Positions 1 through 64,000 of a stretch of DNA of 64,000 nucleotides are shown here, piece by piece. Source of the stretch: Candidatus Nitrosocosmicus franklandus (GTDB lineage Archaea; Thermoproteota; Nitrososphaeria; Nitrososphaerales; Nitrososphaeraceae). Each line of letters opens with the position of its first letter. Positions within the stretch are counted from its first letter, which is position 1. The translations under genes and the position numbers were made by a program. Below the pieces are notes generated by a model. That model saw nothing but the letters and a program-made list of their open reading frames with translations, was not told the origin of the DNA and made no database searches. The DNA lies in contig NZ_LR216287.1 in the NCBI RefSeq assembly GCF_900696045.1, positions 1,426,001 to 1,490,000 of the forward strand. Direction: 5' to 3'.

Positions 1-57
1 ACAAAGTTGGAAATAGGCAATGGAATTGGCAGAACTCTTCAATTAAGGCTTGCATAA
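1..57 (+). CDS. C-terminal end of an unidentified protein (partial)
   Basis: The frame beginning at base 1 is open until TAA at 55-57 and would encode an 18-residue C-terminus ending in LQLRLA. The gene would start outside the window. Too little is visible to name a product; the only support is the open frame at the edge and the absence of any other gene before 141. Confidence 0.3.
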   Translation, partial: TKLEIGNGIGRTLQLRLA

Positions 58-140
58 TTACAACAAATACTACTACACTGCTATCTGATTACGATTTATT
101 TCATCGGTTTGGTAACTGTATGAGGATTGTAAAGTCATTT

Positions 141-383
141 CTAGGCTTGTTTATTATCGTCATTTTTTCCCGGATATTCATTTGAATTGCTAATTTTTTT
201 TAACCTATTGTTCCACCACCTGCTCACTATAAACAAGGAAATTATGATCAGAATAACACATATTTCTAGTTGAAAAAATTTCATTAAATCCATAGTTCCA
301 AAGATCTCAATTATTACAACCCCCATTATACTTCCAGTAATTAGGGCTAGGAAAAATATCTTGATAACCTCCTTCTTTGTCAT
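141..383 (-). CDS. Small two-helix membrane protein, unknown function
   Basis: An 80-residue protein with an ATG start. Two hydrophobic segments (about residues 8-30 and 38-54) are joined by a short loop with acidic residues, and the C-terminal tail is polar and charged (lysine, asparagine, aspartate). This reads as a small two-pass inner membrane protein with a soluble tail. No family motif is recognised and the neighbouring kinase gene is 271 bases away, so no functional link can be argued. It could be lineage-specific. The hydrophobic pattern makes it more likely real than a chance frame. Confidence 0.5.
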   Translation of the reverse strand: MTKKEVIKIFFLALITGSIMGVVIIEIFGTMDLMKFFQLEICVILIIISLFIVSRWWNNRLKKISNSNEYPGKNDDNKQA

Positions 384-654
384 GTTATTGATTATTGTTG
401 TTAGTTAGCATCCTTCTATAGGTATTACCATATTTCTTTCTAGGAAATTGTTTAATATGTCTCATAGTATATTTGGCATTTGGTCATCAAATTCTGAAAG
501 TAGGATATCTAAATAAGCGTGGAAAAAGAGATTAAATCTCATCATTATAATGTCAAGTGTAAGAAAAGAAAATAGCAGAGATTGTGAAAGTAATAAAATT
601 AATTATGGCAGTGCTTGGCAGTGGGTAATAAGTAAAGGCCGCCCCTTTATTCCA

Positions 655-2736
655 TCAACCCATAGGTAAGCTGAAAGAAAATGTAGCGCCCTTGTTTTCA
701 TCATAGTTATTTTGAGCCCAAATTTGTCCACCATGTGCTTCGATGATACTCTTTGAAATAAACAATCCCAATCCAGTCCCCTGCTCCGATTTAGTTGCAA
801 ATTTTGTAAATAATCGTGACATAATATCCGGATCTATGCCTTTACCATTGTCTCTTATGGATACTACTGCCATTAACGCTTCATCTTCTGGATTTTCTGT
901 GGTTTCTATAGAACCTTCTTTCTTATGATGATGATGATGAAGATGATGAAGATGAAGATGATTATAAGTAGACAAATACGTCATGATTTCTTTTTTTAAT
1001 ACTTTTTTAGATGAAATGGTAATTGTTTGACCATTGGAAAACTTTATTGCATTGTTCAACAAATTTGAAATTACTTCAAAAATCCTTACTTTATCAGCAA
1101 ATACAGCAATTGGATCTTCTTCGGGCTCAAATAATATGTTGGGTTGTCCAGACGAGTTATTATAAGCTATATTTAGATCAGCCTTCCCATGGATATCTTT
1201 TATTACATTCCGTATTTTTTCATTCAAATTAAAATGCTCTTTTTGTAATTTCAGACGGTTGCTTTCAATTCTAGATGTATCTAGGATATCATCTACCAAT
1301 TTCTCAAGTCTTTGAGTATTTCTATATATTGAGACAAGGCCGTTGATAAAACTTCTTATATTATTATCATCTTTGACTATTCTTTGTAATTCTAATTTGA
1401 TACTGCTTAAGTTTTTTGATTGATCGCCAAGAAGAGAAGGAAGGTGAATCATTTCGATGAGTTCTAAATTTCCTGTTATCCCCTGTGTAGGTGTTCTTAG
1501 TTCATGAGCAGCCACATTTATGAATTCTTTTTGCATTATATCATGGGATTTTAACTCTTCGTTAGCTTTTCTTAATTTTTCTATCGTTTCTCTTAATTCT
1601 CTTGTCTTTTGCTTTATAGCATCATTTAGGAATCTATTCCATCTTAGTAGAAGAATAGCCGTTATCAGCGAAATAGCAATAATTACACCAATAATAGTAA
1701 AACTGGCAATGGTTTGATTTTCAACCAGAGACGCTACATCTTCGGCAAGAGTGTTTGGTACTGTTATAAATAATGTCCCAACTCTATAATTAAAATCATT
1801 ATTGCTTATTTGAGGACCCCAAACAGATTCGTATGCTATGGTGGTACTAGTATTTTCAAAATCAAATTGCTCGACACCACTTTGCGATGAAAACGCCACG
1901 TTAATTATTTCGTTAAATTCTTTTTCCTTGTCTTTTAAGACTGATTCTAAATATTCTTGAAAATCAGTTCCGAAATAGTTCTTGCCTAAATAGGTTTGAT
2001 TAGTTGTATGTATTATAGTTCCATTTCTGTCAAGAAAGCTAATATCGCCATTAAATTTTGGGTGTACAAGATCTTCAAGAAATTTTCCAAGTTTTTCTGC
2101 GGCTATGGCAGAAACAACAACACCTTTAAAAGACGATAAAGTAATGTTTTGAACCGAATCTGGAACTCCAGCAAATCCTCCTGCCTCGATAATCTCTTGT
2201 CTCTGTGTAGGATCTATTTCAAAGACAGGAGTAGAGATATACATTCTAGGAACGTTATCATTGGAATCCAAAACAGTGCTTATGAAAAAGCTGCCATTTT
2301 GTTTTGGAACCTGAAAGTAGTCCCGATGACTTAGGTTTATGCCTTTGAAATCAGGAAAAATTCCTTTATCTATTTCACTATATGTAGCTATTGTACCATT
2401 TTCATTCAAAAAATAATAACCATCTGTCACATTGTGTGAAGAAATTTGTGCTAGGTCGAGTAACGTCTGAATTGCCGTTAAGTTTCCCTCGATAGATGAA
2501 GGAGAAGTAGAAATTCTATCCAAGTTATGCTTTACATTGTAAATTGAATTCGTTAAAATATCGGAAATACTACCGGCTTCTATTTCTGCATTAGTTTGTA
2601 AAGAATCAATTGCCAAGCTCTTTATCTGGTTGGCTGTATCGATAAAGTAATTGTATGATACTATTCCTAAAATAATTGAAGAAATGAGTATGATGGGAAT
2701 AATAATGAAAGTCTTATTAAATTTTGATAACCCCAA
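655..2736 (-). CDS. Membrane sensor histidine kinase with extracellular Cache-type sensor
   Basis: The 693-residue protein has an N-terminal membrane helix (about 10-30), a long extracellular region (about 31-345) with Cache-like features such as the YYFLNENGTIATYSE and RDYFQV stretches, a second helix (about 346-368), a coiled coil (375-405), a HisKA domain with phospho-acceptor His411 in AAHELRTPTQG, and a HATPase_c domain with N box NLLNNAIKFS, G1 DNGKGID and G2 GTGLGLFIS. It should autophosphorylate in response to a small extracellular ligand. No response regulator lies beside it. Unusual is a histidine-rich insert (HLHLHHLHHHHHKK, about residues 592-605) inside the ATPase domain between the N and G1 boxes. 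The start is TTG; a 14-bp near-tandem duplication (taaccccaatgcta) spans it at 2727-2756. Confidence 0.9.
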   Translation of the reverse strand: MGLSKFNKTFIIIPIILISSIILGIVSYNYFIDTANQIKSLAIDSLQTNAEIEAGSISDILTNSIYNVKHNLDRISTSPSSIEGNLTAIQTLLDLAQISSHNVTDGYYFLNENGTIATYSEIDKGIFPDFKGINLSHRDYFQVPKQNGSFFISTVLDSNDNVPRMYISTPVFEIDPTQRQEIIEAGGFAGVPDSVQNITLSSFKGVVVSAIAAEKLGKFLEDLVHPKFNGDISFLDRNGTIIHTTNQTYLGKNYFGTDFQEYLESVLKDKEKEFNEIINVAFSSQSGVEQFDFENTSTTIAYESVWGPQISNNDFNYRVGTLFITVPNTLAEDVASLVENQTIASFTIIGVIIAISLITAILLLRWNRFLNDAIKQKTRELRETIEKLRKANEELKSHDIMQKEFINVAAHELRTPTQGITGNLELIEMIHLPSLLGDQSKNLSSIKLELQRIVKDDNNIRSFINGLVSIYRNTQRLEKLVDDILDTSRIESNRLKLQKEHFNLNEKIRNVIKDIHGKADLNIAYNNSSGQPNILFEPEEDPIAVFADKVRIFEVISNLLNNAIKFSNGQTITISSKKVLKKEIMTYLSTYNHLHLHHLHHHHHKKEGSIETTENPEDEALMAVVSIRDNGKGIDPDIMSRLFTKFATKSEQGTGLGLFISKSIIEAHGGQIWAQNNYDENKGATFSFSLPMG

Positions 2737-3531
2737 TGCTAGATAACCCCAATGCTAAATTAACTAAAGGATTATTTAATTAAGATTACTCAAACAATAT
2801 TATTTTCCCAATTGGATTAAATTCTACGTTAGAATTGAATTTTCTTTACCCATAGAACTATTGTTTCTATTATAAAGAAATATTCATTTTTTGAATTAGA
2901 TTCTTACTTTTTTTGGAAAGAACTCGTAATTCTTCAAAACCAGACATCATTAATTGATTTGATCTTAAAAATCGATAACAACAGAAGTTAGATCAAATAT
3001 CTACAATATTTTGAATACCTTTTGTATGTGTTAGATGAAAACCAAATAAACCCTGTATGAATGTGATATAGATTTGATCATTGTCAACATATGTGAATAG
3101 AGATAAAGACTTACTTAAATTGGTCCATTTCTATCTGTAAGTGTGACAAAATTATTTAGAGCCAAATTGTCTGTTATTATCCATAACATGAATATGAATT
3201 CTCTGAACCGTGTTAGGTTCAACTATATTAAACGTATGTGAGTTATGTCAAATAGAAATGTCTTTGTTATCACAATATCTGCTGATTATTATTCCAGGGA
3301 ATGTAGCTGACATAATTTATTAATTAATTAATTCTAGTAAGATGTTGTGTTTGTGATTATAGTTCAATGTTCTGGAAACCATTTTCATTAAACAATGATG
3401 TGTATTTGTATTCATGTTATTTTACCTTAAGTTAGAAATAGTAAATTTTAATATGAAATGACAGTCTAGAAAAGTATCCAAGGATAATTTGTTATTATTG
3501 TATATATTTTTTAACTAAAGGTGGAACTATA
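2737..3531. other. Intergenic region, no gene seen
   Basis: About 795 bases of very AT-rich sequence with stops in all frames. No tRNA, long repeat or convincing small ORF was found. It separates two genes read on the minus strand, so it must hold the promoter of the histidine kinase near 2740-2800. Confidence 0.5.
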
Positions 3532-3999
3532 CTAGTGACCGCCACAAGAACATGATGAACCTGCATGTAAATGATCATCATGAGAATTCACCTTTGTCAT
3601 TCCCCTTTTGCGGTACTCCTCTTGTGCTTCTGATGTATTTGTTCCAGTTTGGCTTCCGGAAGTAATGGTCTGATCGCTTGGATCCCTTTTTACAGCTGTT
3701 GGTTCGTGTTCATTTATTTTTGAGGGTGTCATGTGCTCATTTTCTCTATACGCTGTCAAAGGATCATCATCTCTATTTACATCTGTTCCATGTTCACCTT
3801 CTTCGTATTTTCTATCTACTCCATCTGTAACAGCAGTGGTAGTAGAAGAAGTAGAAGAAGAGTAATTATTTGAAGTATTAGTAGTATAAGATGAATCTAC
3901 AGTGTCTTTTGTGTTGTCTGCAACATCCTTTGTTGTATCTACAACTGTATTCTTTATACCCATAACTTTGTCCTTGATTTTATCAATAATTCCACCCAT
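3532..3999 (-). CDS. Hydrophilic LEA-like protein with metal-binding-type tail
   Basis: A 155-residue, strongly hydrophilic protein with an ATG start. The N-terminus (about 1-36) is an amphipathic helix with repeated KD/TKD units (DKIKDKVMGIKNTVVDTTKD), reminiscent of LEA and YtxH/CsbD-type stress proteins. A Ser/Thr/Asn linker (37-60) and a charged disordered part rich in H, E and D follow. The last 20 residues contain HDDHLHAGSSCSCGGH, a dense His/Cys cluster that could bind a metal. No catalytic domain is visible. A role in desiccation or osmotic protection, or in metal buffering, is inference from composition only. Confidence 0.6.
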   Translation of the reverse strand: MGGIIDKIKDKVMGIKNTVVDTTKDVADNTKDTVDSSYTTNTSNNYSSSTSSTTTAVTDGVDRKYEEGEHGTDVNRDDDPLTAYRENEHMTPSKINEHEPTAVKRDPSDQTITSGSQTGTNTSEAQEEYRKRGMTKVNSHDDHLHAGSSCSCGGH

Positions 4000-4386
4000 T
4001 ATTATTACAAATATACATTTTCAACATAGTATATTAGGACAATATTTAATTTCCATATTTACACGGTTATTTCTTCTTTGATTAGGTCTGTTGTATGATT
4101 CGTAGTTAGAATAGGTCGGTTACTTTAGCCAAACTATCATCAATCTAACCAACTAACCGTAATAATAGCTCAGTCAAATTATAAACACCACTCTAATGAG
4201 TTAAATAGAAAAATAGTCTGTTCATGATGAGATCATTACTTAGTATTTGTAGGAATTCAGAGTTTGAATGAGACAGCAATTCAAAAATTCTAAATTTTAC
4301 TGTACAATTTTAATATACCAACATTCTATTTTTTTGTTCTTATATTGTTTTTAAGCTTTCTATCATATTTATTATGTTGATTAATC
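4000..4386. other. Divergent intergenic region, no gene seen
   Basis: About 390 bases between divergently read genes. It should hold both promoters; no long repeat, RNA gene or credible small ORF is visible. Confidence 0.5.
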
Positions 4387-4686
4387 ATGGCTTTAGTAAC
4401 TAAAGATCGTAGATCAAAAGAAAGAAAGGAACGCAATACACATTATGATTCCTTGTATGATGTACTTTCATATCTTAGTTATTATCCAATTCCGTTAACA
4501 AAACACCGCCTATCAACAAACAAGAATGTATTATCATTACTATTGTCCAAACATTTAGTCAACCCAGTAACTGACAAGGATTTACTATTAAATAGTGGAT
4601 ATGAAGACGTTACTCATTATGTTATATCTCAAAAAGGCATAGAGTACATCAAAAGATACGAATCCCTTCAACAGTTGATTTCCTGA
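4387..4686 (+). CDS. Small winged-helix DNA-binding protein
   Basis: A 99-residue basic protein with an ATG start. After a charged N-terminus (TKDRRSKERKERN) the pattern DSLYDVLSYLSYYPIPLTKHRLSTN followed by LLSKHLVNPVTD and the C-terminal VTHYVISQKGIEYIKRYESLQQ matches the small archaeal winged-helix regulators that end in an ITxxGxxYL-like wing and helix. These act as monodomain transcription factors in Nitrososphaerota, where they are numerous. No target is evident: the gene stands alone with long spacers on both sides. Confidence 0.65.
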   Translation: MALVTKDRRSKERKERNTHYDSLYDVLSYLSYYPIPLTKHRLSTNKNVLSLLLSKHLVNPVTDKDLLLNSGYEDVTHYVISQKGIEYIKRYESLQQLIS

Positions 4687-5152
4687 TATGCCTAATCTAT
4701 AATTCTTATTGTTTAGAAATCCTGCAAAATTGATAATTTGTCATGTCATGCTCACTTTATGTATGCGTCATAGAGGAGGATATTGATCAGATATACATCT
4801 CTCTATTGAGAAATGTTAATAATCAAAAGGTTTGACATATAACCAACACAAATTACTTTTGACTATAATGTTCCTTTGCTACTGAATGTTTTACCTCAGA
4901 CTTTCAGAGGAAAAGTCAATAATAGACGAACCATGACTACACTTTTGGATGCATGGTAAAGTTTTGTATTATAAAGCAGAGATTGTTGACTCATTAAAGG
5001 CTAATGTTTAAAACATTTCAAAAAATTGACAATTATACAGTATGAAATCGTTTTTGGCCAGTTTATAAAAATTCTAATACAGATATATTCTAATCACAAA
5101 AGAAATTTATTGTGATTATTTTAATAGCCACGTGTCATTCATTTAAGTTACA
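4687..5152. other. Intergenic region, no gene seen
   Basis: About 465 AT-rich bases. No ORF with coding character, RNA gene or repeat is visible. The end of it must contain the promoter of the FMN reductase gene. Confidence 0.5.
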
Positions 5153-5722
5153 TTGGCATATATTGCAGTTTTTGTTGGATCAGTTAGAAGAGACAGAAAA
5201 GGAATTGCGGTAGCTAGATGGATCGAGAAAAAACTACAAGAAAGAAACCACAAAGTTTACTTTATAGATCCAATGGAACTAGACTTGCCGTTGCTAGACA
5301 GAATGTATAAAGAAATGGAGAATCCTTCTGAAAAACTTGTGCAACTACGAGACAAAATCAAAAATGCAGAGGGATATATTCCAGTTACACCAGAATATAA
5401 CCGAAGTACATCAAGTGCATTAAAAAATACTCTTGATTATTTTTTAGAAGAATATTATTTCAAACCTTCAGCTATAGTTTCCTATTCTCCAGGCATGTTT
5501 GCGGGGATCAATGCAGCACAGCAGCTAAGATTGATATTTGCAGAATTGGGTTCGCCATCGATACCGTCGTCATTTGCAATACCAAGAGTGCACAAAGTGT
5601 TTGATGAGAAAGGAAATTTAGTTGACGAATCATATGATAAAAGAATAAGCAAATTTCTTGATGAGTTTGAGTGGTATGTAAACGCATTGACATTTCAGAG
5701 ATCTAAAGGTACTCCTTATTAA
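5153..5722 (+). CDS. NADPH-dependent FMN reductase (flavodoxin-like)
   Basis: A 189-residue protein of the NADPH-dependent FMN reductase family, cytoplasmic. The phosphate-binding loop GSVRRDRKGIAVARW lies at about 9-23 and the family motif PEYNRSTSSALKNTLDYF at about 82-99, with a second conserved stretch FAGINAAQQLRLIFAELG around 119-136. Length is normal for the family. It would reduce FMN or quinone-like substrates with NAD(P)H; the physiological substrate cannot be read from sequence. The start is TTG; no ATG exists before the flavodoxin strand. It is a single gene with no operon partner. Confidence 0.88.
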   Translation: MAYIAVFVGSVRRDRKGIAVARWIEKKLQERNHKVYFIDPMELDLPLLDRMYKEMENPSEKLVQLRDKIKNAEGYIPVTPEYNRSTSSALKNTLDYFLEEYYFKPSAIVSYSPGMFAGINAAQQLRLIFAELGSPSIPSSFAIPRVHKVFDEKGNLVDESYDKRISKFLDEFEWYVNALTFQRSKGTPY

Positions 5723-5799
5723 TTGGTAAATACCTTCATCAACTTCAACTTCAACTTCAACCAAATATTCATCATTAAATAATACTTTAATATTCTGAT

Positions 5800-5928
5800 A
5801 TGTCTTCTATTGATAATAACAATATCTACAGATGTGAGGAATGTGACATGACCTTCAACAATGAAAAAGATTTTTTAGAACATAAGAACTATTCAAAATT
5901 TCGAAGTGAGGGATCCTGCTGGCAATAA
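5800..5928 (+). CDS. C2H2-like zinc-finger micro-protein
   Basis: A 42-residue frame from ATG at 5800 to TAA at 5926-5928. It contains YRCEECDMTFNNEKDFLEHK, the front half of a C2H2 finger (Cys12, Cys15, Phe19, Leu26, His28), but the second histidine is missing. Cys40 in the tail (EGSCWQ) could be the fourth ligand. Such one-finger proteins are known from archaea. The clear C-x2-C-x12-H pattern is the argument for a real gene. Confidence 0.6.
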   Translation: MSSIDNNNIYRCEECDMTFNNEKDFLEHKNYSKFRSEGSCWQ

Positions 5929-6201
5929 TATTAATTTATGATAAAGGATTTCAATGGATTCTGAAATAGACCCTGACATTTTTACGATAAATCTAAAATA
6001 GTAGTAGCATGTATATGCATTTTCGCACCTTATCTCGTCCAATTCAAAAAGATAATTGCATACTAATTGATATTTTATATAATCTATATAAAGTATCCAA
6101 ACCCATACCCATGATCAGTTGACAAGTAAACATATTCCATCTTGCCCCTGTGTATGGTATCGCAGGCTTTTTAAATCTATTTTACAACAATTGATCTATT
6201 C

Positions 6202-7050
6202 ATGTCCCCTAAATTTACTATTATTAATACCACTAAAAGTATATTCAATAATTTAACCAAAGACACTCAATTAAATAACTTTGGGAGAAGTATCAAGATC
6301 GTGTTTAAAGGAGCGCCTCCATACAACGAGTCAATTTTCAATTTTTTTTCAGTATCATCATCTCTTGTCATTGTAATTTTTACATTATCGCTAGTATCAA
6401 ATTTCACTTTTACAGATTCAAATCAGTATATAGTAAAAAATATTGCTTTTGCACAAACTCCTGATGATAACCTAACTCTATCCAACCTAATTAATCAAGG
6501 TTCATCTTATTACGGAAATCTTAGCTCTCCACTAGTTATAGTAGATTTTAGTGATTTTCAATGCCACCTTTGTAAAAGATATGTAGACAATACAGAACAG
6601 CAAATCAATTCATCATATGTCCAATCAGGTAAAGCAGTGTATGTATTTAAGCATCTTCCAAATAGAGGATTTGATTCTAAAAATACTTCGTTAGCGGCCC
6701 AGTGCACAAACGATCAAGGGAAATTCTGGGAGTTTCATAGGATTTTGTATGCAAATCAAGGTTCAATAGATTCGGGCTGGGCCAATAACGAAAACTTGAA
6801 GAAATTTGCTTCGCAATTACCTAATCTTAACATTACCGAGTTTAACTCATGTTTTGATACTAGAAAATATGAAACATACATAGACAGGGATATTTCCTTG
6901 GCAAATTCTTTAGGGTTTACAGAAACTCCGTCTTTTATTATAATGAATAGCGAAGGCTCAATTATTGAAAAGATTCAAGGTCCAAAGCCTTTCCCAATAT
7001 TCAAGGCAGTTATAGATAATTTGGAAAAACAAAATACTGTGGTAAACTAA
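6202..7050 (+). CDS. Membrane-anchored DsbA-like thioredoxin-fold protein
   Basis: The 282-residue protein has a polar N-terminus, a membrane helix (about 49-68) and a DsbA/Thioredoxin_4 domain (about 95-275) facing the outside. The active site is FSDFQCHLCKRY with Cys121 and Cys124 (CHLC). Typical family features follow: YVFKHLPN, AAQCTNDQGKFWEFHRILYANQ and the cis-proline loop ETPSFIIMN. It should oxidise or isomerise thiols of secreted proteins. The stop codon is directly followed by the ATG of a membrane protein with its own CxxC, so the two are almost certainly co-transcribed and may exchange electrons. The start is ATG; a later start would still retain the anchor. Confidence 0.88.
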   Translation: MSPKFTIINTTKSIFNNLTKDTQLNNFGRSIKIVFKGAPPYNESIFNFFSVSSSLVIVIFTLSLVSNFTFTDSNQYIVKNIAFAQTPDDNLTLSNLINQGSSYYGNLSSPLVIVDFSDFQCHLCKRYVDNTEQQINSSYVQSGKAVYVFKHLPNRGFDSKNTSLAAQCTNDQGKFWEFHRILYANQGSIDSGWANNENLKKFASQLPNLNITEFNSCFDTRKYETYIDRDISLANSLGFTETPSFIIMNSEGSIIEKIQGPKPFPIFKAVIDNLEKQNTVVN

Positions 7051-7566
7051 ATGTCAAGCCTTTTTGCATTTGCATTCAAAGTGGCATATGGTTCAAATCC
7101 AATTTTATATATTGGATTAACTATTGTGGTTTTTACTTTGTTTTGGATTTTTTTTAATGTCTTTGATGAACTTCTATATTTTTCTCCGATACTTTATTTT
7201 TATCTGCCAAACGATGCTATAGCTGGATTTATTTTATCTACTATCAGTGCATCTCTATTGGGAGTTGTTGTTTTAATGAACATTTATCTTATAAGAAATT
7301 CAAGTATCAAATTTGATAAATCATTAATTTCGAGTTCTTTTTTGACAATATTATCTAGTGCTTGTGCTAGTTGTTCTTCAATAGGGTTTGTCATAATTAC
7401 TACTTTTGGAAGTGCAGGTGTCATTGCTACTACCTTCATTACGAATTATCAAATACCCTTACGATTGGCTGCGGCAAGTATTTTGATTTTAGCTCTATAT
7501 ACCGTTTGTCGCAGGGTGACAAATAGTTGTTTATTAGACAACAAACAACATGAAAATCAAAGATAA
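7051..7566 (+). CDS. Polytopic membrane protein with a CxxC motif, likely partner of the DsbA-like protein
   Basis: A 171-residue protein with four or five hydrophobic segments. Its ATG abuts the stop of the DsbA-like gene with no spacer, indicating translational coupling. A cysteine-rich helix start, SACASCSSIGFV, carries Cys105 and Cys108 at the beginning of a membrane segment, followed by TTFGSAGVIATTFI. The arrangement of a CxxC at a membrane boundary recalls DsbB/VKOR or DsbD-type electron carriers, but the fold cannot be assigned from sequence alone. The functional link to the upstream gene is inference from coupling and from the shared CxxC chemistry. Confidence 0.7.
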   Translation: MSSLFAFAFKVAYGSNPILYIGLTIVVFTLFWIFFNVFDELLYFSPILYFYLPNDAIAGFILSTISASLLGVVVLMNIYLIRNSSIKFDKSLISSSFLTILSSACASCSSIGFVIITTFGSAGVIATTFITNYQIPLRLAAASILILALYTVCRRVTNSCLLDNKQHENQR

Positions 7567-8791
7567 AAATAATCACATATTTTCAGCGCACCCTTATTAC
7601 ATAAATAAACAGTAAATCGTAAATGAATATAGCTTCGCTAAAAGATAATAGCATATTATAGAAAGTGAGGCCGTTAATTTATGATCTCGTTTTTCTAGCA
7701 GGTGCATGTTAATTGCAAGGATGGATAGACACTAATAAAAATTGTATATTTTAGAAACCGTCGTTATCTACTTTTTTAGACATTAGTTTGTAATCTTAAC
7801 GTTTCCCTAATTATAAACTCCAATTAATAAGACTACTTATTTACTCATATCTAGTCTAAGATATTACTAAAGTGAAATATATTTAAATTCAAGATATTGT
7901 GTGTTTCAACTTTTGTGTTGATTATTTTTTCTTTAATGGGACTAGGTTTAATGCCTTAGGGGTTGGCAATTATCCTATTTCATTTGATACAATAATGCGT
8001 GCATGTTGATGGTGAAATCATATGTGCATTAGAAAAAATTGGTCTGTAAATACCCAATTTAAGAAACGATCATGACATCATGCAATTCGACAACCAACAA
8101 TATTCTTTAGAATCAAAAATTTATTTACTAGCAAAAAACCATTCAACTGTTATAGAATTTGATATACATTGATCTTGTAATGAAACAAAATGTCAAAGTT
8201 CTCAAGCATATCATAAATTATTTTTTTATGTCATCTTGATCCATCGCTAATTTTTTCATCAACCACTAAGTACATCTCTTTTCTATATGCAATTTCGAAT
8301 TCTAGCCGATCAATCATATAATTGAAATTGATGAATATCTATTATAATATCATATTTATTCGGATATAAACAAAACAAAAGGAAATCACCGAATCCTACA
8401 AACATTATTCCATTAACGTAAGAAACATCATGTAAGATGATCACATTGACTAAAAGTATATCAAATACCGTCATCAATAATAAAAAAATGAATCGCAGTA
8501 TAGAGCAGTACAACAAATATTGTCAACTAATTCTTCAAGGTAATCTTCATTCAAGTCTTATTACATAATAGTTTCATATTATCAAAAACATTTATCAGTA
8601 TAATACTATCGATTCTAAACTGTAGCAGGTTGAATAAACAGGAAAATTATAATCTAACAAGCATTATAGACGATAAGAAGTTGAAAGGATCTTGGTCATG
8701 GATTCATAAAGCATCACTTTATTAAAAACTGTTGATAAATTTAGTAATCATTAAAGAAATGCTTTAATTACCAACATTTAATTGATGTTGA
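7567..8791. other. Long gene-poor intergenic region
   Basis: About 1.2 kb with no credible gene. A 68-codon open frame at 8310-8516 (minus) is rich in Ile, Phe and Tyr and looks like chance translation of AT-rich DNA. No RNA gene or long repeat was recognised. Confidence 0.45.
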
Positions 8792-9307
8792 ATGAAAATG
8801 CATACGAAACATAACAATGTTAAAGACATATTTTTATATGGTTTATTTATAGTAGCGTTGGCTAGTTTAACATTTGCTACTAGTCAAATAGTATCAGTAG
8901 AAAATGGAAACAACATAGTATCAGCTCAGCAAGAGGAAGAACAACAGCAACAAAATCAATCATCGTCATCGGTACCCCATAATGCAAAAGGACATGAATC
9001 TCATCAAGTAATAATTTTTCAAAATTCTAGTGACGGCACAGCCTATTCAGGGACAGTAACTTTCAATCTCTCAAAACCTGCAGATATCATATCTTTTGAA
9101 GAGATTACAGATGAACAATCTACTGATAATGTAACCAAGAATATCTGGGAAGTTGGAGACAGGAAATTTGTACCAAATACACTTTTAAAAAATGTAACGA
9201 ACGGAACTGTTAACTTTAATGGAAGTGGAATATTAGCACATAGTACTTTGGGTGATGTATATATAGGTACATTTACTCTAAATGATGTAAAGACTACAAG
9301 AAAGTAA
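8792..9307 (+). CDS. Secreted protein of unknown function
   Basis: The 171-residue protein starts with a signal peptide or anchor (hydrophobic stretch about 13-30, then VSAQQ near 45, a plausible cleavage zone). A Gln/Glu-rich linker is followed by a beta-rich domain with AYSGTVTFNLSKPADIISFEEI and VNFNGSGILAHSTLGDVYIGTFTL. It should be exported to the pseudoperiplasm or surface. Secreted proteins of this layout are common in Nitrososphaeraceae, but no named domain can be assigned. The start is ATG at 8792 (a second ATG is two codons in). Confidence 0.7.
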   Translation: MKMHTKHNNVKDIFLYGLFIVALASLTFATSQIVSVENGNNIVSAQQEEEQQQQNQSSSSVPHNAKGHESHQVIIFQNSSDGTAYSGTVTFNLSKPADIISFEEITDEQSTDNVTKNIWEVGDRKFVPNTLLKNVTNGTVNFNGSGILAHSTLGDVYIGTFTLNDVKTTRK

Positions 9308-9850
9308 TAATTCATAAATTTTTTTTGCCGCCTACGCCGAATTTAGAATGAGTGTTATCTGTACGGTACATTCGCACTCACTCACTCACTCTCTATTTAC
9401 GGATTATCAATGCACGAAAAGAAGTAAGGGTCAAAAATAAATCCCAGAAAAGAGTTGACACGAGCTTAAAATGTTGTCAATTTTGAGATGCGAGATGTCA
9501 ATAGATTTTGCAATAGAGCATTTACAAAAAGAATTAGAAACATTATAAAACAGCACAACTAAACCAACAACACTATAATTTAAGGATTCCAGTAAGCTAT
9601 TACACATTAACCCTCGAGAGCTATGAAATGATACCAAATTATGACATTATTGGATTGTAACACTAGTTAAAATTATTTCTCATTAATCCTTTAAATAAGA
9701 TTGTCATTCCAAGAGCAATCCATAAATAGAAAATGTTGAACGGCAACAACATATGTATGATTATTGAAGATAAGTTGTTGATATGATGATTCATTTTTAA
9801 TAGATCTTAGATAACTTTGGCCAACATCGCTTATAACGTGTTTATAAATT
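9308..9850. other. Intergenic region with a short CACT repeat
   Basis: About 540 bases without a supported gene. Near 9370-9390 the tetranucleotide CACT is repeated about four times in tandem. An open frame at 9431-9637 (minus) has no coding character. Confidence 0.45.
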
Positions 9851-9955
9851 ATGTCGGCTGATAGTATTATTTATGCTGCAAATGCCATCATTATTATCAT
9901 CATTCTCATAACCGTAATCGTCATCATACCCTCTTTAACAAGAAACAATGTATGA
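9851..9955 (+). CDS. 34-residue single-helix membrane micro-protein (tentative)
   Basis: ATG at 9851, TGA at 9953-9955. The peptide is a polar start (MSADSIIYAAN), one uninterrupted hydrophobic helix of about 20 Ile/Val/Leu residues and a polar end (TRNNV). This matches small single-span membrane proteins. A TATA-like TTATAACG lies about 20-27 bases upstream. The hydrophobic run partly reflects ATT/ATC-rich DNA, so the call is tentative. Confidence 0.4.
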   Translation: MSADSIIYAANAIIIIIILITVIVIIPSLTRNNV

Positions 9956-10094
9956 TTGACTTTTACCTGTTAATTAACTCAAATTCAAAATTCAGATTTG
10001 AGACTATCTTTCATTGTAACGATGAGTCATGACAAGGATTTGTGCTATTTATTTATTTATTCGTTCACTATAACATTTTGAGTTCGATACTGGG

Positions 10095-10609
10095 TTAGGT
10101 TACACCTTCAGAATTTCCATAAGATTCGTTAAAAACCAATTCGTTTAGCGGTTTACGATTTTTTCTTTTCCCTGTAATAGACTTTTTAGGAAATCCAAAA
10201 CCTACAACAGCAGAAATGCTCAAATTCGTAGGAATTTTAAAATCGTCTCTCATTTTATCTTCGCGTATGTCAGTATATATTCCTGATCCAATTCCATTAT
10301 CCCACGCTGCTAGCTGCATATTCTGTATAACCCTTCCTGCATCAAGTAGATGAAAACATACTTTGGATCTGTCAATACTATAATAGCAAAATTTGCTCCA
10401 CCTATCCATTTTCCGCTAGTGCTGTCGTCTGACAATTTTTTTAGGTTATCTTGTTCCTTTATAACTATGAATCTCCAATGTTGAGTATTTAGACCGCTAC
10501 CACTATATCTTGCAGAATCAAGGATTGTAGATATTATGTGCGAGGGGACATTCTCTTTGCCAAATTTTCTTATATCCAGTTTTGTGACAATACATTCCTG
10601 AGTGTTCAT
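10095..10609 (-). pseudogene. Nitroreductase family protein, frameshifted
   Basis: Two overlapping frames together make one nitroreductase. The first (ATG at 10609) gives an N-terminus with LDIRKFGKENVPSHIISTIL and ARYSGSGLNTQHWRFIVI, the FMN-binding RxSR-like and NxQxW region. The second, to 10095, continues with LLDAGRVIQNMQLAAWDNGIGSGIY and VGFGFPKKSITGKRKNRKPLNELV, the family's C-terminal half. Adding one T to the T-run near 10356 rejoins them as TDPKYVF-HLLDAG. The complete product would be about 171 residues, a flavin-dependent NAD(P)H oxidoreductase. It is either a recently inactivated gene or a one-base sequencing error. Confidence 0.8.
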
Positions 10610-10897
10610 ACACTACTGCACTATATACTAGGATTCAGGAATATTTAAGAAATTTTGATTCTTGTTAATATTAAAACCGTGTATGGAGTAGTATAACAAG
10701 TTTTTTCCATTTTTCGTAGAGGACTCTTAACTATTCTAATACGTAACGTCACGAGTTCTGAAGAAGTGGATGTAGAATGAGATAATAACTTATGTACATG
10801 CCAGATCGGTACTGAATACTAATATTTAACAATTTACCCTATGTGTACATATATTACACTGCGTAATACTTATAAACATGTTTTAACATACACCTGT

Positions 10898-10993
10898 ATG
10901 AATAAACCTAAGAAATTAATAGAATTGTCCATCACAAACACAACAAAACAAATGAAGAGACTTCAAAAATTACCCCAGCGCAATAAAAAGTAA
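10898..10993 (+). CDS. 31-residue basic micro-protein (tentative)
   Basis: ATG at 10898, TAA at 10991-10993. The peptide has 9 Lys/Arg in 31 residues and ends KLPQRNKK. A good TATA element (TTATAAAC, 10870-10877) lies at -28 to -21, the position seen at other leaderless promoters in this window. The next gene starts 21 bases downstream. The promoter placement is the main support. Confidence 0.4.
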   Translation: MNKPKKLIELSITNTTKQMKRLQKLPQRNKK

Positions 10994-11014
10994 CTGATCG
11001 GATCATTTCAAGGA

Positions 11015-11314
11015 GTGCATAATACTTTGCAAACAGAAATTGATAGGTCGTATAATGAGAAACAGCAAAATCAACTACTAAGGTGGTGGCAGCAACAGCG
11101 TCAGACAGACAATACTTTTACTAATGCATTTAAAGAATTCAACGATATAAAGAGGAAAATATTAGAAATTCTAACTTACAATGAAGTTGCAAATATAGTA
11201 TGCAATAGCGATAGCTGTATTGTATCCAAATTTGATACTGCTATCGATATAAAACAGGTTTCAGATAAAAATAAGGAAACAGTTGAAATGGAACTACTAA
11301 CGCACACACTCTAG
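11015..11314 (+). CDS. Hypothetical protein, helical and Gln-rich
   Basis: A 99-residue protein from GTG at 11015, whose start overlaps an AGGAG ribosome-binding-like sequence (11011-11015). The first half is helical with many Gln (RWWQQQRQTDNTF) and a KEFNDIKRKILEILTYNEV helix; the second half has two Cys (VCNSDSC). No known domain is recognised. It lies between a basic 31-residue peptide and a larger orphan gene on the same strand, so a small operon is possible. Confidence 0.5.
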   Translation: MHNTLQTEIDRSYNEKQQNQLLRWWQQQRQTDNTFTNAFKEFNDIKRKILEILTYNEVANIVCNSDSCIVSKFDTAIDIKQVSDKNKETVEMELLTHTL

Positions 11315-11418
11315 AAACCAAATAACGGATATGAATATGGCAAATAGAAATGAATTGATCTGTATTAATGTGCTTTTAGATTCAATATCAATTCCAAAAA
11401 ATAATACTAAATAAGCTA

Positions 11419-12027
11419 ATGGGTCGCTCCATTCCCTCGTTCAGGATGTTAATAGATATTCAAAGACTAGAATGGACAAATTTCAGGAAAGAACTAGGTA
11501 AAAAAGATAAACAAATTTTCAGCAAGTTATTTCTAATTCCTAAACTATACGGTCATGCATCATCTAGTCTATCCAACTCAATAACAATTGAACCTATAAT
11601 TCTCAGTATTTTATTTAACAATTCCAAATCCATAAATCAAATACGTAAAGATTTGTTGCATAGATGTACAAAGTTTGAATATGATATTATTGAGGAAAAA
11701 ATATTTCAAGATTCTACTGCTACAACAATACAATCCGACATCATATTGAATGCACAATATAATAATACAATTTATGAGCTAAAAAGATTTAGTGAAGCTC
11801 TAAGTATAGAAGATGAAATTATTTTTTTGAATATCATAAGCAACTGTTATCGGGGTTATAAAAATTCACTTCATTCAGATATCAACAACAAAATATCACG
11901 ATTCAACAGTTTCAGAAATATGCCTTTGTTTATGGCGATTATTCTATATCAACAAAAGCATATAGATTTAATCAATAAATTCTTGACTAGACACAATATT
12001 AGAAACTGTAACAGTATTGTAGAGTAA
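11419..12027 (+). CDS. Orphan protein with N-terminal GRSIPSFR motif
   Basis: A 202-residue, mostly helical cytoplasmic protein with an ATG start. The N-terminus GRSIPSFRMLIDIQRLEW followed by FRKELGKKDKQIFSKLF resembles a family of archaeal proteins of unknown function that begin with GR(S/T)(I/V)PSFR, recalled from memory and not checked. The rest is a helical domain with a polar C-terminus. No enzyme motif or membrane segment is visible. It follows the 99-residue gene by about 100 bases. Confidence 0.65.
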   Translation: MGRSIPSFRMLIDIQRLEWTNFRKELGKKDKQIFSKLFLIPKLYGHASSSLSNSITIEPIILSILFNNSKSINQIRKDLLHRCTKFEYDIIEEKIFQDSTATTIQSDIILNAQYNNTIYELKRFSEALSIEDEIIFLNIISNCYRGYKNSLHSDINNKISRFNSFRNMPLFMAIILYQQKHIDLINKFLTRHNIRNCNSIVE

Positions 12028-12628
12028 ATATATTAGCTATAGTGACTGACTCGATGTCTACAACTGTTGCAGACTATGACTTTCCCCATTTGGTTTTGTT
12101 CTTGAATAAAATACAATTATTACTGATTTCATGATCTGTATCTCCATATCCATATGAACATAATTTTGCATTGGCTTGAGTTCATTATTCTAGAATCCTC
12201 CACTGTTTAACCATAATTACAAATTCATAGCTAAATAAAAGAATTGATACAAATTGTGATAACGAGAAGAAGTTTTTGAATGTCATGCCAAAACATATCA
12301 AATTAAGTTTCATAATACTCTCTTGTTATCCATCTTTGCAGAATGATAAAATAAGGTTCTTAGAATAATAACATTATTGTACAACACAATCAATAATACT
12401 AAACCCTCAAGGTAATGCTCATAAACACTGATTTTGAATCATGTTTACGTACAATTAGATTGCAGTATAAAGATTATAAAGTATGCATAGTGGATATCAT
12501 TGATATTATCGATGATTTGTATTAACTAATCTGATCTTTACCTTGATGCAAAAAATTAGAATTATGTATTTATACAGTTGATAAAGATTATTATTAATTA
12601 TATAAACAATATTAACTATTCGTATTTA
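12028..12628. other. Intergenic region, no gene seen
   Basis: About 600 AT-rich bases with no supported ORF, RNA gene or repeat. Confidence 0.45.
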
Positions 12629-12787
12629 ATGACAGACAATGTTATTGATGACGTTGCAAAGAAAATGAAAAATGCATCTCAGGACGCAGAAGCCAAAGCA
12701 CAAACAGCTAAAGATCACGCAGAAGGAAAGCCCAGTTCTGAAACATTAAATAAGGCAAAAGTAAAAATTAGAGACGCATTGGATTAA
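12629..12787 (+). CDS. Small charged helical (LEA/CsbD-like) protein
   Basis: A 52-residue, Ala/Lys/Asp-rich helical protein: DDVAKKMKNASQDAEAKAQ then HAEGKPSSETLNKAKVKI. The frame is open from a TTG at 12578, but the extra 17 residues are Ile/Asn/Tyr-rich and look untranslated, so ATG at 12629 is preferred. The heptad-like Ala/Lys pattern recalls small stress proteins. It is a single gene with long spacers on both sides. Confidence 0.55.
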   Translation: MTDNVIDDVAKKMKNASQDAEAKAQTAKDHAEGKPSSETLNKAKVKIRDALD

Positions 12788-13517
12788 GAACAAAGTTATT
12801 CATCCAAATAACCATCTATTTTTTAGATTGTAGATAACAAGCTAAATCCGAGCTATTAATATTTGTTAGTATTACTATCACTATAGTATAATACTGAATG
12901 ATCTGTGACAAATAATCCAATTAATACCAATTTACAGACAATTCTAGGATAATTGGTATTGCAGCCTTACCTGATATTGGTAAGAAAGATTCTAGCATGT
13001 ACACAAACTCCAATCGCATCAGACTTTCCTTTTCGCAGATATCGACAATACAAAGATCCGATATGGTGTAACAGGTGGTAGTTCTTGTCTACTCAGGACT
13101 CTACAACCATATATAGGTTACCTCAGCAGTGAAATTATAAAATATTAAAATAATAATTCTTACATACATATAAGCAATATATCTAGTCGCATCAATTACT
13201 CGCAGGATGTGTATAGAGACTAAACTTTTATCTTTTTATTTCTACATGTGTGCTACTCCAAATAAATTTCAAACCAGATAAATTAAGCACAATGAAAGGT
13301 TACTAAACTATATAAATTCGGTTCATTAATTGATTTATTGAAACCAAAAATAGCAAAAAAATTTACCTGTGTACATAAATTACTATTACCGACCATGGTT
13401 AGGTGAATACAACATGGCATTGTCAACACAGGCATAGTTGATGAATATGCTCTCTCTATTTATTAGGTGATTGGAACGATCCGATGAGATCGAAGACAAA
13501 TTGAGATGAAGTAGTTA
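12788..13517. other. Intergenic region with a hairpin
   Basis: About 730 bases with no supported gene. The only structure noticed is the inverted repeat at 12923-12960, listed separately. Confidence 0.45.
12923..12960. repeat. Perfect 10-bp inverted repeat
   Basis: AATACCAATT (12923-12932) and AATTGGTATT (12951-12960) are exact reverse complements separated by 18 bases. It lies downstream of the small charged-protein gene and could be a hairpin or a binding site. Confidence 0.5.
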
Positions 13518-13813
13518 TTAATTATCATTTATATTATCTTTATTTGGTTCATATCCATTACAACAAACATGTGGGGCTATTACCCCTGAATTTTTTCCAA
13601 AAATGTCCGGTCCCTCGTCTGACACGATCATACACTTCCACCCATTGAATCTATCCAATAGATACAATTATAACAAAAATAACCTCTGCGTAACTCGGAT
13701 GTTTTAAATTCCTCTCTTTCAAGATATCCCGTTTGCAGTTTTGATTGTTTTTGAAATTTGGTTGAATTCCCAACAACATCTACAGCTTTTTCGACAACAT
13801 TCTTATCTGACAA
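13518..13813 (-). pseudogene. HiPIP-like four-cysteine protein, frameshifted second copy
   Basis: The ATG at 13813 opens a frame related to the upstream gene: RGYFCYNCIYW with C-x2-C, then a premature stop at 13628-13630. In another frame the homology resumes with KCMIVSDEGPDIFGKNSG and APHVCCNGYEPN, matching the neighbour's HCAIVTDEGQDLHG and APHGICSLWAPN. One missing base near 13636 explains the break. The conserved Trp after the last Cys is also lost here (CCNGY versus CSLW). It starts one base after the stop of the intact copy, a tandem duplication in one transcript. Confidence 0.75.
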
Positions 13814-13814
13814 C

Positions 13815-14096
13815 TTATTTTATCTCCTCTTCGTTTGGGGCCCATAAAGAACATATTCCATGTGGGGCTATCTCATTTGATGTCTGTCCATGTAGATCTT
13901 GACCCTCATCTGTAACAATCGCACAATGATTTGGCTTCATAAAATATATACAATTATAACAAAAATAACCTCTATGGGTATCGGAATTTCTAAAATTACT
14001 TAATTCCATATAACCCGAGGAAACCTTTGTTAATTTATTTAATTCAGTTGCCTCTTGCGGAATTTTTTGTGTAGATAGAAAACCAGTGGTACTCAT
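13815..14096 (-). CDS. HiPIP-like small iron-sulfur protein (putative)
   Basis: A 93-residue protein with four cysteines: C-x2-C in GYFCYNCIYF, then HCAIV and GICSLWAPN. The order C-x2-C, a third Cys and a final G-x-C-x2-W is that of high-potential iron-sulfur proteins, which hold one 4Fe-4S cluster and carry single electrons. The N-terminal 28 residues have no hydrophobic core typical of a signal peptide. ATG at 14096 is preferred over an upstream TTG at 14132 because a TATA-like element lies between them and the tandem copy has the same N-terminal length. Assignment rests on the Cys pattern only. Confidence 0.6.
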   Translation of the reverse strand: MSTTGFLSTQKIPQEATELNKLTKVSSGYMELSNFRNSDTHRGYFCYNCIYFMKPNHCAIVTDEGQDLHGQTSNEIAPHGICSLWAPNEEEIK

Positions 14097-15514
14097 AACA
14101 AATATGTAAAAACATACTATAAATATACGCAATAATTATTAACGACATCAAGTCAAAGGTAAAAGTATCACTATTTATAATTTTTTATGCTGTTTGCATC
14201 ATTAAAAATTAAACCATATTTAACAACTGGTTTGAATATGTGTATATAAGAATAATATATTGAATTTATTTTGCATGTTTTTTTAGATGTTACCATATGT
14301 CGTAAGTTCTTAAACTTTATAACAACATAGCAAATGTAGTGACTTCTAGATTTCTTCAATATCATTTTTCTTTGTTAGAAAATATTTATTTATGATATTG
14401 CGATTTAGAAACTTATTGGAAAAACCGATTATGAATTCACAACGATGAGTTTCAGAGATCTTATTTTTTTATTCGTTGGCAGTTTCCTACTTTGACAAAT
14501 TTAAAGACTATATTTTTGATAAAAAGAATATAGTGAATGATTCTTGCCGTCGTATATGTATATGATATTTTACCTATCCAAATTATATATTTTTTGTGAA
14601 TTGCTATATGCAATCTTAACTAAATTAACGTCAGACATTGATTGATCGCTACATCGAAATAACTTTCTATTCTAATTTTTCCTTATAACTTCAGTTACAT
14701 TCTATTTACTAATCACATCATCTATATGGTTTTTTTTGATCCACTAATATCCGCATTTTGATCTTTTTCTCCCTAGTTGTACTATTTATTATTACATTAA
14801 TTATAGGAAGATTCGATATTCTTATGCATACGATGCTATTATATTAAGAATAGCAGAGTTATGAATAGATATCCATTATGCTTCTCCTTTTACTAATTTT
14901 TATCATTAATCGAAGCACTTGTACGAGAGTAGTCGGAGTAAGATAAGTGATCTACAAATCATTTGTTTAATTTGATATCTAATTTGGTATAAAGCTATTT
15001 AATTTGTAGTTCTAAATAGTATAGTTGTATATGACATAAAACATCGAAAGGATGAAATAATGTTGGATAACTGATTCTGCGATTATTTCATAAACTTCTG
15101 AAAATTACTACATTTCGCTTATTAACCGTGGTAACAATATTTTAGTATATCCTAGAGAAAAAGTGTTGGGGGTTATATGCGTGTGAATCTATAATCAAAT
15201 AGCAATAGATTCACAGCTACTTGTTCCATCACCTGCAGGCATAAAAAATACGAGACTTGAAAACCTTTATCAAAGGATACTTATTCACTAAAAAAATGAG
15301 CCTTTAATACTTCTAAACTAGGATTTATCATTAAACCAGCTGTTAGATATTTAATCGGATAGCAAGTCACGCACAACTTAAGTTAGACAATATACGATCA
15401 GAGCGTAGCAGTTATGTAGCGCAGACATTTTGTTTTAAGATGTAATACAACTCTAAAAGGATACTAAAAAAGAAACTTTTTGATTATTGATATGATAAAA
15501 AAAGAGTTGTTTTC
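14097..15514. other. Long gene-poor intergenic region
   Basis: About 1.4 kb. A 64-codon open frame at 14171-14365 (minus) has no coding character. No RNA gene or repeat was recognised. The region before 14130 carries the promoter of the HiPIP-like pair. Confidence 0.45.
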
Positions 15515-17374
15515 CTATCTTCCAAATAGCCTATCACAAGCCTCCTTTCCCACTATTTGAACGCATTGATTGTAGATATCATCGCTAAAATCATCAAAAG
15601 GATTGAATGGTTGTTGGAATGGGAATTCGTCCCTTGGAATATTTGGAGAAAAAGGAGGAAGAATATTTTCTGTCTGATCCGGCTTAGGCCCCGCCTTTAA
15701 TATAACAGGGATCTCTACTGTGTCATTATCTCGATATACGGTAAGTTGAACGCTGTCTCCCACTTGTTTAGTAGAAAGTACTTTTCTGATATCCTCTACA
15801 GATCCTATTGTAATATTCTCGATTTCAAGTATTATATCTCCACCAAGTTCTATTTGATTTCCATTAATATTGGAAGTAATATATCCTCCTCTAATTCCGG
15901 CCTCCTCAGCCGAACCATTTCTAAGAACATCAATGACAAGAAATCCTTTTTCTCCTCCGTTGATAACGCTAGAGGGTACATTCATTTGTCGAGCTATTTC
16001 AGGTGTAACATTAATTCCTGTTATTCCAAGAGATGGATTGTTATCATCTTGTATTTCCTGTGTAAGCGCATTGTCTATAATTGTAGAGTTAGGCCTTGCA
16101 GCCAAAGTCAGATCTATTTCTTGTACTTGCCCATTTCGTATAACTGTAAGAGTAACATTTTCTCCAACCTTCTTTTCTCTATCCAGATAAGACAGTAAAT
16201 CATCTATTTTTCTAATTGATTTATCATCAATTCCAATGATCACATCTCCTCCAAGTTCTATCTCTCTTCCATCTATTTCTGTCAATATTGAGCCACCTCG
16301 TATCCCAGCTTTCTCAGCGGGACTTCCAGAGGTAACTTGTATTACCAAAAATCCTGTAGTATTCTGAAGGTTCATCATTTCCGCAATATCTGAGTTTATA
16401 TCTGTTCCAGACACTCCCAAGTAAGGATGTTGGTATTCACCCGTAGCAATGATAGAGGGAACCACTTTTTGTATCAAGTAAGAAGGTATTGCAAATCCTA
16501 CTCCTGAATACACACCTGTAGCAGAGAAAATGGCAGTATTGATTCCTATAACCTCGCCTTTCATATTTAGTAAAGGTCCTCCTGAATTTCCCGGGTTTAT
16601 TGCAGCATCAGTTTGTATTATATCGGGAATTGAAAAAGCAGGTGTATCTTCTATAATGGATCTTTGACTATTTTCAGATGGCAAAGCCGGAAGAACCCTT
16701 CCAAGACCGCTTACGATTCCTTCAGTTATGGAAGCCGACAGTCCAAAAGGATTACCTATAGCAGCAACTCTTTGCCCAACATCCACTTCAGAAAAGTTGC
16801 CAATCGATAATGGCTCCAACTTTTCAATGACTTCTATATTATTTTCTACGTCAATCTTTAAAACGGCTATTTCAGCAAATGGATCTACACCAACAACTGT
16901 TGCTTTATAGCCGGTACCATCAGTGAATGTAACATCAAATTCTCTATTGATAGTATCTCCTGCTACAACATGATAATTTGTAACTATATGTCCCTCCTTG
17001 TCATATACAAAACCGGAACCCAAGCGAGATGCACCAGGTAAATTTGAATCTTGTGTAACCTGCACCACAGAATGCTCCACTTTATCATAAAGTTTAATTA
17101 AATCCTCCTGCAGAGATTGATCAAAACTATTACTTGATGATATTGTGTTGTTGTTATTGTTGTTTATATTTGTAGAATTGTTATCATTTTTAGTTATATT
17201 TAATGATGTTTGTTGTTGTTGAGCAAAAGCGTCAATAAAAGTATAGTTTCCAGTAACTAAGAGATTATTTGCATTCGGTATAAAATAAAAACCTAAAGAC
17301 AAAGTAACTACAACTATTGCAACAAAAGACATCAAAAATTCGCTCTTATCGATTAGCTTCGTGTTATAGGACAT
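15515..17374 (-). CDS. htrA: HtrA/Deg-type trypsin-like serine protease with two PDZ domains
   Basis: The 619-residue protein has an N-terminal anchor or signal (about 13-32), an Asn-rich linker (60-80), a trypsin-like domain (about 90-310) and two PDZ domains (about 318-428 and 448-570). It should degrade or refold misfolded proteins outside the membrane. His135 (TNYHVVAG) and Ser264 (NPGNSGGP) are present, but the catalytic Asp position reads Glu168 (FAEIAVLKI in place of the usual DxAVLK). Both PDZ domains contain a glycine-rich insert (AGIRGG..IxLGGD). The C-terminal tail is Pro/Phe-rich with two Cys. A single gene with an ATG start. Confidence 0.93.
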   Translation of the reverse strand: MSYNTKLIDKSEFLMSFVAIVVVTLSLGFYFIPNANNLLVTGNYTFIDAFAQQQQTSLNITKNDNNSTNINNNNNNTISSSNSFDQSLQEDLIKLYDKVEHSVVQVTQDSNLPGASRLGSGFVYDKEGHIVTNYHVVAGDTINREFDVTFTDGTGYKATVVGVDPFAEIAVLKIDVENNIEVIEKLEPLSIGNFSEVDVGQRVAAIGNPFGLSASITEGIVSGLGRVLPALPSENSQRSIIEDTPAFSIPDIIQTDAAINPGNSGGPLLNMKGEVIGINTAIFSATGVYSGVGFAIPSYLIQKVVPSIIATGEYQHPYLGVSGTDINSDIAEMMNLQNTTGFLVIQVTSGSPAEKAGIRGGSILTEIDGREIELGGDVIIGIDDKSIRKIDDLLSYLDREKKVGENVTLTVIRNGQVQEIDLTLAARPNSTIIDNALTQEIQDDNNPSLGITGINVTPEIARQMNVPSSVINGGEKGFLVIDVLRNGSAEEAGIRGGYITSNINGNQIELGGDIILEIENITIGSVEDIRKVLSTKQVGDSVQLTVYRDNDTVEIPVILKAGPKPDQTENILPPFSPNIPRDEFPFQQPFNPFDDFSDDIYNQCVQIVGKEACDRLFGR

Positions 17375-17556
17375 GAATGAGTTTAATTGTTAAATATTAT
17401 ATTTAAAATGTACTCACCGCTTGCCAGGTAAATTTTTGTCTATGAAACTCCATGTTGTTATTTCATTTGAAAATCCTAATTACGGAAAATAAAGTTCAAT
17501 GTAGTGGAGATAAGATAAATTGAATTACAATGACGATTTATATTTGTGTTAGAAAA

Positions 17557-17570
17557 TTTACATTTGTAAA
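17557..17570 (+). promoter_or_regulatory. Copper-regulon operator, site 1 (YHS gene)
   Basis: TTTACATTTGTAAA, a perfect TTTACA-N2-TGTAAA dyad. It ends 38 bases before the ATG of the YHS gene, nine bases before the TATA element (TTAAATAT, 17580-17587). The same 14-mer stands before copA with the same spacing and before the regulator gene. The position just upstream of TATA/BRE suits an activator or a competing repressor. Confidence 0.8.
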
Positions 17571-17608
17571 GCCTCATAGTTAAATATGTTATTTACTGAT
17601 TACAAAGC

Positions 17609-17752
17609 ATGGCAAAAGATCCAGTTTGTAATATGAATGTGGATGAAAAAACTGCGAAATATGTATCAAAAATTAATGGCAACAAAATTTATTTGTGTTC
17701 TGCAGCTTGTAGACAAAAACTAGAGCAAAATCCATCAAAGTATGGTTACTGA
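17609..17752 (+). CDS. Small YHS/TRASH-domain metal-binding protein
   Basis: A 47-residue protein from ATG at 17609 to TGA at 17750-17752. It begins MAKDPVCNMNVDEKTAKY and continues KIYLCSAACRQKLEQNP, a complete YHS domain with Cys7, Cys30 and Cys34, closely similar to the N-terminal domain of the CopA protein nearby (MAKDPICGMFV). It probably binds Cu(I) and may deliver copper or sense it. Promoter layout (operator, TATA, ATG) is identical to that of copA, so the two should be co-regulated. Confidence 0.82.
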   Translation: MAKDPVCNMNVDEKTAKYVSKINGNKIYLCSAACRQKLEQNPSKYGY

Positions 17753-17774
17753 TACAGGATCTAAATAACAGGAG

Positions 17775-18308
17775 TTAATCATCCAACTCGGATTTTCCCT
17801 CATATTTTCGTTTTATCGACTCTATTCTACCACGGTATTTTTGACTGTAGCCTGATTTGCAAGAATTACAACAAAAGAACCTTTCAATATTTGCAAATTT
17901 GAGGATTTTAGGTTTGTCAAATACGGGACCCTCACAGAAATCACAAATAATATTTATCGCTATACCAGTTGAAATTTTTTTCTGAATTTCTCGTATTTCA
18001 TCTTTTAAACTACTACTATTCTGATATAACTGAGAGGTATCCCTTTTTCTTTTAGTTATATTTTCCTTCAGGCTTTCCAATTGAACGAACTTCTTTTTTT
18101 CTCTCACTGCACCCGCTTCTATTTTTTCAAAGTCAAAGATTGGTAAAACACCTTTAATAAATCCAATATTCACGAGTCTTTCATATCTTGCTTTTACTGT
18201 TGGAGTAGTTATTCCCGTATCTCTTGAAATCTGTCTGAACGATTTTCTACCGTCTTCTAAAATTGAATTAAGAATAGATACGTCAATGTCGTCAAGTTCT
18301 AGTGGCAT
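17775..18308 (-). CDS. Metal-sensing regulator: AsnC-type HTH plus TRASH domain
   Basis: A 177-residue transcription factor. Residues about 4-60 form an AsnC/Lrp-type winged HTH (LDDIDVSILNSILEDGRKS, FRQISRDTGITTPTVKARYE). A charged coiled coil follows (about 80-120). The C-terminus has a TRASH-type zinc/copper-binding domain with CDFC and FFCCNSCKSGY. The TRASH domain, the Cu-ATPase nearby and a shared operator mark it as the copper-responsive regulator of this cluster, like archaeal CopT/CopR proteins. ATG at 18308 is used; a TTG two codons earlier (18314) is possible. Its own promoter carries the shared operator, suggesting autoregulation. Confidence 0.88.
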   Translation of the reverse strand: MPLELDDIDVSILNSILEDGRKSFRQISRDTGITTPTVKARYERLVNIGFIKGVLPIFDFEKIEAGAVREKKKFVQLESLKENITKRKRDTSQLYQNSSSLKDEIREIQKKISTGIAINIICDFCEGPVFDKPKILKFANIERFFCCNSCKSGYSQKYRGRIESIKRKYEGKSELDD

Positions 18309-18353
18309 AGACAACAGCTCTTAACCCTTTAGTAATAATCATGTATATTACTT

Positions 18354-18367
18354 TTTACATTTGTAAA
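18354..18367 (-). promoter_or_regulatory. Copper-regulon operator, site 2 (regulator gene)
   Basis: The same 14-mer TTTACATTTGTAAA (plus strand reading) 45 bases upstream of the regulator's ATG at 18308 (39 from the TTG at 18314). The nearest TATA-like element (TAATATAC, 18343-18350) is only three bases away, closer than the nine bases at the two target genes, so occupancy may repress rather than activate here. Confidence 0.75.
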
Positions 18368-18576
18368 GTATGTTGGTGTGTATAGATTTCTTTGTTGGAT
18401 CTACTTAGGAGAAAGAAATCCAAATGCTTTTTGGATTGTTTTACCATATCATAGCACCAATAAAAACCTGAATTTTATGATACGGCTATAAATTACTACA
18501 TATAGTCAATAACGAGGGATCCTAACGAATGCATACCCTGATTTTTCTAAGGACATCTTTATTTCTTCGATATTTG

Positions 18577-18732
18577 TTAGAGATCAAATTCTATGATCAC
18601 TCTATCTGTCATGTAATCTATGTCAATTTTCTTGATTCCCTTGTTGTTTCTCAACTGATTTTCTACAATAGGTTTGCAAGTTGTGCAATACATTCCAACA
18701 GCTCTAAACTGAATCTTATCATACGATATCAA
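18577..18732 (-). CDS. HMA-domain copper chaperone (CopZ-like)
   Basis: A short heavy-metal-associated domain protein. The motif VGMYCTTCKPIVENQL carries the M-x-C-x2-C metal site, followed by the typical strand pattern GIKKIDIDYMTDRVIIEFD. It should bind Cu(I) in the cytoplasm and hand it to the neighbouring CopA. The frame is open from a TTG at 18786 (69 residues), but the extra residues do not fit the HMA fold; TTG at 18732 (51 residues) gives a normal start just before the first strand. It is transcribed divergently from copA. Confidence 0.78.
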   Translation of the reverse strand: MISYDKIQFRAVGMYCTTCKPIVENQLRNNKGIKKIDIDYMTDRVIIEFDL

Positions 18733-18873
18733 TATCCATCTAATCGTATATTCGTAATTTAATATCTTGACTTTATAAACTAGCAAAGAGTATCCAAATT
18801 CAAGGCAATTACAATGTCTACACTGTTTGCATTTTGTAATACATTATTAATATGACAGATTCGATTTTTGTAT

Positions 18874-18887
18874 TTTACATTTGTAAA
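18874..18887 (+). promoter_or_regulatory. Copper-regulon operator, site 3 (copA)
   Basis: TTTACATTTGTAAA, ending 38 bases before the copA ATG and nine before its TATA element (TTATATAT, 18897-18904, at -29 to -22). The spacing is identical to site 1. It lies in the divergent region between copA and the HMA gene and could serve both. Confidence 0.82.
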
Positions 18888-18925
18888 TCCCAGTTGTTAT
18901 ATATGTTCTACTTTCAATATATGAT

Positions 18926-21133
18926 ATGGCAAAAGATCCTATTTGCGGTATGTTTGTTGAGGAAGAGGAAAGCTCAATTCATTATAAAAAGGATGGAATT
19001 ACATATTATTTTTGCTCATCTCAGTGTCTTAACGAATTTCTCGAGCCTGAGAAGGCTCTAAAAAAGTTAAAGGTTCATGTTATGATAAGCATAGCCCTAA
19101 CAATACCCATAGTTTTACTCAGTTTGCCTCATATGATCCCACAGCTAGGGCATATTTTACCTATGGAGATGATGGGATATACGAATTACATACTTTTGAT
19201 CCTGTCTACTCCTGTCCAATTTTGGATTGGCTGGAGATTCTATAGGGGATTTTGGGATGGTATTAAAGCTAAAGCATCGAACATGGATACTTTAATTGCA
19301 ATAGGTACTACTGCTGCATATGTTTATAGTGCAATAGTTACATTAATTCCGGGATACTTTCCCTTTACCGCGGTATACTTTGAGACGGCTGCAATAATAA
19401 TTACGCTTATTTTGATAGGAAGACTCCTAGAAACAAAGACAAAGGAAAAAGCCTCTTATGCTGTCAGAAAGCTGCTAGATTTAAAGCCACGAACTGCTCG
19501 AGTACTAAGAGCAGTTATAAGAGAAAAAAATGATACAAATAAAAGTAATGAAAGTTCAACATTGGATAATCCGGGTCTAAAATTAGTTTCAAAGGAATTC
19601 AAGGAAATAGAAATTCCAGTCGAAGAAGTAATAGAAGGAGACTTGATGGTTATACGACCCGGCGAAAGAATTCCAACTGACGGAATTATAATCGATGGCT
19701 CTTCATCCATAGACGAATCTGCAATAACAGGAGAAAGTATACCCGTAGACAAAGTAAAAGGAGATGAGGTAATAGGCGCTACTATCAATAAGAACGGTTT
19801 ACTAAAAGTAAGAGCAACTAAAGTTGGTCAAGATACAGTCTTATCTCACATCATTACCTTAGTGGAAGAAGCCAAAACAGGAAAAGCAAAGCTGGAAAAA
19901 ATGGTCGACCAGGTTGCTAAATATTTTGTTCCTGCAATCATAATAATAGCAGTGGGAGTTTTTCTTGGATGGTACTTTGTAGGAAACGCTGGATTGACAT
20001 ATTCTATACTGGCTTTTGTGTCAGTAATGATAATTGCATGTCCATGTGCGTTGGGATTGGCAACTCCTGCAGCTTTAATGATGGGTGCCGGAAAAGGTGC
20101 TGAAAACGGAATCTTGTATAAGGGTGGTGAACAGATAGAGATAGCAAGTAAAGTTAATACAATAGTATTTGATAAAACTGGAACACTAACAGAAGGAAAA
20201 CCTTCTGTTACCGATATTATATCACTTGATCAGATCGATAATCTCGGACTCTTAAAACTAGCATCAATGGCAGAGTCTGGGTCTGAACATCCATTGGCTC
20301 AGGCGGTCATTGATAGAGCAAAAAAAGAAGGAATTGAAACGATAGCTTCTCCCGATTCATTTAAGGCAGTAGCAGGACATGGCCTTCAAGCCGCATACTC
20401 TAATCAAAAGATAATTATCGGAAATAGAAAAATGATGTATGACAACAAAGTGCCTATTGATAAAGACGTAGAAACAAGACTGGCACAACTGGAGCAAGAA
20501 GGTAGGACTGCCGTCTTAGTTTCGGTAAATAATCGCTTGTCTGGAATAATTGCAATATCTGATACCATCAAAAAGGGAGCAAAAGAAGTGATAGAAGTAT
20601 TAAAAAAACAAAGGATCGAACCAATAATGCTTACAGGAGATAATGAAAGAACTGCCAAGGCTGTGGCCTCCAAGATCGGAATAGATAGGGTAATAGCACA
20701 GGTATTGCCGCATCAAAAGGAAGCGATTGTAGATGATTTGAAGACAAAAGAAAATAAAGTTGTGGCCATGGTAGGTGATGGAATTAATGATGCACCTGCT
20801 TTAGCAAGAGCTGATTTGGGAATTGCCATAGGTTCTGGAACTGATGTAGCTAAAGAAACTGGTGGCATCATTTTAATTAAGAATGATATTCGACATGTAA
20901 TAACTGCACTGGAACTTGGAAGGAAAACTGTTTTAAAAATAAAACAAAACCTGTTTTGGGCCTTTGTTTATAATACTGGATTAATTCCAGTTGCAGCTGG
21001 TATTCTTGTTCCTTTTTTTGGACTTTCAGTATTTGGCTGGCTTCCAATCCTTGCAGGTATAGCAATGGCCATGAGTTCAGTAACAGTAGTTACAAACTCT
21101 CTACTACTAGGAAGATATAAACCTAAAGAATAG
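18926..21133 (+). CDS. copA: Cu(I)-exporting P1B-type ATPase
   Basis: A 735-residue P-type ATPase. It starts with a YHS/TRASH metal-binding domain (Cys7, Cys30, Cys34) rather than an HMA domain. Eight membrane helices carry the copper signature: CPC at 372-374 in ACPCALGLATPAA, the YN of FVYNTGLIP in TM7 and MAMSSVTVVTNS in TM8. The phosphorylated Asp416 lies in DKTGT, TGES is in the actuator domain, GSEHPLA in the nucleotide domain and MVGDGINDAPAL in the hinge. It pumps Cu(I) out of the cytoplasm. The promoter carries the shared operator. A Lys/Asn/Ser-rich insert of about 20 residues sits in the actuator domain near residues 195-212. Confidence 0.95.
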   Translation: MAKDPICGMFVEEEESSIHYKKDGITYYFCSSQCLNEFLEPEKALKKLKVHVMISIALTIPIVLLSLPHMIPQLGHILPMEMMGYTNYILLILSTPVQFWIGWRFYRGFWDGIKAKASNMDTLIAIGTTAAYVYSAIVTLIPGYFPFTAVYFETAAIIITLILIGRLLETKTKEKASYAVRKLLDLKPRTARVLRAVIREKNDTNKSNESSTLDNPGLKLVSKEFKEIEIPVEEVIEGDLMVIRPGERIPTDGIIIDGSSSIDESAITGESIPVDKVKGDEVIGATINKNGLLKVRATKVGQDTVLSHIITLVEEAKTGKAKLEKMVDQVAKYFVPAIIIIAVGVFLGWYFVGNAGLTYSILAFVSVMIIACPCALGLATPAALMMGAGKGAENGILYKGGEQIEIASKVNTIVFDKTGTLTEGKPSVTDIISLDQIDNLGLLKLASMAESGSEHPLAQAVIDRAKKEGIETIASPDSFKAVAGHGLQAAYSNQKIIIGNRKMMYDNKVPIDKDVETRLAQLEQEGRTAVLVSVNNRLSGIIAISDTIKKGAKEVIEVLKKQRIEPIMLTGDNERTAKAVASKIGIDRVIAQVLPHQKEAIVDDLKTKENKVVAMVGDGINDAPALARADLGIAIGSGTDVAKETGGIILIKNDIRHVITALELGRKTVLKIKQNLFWAFVYNTGLIPVAAGILVPFFGLSVFGWLPILAGIAMAMSSVTVVTNSLLLGRYKPKE

Positions 21134-21197
21134 AGAAGCATCTTTTATTTTTAAGATTTTGATGCTATATTGTTTTATTAAGACCCGCGGTTGTGAT

Positions 21198-22550
21198 TTA
21201 CAAATTTGTTTTTATTGATAGGGCTTCATTATTTCCAGGAGATCTATCTTGCCAGACGACAAACAGTTTATTGTCGGATGATAAGATTGTCATTGAAGGG
21301 CACTCAGATATTCCAGCATTGTTACTTATATTAACTGATTCACTAAAAAACGAGTCTCCCATATTCTGGCTTCCCATAAGAAATATATCTTGATTTCCTT
21401 CGACAGTATTATCGAGCGGCGTAGCTTGTATTGCAACAATTAATTTATCAGAGTCATGAATAATGTCTACATTCAGAGGATTTAGAAATTGACCTTGTAT
21501 AAAAGACGGTTTTGTAAAACTGTTGCCATTATCTGTGCTTTTAGTAAAATAGATACCATCTCCTGTCAAATTATCGGTACTAATGTTTTCGTTTGTTAAT
21601 GCTTGAGCGGAATTATGATTAGTAGTAGAAGGATCAGGAGAACCCCAAACAACATATACATTGTTATCGCTGGTGTCTATTTGCAACTCGCCAGGCTTTT
21701 CATTGGTGTTTAAACGAATTTCATTGTCAAAACTACTGCCATTGTCATGAGATTTAACAAAAAAGATTCCTCCCTCCGTGTTGTTTACTCCTACAATCGA
21801 TCTATCACCGCTATCAATATTCCACGCTATATACACATTCTCTTGAGAGGAGGAAATCTTTGGAAAAGACGTCTTTCCAGCATTGTTTGAAAGATTTATT
21901 ACATCTCCAAAAGTTTGACCACCATCGTTACTTGCGATAAATGATATACTACTATTACCTTGTGTAAGTTTTTGAGCATCCTGCCATACGACGTACACAT
22001 TATCGCCTGATACCGAAATCTCTTGATTATACGAATCAGCTGTATTGTTTGAAAGATTTATTACATCTCCAAAAGTTTGACCACCATCGTTACTTGTGAT
22101 AAAATAAATTTCTCGATTAAGTGAAGTGTCGTCTGCCCAAACTATGTAAACATTGTTTCCGTTGACAGCCATTTGTGGATGTTCAGAAAATCCCGTATTG
22201 TTTGAAAGATTTATTACATCTCCAAAAGTTTGACCACCATCGTTACTTGTTTTAAATAAGATATCATAATTCATTCGATTATGACCAAATAGATTATCTT
22301 GCCAAACAACAAATACCTTATTTTCTGATGATTCGGTCTGAGGATATACCGAATCACCTAGATTGTCACTTACATTTTGAATAACAAAAATATTGTTATA
22401 CTCATCGCCGTCACCCTCTTTAACCTGCGAGTAAGATAACAATTCGGTGTCTACAGCAAGCAATGAAAGAGTTGAGAATATTGTCAATAAGCAAAATATG
22501 TATAAATAATTTTGCTTTCTATGTAAAAACATAAAGTATAATTTGACCAT
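21198..22550 (-). CDS. Secreted BNR/sialidase-type beta-propeller repeat protein
   Basis: A 450-residue protein with an N-terminal signal/anchor (about 15-35) and a series of blades with Asp-box-like units SNDGGQTFGDVINLSNN and VYVVWQD. Repeats of this type form six- or seven-bladed propellers. No sialidase catalytic Arg triad is evident, so a binding or structural role outside the cell is more likely than glycosidase activity. Three blades share an exact 52-bp DNA segment, a sign of recent internal duplication. The frame's start is at 22550, with the hydrophobic segment well placed. Confidence 0.75.
   Translation of the reverse strand: MVKLYFMFLHRKQNYLYIFCLLTIFSTLSLLAVDTELLSYSQVKEGDGDEYNNIFVIQNVSDNLGDSVYPQTESSENKVFVVWQDNLFGHNRMNYDILFKTSNDGGQTFGDVINLSNNTGFSEHPQMAVNGNNVYIVWADDTSLNREIYFITSNDGGQTFGDVINLSNNTADSYNQEISVSGDNVYVVWQDAQKLTQGNSSISFIASNDGGQTFGDVINLSNNAGKTSFPKISSSQENVYIAWNIDSGDRSIVGVNNTEGGIFFVKSHDNGSSFDNEIRLNTNEKPGELQIDTSDNNVYVVWGSPDPSTTNHNSAQALTNENISTDNLTGDGIYFTKSTDNGNSFTKPSFIQGQFLNPLNVDIIHDSDKLIVAIQATPLDNTVEGNQDIFLMGSQNMGDSFFSESVNISNNAGISECPSMTILSSDNKLFVVWQDRSPGNNEALSIKTNL
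21883..22249 (-). repeat. Three exact 52-bp repeats inside the BNR gene
   Basis: Identical 52-bp units lie at 21883-21934, 22045-22096 and 22198-22249 (spacing 162 and 153 bases, both multiples of three). They encode the Asp-box segment SNDGGQTFGDVINLSNN. Exact DNA identity, not only protein identity, indicates recent duplication or gene conversion. Confidence 0.9.
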
Positions 22551-23706
22551 CTTTAATAATAGTTTAACTTAGATTTGAAATTCGACTGTGTCTAAATAGA
22601 TAGATAGATAGATATTATTAGTAATTTACACTTGTTTATTAGTGAACATATGAGAAAGAACAAAAGTCTTTGGTAATCACACCATCACCCTTAGACAGAA
22701 CAAATCGATCTAAAAGATAATCGCTTGATGCCAGTATAGATCTATTAGATATACTATAAGTTCTTTTTCAGAATATCCCAAGTCAAGGTGGTTGTTGTCT
22801 ATTGTTAATTAAGATCTGTGACTTTAATAATACTAGTCTTTAATTCAGACCTTTAGTTAAAAGTAATGGATACTTCGTTAAAATTGATAAAATAGAATTT
22901 ATGGCTTAAAGTGTCGAGGATTAAAGGCAGTAAGACTTGCATGACCAGAAACAGGAACAAATAATCCATATTACCTATGAAATATAACACAGTAAATGAT
23001 ACAATAACCGGGAAAATCCTACTATAATTCTTCTTACTCATAAGAAATTCATTCTCAGTACAGTTTTAGTGATATGACTTTTAACTACATTAGAAATTTT
23101 AAAAGGATAAAACACCTTTTTTCCAATAATTAGCAATTTATGACCATCCCAATTGGATGGCGTATGATTGCTAGATCTTCCTTTAGTCCTCCTTAAAGCT
23201 CATTGTATATGCTACATCATCTAAATACGTTCATCATGCAGCGGCGGCACCCGCACCAATCCCACTTCTATAATGACTTACTGTTTGAAAGAACAGTATT
23301 ATTGTATCATCCCGTATAATACCTCTATTTGGGATATCATACTTTTATACCAAATATCAGGTAGTATTTAATTCACTATGTATCTAATTCTACGACATAA
23401 TAGAACACATTCTACTAAAATAATTGTAATATGTTAATTAAAAAAAATTATCGTCAATGAAAAATAACTTAGATAGATGGGCATTTCATTGTAAGTTGTT
23501 TATATAATAACCAAAGAATAATTTATTTTGCAGATTTACTTTGGTAGTACTATAATTAGTACATGAATTGACCGACTTTTTGTTTGAAAAGGTGTTGTTA
23601 TTTTGATATCCCGCTCAGTATTTTGCTAGCACAAATGTACCCATCACCTTTCTAATCATCGATTAATCTTAAATAATATTACCATGAGGAATTAGGAGTA
23701 AGGGAA
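22551..23706. other. Gene-poor intergenic region with a short ATAG repeat
   Basis: About 1.15 kb. A tandem ATAG tract lies at about 22596-22614. An open frame at 22853-23041 (minus) encodes 62 residues with two hydrophobic stretches (VSFTVLYFIGNMDYLFLF); it could be a small membrane protein but has no further support. Confidence 0.4.
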
Positions 23707-24738
23707 TTGACCTGTACTATTTTGGCTTCTATGCAAAACACCCTACTAATGATAAGATCCACAAAGGATGGTTGGAAAACTTATGAATGTTTAAAAAATG
23801 TAAATCCCAGCAGCGTTGCATTTGATCCGCTCAAACCTGACAGAGCATATTGTGGGACATTTGATAAAGGACTTTGGAAAAGTGATGATAAAGGTCAATG
23901 TTGGGAAAAGACCTCGTTGGATATCCCGGATTCGCAAATAATGTCTCTCTCAGTGAGTCCCATAAAGAGAGGTAAAGAGGAATTTAACAAGTTATTGGTG
24001 GGAATGGAACCTAGTTTGATATTCATGTCAATTGATGGTGGTAAAAGCTGGGAAAAGATTGATGAATTTGATAAATTGCCATCGTCTTCTACATGGTCAT
24101 TTCCACCAAGGCCTTGGACACATCATGTTCGTTGGATAGAGCAGGATGTGAATAACGAAGATAATATTTTTGCAGCTATCGAAGCCGGTGCATTAATCAA
24201 AAGTATTGATGGAGGGAGATCCTGGATAGACAAGGCAAAGGATGGGCCATATGATTCTCATACATTGAGAACTCATAAAAAAGCTCCACACAGACTGTAT
24301 TCGGCCGCAGGTGACGGTTATTTCGAAAGCCTGGATTGCGGAAATACATGGAAAAGGAAAGTTAAGGGATTAGGACATAATACCTATCTATACAGCATAG
24401 CGGTGAATAATAACGATCCTCAAAACATAGTAGTATCTGCCTCTAGTAATGCTTGGAAATCACACGCCATTCAAGATTCGGAAACTTTCATTTATAGACG
24501 CAATTCTGATGAAGAAGGTGCCGGCTGGATTCCATCGATTGATGGTCTGCCTGGATCAAAAGGAACTGTTATTTCTATCCTTGAATCTCATCCAAAGAAT
24601 AAGGATGAATTTTACTGTTTGAATAACAAAGGAATATTCTTTTCCGTAAATTCTGGAGAGTCATGGAAATCATTAGACATACCATGGTCTAAAGAATATT
24701 ATTTGCAGCATCCTTGGGCGTTGGCACTTATAGAATGA
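23707..24738 (+). CDS. Cytoplasmic BNR/YCF48-like beta-propeller protein
   Basis: A 343-residue protein without a signal peptide. Repeated Asp-box units (SIDGGKSWEKI, SIDGGRSWIDK, SLDCGNTWKRK, SVNSGESWKSL, STKDGWKT) at roughly 45-60 residue spacing mark a seven-blade-type propeller of the WD40/YVTN/BNR-like glycosyl hydrolase superfamily (sortilin- and YCF48-like). Proteins of this type are often annotated as exo-alpha-sialidases, but no catalytic residues can be identified. The start is TTG at 23707. It is a single gene. Confidence 0.8.
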   Translation: MTCTILASMQNTLLMIRSTKDGWKTYECLKNVNPSSVAFDPLKPDRAYCGTFDKGLWKSDDKGQCWEKTSLDIPDSQIMSLSVSPIKRGKEEFNKLLVGMEPSLIFMSIDGGKSWEKIDEFDKLPSSSTWSFPPRPWTHHVRWIEQDVNNEDNIFAAIEAGALIKSIDGGRSWIDKAKDGPYDSHTLRTHKKAPHRLYSAAGDGYFESLDCGNTWKRKVKGLGHNTYLYSIAVNNNDPQNIVVSASSNAWKSHAIQDSETFIYRRNSDEEGAGWIPSIDGLPGSKGTVISILESHPKNKDEFYCLNNKGIFFSVNSGESWKSLDIPWSKEYYLQHPWALALIE

Positions 24739-24860
24739 CATATGGAAAATTCCGTTTTTGTAATTGGATTAATTCTGATAGTGATAGACGACTTTCATCA
24801 TTGTTATTATAATCAAACAATCAATGGTTGTACAAATCCACTTTATTGTACCATAAGGAT

Positions 24861-25463
24861 TTAATGTGGTTTTAGATACGATGATATCATATTCCTAACT
24901 TGTATCCAATATTTTCTATCATCTAAATCCCTGGATGGGCGCATGAATTTCTCAAATGCGATTCCATTAAATAGAGCCAAAAGTATTTTGGCCATTTCAT
25001 CTGTATTTTTTGTATCAAGTTGTAGTAACCCGTTTTGAATAGCTTCATCTAACACTTTCTTGATTGATTGTGTTACTTTGTCACTGCAAATTAATAATTC
25101 ATTTTTGATCTTATCGCTTCTCCTCGAAGCACACCACATCTCAAATAAAAATACATAGAATTCTGGATACTCCTTAAAGCTCATAATGCTGTCATTGATA
25201 ATATTATTTGTTATTTCTTCTACAGTTTTTCCTCGAATATCTTTTATCGTGGACTGAATAATTTTTTCAGAAGTATATTCCAAGACTTTGCTTACCAAAT
25301 CCTCTGTATTAGAAAAATAATAATGTAAAATACCTCTACTTACGCCTGCCTCTGCTGCTAGGGTTGCTATTGTAGTATTTTCACATCCATTTTTAGCAAG
25401 AACCTTTAGTGAAGTCTTCAAAATTGCATTTACCTTCTCTATTTTAGTTTCACAATCTATCAA
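24861..25463 (-). CDS. TetR-family transcriptional regulator
   Basis: A 200-residue regulator. The N-terminal HTH (about 10-58) contains NGCENTTIATLAAEAGVSRG and ILHYYFSNTEDLVSKV, the standard TetR_N pattern; the C-terminal part (about 70-195) is a helical ligand/dimer domain with EMWCASRRSDKI and ALFNGIAFEKF, similar to BetI/AcrR-like members. It is divergent from the broken flavin oxidoreductase gene. Two nearly identical 14-bp dyads in the 62-base gap probably bind it. The start is TTG at 25463; no ATG is suitably placed. Confidence 0.88.
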   Translation of the reverse strand: MIDCETKIEKVNAILKTSLKVLAKNGCENTTIATLAAEAGVSRGILHYYFSNTEDLVSKVLEYTSEKIIQSTIKDIRGKTVEEITNNIINDSIMSFKEYPEFYVFLFEMWCASRRSDKIKNELLICSDKVTQSIKKVLDEAIQNGLLQLDTKNTDEMAKILLALFNGIAFEKFMRPSRDLDDRKYWIQVRNMISSYLKPH

Positions 25464-25491
25464 TAATAGACATATGACTAATATAAATTTA

Positions 25492-25551
25492 GTTGGTCAT
25501 CCAACCAAAGATTAATAAATTACTGTGTACATAACTAGTTGGATGACTAAC
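25492..25551. promoter_or_regulatory. Paired TetR-type operators
   Basis: GTTGGTCATCCAAC at 25492-25505 and, in opposite orientation, GTTAGTCATCCAAC at 25538-25551 differ in one base of 14 and are each dyads (GTTGG/CCAAC arms). Centres are 46 bases apart. One site lies over the regulator's promoter, the other over the start region of the divergent oxidoreductase (its ATG at 25543 is inside the site). This placement fits joint repression by the adjacent TetR protein. Confidence 0.7.
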
Positions 25552-26922
25552 CAAATTGTAAAGTTAACAACCAATGAAATAAAAGATAACAATGTCAAAA
25601 ACATAGCTATAATTGGTGGCGGTTTAGCGGGGCTGACATCTGCTATTTATTTGGCTCGAAATGGAAAACAGGTTACTATCATAGAAAAATCGAGTCAATT
25701 TGGGGGCAGGGCTAGAACCACACTTAAAGATGGATTTTATTTCAATCAAGGTGCTCACGCTCTGTATATCAATGGAATTGCACCAAAAATCTTAAACGAA
25801 TTAAATGTAAAATACAACGGAAAAAAGGTTGATTTCTCTAAATACTACATAGAAAAAAAGGAAAATTGTATAAATTGCCTATGAAGAGGAGTCAACTTTT
25901 AACAACAAAGTTGCTCAATGGAATAGGCAGCAAGATAGAGGTTCTACTTTTTTTAGCAAATTAAACAAAATTAAACTTAACGATCTCAACTCACTGAGTT
26001 TTCAAGAATGGTTGGACAAAAACTTCAAAAACTCTGACTCGAAAGATTTCATAAAAATGCTAGGCAGAATTTCTACATATACACATAATTCAGAAAATTT
26101 GAGTGCCATGTTGGCATTAAATCAAATTAGAATAGCTGTGGCAGGGAGTGTTATATATTTAGATGAGGGTTGGCAAACTTTGGTAGATCAATTAGTTGAT
26201 ATTGGAAAGAGGAATTGGGTAAAGTTCATGTCTGGTAAGAGCGTAATTTCTCTTCAGCAGGATCATGGATTTGATAGACCAATCAGTCAACAATTATGGA
26301 AAATTAGACTATCGGATAATACGATCCATTCGTATCGCGATGTAATTATCGCTACTAATCCTTCTAATGTATATAGTCTATTAAAAGACAACATCTCGAT
26401 AGATCTCAAATTCCTTGACTGAAAAAAATCAATAGACCTGCAAGGGTGGCAACATTAGATATAGCATTAACCAATCTCCCTAATCCCGAAGTCTATGGTG
26501 CATATGGAATGGACACTCCTTTGTATCTATCGCTGCATTCTGCGTTTGCCAAATTGTCGACTGATGAAAATGGAGTTTTATTTCATGCAATGAAATATTT
26601 GGATTCGTCTACCAAGCCAAATCCATTACAAGATAAGCAGGATTTAGAGAGACTATTAGACGAAGTTCAACCCGGATGGAGAAAAATGGTTGTTAGGCAA
26701 AGATTTCTTCCTAGTATGATAGCATCTAATACTGTTATAAATAATAATGGAATGATGGAAGATAGGCCAAGCATAGAAATACCTGGAGTTTACAACCTAT
26801 ACATCATTGGAGATTGGGTAGGACCAGACGGAATGTTGGCAGATGCTAGCTTTGCTAGCGCCAAGGCTGTAGCTTTAAAGATTTTGAATGAGAAAGGCAA
26901 AATTGAACTATATAATGTATAA
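25543..26922 (+). pseudogene. Phytoene-desaturase-like FAD oxidoreductase, three frameshifts
   Basis: One amine-oxidase/phytoene-desaturase-like gene broken into pieces. The N-terminus has the FAD-binding IAIIGGGLAGLTSAIYLARN and FGGRARTT; the middle has VIYLDEGWQTLVDQL; the end has YNLYIIGDWVGPDGMLADAS, the family's C-terminal FAD motif. Breaks lie at an A-run (about 25856-25862), a T-run (about 25949-25955) and just before an A-run near 26422; each is repaired by adding one base, for example restoring GKLYKLPMKRSQLL. The intact product would have about 460 residues. Whether the gene is decayed or misread cannot be told here. ATG at 25543 is preferred to GTG at 25525. Confidence 0.85.
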
Positions 26923-27136
26923 TTATTACAGTGATTAAATTCTTCTTCCTTTATTCTCTACGGGATAAGTAATGCCATTTCAAAAATTATTCTCTTTATT
27001 TATATCAATTTCACAATATACAATAGTTGTTTTCTCATATTCAAGATAATTTTTTCAAGCCTGATAATACTGTTCAGGTGTAAAAGGCTCAGTCAACATA
27101 CTAATATCCATCAAGTGGCAAAACTTGTACTCGATC

Positions 27137-27725
27137 ATGACGACAACTATCATTTGGGAAAATAATAATAATAAAGAGTATAGTATAGAATACTTTAGCC
27201 TAAAATCTCAGATCGATATGAATATCATGAAAGGCACGGTAATAGCAATGTTAGGTTATAAACCAACACTAATTATTTATGAAATTATTACCGACACTAA
27301 TTGGAGAACTAGATCAGTAAAGATTAAACAGCAAACATCTAATGGCGAGATTAGATATATTTATCTAGATATCGATCAAGACCAAAACTGGAGAAAAAGT
27401 ATCAATGAAAGACCGTCGATTTTTCTGCAGTTTTGGATCTTGCTTCTGCCTCTGGTTTAAATGATATTGATCTTCAGATTACACCATCTACAAAACGTTA
27501 TCAATAAACAGATTGAATTTAGAGGTGGGTGAAATGCAGGAAATTGATGTATTATGGATTAGTTTTCCTGAATTGAATCTCATCCGGCAACAACAAAAAT
27601 ATAGTAAAATTAATGAGGGATTTTATATATTCGAAATCCCGAAGACTGGTTTCGTTGCAAAGTTAGAAGTAGATAAATTAGGGTTAGTAGTCAATTATGA
27701 TAATTTGTACCGCCGTTTAAGTTAG
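27137..27725 (+). pseudogene. Putative glycolipid-binding family protein (DUF1089-like), two frameshifts
   Basis: Three frame segments combine into one protein of about 195 residues. The first (ATG at 27137) has YEIITDTNWRTRSVKI and the DQDQNWRKS region; the middle, in another frame, reads FSAVLDLASASGLNDIDLQI; the last has TPSTKTLSINRLNLEVGE and GFVAKLEVDKLGLVVNYDNL. The TPxTNTLPIRRL-like motif and the final VDxxGLVxxYxxLY pattern are the signature of the putative glycolipid-binding family. One base is missing near 27415 and one in an A-run near 27496. It follows the broken flavin oxidoreductase by about 200 bases. Confidence 0.75.
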
Positions 27726-28037
27726 ATTCCATATATAATTAATGGTAACCATAACCAAATTTCGGCAAATATATCTCTGGAACTAATCCTTTGAAACAAA
27801 CTCGATCAATTAACTGTTCTTTTCTTTCTATAATAGGCATATTTTTGTTTATTATTTAACCGATAACCTGTTAATCAGATAAATCAGTTCGATTAGATAC
27901 ATTTTAACAACTTGCCGTCCACAATTGAAATAAAATTCAATTACCGTAAGGAAATTAATCTTTGCTGTCAAGAACAATAGGAGGTATTCTGACAATTAAC
28001 ATATAATTAATAAATAGCAAACGGCAATATTAATTTG

Positions 28038-28073
28038 ATTATCCATCAATTAATTATCTAATTGATGGATAAT
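28038..28073. repeat. Perfect 15-bp hairpin
   Basis: ATTATCCATCAATTA (28038-28052) and its exact reverse complement (28059-28073) flank a 6-base loop. The stem is too perfect for chance even in AT-rich DNA. It sits 21 bases before a second, longer inverted repeat. Confidence 0.85.
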
Positions 28074-28094
28074 GGTTGATTCTATTACGAAGAA

Positions 28095-28176
28095 ATTGTT
28101 TTAATTCTCATTTGCTAGGTTAATCAATAAGAATTATGAATAGAGTGGTCATAATAGAAATGAGAATTAAAACAAT
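28095..28176. repeat. Perfect 19-bp inverted repeat around a 44-base spacer
   Basis: ATTGTTTTAATTCTCATTT (28095-28113) is repeated as its exact reverse complement at 28158-28176. A further GGTTGAT / ATCAACC pair outside both arms (about 28074-28080 and 28181-28187) extends the symmetry. It may be a miniature inverted-repeat element, a remnant of a transposon, or a structured RNA. No gene lies within it. Confidence 0.8.
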
Positions 28177-28404
28177 ACGATATCAACCAATAGTCAGACG
28201 CAATCAAGATTGATTATGAGTAATACAGCATCATATAAACGCATGAGAAAAAAATAATTTAGTTACAAAGATGAAAAGCACAGTATTTCATATTTTATAT
28301 CAAATTATTTAGAGACAAACCTTCATACGGATGACCGCTTGGAAATGACATAAAAAATTTAGAAATATTATCATCAGGTAACAGTTCACGTTCCTATACA
28401 GATG

Positions 28405-29093
28405 AAATAAAGGGCTCTGTTCAGTTAACATGTTTTATTTCTCTGTTATGATAGTCAATAAATAACCGCAACCAATTGTGTACATGCTTCAACTTACAAT
28501 TCTTTACTCTGCAAGGAAAGTAATCATCGAAACTTTCGGTTCTATCCTTGATATATTGCATCGTTCTTTCGATTACACTTTTCTCGTAAGAAGAATGAAT
28601 ATGGTGATCGAGTTTGAGAAACTGACAAGCCATGGGATACCAAGTACCTCCTCCATCATCAGTCGAAACTGGGTGCTTTCCATGAACTTTGATCAAATTA
28701 GAAAGATATCTTTCTGCAACAAACATGTTTCTCTCTTTGGATATAGAAAGTGCGAGGATCTGTCTGTTTGCAGGCTCTATCGCCACCCAAAGCCAGATGT
28801 ATTCTGACCCTACCTTCAACATTGTCTCGTCTACAATATATTCTAGAATTCTTCTTCTTGATGCTTTCAATTTTTGAGGCCTGTATTTTTGAATCCAATT
28901 CCAGATGGAGACATGGTTTCTTTTATACATCTGAGACAATCTTTCCGAGGCTTTTCTTAAAGATAAACCTGAAAAGTACAAATGTAAGCCATAATACACA
29001 TACCTTGAAGGTGTTCTGTTTCTGCTAATCATAAAAGAAATAGGACATCTTCAAGCTATAGGTTTATCGTTAAATGAACAGAGCCAAATAAAG
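28405..29093 (-). mobile_element. IS6-family insertion sequence, copy 1 (intact)
   Basis: The element spans 28413-29085 (673 bp). Its ends are inverted repeats starting GGCTCTGTTCA, close to the GGCTCTGTTGCA ends of IS6 elements. It is flanked by an exact 8-bp target duplication AAATAAAG (28405-28412 and 29086-29093), the length expected for this family. A perfect duplication means a recent insertion. A second copy lies at 38005-38673. Confidence 0.93.
28421..29032 (-). CDS. IS6-family DDE transposase
   Basis: A 203-residue transposase. An N-terminal helix-turn-helix region (YYGLHLYFSGLSLRKASERL, then HVSIWNWIQKY) precedes the RNase-H-like DDE core: first Asp in YIVDETMLKVG, second Asp in PVSTDDGG, and Glu in SVIERTMQYIKDRTESFDDY. 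The protein is full length for archaeal IS6 members. Compared with the second copy it has one extra glycine (TDDGGGTWYP versus TDDGGTWYP) immediately after the second catalytic Asp, from an in-frame 3-bp duplication; this could impair activity. It catalyses replicative transposition. Confidence 0.92.
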   Translation of the reverse strand: MISRNRTPSRYVYYGLHLYFSGLSLRKASERLSQMYKRNHVSIWNWIQKYRPQKLKASRRRILEYIVDETMLKVGSEYIWLWVAIEPANRQILALSISKERNMFVAERYLSNLIKVHGKHPVSTDDGGGTWYPMACQFLKLDHHIHSSYEKSVIERTMQYIKDRTESFDDYFPCRVKNCKLKHVHNWLRLFIDYHNREIKHVN

Positions 29094-29518
29094 AGAAAGA
29101 CAATTTAAATATCAGATTCATAGGTTAAATGTACAAACTTGGTTATCAAGTTGACTACATAACTATTGATTCTTCTTTTGTGAAATTCTTTGAATAAAAT
29201 ATAAATTATATGCCAATTATAGATCAATATTTTTCATAAATGTAACCATTTAAAGTAATCAAAAGAAAGGAGATAATACAGATCAAGAATTATACCCTAA
29301 TTAATTGTGCATACCAATTGCTTGATCAATATAAGGTATAAATACCAATATTTTACGACTGTTACTTAAAAACAATCTTTGAATACGATGAATCGGTTTG
29401 ATTCTAATTCTATCTTTTATTATTGATAGAGCATGTAAATTTGTGTCTTGGTAGATTCAGAATTGTCTCTTTTACTGTTATTCATAAATTTATATCTCCA
29501 GAGATTATAAATCTAGTC
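29094..29518. other. Intergenic region, no gene seen
   Basis: About 425 AT-rich bases after the IS element. The frame of the next gene is open upstream to 29423, but that part lacks coding character. Confidence 0.45.
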
Positions 29519-29809
29519 ATGGTTGAAGGTCAAAATTCAAAGGATTCCAATAATAATACTTTCAACAAGATTCAGGGAAGGATCTTAGAAAAATTATTAA
29601 TAATGGCTAATCAACAAATGCCATTAATCAGTGAGGAAGAATTAAATCAATCACTAGCAGAGGTATCAAAGTCGCCCCAGTTTGAAGCTGCCCTTGATAA
29701 ATTGATAAGAGACGGATTTGTTTCTCGCATCGGGACTGATGAGTTTCAAATCACTTCAAATGGTATCGAAGAACATTCAAGAAGGCTAAATGAAGGAACA
29801 TTATTTTAG
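29519..29809 (+). CDS. Small winged-helix-like protein
   Basis: A 96-residue protein. Helices RILEKLLIMANQQ, EEELNQSLAEV and SPQFEAALDKLIRDGFVSR are followed by DEFQITSNGIEEHSRRL, a wing and C-terminal helix as in MarR/PadR-like or ArnR-type winged helices. It probably binds DNA or acts as a small adaptor. The frame is open from TTG 29423, but ATG at 29519 matches the start of charged coding sequence and follows an AT-rich promoter-like stretch. Confidence 0.6.
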   Translation: MVEGQNSKDSNNNTFNKIQGRILEKLLIMANQQMPLISEEELNQSLAEVSKSPQFEAALDKLIRDGFVSRIGTDEFQITSNGIEEHSRRLNEGTLF

Positions 29810-29903
29810 ATCGAGAATGAATTAACTAAAATGTAATAGATTTTTCATTTTTGGAACAGCGTAATCAAAAATTTTTCTTTTTTATTCTACTGTATGAATA
29901 TAG

Positions 29904-30869
29904 TTATTGTTTCGCAATCTGCTTTTTGAAAATGATATGCGATTCGCCACTTGGTCTGCGTTCTTCAAAATCTATCTTGTAGTCGAAAGATTCGAGAAAG
30001 TCTTTAATTTCATTGTGATAGGTCATACCATTTGATAAATTATGTATCTCAATTATCAGTCTAAGATTTTTTGTATTTGATATTAGCTCTTTGGATCCTT
30101 TTATTACATCAAATTCTGCACCTTCTACATCTATCTTCATCCATTTTACGTCCTCAATTTTGATACCATTCTCCAACAAAATAGAATCTACAGTATTTGC
30201 ATCAACGGAGACTTGTTGTTCTAAGCCTTTGCTTGCAAATTTATCAATATCGGAATTTATTGTTCCATATTGATTATTTCTTAGATCTTTATTAACAAAG
30301 AACTTTATTTTGGCTCTTTTAGAAAAAGCTGCATAGTTTAGTGGTATAACATTTGTTAATTCGTTCAACTGAATATTTTTTGTTAAAAGATCATATATTA
30401 CCGGATTAGCTTCGATAGAGATTACGCAGCCCTCATTTCGCACCTTTTTAGCTGCAATAACTGTATATCTACCTATATTTGCACCAATGTCCACAACAAT
30501 GTCAGCTGGCTGAGGATCAAATCTTGTCAAGATTGCTTCCTCTCTTGAAAACAAGCTCATATAATCTGCCATATTAAGTGGACAATGAAATTTATAGTCA
30601 TATTTAGGGATATAGATTATTGAAGTTTCCTTTTTAAAACCTAATTTATTCAAATATTTATAAATAAAAATTTTTAATAAGAAGGAGGAAACAACATTAT
30701 TACCCTTTTGTAATTTTTGAAATATTCTAGATGCATTTTTCCTTTTTTTTCCTAATGCCACCGTCATTACCGTACTGATTAAAATATAAATGGACCTATA
30801 TGACAGGATGATAAATCTGTTAAATATGTTATTACCTATTTCCTGAGGATAATTGTTAGGTATTGTCAC
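29904..30869 (-). CDS. FkbM-family SAM-dependent methyltransferase
   Basis: A 321-residue protein. An N-terminal hydrophobic segment (about 18-38) is followed by a basic linker and the methyltransferase domain: motif I VVDIGANIGRYTVIAA (about 125-140), VISIEANPVIYDLL, and the FkbM signature MKIDVEGAEFDVIKGS (about 243-258). FkbM enzymes methylate hydroxyl groups of sugars or polyketides, here probably a surface glycan or lipid. The N-terminal hydrophobic stretch suggests membrane association. The start is GTG. No sugar gene cluster is adjacent. Confidence 0.88.
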   Translation of the reverse strand: MTIPNNYPQEIGNNIFNRFIILSYRSIYILISTVMTVALGKKRKNASRIFQKLQKGNNVVSSFLLKIFIYKYLNKLGFKKETSIIYIPKYDYKFHCPLNMADYMSLFSREEAILTRFDPQPADIVVDIGANIGRYTVIAAKKVRNEGCVISIEANPVIYDLLTKNIQLNELTNVIPLNYAAFSKRAKIKFFVNKDLRNNQYGTINSDIDKFASKGLEQQVSVDANTVDSILLENGIKIEDVKWMKIDVEGAEFDVIKGSKELISNTKNLRLIIEIHNLSNGMTYHNEIKDFLESFDYKIDFEERRPSGESHIIFKKQIAKQ

Positions 30870-31424
30870 TTCTCATTCAAAGTTATAATAGTTTATAAAG
30901 CGCATAATAGCAAATGTGACAATAATAATCATAGTGTTTGCATGTCTTTCTTGAATTTCACAGATATTTGATACGAAGTATCCCTAGGAATGCAAAATTT
31001 GTTTGTTGTGATTTTTGAATTACTATCTTTTACCTGTAAGTTGAAATATCTCATCAATTTTACTGGGTGGTTAATTCCTAAGACGTCTATCGCAGAAAAT
31101 TTTTTACACAAGATCAAATATTCTGCAAAAATTTACCTTTTACCTAATCAAAACCAGGACTGTAGGAGCCCCCATCAGAACCATGATCATTAGCAATCTA
31201 TTTTGTTGATCGGCATTGATCCAACCATAACTATATTATTTAGCCAAATAAGTAAATTCTGCTGTTTAGTACTTTTCAAAATATACTTTCCAACATTAGA
31301 AAAGTATACTTACTGCATACTGCATACAATTAAAAAGCCGTATTCATATCCCATCAACCAATGAATGATTATCTGAAAATATTTTTTCAATTATTAGTAA
31401 AGCAGTTAAATGTGGTGGGTAAGA
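30870..31424. other. Intergenic region, no supported gene
   Basis: About 555 bases. Overlapping open frames of 62 and 67 codons (30929-31117 minus, 30990-31193 plus) oppose each other and neither has a recognisable motif. Confidence 0.45.
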
Positions 31425-31895
31425 TCAAAACTGAATTTTACCGTAGTCCCATGTAGAATAAAACTTTGGACTAATTTCAACAATTACAACTTCTCCCTTC
31501 TTTGATTCTTCCGAGATCATTTTTGCTATAGGATGATCCAATGTACCAAGATATTTCAAACTTATTTTCTCCCCTGATGGTACAACTATGTTAAGATCTT
31601 CTATTATGGTTGCAATACCCTTGCCTTTAACTCCTCTAACTGGAGGGTTTTCATCATCTATAGAAAAATAAATAGTTGGCCTTTTTCTGATATTTTGGGT
31701 TTTCTTCGCTGATTTGGATGTGTTTATCCAGAGTTTTTCATTTTCCCTGTCATAATAAAACCAGACCGGTTGAATGTTTGGATCACCTTGCTCATCAACT
31801 GTGGCCAACTGCAAATTCAATTTACTTTCAAGAAAGGTCTCTACTTCTTTCTGCATCATGCCAGGTAGCTCAGAGACAGCATTAATGATTTTCAT
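31425..31895 (-). CDS. PPOX-class (pyridoxamine 5'-phosphate oxidase-like) flavin/F420 protein
   Basis: A 156-residue split-barrel protein. The N-terminus FLESKLNLQLATVDEQGDPNIQPVWFYYD and the following KLWINTSKSAKKTQNIRKRPTIYFSID are typical of the PPOX/F420-dependent family, with the Lys/Arg-rich cofactor-binding turn. The C-terminus YSTWDYGK also fits. Members reduce small molecules with F420H2 or bind FMN or haem; the substrate cannot be predicted. Ammonia-oxidising archaea make F420. The start is ATG; a single gene. Confidence 0.85.
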   Translation of the reverse strand: MKIINAVSELPGMMQKEVETFLESKLNLQLATVDEQGDPNIQPVWFYYDRENEKLWINTSKSAKKTQNIRKRPTIYFSIDDENPPVRGVKGKGIATIIEDLNIVVPSGEKISLKYLGTLDHPIAKMISEESKKGEVVIVEISPKFYSTWDYGKIQF

Positions 31896-32163
31896 TGATA
31901 ACCAATTGTGGAATATATAAATAAAAGTTCCTGATTATCCCATGATAACCCTTTTAGAATTAATCTTCACTTAATATATAAAAAATGATCGCGAGAATTT
32001 TTGCTAATGCGTTAAGTTCAAGAAAGTTGGCTCTAGTATATATTGTTCTAGTTCTCTACGATAAAGTAATCTGATGAAATAAGATCATAGGTGACCGATA
32101 TTATTAGATTCAGTTGAATATGATATATGCATATCCAATATTATCTAAATCAATAAATCCTTC

Positions 32164-32922
32164 GTGAATGTTCAAGATAACCATCACATGATCACAGATA
32201 CAGTAAGTTTGAACTCAAGTTCATTTGAATTCATTCAAGTTATAGCATTAACCTCCTTTGCAGGGTTCACATCTTTTCTTGGGATATATATGGCCAAAAA
32301 AATAAATTTTTCACGCAGGGCAGTTTTAGCACTAACTTCTTTTGGTGCGGGTGTCTTGATATCCGCAGCAATATTTGAAATGGTAGTAGAGGCAGAAAAG
32401 TCGGTTGGATTGTTACTGACAATAGTTGCTTTTATATCTGGTGCAGTTTTGTTCTCTTTTTTAGATTGGTTAGCTGAGAAGAAAGGCGGCGGAGCTGGTA
32501 TATTACTTGGCATAGGTATGGATTCTATACCTGAATCGTTAGCAATAGGTGCTGCAGTGGGCTCTATGGGTTCTGCTGCTGCTCTTGCTCTTCTTATAGG
32601 AATCCAAAACGTGACTGAAGGTGTAGCCTCTTTTCACGAAATGAAGGAGAGTAAGTCGCAACTTAAGAAAATAAAAAATATATTCATTGCAACTGCCATA
32701 ATTTCAATTATTCCTATTATAATGGGTATTATTGGATTAGTTTTTATGAAAGGAATGTATGTATCGATAGGCATAATTCTTGCACTCTCCGCTGGAGGAA
32801 TTTTTTATATGCTTCACTACGACATGATACCAAAGGCCCATAAGGAAAAGGAATGGTTGACGACATTTGGAGCCATTTTAGGTTTTATAATTGGATTTGG
32901 AATATCAATAAGTATTGGTTAA
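32164..32922 (+). CDS. ZIP-family divalent metal transporter
   Basis: A 252-residue membrane protein with eight hydrophobic segments. Helix 4 contains GMDSIPESLAIGAAVG and helix 5 contains GIQNVTEGVASFHEM, the two conserved polar helices of ZIP transporters that form the metal site. In the first, the usual HNxPEG is replaced by DSIPES, as in some archaeal and bacterial ZIPs. It should import Zn2+, Fe2+ or another divalent metal. The start is GTG. It is alone in its transcription unit. Confidence 0.87.
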   Translation: MNVQDNHHMITDTVSLNSSSFEFIQVIALTSFAGFTSFLGIYMAKKINFSRRAVLALTSFGAGVLISAAIFEMVVEAEKSVGLLLTIVAFISGAVLFSFLDWLAEKKGGGAGILLGIGMDSIPESLAIGAAVGSMGSAAALALLIGIQNVTEGVASFHEMKESKSQLKKIKNIFIATAIISIIPIIMGIIGLVFMKGMYVSIGIILALSAGGIFYMLHYDMIPKAHKEKEWLTTFGAILGFIIGFGISISIG

Positions 32923-33231
32923 GGCAATTTACAGCAGTGTAAAGGTCCTTAAAACAATATCCAGATATTTTGAGAAAGGTCAAAATCCTTACAATAACCA
33001 AAAACTATTCCTTGTTCTTTTTTAGTAGTGAATAAAAAAATCTGTTTAGAGAATTTTACAATTAAATGTTATCGTTGAACATACCGATGATGATTATCGA
33101 CATCTAAATAATTTAAGAATTAAGGTCTACTAACTGACCTTGAATAAGTTTAGACTATCTTGTAATCTGACTTATCATAAAAAACAAGATCATAAATATA
33201 TAGTCGAATTTTTATTTACCTCTAATAATAA
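32923..33231. other. Intergenic region, no gene seen
   Basis: About 310 AT-rich bases between two genes on the plus strand; no RNA gene, repeat or ORF recognised. It should carry the promoter of the next gene. Confidence 0.45.
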
Positions 33232-33735
33232 ATGAGAAGCATAATCGTAATAACTGTAATTCTTTTGTTTTTGATAGCAAATTACAATGGATTGATAGCA
33301 CGCGTTCGAAAAAAAGAAGTGTTTAATTTTCTAATGAACATAACAAACATTGGTACCAAAATGCCTGAAATCGCTGGAATCGATGATGATAATGCCACGA
33401 TCTATATAAAAGCTAATGTGATTAATCCTAAATACCGAATAATAAATGCATCGAATTTTCCAATGCAGGTTAATTATAATAATACAAGAGGTATGCCAAG
33501 AATTTGTATGATTTGTACCAACTATGCCGAGATGATTCAAAAACTAATTGCAAGTGACCTTGATTTAGTTGTATCTATATCTAATACAGGAGATCGATAT
33601 CAAGGTGCATTTTTGAATTCTTACATATCTACCTATTCCGAGGAATTATCCGTAGATATATCATTTATGGAAACAAAGGACTGTACTGTCACCAAAGGAT
33701 ACTCCAATTTGCATGTGAATGGGCTACTACCGTGA
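33232..33735 (+). CDS. Membrane-anchored extracellular protein of unknown function
   Basis: A 167-residue protein with an N-terminal anchor (about 3-20, IIVITVILLFLIANY) and an exported domain. Four cysteines occur, three close together (ICMICTN near 87-92) and one in ETKDCTV. No known domain is recognised. The region YAEMIQKLIASDLDLVVSISNTGD looks like an alpha/beta segment. The following transporter gene starts about 120 bases later on the same strand, so a link is possible but unproven. Confidence 0.6.
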   Translation: MRSIIVITVILLFLIANYNGLIARVRKKEVFNFLMNITNIGTKMPEIAGIDDDNATIYIKANVINPKYRIINASNFPMQVNYNNTRGMPRICMICTNYAEMIQKLIASDLDLVVSISNTGDRYQGAFLNSYISTYSEELSVDISFMETKDCTVTKGYSNLHVNGLLP

Positions 33736-33857
33736 TAGCAAATTAATCAAATTTTCTATCTCCTTATTCTTGTTTTTACGTGCTCCTAAAACACAAACAA
33801 TTCAATCAAATGCTAAATTAGTTAACAAATTTTTGACAGATATTTAGGAAGATAGAA

Positions 33858-35237
33858 ATGGAATTGAATGAAATCATTACATTGTGCATCTTTATTTTAG
33901 TTTATGCTATGATAATAACTAGGACTAAATTACGGAACATTCCATTTTGGTTAATAATGTTCATAGGAGCGATCCTTGTTTTAGGATTTGGAGTAATATC
34001 AATTGATTCTGCCATAAAGTCGATTAATATTCAAGTCATGGCATTTCTATTTGGAATGTTCAGCATTACTTCTGCACTTGAAAAGTCAGGTGTATTAAAT
34101 CATGTGATTCGAAAAATCTTGACCAAAATTATCAAAATTAATCACATCTTGGTAATAGTAGTAATTTTATCAGGATTTCTAGCGGCATTCATTGTTAATG
34201 ATACCGCAGCTATCATTCTAATTTCTTTTGCAATATTAATTTCAAAACAGTTAGGTATCAAACCATCTGCGATTTTGGTTTCTATCGCTATTGGAATAAA
34301 CATAGGAAGTGTGATGACTCCAATAGGAAGTCCACAAAACCTGCTTATCGCTAGCCAGAGTGGCATTGATATGCCATTCATTACATTCCTTTCAATTCTT
34401 GGACCACCTACAATTATAAATCTGTTCTTAAGTGGATTAATATTACATTTTTATTACAAGAAAAATTTATACAGAATATCTTTTTCACAAGAACAGGAGT
34501 TAAACTATTTTAACGGTTCAATTAATTATAATAATAAAAAGATTGAAGAATCCGGGATTAAATCAAATTTAATTCGATATTCATCTACTAATAAGTTTGC
34601 TAAAATTTCTATAATTGTTTTCTTATCAACCATCGGAGCTATAATTTTATCAGAAGTATTCAAACTCATATTTAATGTGGTTTACCTAGATATCGGTACA
34701 ATATCACTTTTAGGTGCCGCTTCATTATATATGTTCTCTAAGGAAAGAATTTCAATTTTGAAAAGTGTGGATTACTCTGTTTTGATCTTCTTTATAGGTA
34801 TGTTTATTTTTGCATCTGCATTATGGACGTCAGGACTGATTTCTGATATATTACAAATTTTCCCTCAAATCAGTTCATCTGATACCTATAATAATTTGAT
34901 TTACAATAATACAATTATTTCTGCAGTAAGTATAATTCTTAGTCAAATATTAAGTAATGTACCATTTGTAGCGACTTATAGTGCGTACATGATCGAGAAT
35001 GGTTTTGATAGAGATGATGTGTACCCATGGTTAATGCTAGCAGCAGCTAGTACAGTAGCTGGTAACCTTACTATATTCGGAGCTGCAAGTAACATTATTA
35101 TTGTTCAAAGTGCCGAATCCAGGGGAGTTAGAGCGTTCACGTTTTTAGAATTCTTAAAAATTGGATCTGCCATAACGGCGTTAAATATTGTGGTATTATA
35201 TTTATTCTTAATGTTATATAATTCTTATAACTTGTAG
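33858..35237 (+). CDS. SLC13/ArsB-type anion or citrate permease
   Basis: A 459-residue transporter with 11-12 hydrophobic segments in two halves. The first half contains the re-entrant loop NDTAAIILISFA and SVMTPIGSPQNLLIASQSG; the second has the matching SNVPFVATYSAYM and GNLTIFGAASNIIIVQSA. This two-fold motif is the mark of the ArsB/NhaD/CitMHS ion-transporter superfamily (PF03600). The substrate could be arsenite, citrate or another anion, or Na+/H+. No ars genes are nearby. The start is ATG. Confidence 0.87.
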   Translation: MELNEIITLCIFILVYAMIITRTKLRNIPFWLIMFIGAILVLGFGVISIDSAIKSINIQVMAFLFGMFSITSALEKSGVLNHVIRKILTKIIKINHILVIVVILSGFLAAFIVNDTAAIILISFAILISKQLGIKPSAILVSIAIGINIGSVMTPIGSPQNLLIASQSGIDMPFITFLSILGPPTIINLFLSGLILHFYYKKNLYRISFSQEQELNYFNGSINYNNKKIEESGIKSNLIRYSSTNKFAKISIIVFLSTIGAIILSEVFKLIFNVVYLDIGTISLLGAASLYMFSKERISILKSVDYSVLIFFIGMFIFASALWTSGLISDILQIFPQISSSDTYNNLIYNNTIISAVSIILSQILSNVPFVATYSAYMIENGFDRDDVYPWLMLAAASTVAGNLTIFGAASNIIIVQSAESRGVRAFTFLEFLKIGSAITALNIVVLYLFLMLYNSYNL

Positions 35238-35701
35238 ATAATATTTAGAGTTATTGGCTATCAATAAACAATGTTATCAAAGTAAGAGTCCCATAATACT
35301 AAATTTATCAAAATGTGTGTAGACAAAACCAGTATTGGTGGCTATTATGAAGAAAGAGCTTTTAATAATGATGTGATTTCTTGATAAATAGGTTTAATGA
35401 TGTTAAAATCCTATATGACCATATAGACAAGCTACAGCATTAGGTTAATTTATTAAATGTCGAGCATGATGAGTTATCAGGATTTAATATGTAAGAAGGT
35501 AATGATAATCAAGTGGATATTTATGAAAAATAAATGCATTCTTTAGTGTTTGTAAATACGATTACTGTTTACTTCCGAGTCCCATTACTTTTAATAATAA
35601 TGGGTCTTCAAATGAAGAGGAATCCTTTTAGAAATACTTGACAATAGAATAATTGAAGAATATGAAGATAGTATTCTACAACTTGGAGGGAATTCTATAA
35701 A
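35238..35701. other. Intergenic region, no gene seen
   Basis: About 460 bases without coding character. A GGAGGG sequence at about 35686-35691 precedes the TTG start of the next gene. Confidence 0.45.
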
Positions 35702-36076
35702 TTGCCAACAGTTCAACATTTCGAAATACCTGCAGATGATGTTGAAAGGGGTCAAAGGTTTTATAAGGATGTTTTTGGATGGAATATGGAAAAAGTAATT
35801 GATGGAGAAAATACTGATCAAGATTATTGGATGTTTCAAACTGAGGACGAAAAAGGCAATAGAGGGTCTCGCGGAATGACGAAACGATAATCCCCCGATC
35901 ACAGAGTAACAAACCACATTACAGTATCATCCATTGATGACTATACTACAAAAATAGAACAAGCTGGAGGTAGAGCCATAATGCCAAAAATGCCTGTGCC
36001 GAATATGGGCTACATCAGGATATATCCAGACTCGGAAAACAACATGTTTGGATTATTCGAAGAGAATAAAGGCTAG
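35702..36076 (+). pseudogene. VOC (glyoxalase/bleomycin-resistance) protein with in-frame stop
   Basis: The reading frame from TTG at 35702 to TAG at 36074-36076 would encode about 124 residues of a VOC-family protein: VQHFEIPADDVERGQRFYKDVFGW, then NHITVSSIDDYTTKIEQAGG and GYIRIYPDSENNMFGLFE. It is interrupted by TAA at 35888-35890, in frame, at codon 63, after RGMTKR where family members usually have Gln or a similar residue; a CAA to TAA change would explain it. No frameshift is needed. The product is thus truncated unless the stop is read through or is a sequence error. Confidence 0.8.
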
Positions 36077-36471
36077 TCTAGCTACAAATTTTCTTTTTAT
36101 GGTAATATATTATTTAGAAGGAGAGATACATTTATGATGATGTGTAAATTACAATGTATTATCTAGACCATAGGGATTACAGATATCCAATTTACATAAT
36201 GAAAAAAGGATTCTGACAGTTTTAAGTGTGGATTAACTTCGCTCAATCCGAAGAGTCCCATAATCATTAATAATCGAGTTCATCCAACATAGTAATCACT
36301 TCATAGTCCAGCATATAACGATAGAATAATTAATTACTTGAATCCAAAAATAAACCAAAGTGAAAATCCGTAATAAGATATTATTTCTAATGATATATAC
36401 GGTTTAATCATAATCATAATTCATCTTTATTTTGGCAAAAAATGTTAGTAATAGTACTATGGCGATATGGT
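36077..36471. other. Convergent intergenic region, no gene seen
   Basis: About 395 AT-rich bases between convergent genes; nothing recognised. Confidence 0.45.
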
Positions 36472-36669
36472 TTAGAGTTGTATTTCGGTTCTTGTTCCGT
36501 CTGCGTTATAGCGATATACTTTTCCTTCTTCTTCCCCTAATGTTTTCTTGTGCGAACCATCGCAAAAAGGTTGATTGTTACTTAATCCACACATACATAT
36601 CCATTTGCTTACACCTTCAAATTTTACCTCGACAGGACCTTTATCCACCTTTTTGACGTATCTCACCAT
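36472..36669 (-). CDS. CDGSH iron-sulfur domain protein
   Basis: A 65-residue protein with the complete CDGSH motif: Cys25 and Cys27 in WICMCGLS, Cys36 and His40 in FCDGSH. This 3-Cys/1-His site holds a redox-active, labile 2Fe-2S cluster as in mitoNEET-type proteins. No membrane segment is present, so it is cytoplasmic. The single-domain form is common in archaea and bacteria. ATG start; it is transcribed alone. Confidence 0.93.
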   Translation of the reverse strand: MVRYVKKVDKGPVEVKFEGVSKWICMCGLSNNQPFCDGSHKKTLGEEEGKVYRYNADGTRTEIQL

Positions 36670-37210
36670 CTTATACGCAACGATATTTCAGGTTATAAAA
36701 CACTATTGAAATAAAGATATGTAGACTGACAGAACATGGTAAGGAAATAAAAAACAATGAAATGATACCAAAAATTTTCGCCACATAGTCAAGGTTTGAA
36801 TAATGTTAAATAGCAGAAATTCGAAATCAAAGCTGATTTCTACCATATATCATAAATAGGAGAGCTATTTGGTTTCTTTGTATTCAATGTTATTTCTTAA
36901 TTGGAAAAATTGTGCTTTTCAGAAGTCCAATTCAATTATACTTTTTGCTTTTTAAGAGTCTTTAATATATCAAAATAAGTTTGTTTAATTTTCTCTTATC
37001 TTTCAAAACAAGGTTGTATCCATAAAATGTCGGAAATTGAGGATGACTATAATATCAACATCTTGAATAGACAATGAAATCAATAGAGATAACTTATTTA
37101 ATTTATTAATTTGTACTAATATTTAATTAATCTGTACTAATATTTTTATAAAAGTTACAAGATTTTTGAAATATTTATATAAAAGAAATGTTTAGTATAA
37201 GTGATTAACT
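36670..37210. other. Divergent intergenic region, no gene seen
   Basis: About 540 very AT-rich bases. A near-exact short repeat (AATTTGTACTAATATTT and AATCTGTACTAATATTT, about 37108-37147) lies just upstream of the ferritin-like gene and could be regulatory. Confidence 0.5.
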
Positions 37211-37696
37211 ATGGGTAAGATGGCTAAAGAAATAGCTGGATCTGGTGTAGAGGGTTCGGTGCAAATGCTAAAAAGAGCATATGGAGCTGAATTATCCGCA
37301 TTTCATTACTTTTGGTATGTGTCACAAAACATTGAAGGATTAGGGGTACTAGAAGCAGAGTTCTTTGAAGAAAGAGCAAAAGAGGAGTTAGGTCATGCAA
37401 AAAAGGTTGCGTTTAGATTAATGCAATTAGAAGCACAACCCACAGATGAACCATCACAATGGGAACAGGATAGTGGTCTTGGCAAGCTTCAACCGTCTCG
37501 ATATCTAACACTTAGAAGTGCATTGGAAAAAGCACTCGAATTTGAAAGGGAAGTAATAAAGCATTATAATGATTTAGCAAATAGCACGAATGGTAAAGAT
37601 CATGGTACTTATCATCTTGCATTAGAACTTTTGGATGCAGAATTAGAAGATGAGCAGAATATTGAAGACATTTTGAAAAAGCTAGAGATCAGCTAA
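37211..37696 (+). CDS. Ferritin-like (Dps/bacterioferritin-type) four-helix protein
   Basis: A 161-residue all-helical protein. Helix A has KRAYGAELSAFHYFWYVSQN, helix B EFFEERAKEELGHAKKVAFRL with the E-x2-H di-iron motif, helix C ALEFEREVIKHYNDLAN and helix D LELLDAELEDEQNIEDIL. The spaced Glu and His residues fit a ferritin/Dps-like ferroxidase centre. It probably stores iron or detoxifies peroxide with iron. A short double repeat upstream (ctgtactaatattt) may be an operator. ATG start. Confidence 0.87.
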   Translation: MGKMAKEIAGSGVEGSVQMLKRAYGAELSAFHYFWYVSQNIEGLGVLEAEFFEERAKEELGHAKKVAFRLMQLEAQPTDEPSQWEQDSGLGKLQPSRYLTLRSALEKALEFEREVIKHYNDLANSTNGKDHGTYHLALELLDAELEDEQNIEDILKKLEIS

Positions 37697-38004
37697 CAAA
37701 ACTCTTTTTAATCAGGCAGCAAAAATTAACAACAGAAATTCCAATTAAATATATAATTTTTGGTTCAGAAAAGAAATTAGTTGATGCGTTTCTAAATTTG
37801 TAAAAATATGTGATCCTTTAATCTCGATTGTATCACGTATGCATGAAATACATCTTTGATCTTGTCTATATCTTAAAAGACCAGTAAATATAATGTAGAA
37901 CTTATTCGGTGATAACCGTTGTTTTATTTAATAATGCAATCAACTTATTTTATACGACTATTCAAAATACAGACTAACTAATTAAATATAGCATACCACA
38001 TCTT
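37697..38004. other. Intergenic region, no gene seen
   Basis: About 308 bases between the ferritin-like gene and the second IS6 copy; it contains the left target duplication. Confidence 0.45.
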
Positions 38005-38681
38005 GGCTCTGTTCACTTAATATGTTTTATTTCATTGTTATGATAGTCTACAAAGAGCCGCAGCCAATTCCGTACATGCTTTAACTTGTAATTCTTTATT
38101 CTACAAGGAAAGTAGTCATCGAAACTTTCGGTTCTATCCTTTATGTATTGCATCTTTCTTTCAATCAGACTTTTCTCCAGAGAGGAATGAATGTGATGAT
38201 CGAGATTTAAGAATCTACAGGCCATTGGATACCAAGTACCTCCATCATCAGTCGAAACTGGATGAATTCCATGAATCTTGACTAAATCTGAAATGAATCT
38301 TTCAGCTACAAACATGTTTCTTTCTTTAGAGATAGACAGTGCGAGAATTTGCCTGTTTTCGGGTTCAGTTGCAACCCAGAGCCAGACAAACTCTGATCCC
38401 ACCTTCAACATGGTCTCATCTATTATATACTCTAGAACTCTTCTTCTAGTTGACTTAGCTTTTGAGGCTTGTACTTTTGAATCCAATTCCAAATGGAAAC
38501 GTGATTTCTCTTGTATATCTGAGATAATCTTTCCGAGGCTTTCCTTAAGGATAGGCCTGAAAAGTACAAATGCAACCCATAATATACATACTTTGAAGGC
38601 GTTCTGTTTCTAGTAAGCATAAAAGAAATGGAATGCTTTCAAGCTATAGGCTTATCGTTAACTGAACAGAGCCCACATCTT
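37997..38681 (-). mobile_element. IS6-family insertion sequence, copy 2 (transposase frameshifted)
   Basis: The element spans 38005-38673 (669 bp) with the same GGCTCTGTTCA ends as copy 1 and an exact 8-bp target duplication CACATCTT (37997-38004 and 38674-38681). It is diverged from copy 1 along its length, so the two are not products of one very recent event. The 4-bp length difference is accounted for by a missing glycine codon and one lost base in the transposase gene. Confidence 0.92.
38013..38620 (-). pseudogene. IS6-family transposase, frameshifted
   Basis: The N-terminal part (ATG at 38620) matches copy 1 through WIQKYKPQKL, then hits a stop at 38432-38434. The remainder continues in another frame with STRRRVLEYIIDETMLKVG, PVSTDDGGTWYP and SLIERKMQYIKDRTESFDDY, so all three catalytic residues survive. 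Alignment with copy 1 shows one lost base around 38456-38465. Autonomous activity is unlikely, but the ends could be mobilised by copy 1. Confidence 0.9.
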
Positions 38682-39157
38682 TATTATTCTATGAATTATT
38701 TCTCCTAAATAAATACATAGTCCTAATACAACTTCCAGTGATAAACAAAAATTTAAAGAATGTTAGCAGGAAAGATCATTATATCATAAGGATATAAATT
38801 GACAATTGCCTAAATTGAAAATCTTGTTTAAGACTAAATAAAAGCATCACTAATTTCTAAAAGTTACTACAAATTACGGGTTAACTTTAAAGTAGAAAAA
38901 AGGCTACAATTGTACACAAGTTTACATACCGATTCTTGCATACGTAACAAAATCATTAGTAGGTCATCCGTACTTAAAATGGTGGTTTTTATTATTGTTA
39001 GTGCTTGAATTTCGAATCAGCATATGGATAAATTCTATTTGGTTTTATAGTAAAGGGACCGTCATGTATGATACTATTTAGCTGGGTTGTGTATTAAATT
39101 GTCCTTTAACAATTATTTGAAAAATTAATTGAGGTATAATATTCTAGCTAATCATTT
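38682..39157. other. Intergenic region, no gene seen
   Basis: About 475 AT-rich bases between the IS element and the pirin gene; nothing recognised. Confidence 0.45.
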
Positions 39158-40078
39158 CTAATGATTGATCATTCCTAACTTACCATTTCTAAAATCCTCA
39201 ATAGCCTGACTTATTTCCTGTTGAGTATTCATCACAAATGGCCCATATCTTGATATTGGTTCATTCAAAGGGATGCCTGCAATCAACAGGAATTGTAAGG
39301 CTTCTGTATTCTTTGAGTTTGACTTAACCCGTATGTTATTTCCATTTTGTTTGAAAAGAACAACATTTCCTCGCTTTACCCGTGTTTCATCGTCTCCAAA
39401 CAACCCTTCACCTGATATAACGTAAGCGAAAGCCATGTAATCACTATTTATTGGGTGAATGATTTGAGAGCCAGGATTTATGCTAAAATGCAGATACTGA
39501 ATAGGAATTCTAGTGCTTAATTTTGAAGAAACATTATATGCTTTGCCTGCAATTACCTTCACTTGTCCTATATTTTCAGGTAGTTTAACAATAGGTATTT
39601 TTTCAGAAGGGACATCTTGATAATATGGGTATATCATCTTATCTTTCTTGGATAAATTTACCCATAATTGAAATCCGTGTAGTCTACCACCACTTTTTTT
39701 TAATTGATCTCCTGGCATTTCAGAATGAATTACTCCAGATCCAGCAGTCATCCACTGAACATCACCAGGATTTAACTTTCCAGAATGACCTGTAGAATCC
39801 TTATGTTCAAAATTACCATCCAACAAATATGTTACTGTCTCAAAACCTCTATGTGGATGGTCTGGAGCCCCTTTTGCCTCACCTGGTTTAAAGTCCATTG
39901 GCCCCATTTCATCCAAAAGTAAGAAGGGATCAATGTCGGAAAGAGAATTGGTAGGAAAAGCTCTATTGACAATAAATCCTTCTCCTTCGGTTGTATGAAA
40001 ACTATGTACGATCTTCTCTAAAGAACGAATGCTATTATCACCAAATTTCTCTTGATCATACTGTTGTGATCTCTGCAT
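39158..40078 (-). CDS. Pirin-family bicupin protein
   Basis: A 306-residue pirin. The N-terminal cupin (about 25-140) holds the metal ligands in DHPHRGFETVTYLLDG and GDVQWMTAGSGVIHSEM; the C-terminal cupin (about 165-285) contains GEGLFGDDETRVKRGNVVLF. Bacterial and archaeal pirins are iron-binding, some with quercetinase activity, others regulatory; the natural substrate is unknown. It is divergent from an HxlR-type regulator, with a 14-bp palindrome in the shared intergenic region. ATG start. Confidence 0.92.
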   Translation of the reverse strand: MQRSQQYDQEKFGDNSIRSLEKIVHSFHTTEGEGFIVNRAFPTNSLSDIDPFLLLDEMGPMDFKPGEAKGAPDHPHRGFETVTYLLDGNFEHKDSTGHSGKLNPGDVQWMTAGSGVIHSEMPGDQLKKSGGRLHGFQLWVNLSKKDKMIYPYYQDVPSEKIPIVKLPENIGQVKVIAGKAYNVSSKLSTRIPIQYLHFSINPGSQIIHPINSDYMAFAYVISGEGLFGDDETRVKRGNVVLFKQNGNNIRVKSNSKNTEALQFLLIAGIPLNEPISRYGPFVMNTQQEISQAIEDFRNGKLGMINH

Positions 40079-40113
40079 GTATTAATATCACTATCCCTGT
40101 ATATAACTACAGT

Positions 40114-40127
40114 AGTAATTTATTACT
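40114..40127. promoter_or_regulatory. Palindrome between pirin and HxlR regulator genes
   Basis: AGTAATTTATTACT is a perfect AGTAAT-N2-ATTACT dyad. It lies 35 bases upstream of the pirin ATG (near TATATAAC at 40100-40107) and about 85 bases from the HxlR start. A dimeric HxlR protein could use it to control pirin. AT-rich sequence makes chance palindromes easier, hence moderate confidence. Confidence 0.45.
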
Positions 40128-40211
40128 TAGTTAGTCAGTTGCATCATATCATACAATATTTTTTGAAATTGTTGAGCATATAAACACAATGACTTCTTTT
40201 AAAAGATTTAA

Positions 40212-40628
40212 TTGAAAATAGTAAAAAATTTTAATTTAGAAATCTCATCATACTGTAAAAGAGAAATTTGTATGAAAGGAGAAAAATGTGAAATAGCAGA
40301 TATTTGGGAGATTTTGGGAAAAAAATGGTCACTACATATTTTGAAGAACTTGAGTGTAAATGGCACAGTCAGATTTAATGAATTGAAAAGGCTAATACCA
40401 AATGTTAGCAGTACAGTCTTGTCACAAAGATTACTCGAGCTTGAACGAGATGGATTGATAACAAAAAGAATTTATTCAGAAATTCCGATAAGAGTAGAAT
40501 ATAGTTTAACTACAAGATCAAAGGAATTGGAGACAATATTACAACAATTGAGTAATTGGACATCCAAGTGGAATACACAAGCTAGGAAAAAAGAAGTTAA
40601 ACCTTTTTCTCAAATATCAAAATCATGA
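40212..40628 (+). CDS. HxlR-family winged-helix regulator
   Basis: A 138-residue regulator. The HxlR core is evident: CEIADIWEILGKKWSLHILKNL, RFNELKRLIPNVSSTVLSQRLLELERDGLI and VEYSLTTRSKELETIL. Two N-terminal cysteines (SYCKREICMKGEKC, with a third at the end) precede it, as in HypR/QorR-type members that sense electrophiles or oxidants through cysteine. It is divergent from pirin, and such pairs often form a redox/quinone response unit. The start is TTG at 40212. Confidence 0.88.
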   Translation: MKIVKNFNLEISSYCKREICMKGEKCEIADIWEILGKKWSLHILKNLSVNGTVRFNELKRLIPNVSSTVLSQRLLELERDGLITKRIYSEIPIRVEYSLTTRSKELETILQQLSNWTSKWNTQARKKEVKPFSQISKS

Positions 40629-41161
40629 TTTTGGCTATAAACAGCAATTGAAAGTATAACTGTGCATCTTTATTTTCCTTTCCAATGAGGCTAAAAGAGT
40701 TAGTTTCCTTTATTAGTAATTATTTTATGTCAATTCATCATATCCTTATGAATCATATTACATCTTTAAATATCCATAACCATGTAAAAGATATATTTTA
40801 GTAATCCTTCACAAACTAAACTAGTTTACTAAGTCGATAGGATTCATTAGTATAATCGTAGATTTACGTGAGGAGCTTTTTGATTTTTTTCCTATTATTT
40901 TTTTTTCAACTTTATTCATACAAAATTTTTGATTTTTGAATTCAAAAGTATGTGCGAGTAGAATGAAATAAGTATCTAATGAGCATTACCTCTCTTACAT
41001 CGTCCCAAGGTTAACATAACATCTTTTTAAATCATAAGAATCAGTTTAGACAAGAAGAACGGACTAATTAAAACCAACATATAGTTTTATTTTGAAATGA
41101 TCCTTATCATACTTGATATAAACATCAATAATTTTATTTACCATGGCAACAAATTTAATTA
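40629..41161. other. Intergenic region, no supported gene
   Basis: About 530 bases. A 38-codon frame from ATG at 40686 has no motif. T-rich tracts around 40880-40910 may terminate transcription. Confidence 0.45.
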
Positions 41162-41449
41162 GTGAGCGAATCGACCAAATTTAATTATTCAATAATCAGA
41201 GAGAATACAATTAACAATTTCATTAAGGACCTATTAGAAGATAGAATTGAATTTGATTACTCAAAAAGTATCAAAGAGGATAGGAACGAAGTTTTTAATG
41301 CTGCAATGGATCTAAAAGAAAAAATAATTCCATATCTATCTGTAGAAAAAGACTATGCCAATAAAGATTACCACAAACTCCAAGAAAACATATTTTCTTG
41401 TTATTTAAGTCTAAAAATTTTTGGCGTAATTCGTCAAAAAACCATTTAA
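41162..41449 (+). CDS. Hypothetical helical protein
   Basis: A 95-residue, charged, helical protein from GTG at 41162 (FIKDLLEDRIEFDYSKSIKEDRNEVF, AAMDLKEKIIPYL). No known domain. Just after an A-run near 41440 another frame continues with KKPFKFYELLLDHIADKKLF, which looks coding, so the gene might be longer and frameshifted; the required indel differs in sign from the other breaks in the window, so this stays open. Confidence 0.45.
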   Translation: MSESTKFNYSIIRENTINNFIKDLLEDRIEFDYSKSIKEDRNEVFNAAMDLKEKIIPYLSVEKDYANKDYHKLQENIFSCYLSLKIFGVIRQKTI

Positions 41450-41575
41450 ATTTTATGAATTATTGTTAGACCATATTGCAGATAAAAAATTATTTAGTTT
41501 GAAAAGGTGCCAATAGTATTGATCTCAACCAACCAATTATAATATATAGGTAACCAACTCAAAGGTGTTATAGTT

Positions 41576-41779
41576 ATGTTATATCATTTGTTGTATGGGG
41601 AAATGCCTATAATCCCATACTTTTTGGTCAAAACGGGTTTAATTGATATAATTGATAATTTCACAGCTTTGATGACAGTCATTTGGATTAGTTTAGGTTT
41701 CTCTTTTAAAGTAGGTACAATCAAGGGCGATCTGTCGAAAAAAAGCTTAGTAGAAAGAGGTTTAGAAAGCGATCAATAG
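41576..41779 (+). CDS. Small hypothetical protein with one hydrophobic segment
   Basis: A 67-residue frame from ATG at 41576, with a hydrophobic stretch (IIDNFTALMTVIWISLGFSF) and a charged C-terminus (GDLSKKSLVERGLESDQ). It could be a small membrane protein. No homologue is recognised and the support is compositional only. Confidence 0.35.
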   Translation: MLYHLLYGEMPIIPYFLVKTGLIDIIDNFTALMTVIWISLGFSFKVGTIKGDLSKKSLVERGLESDQ

Positions 41780-41892
41780 GAACAAATATTGGGTTATCTA
41801 GTTATGGAAGGAGGTCTGAAATGAATAACCCATGAGTAGTCGATCTTGATTAATCTCATATATCTATGAAAATGAATAAATAATAACACTCG

Positions 41893-44031
41893 CTATACAT
41901 ATCTTTTTTTCAACTTCTTAGCCAGTTTAAGACCTATTTTTGGGATCGAAGCAAGCTCGGACTCTGATATGGATATCAAGTCGTTAGGGAAATGAATTCC
42001 GGCGTTATGAAGGGCCCTAGCTCGAGCTCTACCTATGTCTTTAATTTGAACCAGAGGAACAAGGTCGCCTTTTACCCCATGTTTAATTCTACTTTCGAGA
42101 GAAAATAGAATTGGCAACAGGTCATTTCGATCAAGCAATTTAGAAATTTCAAACAGACATGCAGCAAGCCATTGAGATACTTCGACTATTCTATGGATAT
42201 CACCCGGTTCCACACCAACTCTTTCATTAATGCTTTTTTCCGTCGATTCATTAATCCATTCATATAAAGTCCAAAGACTGCGAGAGCAATCCATTATATC
42301 TACATCTGTAAAAAATTCATCATAGTTATTATAAAATAAAAAACTAAATTCTTCGATGTCTTGTTTCCTGAAGGAAAGTTTAGGATAAAAATCAGAACAA
42401 GAAGTAATTATATGAAGAAAACCAAACACATTGTTTGTCTTGACAGATCTTGGTTTTATGTGGTTAATGATGTTTCGAAATGATACGGCGGTTTCGGGGT
42501 TTAGATACAAATTTGAAACTAATTTTCCAAAAGCAGTTACTTGATAAACATTGTTTTTCAAACGAATTAAATCTTCGTCTATAAAATAATCCAATGAGAA
42601 ATCTATTTTATCAAAAAGGGATGTGCTATTTTTATCCTGGAAAGAATAAAATGTTTTGGAGAATAAATCATAGATATCGTCTAAACTAATTCCATTAAAT
42701 GAAGCAATTACGCCAAGCAAATGTATCTTTATAGAAGTGGTATTTCCAAGATTTGATAACAAAGGTTCAGGTATTCCCAGAATGTAATGATTATATAATT
42801 CCTCATATGATGTTCTTGAATCTGAAATGATAATAGATTCTCCGTATGTATCATATTTTGGTCGCCCTGCACGACCGCAAAGTTGTTTGTATTCGAGTAT
42901 ACTTATAGGAACTGAAGCACCATATGTAAAATCATATCTGGTAACATTTGTTATAATAACTCTTCGTGCAGGAAGATTTACTCCTGCAGCCAACGTAGGC
43001 GTAGCAAATAAAGACTTTATTATTCCATTCTTAAACGCTTCCTCTACTATTTCTCTACTGGTAAGACTTAATCCAGCGTGATGGAATCCTATCCCAAATG
43101 AGATTAGTCTTGACAAATTTTTTGTTATGTCAGTGTCATCACCTTCTTCCAAAATTTGTTTAGAGACTTTTAAAGCATTTTTCTTTTCCTCTGGTGATAA
43201 TATTCTGTAAACGATATCTGAAGCTTTATTAGCCAGCGAAACTGCTCGCTTTCTTGTTTCAACAAAAATAAGATTCTGTCCATTGCTTTTTAAAGAATCC
43301 ATTATTAAATCGATAGTCATGGATGTAGTATCTTTACCTGATTCAGGTATATTAAATTGAGAATTATTATTATAATATATAGTCCCATCCGAATATACCC
43401 CTTCTATTAATTTTGTAGGTCTCCAAGAACTCTCAACTAATTTTGATTCGAGCCATGCAGCAATTTCTATTGCATTAGTAATTGTAGCACTTAGACCAAG
43501 GATTTGAGATGATGGATAGTATTTCTTAATTTTGGTTAAAACCATTTCTAAGACCGGTCCTCTGTCTTGATCACCAATAAGATGAATTTCATCAGAAATA
43601 AATAATCCTACATTGGCAAGCCAAGAGGCATTCTGTCTAAGTATTGAGTCAATTTTTTCATTGGTCATAATTATTATGTCGGAAGAACTTAAATCAGTCT
43701 TTGAGGTATTGAAATCGCCCGTACTAATTCTTACTCTTATTTTTTTGGTAAATATACCAGATCTATCTATAGAAGCAAATTCCAAATATTTTTCATATGC
43801 TAATGCTCTTAATGGTGTAATGTACACTACTTTTTTATTTTTCTCTAATGCCTTAATAGCTGCCAAAATTGCAATTAACGTTTTTCCACTTGCAGTAGGA
43901 GTAGTGATTACAATATTAGAATGATCCAACAATCCATTGTCAATAGCCAACTGTTGAGGAGGATATAGGGAATCATAACCTAGGAATGAAAGATACGTTG
44001 CAATCCTTGCGTCGCTCAACTTCAGTTGCAT
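41893..44031 (-). CDS. hel308: Hel308-type DNA helicase
   Basis: A 712-residue superfamily 2 helicase of the Ski2/Hel308 group. Motif I TPTASGKT (44-51), motif II DEIH (147-150), motif III LSATI, motif IV-V region FVETRKRAV and FATPTLAAGVNLPARRVI, and motif VI QLCGRAGRP are all present, followed by the winged-helix and ratchet domains and a C-terminal helix-hairpin-helix (VQIKDIGRARARALHNAGI, ASIPKIGLKLAKKL). Hel308 unwinds lagging-strand DNA at stalled forks. It matches archaeal Hel308 in length and domain order. ATG start; transcribed alone. Confidence 0.94.
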   Translation of the reverse strand: MQLKLSDARIATYLSFLGYDSLYPPQQLAIDNGLLDHSNIVITTPTASGKTLIAILAAIKALEKNKKVVYITPLRALAYEKYLEFASIDRSGIFTKKIRVRISTGDFNTSKTDLSSSDIIIMTNEKIDSILRQNASWLANVGLFISDEIHLIGDQDRGPVLEMVLTKIKKYYPSSQILGLSATITNAIEIAAWLESKLVESSWRPTKLIEGVYSDGTIYYNNNSQFNIPESGKDTTSMTIDLIMDSLKSNGQNLIFVETRKRAVSLANKASDIVYRILSPEEKKNALKVSKQILEEGDDTDITKNLSRLISFGIGFHHAGLSLTSREIVEEAFKNGIIKSLFATPTLAAGVNLPARRVIITNVTRYDFTYGASVPISILEYKQLCGRAGRPKYDTYGESIIISDSRTSYEELYNHYILGIPEPLLSNLGNTTSIKIHLLGVIASFNGISLDDIYDLFSKTFYSFQDKNSTSLFDKIDFSLDYFIDEDLIRLKNNVYQVTAFGKLVSNLYLNPETAVSFRNIINHIKPRSVKTNNVFGFLHIITSCSDFYPKLSFRKQDIEEFSFLFYNNYDEFFTDVDIMDCSRSLWTLYEWINESTEKSINERVGVEPGDIHRIVEVSQWLAACLFEISKLLDRNDLLPILFSLESRIKHGVKGDLVPLVQIKDIGRARARALHNAGIHFPNDLISISESELASIPKIGLKLAKKLKKRYV

Positions 44032-44304
44032 ATGTAGATTACCGTAATGTAATATTATTGCATATTAATTCTTTCATAGATCTAACTTATTTGAGTAAGA
44101 AATATGGTTATTTAAATAGATATTACAAAGAGTTAATAACATTTCATCCTCCCAATAAATGATCCTTTATTGTTAATAGCCATCAAATATAATCAGAATA
44201 ATTAAGCTTGTATGTGATTACATTTGTTTTATTATGTTTAGGTTCCAAAGTTATTAATTATTAATAAGGAAACTTTATATCATTAATAATTGTATCAATG
44301 AGGT

Positions 44305-45231
44305 ATGAAAGAGAGATATGAATATTTGATCTCTATTTGTTTTGTCATTGTAACTATTTATATTACACCTATACTCGTTCAGGATTCTGTTGCAACTTCT
44401 AATTATGATAATGCAAAACCGATTTCTTCTGGTAGTACTAAGATTAAAATTTTTGCATCATTTTATCCAATATATGATTTTGTTGAAAAAATTGGTGGGG
44501 ATAAAGTCGATGTTTCAACAATAGTACCTAATGGAATAGAACCTCATGATTTTGAACCTACTCCTAAACAAGTAGTTGAGTTACAGAACGCTGATTTAAT
44601 TTTCATTAATGGTGCTGGTTTTGAAGATTGGATCAAAGAGATAACAAATTCAAATATAGTGGATTTAAGCAGGAATATAACAATAGAAAATATAAACTCT
44701 AATCCTAATCCACATATTTGGCTCGATCCAATATTGGTAGAATCAATGGCAGAAGAAATCTATAACACATTGGCGTCATTGGATCCAAGTAATTTAGCAT
44801 ATTATCAAGACAAGTTAAAACAATTTAATGATAATATAGAAATGCTCGATTCCAATATTAAGAATAATTTGACTAACTGTGTTTTAAGAGACTTTATTGT
44901 CCTTCATGATGCTTTTGGCTATTTTGCAAAAAGATATGGATTAACTCAGCATGTGATTGGCGGAATGTCTCCTGAAATGGATTTTAATCCCCAAAAATTA
45001 TCAGAATCTATAAGACTAGCAGAAGAACTTGGTATAACAACTATATTTTCAGAAGATAATATTGAACCTAGAATGTCGAATACTATAGCGAATGAAATAG
45101 GTGGAAAGGTATTGACATTAAGTCCAATTGAAATCATCACACAAGAAGAATATGAGCAAAGTAAGGATTATTTTTCAAAGATGTATGATAATCTAAACAA
45201 TCTAAAAATTGCCCTTGAGTGCAAGAACTAG
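44305..45231 (+). CDS. znuA: ZnuA-like metal ABC transporter substrate-binding protein
   Basis: A 308-residue cluster A-I binding protein with an N-terminal signal/anchor (about 8-28). The metal site is built by His81 (EPHDFEPTPKQ), the NPHIWLDP histidine, a third in LHDAFGYFAKRYG and an acidic residue in IFSEDNIEP. YPIYDFVEKIGGDKVDV and VVELQNADLIFINGAGFEDW are typical. The His-rich loop of many ZnuA proteins is absent, so Zn2+ and Mn2+ are both possible. It is followed 35 bases later by its permease. AT-rich palindromic sequence before the start (about 44250-44295) may be an operator. Confidence 0.92.
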   Translation: MKERYEYLISICFVIVTIYITPILVQDSVATSNYDNAKPISSGSTKIKIFASFYPIYDFVEKIGGDKVDVSTIVPNGIEPHDFEPTPKQVVELQNADLIFINGAGFEDWIKEITNSNIVDLSRNITIENINSNPNPHIWLDPILVESMAEEIYNTLASLDPSNLAYYQDKLKQFNDNIEMLDSNIKNNLTNCVLRDFIVLHDAFGYFAKRYGLTQHVIGGMSPEMDFNPQKLSESIRLAEELGITTIFSEDNIEPRMSNTIANEIGGKVLTLSPIEIITQEEYEQSKDYFSKMYDNLNNLKIALECKN

Positions 45232-45266
45232 GTGTATTAAAAATTAACACATATTAGAGAAATTAC

Positions 45267-46109
45267 ATGTTTGAAGTATTCCAATTCGAGTTTATGCAAC
45301 GAGCTATAGTATCCGGAATAGCAATAGCCATTAGTTGTTCTTTAATTGGATTGTTTTTAATACTGAAGAGATTTTCTCTATTTGGCGATGCATTGTCTCA
45401 TGTTGCTTTTGGAGGCATTGCATTAGGATTATTTTTAAAATCAAATCCTATTTGGATTTCACTGATTGTTTCAATAATAGCAGGATTGTCAATTGTAAAA
45501 ATGAATTCTAATAAGAGAATTTATGCCGATTCATCAATCTCTGTTTTACTCTCATTAGGATTAGCCATGGGATTGGTACTAATCAGTTTATCAGGAGGAT
45601 TTTCAATAGACATCACAAGCTATCTGTTTGGAAGTATACTATTAGTCAGCGTGGATGAAACAATTATTACATTAATCCTTAGTTTTATTGTTATCGCATT
45701 CGTAATCTTTTTTTACAAGAAATTGATATACCTTGTATTTAATGAGGAACAAGCAATAGTGAATGGTATTAATACGGTTGTATTAAATATTTTATTTATT
45801 ACCTTAGCCACTGTTGCAATAGTTATATCAATTCGGCTAATAGGTGTTTTGATGGTTTCGTCACTTTTAATTATTCCTAATGTTTCATCACTGTTATTAG
45901 GATATGGATTTAAAAAGACTATGATTTTATCCATATGCTTCTCGTTACTATCTGTAATATTAGGAATCCTATTAGCCTACGAATGGAATATTATGCCTAG
46001 TGGTATGATAGTAATAGTTGCCGCAGGAATTTTTTTTGGAATAAATCTGTTAAAACTATCAATATCAAAATTAAAGAACGGATCATTAAGTGAGGTAAAA
46101 AATTCTTAA
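45267..46109 (+). CDS. znuB: ZnuB-like metal ABC transporter permease
   Basis: A 280-residue ABC-3 family permease with eight or nine membrane helices. Family features include RFSLFGDALSHVAFGGIALG near the N-terminus, SITSYLFGSIL-type sequence (DITSYLFGSILLVS), and IRLIGVLMVSSLLIIPNVSSLL near the C-terminus. It forms the channel for the ZnuA-delivered metal. The ATPase gene (znuC) that should complete the transporter is not found here; after this gene comes a T-run terminator and about 0.9 kb without a gene. ATG start. Confidence 0.92.
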   Translation: MFEVFQFEFMQRAIVSGIAIAISCSLIGLFLILKRFSLFGDALSHVAFGGIALGLFLKSNPIWISLIVSIIAGLSIVKMNSNKRIYADSSISVLLSLGLAMGLVLISLSGGFSIDITSYLFGSILLVSVDETIITLILSFIVIAFVIFFYKKLIYLVFNEEQAIVNGINTVVLNILFITLATVAIVISIRLIGVLMVSSLLIIPNVSSLLLGYGFKKTMILSICFSLLSVILGILLAYEWNIMPSGMIVIVAAGIFFGINLLKLSISKLKNGSLSEVKNS

Positions 46110-46998
46110 TACAGATGTTTTTTTTGTTTCTGTCCTATTTGTTCTTAATTCTACAATTATTTTGGTGGCAAAACAACATTATAACAATATAAAGATGGAC
46201 AATCGATTTGAAATAGAAACTAGTTCCACTAAATTAAACAGTAGGAAAAGGTTTATCAACATTTCAAATATTAAGAATGATCTAGATGCAACTTGCATTT
46301 TAAATTCTTGATTAACAAAACACGATGTTAAATCCTGTGTTGAAAATAAGAGGTAACAAATGGAGAATAAATCGCCAAATTAGATGTATCTAAAGAATGA
46401 AAATATATCGAACTTATTGAACATATTAAATAAATCTACAACAAATCTTCACAAATGCATTATAATCAAAGTATATTGGGTAACAAGGATCAGGATCTAT
46501 TAACATGGTGAAAACATCGAACAATGGTTTATCTCTTCATGGATTAATAAATCTAAGTGGTTCTGCAACATAGAAAAACGAAATTTGGTTTAAGGATTGA
46601 TATACGAAGGAAAAGCAGTATCAAAGCAACAGAATCACCAGTAAATAAAGACGAGTTGAAAAATGGCCACCTTATAATACTGATGTAGATGCAAAAATAG
46701 AAAGTCATGCATAAATAACTCAAATTTCAATCATTATGTAAGAGTTTTTAATAGGATACATTATAGAAGGAAATATGCAAGCGGTATAAAGGTTTTTGGT
46801 GTTAAATTGCTGGAATGCCAAAGGCTCGTATCTTTTCGATTCTGGTCTTATTGTCACATTGTGCTAAAAATGCATTGTTGAACCTCAATACTGGATATTA
46901 GGGAATAGGATTGCTATTAAAAAATGATTTAGGTTATTATTTAATGACATTCATAAATTGAAGAAAATAAATAATATCAAATATAATTAATAAAAGCA
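46110..46998. other. Gene-poor intergenic region after znuB
   Basis: About 890 bases with no supported gene and no recognisable remnant of a znuC ATPase (no Walker A or ABC signature in any frame). It ends at the NikR gene. Confidence 0.45.
46118..46125 (+). terminator. T-run terminator after znuAB
   Basis: Eight consecutive T bases start nine bases after the znuB stop codon, followed by a further T-rich stretch. Intrinsic termination in archaea relies on such U-tracts without a required hairpin. Confidence 0.5.
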
Positions 46999-47382
46999 TT
47001 GCCAATCATAAGTGTTTCATTGAATGAAAATATAATCCAAGAACTAGATAAACTGCAAAAGTTTTTGGGTTTTTCCGGCAGGTCAGAAATTGTAAGGGCC
47101 AGTGTTAGAAATCTACTTTTAGAAGAGAAAAGAATTGATGAATTATCAGGAGTTCTACATTCAGTTTTATTAGTAATACATGATGAAAAGTCTGATCAGG
47201 AAATCAGTGAAATCAGACATGGATTTGATAAGATAATTAATACGCATATTCATAATAAGATCGACAAGGACAGATGTCTTGAAATATTTGTTCTTTACGG
47301 CGATGCGAAAGAAATCAAGAATATTACTAAAAAGTTTCAAGGAAATAGAAAAATGGACCAAGTAAGATTAGTGGTAACATAG
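46999..47382 (+). CDS. nikR: NikR-type nickel-responsive regulator
   Basis: A 127-residue ribbon-helix-helix regulator with an ACT-like metal domain. RHH part: PIISVSLNENIIQELDKLQ and GRSEIVRASVRNLL. The metal domain has His83 and His85 (NTHIHN), Cys93 (DRCLEIFVLYG) and His61 and His74 upstream, close to the His/His/His/Cys nickel site of NikR. It should bind Ni2+ and repress nickel uptake genes. The nearby znuAB-like genes, about 0.9 kb upstream on the same strand, are possible but unproven targets. The start is TTG. Confidence 0.88.
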   Translation: MPIISVSLNENIIQELDKLQKFLGFSGRSEIVRASVRNLLLEEKRIDELSGVLHSVLLVIHDEKSDQEISEIRHGFDKIINTHIHNKIDKDRCLEIFVLYGDAKEIKNITKKFQGNRKMDQVRLVVT

Positions 47383-47404
47383 TATTCCACTATTGCAATA
47401 TGAA

Positions 47405-47478
47405 AGCCATAAGTGGGATTTGAACCCACGACCTAAGGTTTACGAAACCTTCGCTCTGCCGGGCTGAGCTACTATGGC
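47405..47478 (-). tRNA. tRNA-Thr (anticodon CGU)
   Basis: The minus strand folds into a complete 74-nt cloverleaf: 7-bp acceptor GCCATAG/TTATGGC with discriminator U, D arm GCTC/GAGC, anticodon stem AAGGT/ACCTT with loop TTCGTAA (anticodon CGU), and T arm GTGGG/CCCAC with loop TTCAAAT. No intron and no encoded CCA. Discriminator U is usual for archaeal tRNA-Thr. Confidence 0.95.
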
Positions 47479-47557
47479 AACTTAGAAGATCAAATTGATA
47501 ATTTCTAAGTAGTAGAATTATGAAAAAGTTAAATAATAATGTATTTTTTTTTGTTCT

Positions 47558-47878
47558 GTGACTAGATGCAACATACATGAAAGTTTTTTTGATTGGAATT
47601 GTAATGATTGCAGAGAAGAGTACAAAGATTTAAAAGGAGCTAACTTAACGGACGAAAAGTCACAGATTAAAGATATACAGGATAATAATCAGGCAAATAA
47701 AACGAGATACAATTACAAGGAATTTACAGAAGAAAGAGCAAAAAAACTTTATGAAGAAGTTTTCTTGCAATATTTAAAGAAAGGCAACATGAGTGAAGAA
47801 GAGTCAATCGAACGATCAAAGCGTGTAATAAGAAAACAATGTTTATTACGCAATATAGAACCATGGCCGTGGATATAA
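47558..47878 (+). CDS. Small protein with N-terminal zinc-binding-type cysteines
   Basis: A 106-residue cytoplasmic protein. The N-terminus TRCNIHESFFDWNCNDCREE has Cys4, His7, Cys15 and Cys18, a compact zinc-knuckle-like cluster. A charged helical region follows (FTEERAKKLYEEVFLQYLKKG, EEESIERSKRVIRKQC) and the end is PWPWI. The pattern is typical of small conserved Nitrososphaerota proteins of unknown function. The start is GTG at 47558, directly downstream of a T-rich stretch; the Lsm gene follows about 75 bases later. Confidence 0.65.
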   Translation: MTRCNIHESFFDWNCNDCREEYKDLKGANLTDEKSQIKDIQDNNQANKTRYNYKEFTEERAKKLYEEVFLQYLKKGNMSEEESIERSKRVIRKQCLLRNIEPWPWI

Positions 47879-47954
47879 TAATATTTAATTAAATATAAAA
47901 TCAAATATAGAATCCAAAGTTAAACCTAAATATCAAAAAAATTATCTAACTTTA

Positions 47955-48185
47955 TTGTCGTCACCTAATAATCAATCTACTAATATTTTGCACGGAAGTT
48001 TAAATAAAGATATACTTTTGAAATTAAAGGGAAAAAGAACTATCAAAGGTAAACTGAAAAGTTTTGACCAATATATGAACCTTACATTAGAAAATGCTAC
48101 GGAAATTTTTGAAGGAGACAAAACTCAGGAAATGGGAGAAATATTCATAAAAGGCGAAAACATTGTCATTATTGCAACTGATTGA
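47955..48185 (+). CDS. Sm-like archaeal protein (Lsm)
   Basis: A 76-residue Sm-fold protein. Sm1 motif: DILLKLKGKRTIKGKLKSFDQYMNLTLE (shown in part by KGKLKSFDQYMNL), with the DxxMNL RNA-binding residues; Sm2 motif: IFIKGENIVIIA (the usual IRGDNIVYI). It forms heptameric rings that bind U-rich RNA and take part in RNA processing and tRNA maturation. The length is normal. The start is TTG. Confidence 0.9.
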   Translation: MSSPNNQSTNILHGSLNKDILLKLKGKRTIKGKLKSFDQYMNLTLENATEIFEGDKTQEMGEIFIKGENIVIIATD

Positions 48186-48226
48186 TTGTGGATAGTTAGA
48201 GTAAATTTGTTCTTTTTTGAATAAAA

Positions 48227-49258
48227 TTATTTAAAGCTATCTCGATCTTTGGCGCACTCAATGATTTCCGAATCAGATAGATAATTGTCTATGCTAAAGG
48301 CTCTATCAAAACATGCAGAAATTTCTTTAGAATGTTTATTATCTGTTTCCCCATCATTGTTATTGTTATCGTCATTATTCTCTATTTTATCGTTTAAAGT
48401 ATCATTGTTTAGGTTATTTTGGGAAAAACTATCTCGATCTTTGGCGCACTCAATGATTTCCGAATCAGATAGATAATTGTCTATGCTAAAGGCTCTATCA
48501 AAACATGCAGAAATTTCTTTAGAATGTTTATTCTTTCCTTCTAGGGAATCCCCTATGTCACTTTGAGTGAAAGTAGGAGCAGTGTTGGGATGTTTGTCAA
48601 ATATAGTTTGTAACGATTGAACTGAATAAAGATTAGAAACTGGTTGGTCAACACTTTGTTGTTGGAATTCTGAAAAAGTTGATGGATTGTCATGAGGAGG
48701 AGTCTTCATAAAAGTTGATGGATTGTCATGAGGAGGAGATGCGAAGGTGCCCGCATAATTGCTATTAATTGGACTTGATGACTCGGATGTAAATACAGAC
48801 ATATCATCACTGGTAGTAGTATCTTTAGTTTGAAATTCATGGTAGAAGGGATTATTCTTACTTAGATTGTATGGATTTTGATTAGAAGAGGAGGTTGAAG
48901 TGGGGGTATTGGTGGAGGTAGCATTGGAAGTAGTGGAGGTAGTTTTATTATCTGGATTTTGATTAGAAGAGGAGGTTGAAGTGGGGGTATTGGTGGAGGT
49001 AGTTTTACTATCTGGAAATGTGGAATTTATCTTACTTATATTTTCTCTGCAATCAGAATCTACACCTATAAGGGCGCTAGTCATCATACTAGTTATACAA
49101 TCAGTAGTTTGAGCAATAAGTGAATTGTCTGGAACCAAGCTAATTTGTCCATATGAAAGATTAAAATTTGAACCATAAATAGTTGTAAATGATATCAATA
49201 GAAACATTACTAAGATAGGGTTTATTCTATTAGCTATGTGCACAGAGAAATAAAACAA
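48227..49258 (-). CDS. Secreted low-complexity repeat protein
   Basis: A 343-residue protein with a signal peptide or anchor (about 12-33, NPILVMFLLISFTTIYGS). The middle is built of low-complexity repeats: TNTPTSTSSSNQNP twice and PPHDNPSTF twice. Two copies of a Cys-containing unit (HSKEISACFDRAFSIDNYLSD, then SEIIECAKDRDSF) form the C-terminus, separated by an Asn/Asp-rich linker. At DNA level these two units are identical over 104 bp. Each unit has two Cys and could be a small disulfide-stabilised helical module. Function is unknown; a surface protein is likely. The start is TTG. Confidence 0.7.
   Translation of the reverse strand: MFYFSVHIANRINPILVMFLLISFTTIYGSNFNLSYGQISLVPDNSLIAQTTDCITSMMTSALIGVDSDCRENISKINSTFPDSKTTSTNTPTSTSSSNQNPDNKTTSTTSNATSTNTPTSTSSSNQNPYNLSKNNPFYHEFQTKDTTTSDDMSVFTSESSSPINSNYAGTFASPPHDNPSTFMKTPPHDNPSTFSEFQQQSVDQPVSNLYSVQSLQTIFDKHPNTAPTFTQSDIGDSLEGKNKHSKEISACFDRAFSIDNYLSDSEIIECAKDRDSFSQNNLNNDTLNDKIENNDDNNNNDGETDNKHSKEISACFDRAFSIDNYLSDSEIIECAKDRDSFK
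48237..48532 (-). repeat. Exact 104-bp direct repeat in the secreted-protein gene
   Basis: 48237-48340 and 48429-48532 are identical and in the same reading frame (192-base spacing). They encode the C-terminal Cys-containing modules. Identity at every base indicates recent duplication or conversion. Confidence 0.9.
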
Positions 49259-49519
49259 TCATACTTTATAATGAGCACTTTGGATTTATATTATTGACTT
49301 AACAATACATCTATTATACATAATTAAAATAGATTCTTTTTATAAATAGAAATTGCTGATCAGAGCAATATAATATATGAATTTTTGGTTTATCAACATA
49401 CATGTTAGTATACAAATCTATGTAAATTATATTCATAACTCGTAAAAAAACAGAATTATACTTTATTTATTAACTATACCAATATCATATATATATACAA
49501 ATATCCTATAGTAGAATAA

Positions 49520-50530
49520 TTGTTTTTGCCTCATCTTGAAGGGTTAGTATTAGGCACCGTTATTGCACCCATCATTGCATTTCTAATTAATTTAACCATA
49601 ATGCCTAAATTCATAATTTTTCTAAAACTTAAGGGAAAGGTTGTAAATGATAATCATAAACCAAATAAACCCAAAGTTCCAAGACCTGGAGGACCAATAT
49701 TATTATTAAGTATTCTTATAGGAGAGTTGATATTATTTTTCGTTACAGAAAATATCGAAATAATTGGAATATTACTCACAACAAGTATAGCTTTCATAAT
49801 TGGGATTATTGATGATTTCAAGATCATGCCAGGATGGTTTAAGCCTGGAGCACTAATTTTTGCTTCGTTACCATTAATATTTTTCCATGTATACGATAAT
49901 GAATTAAACGTGATCTTTGGAAGTGTATATATTCCAATATTATATATCCCTTTGATATTAGTATCAATACCATTAGCAGGAAATACTATAAATTCTATAG
50001 ACGTATTTAATGGTGTAGCAACAGGATTTTTAATTATAAGTATGTTTCCAGTTATAATTAGTACATTTTTATTTGGAGATCTAGAAATCCTTATCCTTGA
50101 ATTACCCTTTTTAGCTGGTTTATTAGGATTCTATTTATTTCATAGGTATCCTAGTAAGATATTTCCAGGAGATTCAGGCACTCTAGTTATGGGAGCAATG
50201 TATGGCGCATTAGCAATTGCATCCAAATCAGAAATCATAGCCATTATTGCATTGCTACCTGCTATAATGAACTCATTTTTATTTTTGAGTAGTGTTAAAA
50301 AAATTGTTGAACACCGCGAGGTTAAATCAAGACCGACTATACTCAATGACGATTTTACTCTACAAGCGTCGAAGGACAAAAATGCTCCTATAACTCTTGT
50401 TAGACTGATTCTACTGGATGGAAAACTTTCAGAGAGAGAAATCGTAACAAAAATATACAAATTAGCTGCCTTCTCTACGTCTCTTGCAATAATAACGATA
50501 TTAATACAATTCATCATAAACATGAAGTAA
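49520..50530 (+). CDS. GPT/MraY/WecA-type glycosyl-1-phosphate transferase
   Basis: A 336-residue polytopic protein (about ten helices) of glycosyltransferase family 4. Conserved features: KPNKPKVPRPGG in the first cytoplasmic loop, GIIDDF with the aspartate pair, NTINSIDVFNGVATG (the NxxNxxDGxxGL-type motif), FPGDSGTLVMGAMYGA, and a final cytoplasmic loop with VEHREVKSRPT (HxH-like site). It transfers UDP-HexNAc-1-phosphate to dolichyl or polyprenyl phosphate, the first step of N-glycan or surface glycan synthesis. The start is TTG; a small membrane protein gene follows after 14 bases. Confidence 0.92.
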   Translation: MFLPHLEGLVLGTVIAPIIAFLINLTIMPKFIIFLKLKGKVVNDNHKPNKPKVPRPGGPILLLSILIGELILFFVTENIEIIGILLTTSIAFIIGIIDDFKIMPGWFKPGALIFASLPLIFFHVYDNELNVIFGSVYIPILYIPLILVSIPLAGNTINSIDVFNGVATGFLIISMFPVIISTFLFGDLEILILELPFLAGLLGFYLFHRYPSKIFPGDSGTLVMGAMYGALAIASKSEIIAIIALLPAIMNSFLFLSSVKKIVEHREVKSRPTILNDDFTLQASKDKNAPITLVRLILLDGKLSEREIVTKIYKLAAFSTSLAIITILIQFIINMK

Positions 50531-50544
50531 GGAAGTAAGATAGC

Positions 50545-50799
50545 ATGAATTTTTTAGATTTGAAATTTTTCATACTGTTTATGTGGATTCTAGTAATGAG
50601 TGCGTGTATTTTTATTATATTTATTATTGCTCCTATTAGTAAATATCAAACTAATAATAATGATTCGTTATTGCTACTAAAAACTTCTTTTATTCAGGCA
50701 ACTATTTCAGTCGTCATAGTCGGAATCTTGATACTGATATTAAATAAATTCAAGAAGGTGTACTTATTTAAAAAGCTAACAAGTAGGAAGAAAACCTAA
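50545..50799 (+). CDS. Small two-helix membrane protein
   Basis: An 84-residue protein with two hydrophobic segments (about 8-30 and 48-66) and a basic tail (KKLTSRKKT). It starts 14 bases after the glycosyltransferase gene on the same strand, preceded by GGAAG, so it is probably co-transcribed with it. No family recognised. Its stop codon overlaps the end of the next, convergent gene by four bases. Confidence 0.55.
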   Translation: MNFLDLKFFILFMWILVMSACIFIIFIIAPISKYQTNNNDSLLLLKTSFIQATISVVIVGILILILNKFKKVYLFKKLTSRKKT

Positions 50800-51005
50800 T
50801 CTACTTCTGCGTTATAGACTTGAATTAAATTAGAGAATCCTTTTTCTTCTACAAAATTCCAAATTTTTCCACAAATAGAACACGTTATTATATTATCCTT
50901 TGGGGAATATTCTAATCTATAATGACTACATCGTATTTGATATTCATATTTAAGACACTCTAATTCCTTAATTGTGTTTATATGCCTGACAGAATTTTCT
51001 GCCAA
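50796..51005 (-). CDS. Small zinc-ribbon-like protein
   Basis: A 69-residue protein with Cys17, Cys26 and a CSIC pair: ELECLKYEYQIRCSHYRLEYS and NIITCSICGKIWNFVEEKG. The second half resembles one knuckle of a zinc ribbon followed by an aromatic strand. Convergent with the small membrane protein gene, overlapping four bases. It may be an RNA- or DNA-binding adaptor; no named family. Confidence 0.6.
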   Translation of the reverse strand: MAENSVRHINTIKELECLKYEYQIRCSHYRLEYSPKDNIITCSICGKIWNFVEEKGFSNLIQVYNAEVD

Positions 51006-51137
51006 GTATATTATTTCAAATTAGCTTAATATATTTCATTAATTATATTATCGTATAATTTCTATACAGTATATATCCAAGTTGGAACTCATTTAGAAAA
51101 ATTTATACTATATAGTATTTTCTTATGTTTATAGCTA

Positions 51138-52196
51138 TTGAATTCAGATATTAGGAAAATTCAATTTACAGGTAGATCTACATACATTCTTTCGCTTCCT
51201 AAGAAATGGATAGAAGAAATGAACCTAAAGGCAGGTGATCACGTTTCTATTTCAAGAGGTTCAAATAATTCGCTATGCATAACTCCAGAACAGGATAACA
51301 GATTACAAGATGTTGTAAGTGAGGTCAGTACGTATGTAATGATAGACGAAGGTCCCAATACTCTCAAAAGAAAAATTGTATCCATGTATTTGTCAGGTTA
51401 TAACCTAATAAATCTAAAGGCAAAATCATCAAGAATACAACCAAATCAAAGAGAGGCAGTTAGGGAAGTAGTAAGAAGGAGTCTTATAGGAACAGAAATT
51501 ATTGCTGATTCTTCTGATATCATTACAATCCAAGTGTTATTGACTTTACCAGAATTATCAGTAAATACTGCTGTGAGAAGAATGTTCTTGATCGCTTCAT
51601 CGATGCATAGAGATGCTTTGGTAGCATTAAGAGAAAAAAATTATGATATTGCAAAGGGAGTAATTAGATCAGATGACGAAGTAGATAGATTTAGTTTATA
51701 TATATTAAGAAATTTGGTAATGTCAACTAATAATGAAAGAATACTTCAAGAAATTGGATTAAAGAATCCTTCAGACTGTCTTAGTTATAGGGTTACGGTA
51801 AAAAGTATTGAAAGAGTAGCTGATCATGCATCTAGAATAGCATCGAAGTCCATGGAAATTCAAAGTTCGATCCCTTCTATTATAATTGAAAAAATCGAAA
51901 GATTGAGTAATTCAGCTTTAGAAGTACTAACTTCCGCTGTTGAAGCTTTTTTAAGAAGGGATTATAATTTAGCAGACAGAATCGCGGACAAATCAGATAA
52001 CGTTCTTAATTTAGAAAGAGAAATCATGCAATTTTTGGACTCTTTAGAAAATAGAACTATTGACAAACAAGAAATCAATGCAGGAATAAAGTTGATACTA
52101 GAGGACATACGTCGAACTGTTGAACATGCAAGCGATATTGCAGAATCAGCTATGAATCAAACAGTAGGTGAAATAATCAAAGTCGAGAAAAAATAA
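51138..52196 (+). CDS. AbrB/PhoU-domain phosphate-signalling regulator
   Basis: A 352-residue protein. The N-terminal 50 residues form an AbrB/SpoVT-type DNA-binding fold (IRKIQFTGRSTYILSLPKKW, LKAGDHVSISRGSNN). The rest contains two PhoU-type three-helix repeats (about 120-225 and 230-340), for example RMFLIASSMHRDALVALREKN and SVKSIERVADHASRIASKSME, with E/D-rich metal-binding helices. Fusion of AbrB and PhoU is known in archaea, where it is thought to couple phosphate status to transcription. No Pst transporter genes lie nearby. The start is TTG. Confidence 0.9.
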   Translation: MNSDIRKIQFTGRSTYILSLPKKWIEEMNLKAGDHVSISRGSNNSLCITPEQDNRLQDVVSEVSTYVMIDEGPNTLKRKIVSMYLSGYNLINLKAKSSRIQPNQREAVREVVRRSLIGTEIIADSSDIITIQVLLTLPELSVNTAVRRMFLIASSMHRDALVALREKNYDIAKGVIRSDDEVDRFSLYILRNLVMSTNNERILQEIGLKNPSDCLSYRVTVKSIERVADHASRIASKSMEIQSSIPSIIIEKIERLSNSALEVLTSAVEAFLRRDYNLADRIADKSDNVLNLEREIMQFLDSLENRTIDKQEINAGIKLILEDIRRTVEHASDIAESAMNQTVGEIIKVEKK

Positions 52197-52201
52197 AGCT
52201 A

Positions 52202-52327
52202 TCAAATATCATCTTGAAGTAAAATTTGATTTATTTTATAACAAAGTCTGCAATGGATACTGCAGTTATCATGAATACATATTGATTTAAGTGAATTGCA
52301 ACTAAAACACCAAACCTGTTTATCCAT
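52202..52327 (-). CDS. Cysteine-rich zinc-ribbon micro-protein
   Basis: A 41-residue frame from ATG at 52327 to TGA at 52202-52204. It has C7-x2-C10, then C17-x-H19-x2-C22, and C26-x2-C29 (WCFSCNSLK, ICIHDNC, HCRLCYK). Six Cys and two His in 41 residues is far beyond chance and points to a zinc-binding fold. It lies between the PhoU and PII genes and is too short for most gene callers. Confidence 0.6.
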   Translation of the reverse strand: MDKQVWCFSCNSLKSICIHDNCSIHCRLCYKINQILLQDDI

Positions 52328-52428
52328 GTAGTGAATAAAATAACTATAATTATAAATATTATGAATAATTAGTATTGTTCAAAGTTTGTAGCAGTTATGT
52401 GAAATAAGTTTGTATGTGACAAAAAATA

Positions 52429-52767
52429 TTAAATGGCGGAATCTCCTCTTGCCTTTGTCCTTATGCTTATTGCATCTTGGATGTCAGAGATGAAAATTTT
52501 TCCTCCTATTTTATCGCTTAGAGTATCCAGTAAAGTATTTACTATCTTATCTACTACATCATCTTTTACGACTATTTCAACTTTTGTTCTCGGAATAAAT
52601 TCTGGAGTGTATTGCATCGTACCACGTCCAATTGAGACAGGTTCGGGTTTGGCCTTTCCTTTTCCCTCTACTCTATAGTAGCTCATTCCACCAATGTTAT
52701 TATCCTTTAAAACTCCACCAACAGTTTGTAGCTCTCTGTCTGGAATTATTATTTCAATCTTTTTCAC
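52429..52767 (-). CDS. PII-family nitrogen regulatory protein
   Basis: A 112-residue PII protein. Core features: KKIEIIIPDRELQTVGGVLKD, the T-loop region GMSYYRVEGKGKAKPEPVS with GRGTMQYTPEFIPRTKVEIVV, and B-loop-like TLSDKIGGKIFISDI with the ATP-binding KIGGKIF. It binds ATP/ADP and 2-oxoglutarate as a trimer and signals nitrogen status. No amt gene is adjacent, so the partner cannot be told. The T-loop lacks the usual Tyr51 context, as in archaeal members that are not uridylylated. The start is GTG. Confidence 0.93.
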   Translation of the reverse strand: MKKIEIIIPDRELQTVGGVLKDNNIGGMSYYRVEGKGKAKPEPVSIGRGTMQYTPEFIPRTKVEIVVKDDVVDKIVNTLLDTLSDKIGGKIFISDIQDAISIRTKARGDSAI

Positions 52768-52954
52768 TATTATTGATCAACCATCCTATTTTTTATACAA
52801 CATATTTAAAACATCATTGTGTTCACTGCATTGCAGTGAAATAGTATCATAAATTACTTGAAATAAATAATATTCATAAAATCTGTTATCTATAAAATGT
52901 TATAGTATCCTCTATATAAGTTTATATGTTACTATAAATTAGTAAGTTTCATTG

Positions 52955-52987
52955 TGATCGATTGTTCTGATCGAAAGACATGATCGA
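52955..52987 (+). promoter_or_regulatory. Three TGATCGA heptamers at 13-bp spacing (copy 1 promoter)
   Basis: TGATCGA at 52955-52961, 52968-52974 and 52981-52987, each separated by six bases. They lie directly before a TATA element (TTTTATAAAT, 52998-53007). Iteron-like spacing close to a helical turn suggests cooperative binding of a regulator, perhaps the encoded winged-helix protein. Confidence 0.75.
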
Positions 52988-53037
52988 ATGGACAGCTTTT
53001 TATAAATACTCGATTAACAATGTTCTATTCGATAATA

Positions 53038-53298
53038 ATGAAATATAGAAGTAGAACAGAAATAACTGTCTTAATACTAGAAGCAGCAAACGGTGGGGCT
53101 ACAAAGACAAAAATCATGTACAAATCATTTCTTTCATATGCGCAGCTAAAAGAATACTTCACAATGTTAATCGAAAATGGTTTGTTAGAATATGAAAGAT
53201 TGATAAATATGTATAGAACAACAGAAAAAGGGTTAAAGTTATTAAAGATATATAATCAGATAGAAGAAATAATACCACAGATTTATACAAAGTATTGA
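53038..53298 (+). CDS. Winged-helix regulator, copy 1
   Basis: An 86-residue winged-helix protein: MKYRSRTEITVLILEAANGG, ATKTKIMYKSFLSYAQLKEY, FTMLIENGLLEYE and YRTTEKGLKLLKIYNQIEEI. This is the common archaeal single-domain pattern ending in a TxKGxxxL wing/helix. ATG at 53038 is preferred because the ATG at 53020 lies only about 13 bases after the TATA element. Copy 1 differs from copy 3 in the wing (ERLINMYRTT versus EDGTQKYRTT) and in its last residues. Iteron-like heptamers precede it, suggesting autoregulation. Confidence 0.8.
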   Translation: MKYRSRTEITVLILEAANGGATKTKIMYKSFLSYAQLKEYFTMLIENGLLEYERLINMYRTTEKGLKLLKIYNQIEEIIPQIYTKY

Positions 53299-53325
53299 AT
53301 TTAGGATCATCAAAACTTAAAGATA

Positions 53326-53754
53326 TCACTTAACAACCAAAACCGGAACATTACTATGATGAAGAACTCTATGTGAAACACTTCCAAGTATCGCATATTT
53401 GAATTTTCCCTTACCTTGGCTTCCAATAACTATATAATTAAAGTTATTCTTCTCGATATAATCGATTATTATAGATCCAACATTCTGTCCTTCCAAAATT
53501 ATAGTTTCTATTTCTAAATTATAATCCTTAGATCTATCAAGACATTTTTCGAGGATATCCTTAGCTTCCTTCTCTAGTTCTGACATTATTGAATTCACGA
53601 GTTTTTGAGACTGTATATAAACAAAAGGTGGAATTTCGAGAACATATAATATAGTTAGTTTTGAACCGAATTTGGAACTCAGCATCAATGCATGATCTAA
53701 AGATCTCATGGAATTATCAGAGCCATCCACTGGAGCGAGAATCCTAAAATTCAC
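53326..53754 (-). CDS. Universal stress protein (UspA family)
   Basis: A 142-residue UspA-fold protein. It has the N-terminal ILAPVDGSDNSMRSLDHAL, a central dimer helix region, and the ATP-binding signature NYIVIGSQGKGKFKYAILGSVS (G-x2-G-x9-G-S) followed by HRVLHHSNVPVLVVK. The G-x-G pattern places it with the ATP-binding members. It lies between inverted copies of a winged-helix gene, one of which may control it. The start is GTG; no ATG is available before the first strand. Confidence 0.93.
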   Translation of the reverse strand: MNFRILAPVDGSDNSMRSLDHALMLSSKFGSKLTILYVLEIPPFVYIQSQKLVNSIMSELEKEAKDILEKCLDRSKDYNLEIETIILEGQNVGSIIIDYIEKNNFNYIVIGSQGKGKFKYAILGSVSHRVLHHSNVPVLVVK

Positions 53755-53861
53755 TACCGTATAAATATAAATACATTATTATAAACCTAGTAATAATTTT
53801 TATCTATTCTCAATAAAAAAAGGAGAATGATTGATTAGAAAGATTCTTTGTAGGATGTATT

Positions 53862-54106
53862 TATTGTACTAGGAATTAATTCTTCTATCTGATTATATAT
53901 CTTTAATAACTTTAACCCTTTTCTGTTGTTCTATACTTTTGAGTTCCATCTTCATATTCTAACAAACCATTTTCGATTAACATTGTGAAGTATTCTTTTT
54001 TTGCGCATATGAAAGAAATGATTTGTATGATTTTTGTCTTTGTAGCCCCACCGTTTGCTGCTTCTAGTATTAAGACAGTTATTTCTGTTCTACTTCTATA
54101 TTTCAT
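53862..54106 (-). pseudogene. Winged-helix regulator, copy 2 (broken)
   Basis: Almost the same sequence as copies 1 and 3, read on the minus strand from ATG at 54106. Small deletions disturb the frame: two bases lost in the KTKIMYKSF region, one in the YAQLKEY region (a T-run at about 53997-54003), and one in the T-run before the TEKG motif (stop follows at 53912). The C-terminal coding sequence can still be followed to about 53862. Its promoter heptamers are intact apart from one extra base between two of them. Confidence 0.8.
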
Positions 54107-54553
54107 TATTATCGAATAGAACATTGTTAATCGAGTATTTATAAAAGCTGTCCATTCGATCATGTTCTTTCGATCAGAACAATCGATCACAATGAAACTC
54201 ATAATCGAATTAGAAAATAAATAGAAAATAATTTTCATTTATAATATAATATTAATTTACATAATCATTAGAATTTAGAAAATCAAAAATTTCCAAAGTT
54301 TTATCTTCGGAAATAATCTCTCTTTTAAACCTCAATGCAAGGTTTAGTATTTCTTATTTGTCATGGTTCTATTTTTGTTACACAAGATTCGACTATGAGA
54401 TCTCACTTTGAAATTAATTGTAATAACTAAAGAATATAAAATGTGATGAAGAAAAGTGAACATGTGTGAAGCATTAGTGATTTCTAGATTGAATTGAAGC
54501 TACTGACATTACAAAAAAAGTCTGATTTAAAAATATTAAATGAGATTAAAAAT
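54107..54553. other. Intergenic region between winged-helix copies 2 and 3
   Basis: About 450 bases containing the copy 2 promoter with TCGATCA (minus-strand TGATCGA) heptamers at 54156-54162, 54170-54176 and 54183-54189 (14- and 13-bp steps). The rest has no gene or RNA. Confidence 0.5.
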
Positions 54554-54808
54554 CTATTTTATTGTACTAGGAATTAATTCTTCTATCTGATTATATATCT
54601 TTAATAACTTTAACCCTTTTTCTGTTGTTCTATACTTTTGAGTTCCATCTTCATATTCTAACAAACCATTTTCGATTAACATTGTGAAGTATTCTTTTAG
54701 CTGCGCATATGAAAGAAATGATTTGTACATGATTTTTGTCTTTGTAGCCCCACCGTTTGCTGCTTCTAGTATTAAGACAGTTATTTCTGTTCTACTTCTA
54801 TATTTCAT
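54554..54808 (-). CDS. Winged-helix regulator, copy 3
   Basis: An 84-residue protein, the best candidate for the original gene: MKYRSRTEITVLILEAANGG through EDGTQKYRTTEKGLKLLKIYNQ with an undisturbed wing (EDGTQKYRTT). As for copy 1, the ATG 18 bases upstream (54826) is too near the TATA box. It lies just downstream of the orc1/cdc6 gene on the same strand, about 100 bases away. Heptamers TGATCGA precede it. Confidence 0.82.
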   Translation of the reverse strand: MKYRSRTEITVLILEAANGGATKTKIMYKSFLSYAQLKEYFTMLIENGLLEYEDGTQKYRTTEKGLKLLKIYNQIEELIPSTIK

Positions 54809-54858
54809 TATTATCGAATAGAACATTGTTAATCGAGTATTTATAAAAAGCTGTCCAT

Positions 54859-54907
54859 TCGATCATGTCTTTCGATCAGAACAATCGATCACAATTTTAG
54901 TCGATCT
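54859..54907 (-). promoter_or_regulatory. TGATCGA heptamer array before copy 3
   Basis: On the minus strand TGATCGA occurs at 54885-54891, 54872-54878 and 54859-54865 (13-bp period), plus a related AGATCGA at 54901-54907 at the end of the cdc6 gene region. The arrangement is the same as before copy 1. Confidence 0.75.
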
Positions 54908-54914
54908 TACTATT

Positions 54915-56138
54915 TTATAATAAAATTGAAATAAAATTATCATCCTTTAAGGCTTTAGTTACTGTATCAGAGGAAACAGCGATTTTGATTATCTGAGAAC
55001 GACCATATCTTCCATGACTTACTACATTTGATGTAATTAAACCTAGCTGATCTAACTCACTAATTATCTGAGTTACTCGTCTTTGAGTTAGTGAATCCTG
55101 TTCAATTCGATTACAAAGAGAACCATACAAATCGTATACATCACCAGTCATTCCAGTTTGGGATTTCAATATTGCCAGAATAATTAATTTTGTATGTGTA
55201 GTAGAATTTCTAATCACTTCATAATTAGTATCCTTTTCAATTTTTTCTTGTGCGTCTCTTATGTGATTTTCATTAACCATATTATCTCTTTCTCTTTCAG
55301 CAATTTCAGCAGCCACTCTCAGTAGATCAATAGCCTTTCTGGCATCTCCATTTTCTTTGCCAGCCAGGGCTGCACACAGATTGATGGCAGCTTGACTGAT
55401 CGAACCATCATTAAATGCCAGTTTTGCCCTATCATTCAAAATCTCCCGTAATTGAACAATGGTATAAGGATTAAATACTATTTCTTCTTCACTCAAGCTA
55501 CTTCGAACTCTTGGATCTAATTTGTCTTTGAATGTAAGACTATTGGAGATTCCTATTAGCGATATAAACCCATTATCTAATAATCGTCCATTCGCTCTAG
55601 TAAGACTATACAAAACATCATCTCCATTTCTACCCACTAAAGAATCTATTTCGTCAATAACTAAGACTACGTGTAGATTGTTTTTTTTAATGTATTCCAG
55701 AATTCTGTCAGTTGCTTCACCCATTGACAACCCCGTGAAGTGAACTCTTAATTTCTTATCGAACCGATTGATTCCAATTTCTTCAGCTATATCATAAAGA
55801 ACCTTGTATGAGGTATTTGAAGTCTTTGCATTAATTACAGTAACAGTCACCTCCACTCCATGTTCCACAGACTTTTTCTTTAATCTTGTAATCACATTTT
55901 TGACTACTGCAGTTTTTCCAGTCCCAGGTTTTCCAAACACCAATAGATTAGATGGTCGGCCATTCTTTAACACAACAGATAGTACCTGAGCAATAATCTT
56001 TGATTCTTCATCTCTAAATGGTAGTTTTTCTGGAACATAATCTATAGTCAAAGTCTTGCGATTCTTAATTAAGGTCGTTCCTTTAACCGCTTTGTCAAAA
56101 ATATTATCTAAATAATCTGAATTCATAATATTCTCCAT
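54915..56138 (-). CDS. cdc6: Orc1/Cdc6 replication initiator
   Basis: A 407-residue AAA+ initiator. Walker A is FGKPGTGKTAVV (about 68-79), Walker B VVLVIDEID (about 157-165), sensor 1 SLIGISNS, sensor 2 region NGDARKAIDLLRVAAEIAE, and a C-terminal winged helix (TGDVYDLYGSLCN, TQRRVTQIISELDQLGLI). It binds ORB sites and melts the origin. The frame extends to a TTG at 56231, but the extra 31 residues are unlike the family and overlap an ORB-like site, so ATG at 56138 is used. The adjacent intergenic region carries ORB repeats, the classic origin arrangement. Confidence 0.94.
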   Translation of the reverse strand: MENIMNSDYLDNIFDKAVKGTTLIKNRKTLTIDYVPEKLPFRDEESKIIAQVLSVVLKNGRPSNLLVFGKPGTGKTAVVKNVITRLKKKSVEHGVEVTVTVINAKTSNTSYKVLYDIAEEIGINRFDKKLRVHFTGLSMGEATDRILEYIKKNNLHVVLVIDEIDSLVGRNGDDVLYSLTRANGRLLDNGFISLIGISNSLTFKDKLDPRVRSSLSEEEIVFNPYTIVQLREILNDRAKLAFNDGSISQAAINLCAALAGKENGDARKAIDLLRVAAEIAERERDNMVNENHIRDAQEKIEKDTNYEVIRNSTTHTKLIILAILKSQTGMTGDVYDLYGSLCNRIEQDSLTQRRVTQIISELDQLGLITSNVVSHGRYGRSQIIKIAVSSDTVTKALKDDNFISILL

Positions 56139-56164
56139 TTTAATAAAAAAAAATCGAGTGACAC

Positions 56165-56186
56165 ACCCCTTTTCTTCTAATCGAGG
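56165..56186 (-). promoter_or_regulatory. Degenerate ORB-like site at the cdc6 promoter
   Basis: ACCCCTTTTCTTCTAATCGA (56165-56184) matches the ORB repeats (ACCCCTTTATTTCCAGTGGA) at about two thirds of positions, in the same orientation. It lies 27-48 bases before the cdc6 ATG, where binding could autoregulate the gene. Confidence 0.5.
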
Positions 56187-56385
56187 AGCAATAAGATAAT
56201 ACCATGTTAATTTACTCTTTGTTATTAACAATATTTCTTAAACACTATAATCAACTAATTTAGACATATCAATAAAAAATAATAATACAATTTTAATCTT
56301 AATTATTTATTTTAACTGCATGAGAAATTATGGGGTGACCGTTTGTAACTTGTATTAACAATAACATTAACAGATAAATGATATT

Positions 56386-56485
56386 TGATAATAAGAGTGA
56401 TTTAACCCCTTTATTTCCAGTGGAGAGACATTAAATTAATTCACAATGATAATAAGAGTGATTTAACCCCTTTATTTCCAGTGGA
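56386..56485 (-). repeat. Two exact 39-bp repeats, each with an origin recognition box
   Basis: Units at 56386-56424 and 56447-56485 are identical, 61 bases apart. Read on the minus strand each contains TCCACTGGAAATAAAGGGGT, matching the archaeal ORB (dyad TTCCACTGGAA followed by a G-string). The 39-bp identity extends beyond the core, suggesting that the flanks also matter or that the duplication is recent. Confidence 0.9.
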
Positions 56486-56644
56486 ACATGTTAAACTCTT
56501 TAACAATAAACCAAGTTATCAAAAGAGAAAAGTGAAATTAAAATCCAAGCACAATTTTGTTAACAAAAGCTCATCATTTGGTTATCAAAATTTGTTCTAT
56601 AATGTTAAGTTAACATACACACTAATATTCACAGATAAGATAGA

Positions 56645-57214
56645 TTGTCCACTGGAAAAAGGAAGATAAAAATCGAACTTGAAGATGCGGAGGGAGGCAA
56701 GTATAACTTATCTTTAGAAGGCAATCTATCCACTATGAAAATCCAAAAGGTATTGCAATTAGTAGAATCCCTAAATATATCAAAAGAGGATTCTATGAAC
56801 AATTCAAAAGTTTCTGAACAACATGATATTTTCCAAAATCATTTAAAATCCAATTCATCAGGAAGCTCGATAGAATCAAAAATATGGGGATTAATAGAGA
56901 ATAACTTTGCTTATAGTGCTTTTACTTCGTCCAATATTGCTGAGTCATACGAGGAACTATATGGTGAACAACTACAACTCAGTTTAATTTCTACATATTT
57001 ATCTAGGTATCATGAAAAACGTAAATTAATGAGAAGTAAAAGAGGAAAAGAATGGCTTTATAAGTTAGTTAGAATACAAAAAAATATTATATCATCCGAA
57101 TATGAGGCTAATTCCTTACCAATCGACCGATTCGATTCTCGTTATCTAGATAAGAATGAGAATGAATTTTTGAAGAAGAATGCCTTGACAACCGTTTACG
57201 ACCTTCATCTGTAA
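56645..57214 (+). CDS. Origin-adjacent conserved-type protein of unknown function
   Basis: A 189-residue protein. The N-terminal part looks like two beta strands and a helix (KRKIKIELEDAEGGKYNLSL, KIQKVLQLVESLN); after a Ser/Asn-rich linker the C-terminal half looks like a helical, possibly winged-helix, domain (SKIWGLIENNFAYSAFTSSN, LISTYLSRYHEKRKLMRSKRG). The start TTG at 56645 lies in an ORB-like site, so binding of Cdc6 may control the gene. Its last 107 bases overlap the end of the convergent next gene in another frame. Confidence 0.7.
   Translation: MSTGKRKIKIELEDAEGGKYNLSLEGNLSTMKIQKVLQLVESLNISKEDSMNNSKVSEQHDIFQNHLKSNSSGSSIESKIWGLIENNFAYSAFTSSNIAESYEELYGEQLQLSLISTYLSRYHEKRKLMRSKRGKEWLYKLVRIQKNIISSEYEANSLPIDRFDSRYLDKNENEFLKKNALTTVYDLHL
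56648..56665 (+). promoter_or_regulatory. Inverted ORB-like site at the start of the 189-residue gene
   Basis: TCCACTGGAAAAAGGAAG on the plus strand has the ORB dyad half and a purine string, oriented opposite to the two 39-bp repeats. Opposed ORBs flanking AT-rich DNA are the usual archaeal origin design. It covers the first codons of the gene. Confidence 0.6.
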
Positions 57215-57809
57215 TTGTATATTTAAAAGGTTTGGTCGTAATATCCCTACTAACGAAATTTTCTTCGTAAAGCTTTTTCATCAATCTTGAGGTATGTTCT
57301 CTCGTTCTTCCTGTCAATACTTGAATTTCTCTAGTAGTGAGGGAAGCACCTTCAAGTCTTTTGAGTATGTATTCTATAGTGCTATTTTTACGTTCATCAT
57401 AGTGTGTTTCTTGAACATGATTCTGTGATATATGGTCGTGATTAGGTTGTTTTACAATATCACCTAAGTCATCACCGTATTCTCGTTTAGGGGGATTTGC
57501 AAAGTAAGGTGATTCCATTCCTTCGATATCCAATGTACTGATCTTTTCTTCTATTAACTTGATTATTTCATACATTTCTTTTATTTTTTCATTTACAATC
57601 TTGTGCTGATCAGATAGTAGCTCGATCTGATTTGCTTGACTTCTAATTTGCTTGTCTATATCAGATACAATTAATTCTTTGTTGTGTTTGAAAAAGCTGT
57701 AGAGTTTTAATTTTCTATATCCTGCTGATACAAAGATAGTTGTGATAATGGCAGCTATAAAAGGGATTATAGAATAATTGAATATCACAAAAACAAATTC
57801 AGGATTCAT
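57108..57809 (-). CDS. Membrane-anchored winged-helix protein with coiled coil
   Basis: A 233-residue protein: an N-terminal membrane helix (about 8-28), a basic stretch, a coiled coil (about 45-95, SQANQIELLSDQHKIVNEKI), a polar linker rich in His and Asn, and a C-terminal winged HTH (TIEYILKRLEGASLTTREIQ, VLTGRTREHTSRLMKKLYEE) ending in the wing FKYTITDEGRKRL. It could tether DNA to the membrane near the origin or act as a membrane-bound regulator. It overlaps the convergent 189-residue gene by 107 bases. ATG start. Confidence 0.78.
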   Translation of the reverse strand: MNPEFVFVIFNYSIIPFIAAIITTIFVSAGYRKLKLYSFFKHNKELIVSDIDKQIRSQANQIELLSDQHKIVNEKIKEMYEIIKLIEEKISTLDIEGMESPYFANPPKREYGDDLGDIVKQPNHDHISQNHVQETHYDERKNSTIEYILKRLEGASLTTREIQVLTGRTREHTSRLMKKLYEENFVSRDITTKPFKYTITDEGRKRLSRHSSSKIHSHSYLDNENRIGRLVRN

Positions 57810-57888
57810 AACTCTATGACAATACGGTGTGATATAATCTTATTGAACCTAATATTTTAGACTAATTACTAGTCGACATTGTGATATA

Positions 57889-58254
57889 TCACATCTTTAT
57901 CACTTGATTGACCACCTGGTCAATTACATCCATGATGCTATCAATACTTTCTTCGTGATAATCCACGTGATTCTCATTAAGAGTTCTGAGTTGACTAATT
58001 ATTGGATTTAAAGAAGCCAATTGATTGCTATTAAATATATTCATCAGATCCAATAGAATTATTGAATAACATATTTTCTTCAGCTTTTCTTTAGATTGTC
58101 TAACTTCTCTATAATAAGCACCAGAACTGATATTTTTTATCATTTTATGACTATTCGTAAAGTTATAAATTATCTGTATTTGACGTGGTGTAAATATAGA
58201 ATTTTCAATTAATTTATAAAAAAGAATATTTTTTATAGGATCAATATCTTCCAT
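57889..58254 (-). CDS. Hypothetical helical protein near the origin
   Basis: A 121-residue, all-helical cytoplasmic protein: NILFYKLIENSIFTPRQIQI, IKNISSGAYYREVRQSKEKL and a final SIDSIMDVIDQVVNQVI helix. The segment FTPRQIQIIYNF and the SGAYYREVRQSKEKL stretch look like a helix-turn-helix in the style of a winged-helix domain. No named family. It lies 80 bases upstream of the membrane wHTH gene on the same strand and is divergent from GGGP synthase. Confidence 0.6.
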   Translation of the reverse strand: MEDIDPIKNILFYKLIENSIFTPRQIQIIYNFTNSHKMIKNISSGAYYREVRQSKEKLKKICYSIILLDLMNIFNSNQLASLNPIISQLRTLNENHVDYHEESIDSIMDVIDQVVNQVIKM

Positions 58255-58344
58255 TAGCTATACAATATTGTATAGCTAGAATGGGCCTTTTAAACTCGTC
58301 GCAATCATTAAATTTAATTCAATTTATATTGCCATAGTATAAGA

Positions 58345-59082
58345 TTGAGTCGAGTAGAGAACTATATTAACGATGAATTGAAAAAGCATAAGAAACTATG
58401 TTTTGCTTTATTAGATTCAGAAAATCACGGTGATATTGCTAGTGTTGCGAAGAAAGTAGAGATGTTAGGTGCATCGGCTATTTTGGTTGGTGGCTCCTCT
58501 GCAATTGACCAATTGGATTTAGATAAATTGGTATTGTCAATCAAATCTGCAATATCCATTCCTGTTATATTATTTCCTGGCAATGTTACAGGGGTTTCTC
58601 CTAATGCTGATGCCATCTTATTTACGTCTTTACTAAACTCTGAAGATCCATATTTTATCTCAGGAGCACAGGCTTTGGGAGCATTGTTAGTTAAAAAGTA
58701 TAAGATCGAGCCATTACCTACTGGGTATATAATAATTGGTGAAAATACGACCGCTTGGTTTATTGGAAGAGCCAAAGGTATACCTTTTGAAAAATCAAAT
58801 ATTGCAGTTATGTATTCTTTGGCTGCACAGTATTTAGGCATGCGATTTGTTTACCTTGAGGCTGGATCTGGAGCTAAGAGAAATGTTTCTACAGAGATGA
58901 TATCTGATGTTAGGAAATACTTTGATGGATTATTGATAGTAGGAGGAGGAATAAGAGATTCAGAAATAGCAAAACAGCTAGTGAACGCAGGGGCAGATAT
59001 CATAGTTATAGGTACACTTTTGGAAACAGATCCTGATTGGGAAAAGAAATTTGTTGAAATTATATCTGCTATTCGTTCTTAA
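58345..59082 (+). CDS. Geranylgeranylglyceryl phosphate synthase
   Basis: A 245-residue TIM-barrel enzyme of the GGGPS/PcrB family. Conserved blocks: KLCFALLDSENHG (substrate Asp), GASAILVGGSSAI, VILFPGNVTGVSPNADAILF, VYLEAGSGAKRNVSTEMI (YLEAGSGA motif) and GLLIVGGGIRDSEIAKQLVNAGADIIVIGTLLE. It joins geranylgeranyl diphosphate to sn-glycerol-1-phosphate, the first ether-bond step of archaeal membrane lipid synthesis. The start is TTG. The PolD DP2 gene follows 19 bases later, a likely operon. Confidence 0.95.
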   Translation: MSRVENYINDELKKHKKLCFALLDSENHGDIASVAKKVEMLGASAILVGGSSAIDQLDLDKLVLSIKSAISIPVILFPGNVTGVSPNADAILFTSLLNSEDPYFISGAQALGALLVKKYKIEPLPTGYIIIGENTTAWFIGRAKGIPFEKSNIAVMYSLAAQYLGMRFVYLEAGSGAKRNVSTEMISDVRKYFDGLLIVGGGIRDSEIAKQLVNAGADIIVIGTLLETDPDWEKKFVEIISAIRS

Positions 59083-59101
59083 TCTAATCTGGTGATCAAT
59101 T

Positions 59102-62100
59102 ATGAATTTAGTAGATGAAGCCAAGATAAGATTAGAAAATATATCAATGCCAAGTTACTACGAAAAATATCAACTTGACCTTCTTCAGCATGTTGATAGG
59201 CTTTATACTATGGCTCAGAAAGCAAGAGAAAAAGGGTATGATGTTACCAAAAATGTGGAACCAAAGATTGCATATGATTTGGCTGATAGAGTTGCTAAAA
59301 TGCATGATATTGATATTGCTGATAGATTAAGAACCTTGCTAAACTATTCTTCAAAAGAAAAAGCTGCACTTAGTATAGCTGAAGAGATTGCGAAGGGTGA
59401 ATATAGTACTGGAGACCTTAGGACTAGGTTAGAAAATGCAGTAAGGGTAAGTCTTGCTGTAGTAACGGAAGGCGTTACAGTTGCACCTTTGCAGGGTATA
59501 TCTGATGTACAAATAAAAAAGAATAAGGATGGGTCTGAATATCTTTCTATCTCGTTTGCGGGTCCTATTAGGTCTGCAGGAGGAACAGAAGCTGCTCTGA
59601 CCATGCTTATAGCCGACCACGTTAGAAAAGTTACAGGACTTGGAAAATATCAAACTAATTCTTTCGATGATGAAACGGGAAGATTTATCGAAGAATTAAG
59701 ACTATATGAAAGAGAAGTAGGGAACTTTCAATTCAAAGTCCTTGATGCGGACGTTGATTTTTGCATTTCTAATTTGCCTGTGGAAATTGATGGTGTTGAC
59801 ACAGATCCAGTTGAATTAGTTATTCATAGAGAAATGAAAAGAATAAAAACAGACCGAGTTAGAGGTGGAGCTTTGAGAGTTATGAACGACGGATTGATAG
59901 GTAGATGTAGAAAATTGATGAAATTAGTGGATATGCTAAATCTAGAGGGATGGGACTGGCTTGCAAATCTAAATGGTGCAATACAAACTGGAGATGATGA
60001 TACAGTAAGTCATAGAATGTCTGAAGTAATTACAGGAAGACCCGTCTTGTCCATGAATAAGAAAATAGGTGGGTTTCGACTAAGATATGGAAGATGTTTT
60101 AACACTGGATTTGCTACAATAGGAATACATAGCACTATTCCCATACTATTAAATTCGGCAGTTGTAGTTGGAACACAAATAAAAATGGATGTTCCTGGAA
60201 AGGCCTCTACGATAGCTCTTGTGGATACAATTGAACCTCCAATAGTAAAGTTAGAAGATGGATCTGTTTTACAAATCAACACTGTAGAACAAGCCATAAG
60301 ACTGAGGTCTAGGGTTGTTAAAATTCTATATCTTGGAGATATTCTAATTAGTTATGGAGATTTTCTTGAGAATAATGCCCAATTATTACCCGCTAGTTAT
60401 GTTGAAGAAATATGGATGCAGGAATTATCTGAAAAAATTAGATATCCTAATACATTAGTCGAGAACAATATATTAGAACATAAGAGATTAGCTGAATTGA
60501 GTTCTAATCCCCACATTATCCCTACCTTTAAAGAAGCACTTAGAATATCTATAGAACTCAATATTCCTTTACATCCCAAGTATTCCTTTTACTGGGAAGC
60601 TATATCAGTAAAGGATTTTCTCTATGTAAGAAAAATATTGATATCTTATATTTTTTCTTTTACTAATCATATAAACAACAGTTCATATGTTAAACAAATT
60701 GTACTTAATTATGATAATAAGCTAAAAAATATTCTTGAAAAACTTGGGGTATTTCATCAATTCGATTCATCTAGTGGCAATATTGTATTATGGGATGAAT
60801 CACAAATTTTCGCATTAATGTATTTATTTATTCCAGAGCTTCAAAATATCTTGCCATCCTTAGATGAAAATGAAGATGGGGTTCCCATTTCAATATTAGT
60901 TAACTACTTATTGAAAGATAATGTTCTCTTAAATGTAGAGACTATAGTAGAAAGTTTGACACCAGATAAGAGTGAAAATAAGTTAAATGTTATTAACCTT
61001 ATAAACTCTATATCCATTGTAAAACTTCGTTCAAAATTTTCTTCTTCTATATCTGTTAGAGTTGGTAGACCAGAAAAAGCTGCGGAGCGCAAAATGAAAC
61101 CACCTATTCATGTATTATTTCCAGTGGGTAACAAAGGTGGACCTATGAGAGACCTCTTAAAAGCATCAAACATCGATCCATTTTATACTGAGAAATCTAA
61201 TAGGTTTTGTTACAATTGTAATATTCCTTCACTAGGTACTAATTGTAGTCAATGTAATGAGCCTACTCCTATTAAATATATTTGCAATGTTTGTAAAATT
61301 GAATCTCTAGATTTACCTTTCGATCCTATGAACAAAATGAAAAAAAATAATAAATGCTCAAAATGTGGCAATGAGTATAAAACCTTCTCACCGATAAAAT
61401 TTCCGCTAAAGGCTTTAATTGAAAAAGCTGAAACGCGTCTGGGTTTAAAGACAAATTCTCCACTAAAAGGTGTAAAATCATTAATGGGTAAAGATAAGGA
61501 AGTAGAACAAATTGAGAAAGGAATACTTAGACAAAAGAATAGTTTATCTGTATTTAAAGATGGCACAATAAGGTTTGATGCAACAAACGAACCACTTACT
61601 CATTTTATGCCATTTTTCATCAATACATCTATTTCAACTTTAAGAAAATTAGGCTATACAGTTGATTATCAGAATATGGAAATTAATTCTGATAAGCAAA
61701 TTATAGAATTACTAATCCAAGACGTAATAATTCCACTTGATTCTGCAAAATATCTTTTAAAGACTGCTAAATTTATTGATGAGGAAATGGTGAGTTTGTA
61801 TAACTTACCACCAATTTACAACGCATATACTGAAAATGATTTGATTGGACATTTAATTGTTGGATTGGCACCACATACTTCTGTTGGTATTATAGGACGT
61901 ATAATAGGTTTTACAGAGTCGCAAGTTTGCTTAGGTTCACCTATTTGGCACTCAGCAAAAAGAAGAGATTGCGATGGTGACGCGGATTCAATTATTTTAT
62001 TATTTGATGCGTTCTTAAATTTTTCATATTCCTTTTTGCCTGACAAAATTGGTGGTTTGATGGACGCTCCTTTACTCATACAACCCATCGTATTACCTCA

Positions 62101-62719
62101 TGAGGTTCAACGACAGGCTCATAATGTCGATATAGTAGAAAAATACCCTCTTACCTTTTATCAAAAAACTTGGTTAGGAGTAAAAGCGTCTGATGTCTTA
62201 GATTCAGTCGAAATATTAAAAAACCGAATTGGAACAAATAAACAATTTTATGATTATGGTTTTACTCACTTTACTAATACATTAATTTCTGATGTAAACC
62301 GAAGTGCATACTCTACTTTAAATACTATGAACGAAAAATTAGAAATGCAAATAGCAACTGCGAATCTTATCAATTCTGTAGATACAAATGAAGTAATTTC
62401 AATGGTTCTGACTACACATATAATTCCTGATATAATGGGTAACATGAGATCTTATTCGTCACAGTCATTTAGATGTAATAAATGTGGTGAAAAGTATAGG
62501 AGAATCCCATTGTATGGGAAATGTTTGAATTGCAGCAATACTCTATTACAAACTGTTACTCGCGGTTCAGTTGAAAAATATGTAGCCTTAGCAGAGAATT
62601 TGTGCAATAATTTTAAAGTAACAAATTATTTGAGAAGTAGGGTAGAATCATTGATCGTAGAATTAAATTTCATATTTCGATTAAAAGAAGAACAACCTAC
62701 ATTGTTAGATTATCTATAG
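59102..62719 (+). CDS. polC: DNA polymerase D large subunit DP2
   Basis: A 1205-residue archaeal PolD catalytic subunit. Conserved regions: VTVAPLQGISDVQIKKNKDG, SFAGPIRSAGGTEAALTML, PVEIDGVDTDPVEL, RGGALRVMNDGLIGRCRKL, KPPIHVLFPVGNKGGPMRDL and the active-site loop RRDCDGDADSIILLFDAFLN with the catalytic aspartates at 956, 958, 960 and 962. Zinc modules include CYNCNIPSLGTNCSQC, CNVC...CSKC and the C-terminal CNKC...CLNC. PolD is a main replicative polymerase in this phylum. The very C-terminal VEKYVALAE and QPTLLDYL probably contact DP1 and PCNA. ATG start; no intein. It is convergent with the DP1 gene. Confidence 0.97.
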   Translation: MNLVDEAKIRLENISMPSYYEKYQLDLLQHVDRLYTMAQKAREKGYDVTKNVEPKIAYDLADRVAKMHDIDIADRLRTLLNYSSKEKAALSIAEEIAKGEYSTGDLRTRLENAVRVSLAVVTEGVTVAPLQGISDVQIKKNKDGSEYLSISFAGPIRSAGGTEAALTMLIADHVRKVTGLGKYQTNSFDDETGRFIEELRLYEREVGNFQFKVLDADVDFCISNLPVEIDGVDTDPVELVIHREMKRIKTDRVRGGALRVMNDGLIGRCRKLMKLVDMLNLEGWDWLANLNGAIQTGDDDTVSHRMSEVITGRPVLSMNKKIGGFRLRYGRCFNTGFATIGIHSTIPILLNSAVVVGTQIKMDVPGKASTIALVDTIEPPIVKLEDGSVLQINTVEQAIRLRSRVVKILYLGDILISYGDFLENNAQLLPASYVEEIWMQELSEKIRYPNTLVENNILEHKRLAELSSNPHIIPTFKEALRISIELNIPLHPKYSFYWEAISVKDFLYVRKILISYIFSFTNHINNSSYVKQIVLNYDNKLKNILEKLGVFHQFDSSSGNIVLWDESQIFALMYLFIPELQNILPSLDENEDGVPISILVNYLLKDNVLLNVETIVESLTPDKSENKLNVINLINSISIVKLRSKFSSSISVRVGRPEKAAERKMKPPIHVLFPVGNKGGPMRDLLKASNIDPFYTEKSNRFCYNCNIPSLGTNCSQCNEPTPIKYICNVCKIESLDLPFDPMNKMKKNNKCSKCGNEYKTFSPIKFPLKALIEKAETRLGLKTNSPLKGVKSLMGKDKEVEQIEKGILRQKNSLSVFKDGTIRFDATNEPLTHFMPFFINTSISTLRKLGYTVDYQNMEINSDKQIIELLIQDVIIPLDSAKYLLKTAKFIDEEMVSLYNLPPIYNAYTENDLIGHLIVGLAPHTSVGIIGRIIGFTESQVCLGSPIWHSAKRRDCDGDADSIILLFDAFLNFSYSFLPDKIGGLMDAPLLIQPIVLPHEVQRQAHNVDIVEKYPLTFYQKTWLGVKASDVLDSVEILKNRIGTNKQFYDYGFTHFTNTLISDVNRSAYSTLNTMNEKLEMQIATANLINSVDTNEVISMVLTTHIIPDIMGNMRSYSSQSFRCNKCGEKYRRIPLYGKCLNCSNTLLQTVTRGSVEKYVALAENLCNNFKVTNYLRSRVESLIVELNFIFRLKEEQPTLLDYL

Positions 62720-62758
62720 CTTGTTATAATTCCTTTGGAATTTTAAATTCCTTCAAGA

Positions 62759-64000
62759 TTAAAAGTTTGCAAAATTTATTTGATAAGGTTTCAGGGTGGA
62801 CAAATTAACTACTATCGCTATTCCAGGAGTAGGAGTAATCCCCATGGCACGTTGAAAAGGTGTTTGGGTTTGCCACGCTCCAGAATTTACTACTAGTGTA
62901 CCCTTATAGCTGTCGACGTCAATTACATGAACATGACCAGAATGAAAAATATCAGGAACTTCTTCAATAACCATCATATCCTCAACCTCTGGAGCTATAG
63001 GTGTTCTTTGTCCGTAAATAGGTGAAAGATGCCTAGCTTTTAGTAAAATCTTCATTGCTTCAGCAGGTTTGGAATAGCTTAATCCAGGTATGGTAGCAAT
63101 GGTGTCATCTAGACTTTGACCATGGAACATTAGAGTCCTAACTCCTTCCATGTCAATCATACAGGGATTACCCAACATGGTAATATTGCTTAGGGAGTAG
63201 ATCTTATCTGCATATTTTTTAGGAATCGCCGGTTGAGGCAATGCACGTCTACCCAGATCATGATTTCCTGGGATCAAAAATACTTTCATATGCTTAGGTA
63301 TTCTTGATAGTAATTTTGTAGCGTGTTCCATCTGAGAAAAAGAATCTTTTTCGAGCAACTCCTTATCTTGATGTGGAAAAATACCTATTCCATCTATCAA
63401 GTCTCCGCATATACAAATGTACTTTATTTTTGAAACAATATCTTTATGCTCTCCCGTAGAATTTAACCAGTTTAGGAACATTTGAAATTCATTTTCCATA
63501 AAAAATTTACTGCCTATGTGCAAGTCAGATATCAAAACCGCATATATCTCAGAATGAGCTCGATTTGATATTCGATCTGGCACATCCAGTGAGTACAAAT
63601 TCTTCATCACATAGTTCTTTTTTTTCGTATTATTTTCAAGTTCAATCATGATCATTTGATCCAAAGTCAATAATGAAATTTGTTTCTTCAAATCATCGTT
63701 ATATGCCGCTATTTCTAGTAATCCTGTTTGATCATCGATAATGATGTTATAACTACTCTTTTTTAGTTTCTTTTCCATAACTAGTCCCGCAACAAACAGA
63801 GATCCTTCATTTTTCTCTTTAGATTGTAAATTCGAATTTGAGTTATTCCGCGATTGATTAAACGATTGTTTTATTGTTCCTATTCTTTTTATCCTTTTTC
63901 CATCTGGTCTATTAGATAAGATCTTTAAAGATTTGTCAAATCTGCTTCTAAACAAAGAAATATATCCCTGAACTCCTTCACCACTATTGATACTATAATT
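62759..64000 (-). CDS. polB: DNA polymerase D small subunit DP1 (5' end beyond the window)
   Basis: The DP1 subunit with an OB-fold (about the first 115 visible residues) and a calcineurin-like phosphodiesterase domain providing the 3'-5' proofreading nuclease: AVLISDLHIGSKFF, CICGDLIDGIG, FLIPGNHDLGRRALP, TLMFHGQSLDD and DIFHSGHVHVIDVD. A TTG at 63955 would give 398 residues, but the frame stays open to base 64000 and the added residues GEGVQGYISLFRSRFDKSLK read as DP1 sequence, so the true start lies outside. The N-terminal part of DP1, which may include a helical domain, is therefore missing here. Convergent with DP2. Confidence 0.93.
   Translation of the reverse strand, partial: NYSINSGEGVQGYISLFRSRFDKSLKILSNRPDGKRIKRIGTIKQSFNQSRNNSNSNLQSKEKNEGSLFVAGLVMEKKLKKSSYNIIIDDQTGLLEIAAYNDDLKKQISLLTLDQMIMIELENNTKKKNYVMKNLYSLDVPDRISNRAHSEIYAVLISDLHIGSKFFMENEFQMFLNWLNSTGEHKDIVSKIKYICICGDLIDGIGIFPHQDKELLEKDSFSQMEHATKLLSRIPKHMKVFLIPGNHDLGRRALPQPAIPKKYADKIYSLSNITMLGNPCMIDMEGVRTLMFHGQSLDDTIATIPGLSYSKPAEAMKILLKARHLSPIYGQRTPIAPEVEDMMVIEEVPDIFHSGHVHVIDVDSYKGTLVVNSGAWQTQTPFQRAMGITPTPGIAIVVNLSTLKPYQINFANF

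Follow-up and report, generated by a model that had tools for sequence, protein, structure and literature searches.

The window, by which we mean the whole 64-kb stretch of DNA that was analysed, contains a locus where the genes of a YHS-domain mini-protein, a TRASH-domain regulator and the copper-translocating ATPase CopA lie close together, each preceded by a copy of the same 14-bp dyad, TTTACA-N2-TGTAAA. The features of this locus are:

17557..17570, plus strand: dyad TTTACATTTGTAAA of the YHS gene, 38 bp before the ATG (37-40 bp at the YHS orthologues of the genus)
17580..17587, plus strand: TATA box TTAAATAT of the YHS gene, 9 bases after the dyad (A/T block from +10 to +17 in 13 YHS promoters)
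17609..17752, plus strand: YHS-domain mini-protein of 47 aa, putative copper-binding protein or chaperone (PF04945, E 1.9e-7)
17775..18308, minus strand: CopR/CopT-type regulator of 177 aa, with an AsnC-type HTH, a linker of ~55 aa and a C-terminal TRASH domain
18344..18350, minus strand: TATA-like box TAATATA of the regulator gene, 3 bases after the dyad
18354..18367, minus strand: dyad of the regulator gene (TTTACAAATGTAAA in regulator orientation), 45 bp before the ATG
18577..18786, minus strand: CopZ-like HMA frame between the regulator gene and copA (PF00403; tblastn matches in two frames)
18874..18887, plus strand: dyad of copA, 38 bp before the ATG (37-38 bp in 11 copA promoters of the genus)
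18897..18904, plus strand: TATA box TTATATAT of copA, 9 bases after the dyad
18926..21133, plus strand: copA, P1B-type copper-translocating ATPase with an N-terminal YHS domain (PF00122, PF00702, PF04945)

The identities of the three genes proposed in the first-pass annotation (YHS micro-protein, TRASH regulator, copA) were confirmed by Pfam, and the copA product additionally scores above the cut-off of TIGR01511, copper-translocating P-type ATPase (NCBIfam). The CopZ-like HMA frame carries a C-terminal frameshift near 18580, and its similarity to a 75-aa homologue runs on in another frame to 18512. Such breaks are also present in two relatives (L061, L079); judging by the sequence, the frame is either a decaying gene or the result of a sequencing error.

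An exact search finds the dyad at 17557, 18354 and 18874 and nowhere else in the 64-kb window, which corroborates all three sites reported earlier (17557-17570, 18354-18367 and 18874-18887) together with their geometry, i.e., a TATA box 9 bases and an ATG 38 bases from the site at the YHS gene and copA, and a TATA-like box 3 bases from it at the regulator gene. Matches to the dyad with one or two mismatches occur in the window at chance level, and none of 100 dinucleotide shuffles of the window contained any exact dyad. Whole-genome statistics were obtained by pattern searches and from a first-order Markov model built from the window, under which TTTACA-N2-TGTAAA is expected 0.026 times per window and 1.14 times per genome, and its TT-centred form TTTACATTTGTAAA 0.15 times per genome. 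The 2.84-Mb genome contains four exact dyads, three of them in the window, and no match to the reversed pattern that served as control. The fourth dyad (G000:C1:1147651-1147664; L035:5652-5665) lies 37 bp upstream of a SnoaL-like gene that is decayed here: an in-frame stop interrupts it, and an intact homologue in G006 (L060) has the dyad at an equal distance. In the window, the central two bases of the dyad are TT along the YHS gene and copA and AA along the regulator gene.

The regulator combines an N-terminal AsnC/Lrp-type HTH (PF13404, E 4.5e-11; PF13412, E 6.3e-12) with a C-terminal TRASH domain (PF08394, 28.0 bits at a cut-off of 27), and its cysteines C122, C125, C146, C147 and C150 are invariant in 15 homologues. 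The classical Lrp/AsnC (FFRP) family is defined by a C-terminal RAM (AsnC_trans_reg) ligand/oligomerisation domain, and in a Pfam profile search the regulator of the window gave no PF01037 match to it; a longer TRASH paralogue from a sister genome (L053) does possess a RAM domain (PF01037, E 6.6e-12). The AlphaFold2 model of the regulator is poor outside the HTH (mean pLDDT 49.7). The regulator gene is linked to that of a copper P1B ATPase, copA being divergent and ~0.6 kb off, and the same linkage is seen in many relatives. The AsnC HTH, the TRASH cysteines, the linkage to a copper ATPase and a palindrome upstream of BRE/TATA are all traits of archaeal CopR/CopT, except that the spacer of the copA palindrome is 2 rather than 3 bases.

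The arrangement extends through the genus. In 15 Nitrosocosmicus genomes we counted 69 dyads versus 14 matches to the reversed-pattern control, and 40 of the 69 are situated 25-60 bp before the start of a regulator, YHS or copA gene. At 11 copA promoters, 37-38 bp lie between the dyad and the ATG, and the A/T block begins at +10, with 9 bases between it and the dyad; at 13 YHS promoters the distance to the ATG is 37-40 and the block again begins at +10. At 17 regulator promoters the distance to the ATG ranges from 31 to 45 and the A/T block is constant at +4. The other 29 dyads precede none of these three genes; part of them may belong to other plausible targets and the remainder may be due to chance. 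Further genes of the genus with the dyad at 37-39 bp encode a His-rich protein of 263-293 aa, a 66-aa CC-ending metallothionein-like peptide and a SnoaL-like protein. Homologous BNR/sialidase-like proteins in two genomes (L055:2998, L081:3074) have a dyad ~46 bp before the start. G002, another genome of the genus, lacks both a full-length regulator match and the dyad.

At two loci (L085, L051) copA and copR are divergent and have one dyad in common. The central bases in the genus are mostly AA along the regulator gene and TT along copA and the YHS gene, which this arrangement explains, a single dyad being read from either side. It also suggests that the two separate dyads of copA and the regulator gene in the window descend from one common dyad, parted by the HMA frame.

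Beyond the genus, the comparison covered families f1 and f2 and, within them, genera g6 and g18, which we take to be Nitrososphaeraceae, Nitrosopumilaceae, Nitrososphaera and Nitrosopumilus, respectively. Among 61 regulator homologues from other f1 genera, family f2 and one further family, 42 have an exact dyad at most 110 bp upstream, the shuffled expectation being 0.003 loci; TRASH regulators sampled from outgroup families of the phylum showed no dyad before their genes. The scan of relatives proposed in the first-pass annotation, for dyads at most 60 bases upstream of these genes, recovered them not only in the genus but also in further genera of its family and in a second one. The number of dyads in a genome also tracks the regulator: the median in g18 is 11 with it (n=9) versus 2 without (n=36; p=5e-6), and in f1 and f2 together 3 versus 1 (p=9e-10), where the p values come from raw class-wide genome counts and ignore kinship. 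The reversed control differs little between genomes with and without the regulator. Conservation in the genus and outside it, the spacing and the co-occurrence with the regulator thus back the earlier proposal of a copper regulon with a fixed promoter geometry.

In the g18 genome G113, 14 of the 16 dyads fall into one 23-kb island around the regulator gene, several of them directly before copper-type genes. Dyads in the island (L290, L291; G113:C1:1029732-1052919) precede genes for multicopper oxidase, Met-rich, DsbA-like, HtrA-like, kelch-like and unknown proteins. From its gene content the island looks like a large copper-resistance region, of which we found no description. In the window, a gene for an HtrA/DegP-like protease (15515-17374, minus strand) borders the YHS gene, and in two f2 genomes (L291, L292) HtrA-like proteases are encoded behind a dyad and adjoining the regulator gene, a hint that copper stress and protein quality control are connected. 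In g6, where the loci have ~50% GC, most dyads precede genes for YHS proteins, CopA, CC-peptides (metallothionein-like) or DUF4396 proteins, mostly at 37-46 bp from the start and with the position of the TATA box unchanged. In two genera that belong to different families (L293:3121, L311:2189), the gene of a DUF4396 membrane protein has the dyad at a distance of 37-39 bp, suggesting that DUF4396, a protein family of unknown function, plays a part in copper handling.

The first-pass annotation considered the operator of this type of regulator to be undescribed. This is wrong: operators for the AsnC-HTH/TRASH type are already known, as is a closely similar switch in Pyrococcus. The operator of P. 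furiosus CopR (PF0739), TTNNCAWWWTGNNAA, is located directly upstream of BRE (PMC7830388), and CopR activates copA and represses copR, the two forming a divergent pair in which the sign of regulation follows distance (PMC7830388). The regulator described here resembles P. furiosus CopR in joining an Lrp/AsnC-type HTH to a TRASH domain, in the half-site TTNNCA/TGNNAA and in the position of the operator upstream of BRE, and at L085 and L051 also in its position between divergent copA and copR. The spacer, however, is 2 bases here and 3 in the P. furiosus operator, TTTACA/TGTAAA is near invariant and the spacing to TATA fixed, unlike in P. furiosus, and P. furiosus CopR, which belongs to a different phylum, is described as an Lrp-like octamer, whereas our 177-aa regulator has no detectable RAM domain. 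Sulfolobus CopT/CopR (SSO2652; copTMA) is likewise an archaeal TRASH regulator encoded beside a copper ATPase and a metallochaperone, but the sequence of its HTH is strongly different; CopT of N. viennensis is 38% identical to it (PMC7785015). New here are the spacer of 2 bp, the absence of the Lrp ligand domain from the regulator, the fixed geometry and the order-wide regulon. No earlier report of the dyad in archaea, including ammonia-oxidising archaea, was found in the literature searched, which mostly excludes subscription journals.

Two promoter motifs, TTCSGSMTTTGWACYANT and RATTTAAABATAGATTTAAATAATAAS, were reported for copper limitation in N. viennensis (PMC7785015). They, too, are copper-related promoter motifs of an ammonia-oxidising archaeon, but differ from the dyad in sequence and in the genes that they precede. 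The regulation of the cop genes of N. viennensis was called an open question (PMC7785015).

In our opinion, the CopR/CopT-type regulator encoded at 17775-18308 very probably has the dyad as its operator; it would activate its targets and limit its own expression. Three observations make this AsnC-HTH/TRASH protein by far the strongest candidate for binding the dyad: its gene is preceded by one, the number of dyads tracks its presence, and P. furiosus CopR provides a precedent. We infer binding, copper sensing and the sign of regulation, the latter from the position of the dyad in the promoters and by analogy with P. furiosus. An AsnC-HTH dimer or a higher oligomer would occupy the dyad, and Cu(I) would be sensed by the C-terminal TRASH domain. 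At target promoters, where the dyad would abut BRE and 9 bases separate it from the TATA block, the copper-loaded regulator may help TFB/TBP to bind. The targets would be copA and the gene of the YHS mini-protein and, in relatives, those of the His-rich protein, the metallothionein-like CC peptides and DUF4396 proteins; in family f2, multicopper oxidase, Met-rich, DsbA-like and HtrA genes may be added. At the regulator promoter of f1, the TATA block is ~6 bases closer, so that the dyad would cover the position of BRE and expression would be limited. The two spacing classes fit the P. furiosus model because BRE has room at the targets and none at the regulator promoter, and the arrangement probably goes back to a single dyad that divergent copA and copR shared. 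The regulator may not repress itself in all cases, given that an upstream scan of homologues found no dyad before g6 regulators and that in two g18 genomes (family f2) the dyad of the regulator gene has the target-type spacing. A contrary datum comes from N. viennensis, where copA2, which adjoins copZ and copT, was reported to be up under copper limitation (PMC7785015). Simple activation by copper would give the opposite response; we do not equate copA2 with any locus described here.

A different sign of regulation was proposed for CopR of Thermococcus onnurineus, and by that model the regulator would be a plain repressor at all of its promoters, released from DNA by copper. Data on T. onnurineus suggest that CopR represses both copA and itself (PMC7830388), and a dyad adjoining BRE could block TFB. 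Mutants of P. furiosus, S. solfataricus 98/2 and Halobacterium nevertheless point to activation of copA (cited in PMC7830388), and the 9-base spacing, near-constant before many gene families and across several genera, is easier to reconcile with contact with TFB/TBP than with a steric block, which tolerates variable positions. We thus regard repression at all promoters as unlikely, though it deserves to be kept in mind.

The dyad might also be bound by another protein, such as a winged-helix repressor of the CopY/BlaI type. The cop box of bacterial CopY/CopR repressors, TACANNTGTA / RNYKACANNTGTMRNY (PMC7253601), is followed by copper export genes, and its form TACANNTGTA is exactly the 10-base core of the dyad and is present within all three dyads of the window. 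Its bacterial binders are CopY-type repressors, which have a winged helix like that of BlaI/MecI and belong to a family different from that of the AsnC/TRASH regulator. The genome has one weak PF03965 match (G000:C1:953578), distant from the cop genes, and there is none among the cop proteins of the window. PF03965 matches are weak in general, and eight of the 15 genomes of the genus, seven of them with dyads, have none at the search threshold, whereas the number of dyads tracks the AsnC/TRASH regulator and the dyad is found before 42 of 61 homologues of its gene. A CopY/BlaI-type protein as the one that binds the dyad was rejected on this distribution, and a binder other than the AsnC/TRASH regulator is very improbable; the core of the dyad probably came to match the cop box through convergence. 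That the repeated 14-mer is a product of chance or a functionless leftover of promoter duplication is scarcely credible and was rejected, even though the genome is AT-rich and the YHS gene is related to the N-terminus of copA, so that the two promoters could have a common origin, since 0/100 shuffles contained a copy and the dyad stays exact across genera and families as its flanks diverge, preceding unrelated genes at equal spacing in distant genera.

Operation of the dyad by the CopR/CopT-type regulator can be extended, with less confidence, to the whole order: there may exist an order-wide copper regulon controlled by a RAM-less Lrp-derived regulator, in which a 6-bp difference in the distance to TATA sets activation or self-limitation and the core of the operator has become a cop box by convergence. 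We put this forward tentatively, its chances being somewhat short of even.

Ammonia-oxidising archaea depend on copper enzymes, and the dyad brings their control of copper within reach of direct tests. An exact 14-bp operator with a fixed promoter geometry would allow copper-responsive genes to be listed from the sequence alone across the order. The two spacings make it simple to test whether, in archaea, an operator mediates activation or repression according to how far it lies from BRE/TATA, and the regulator itself is an example of how an Lrp-type factor may work without the usual oligomerisation domain.
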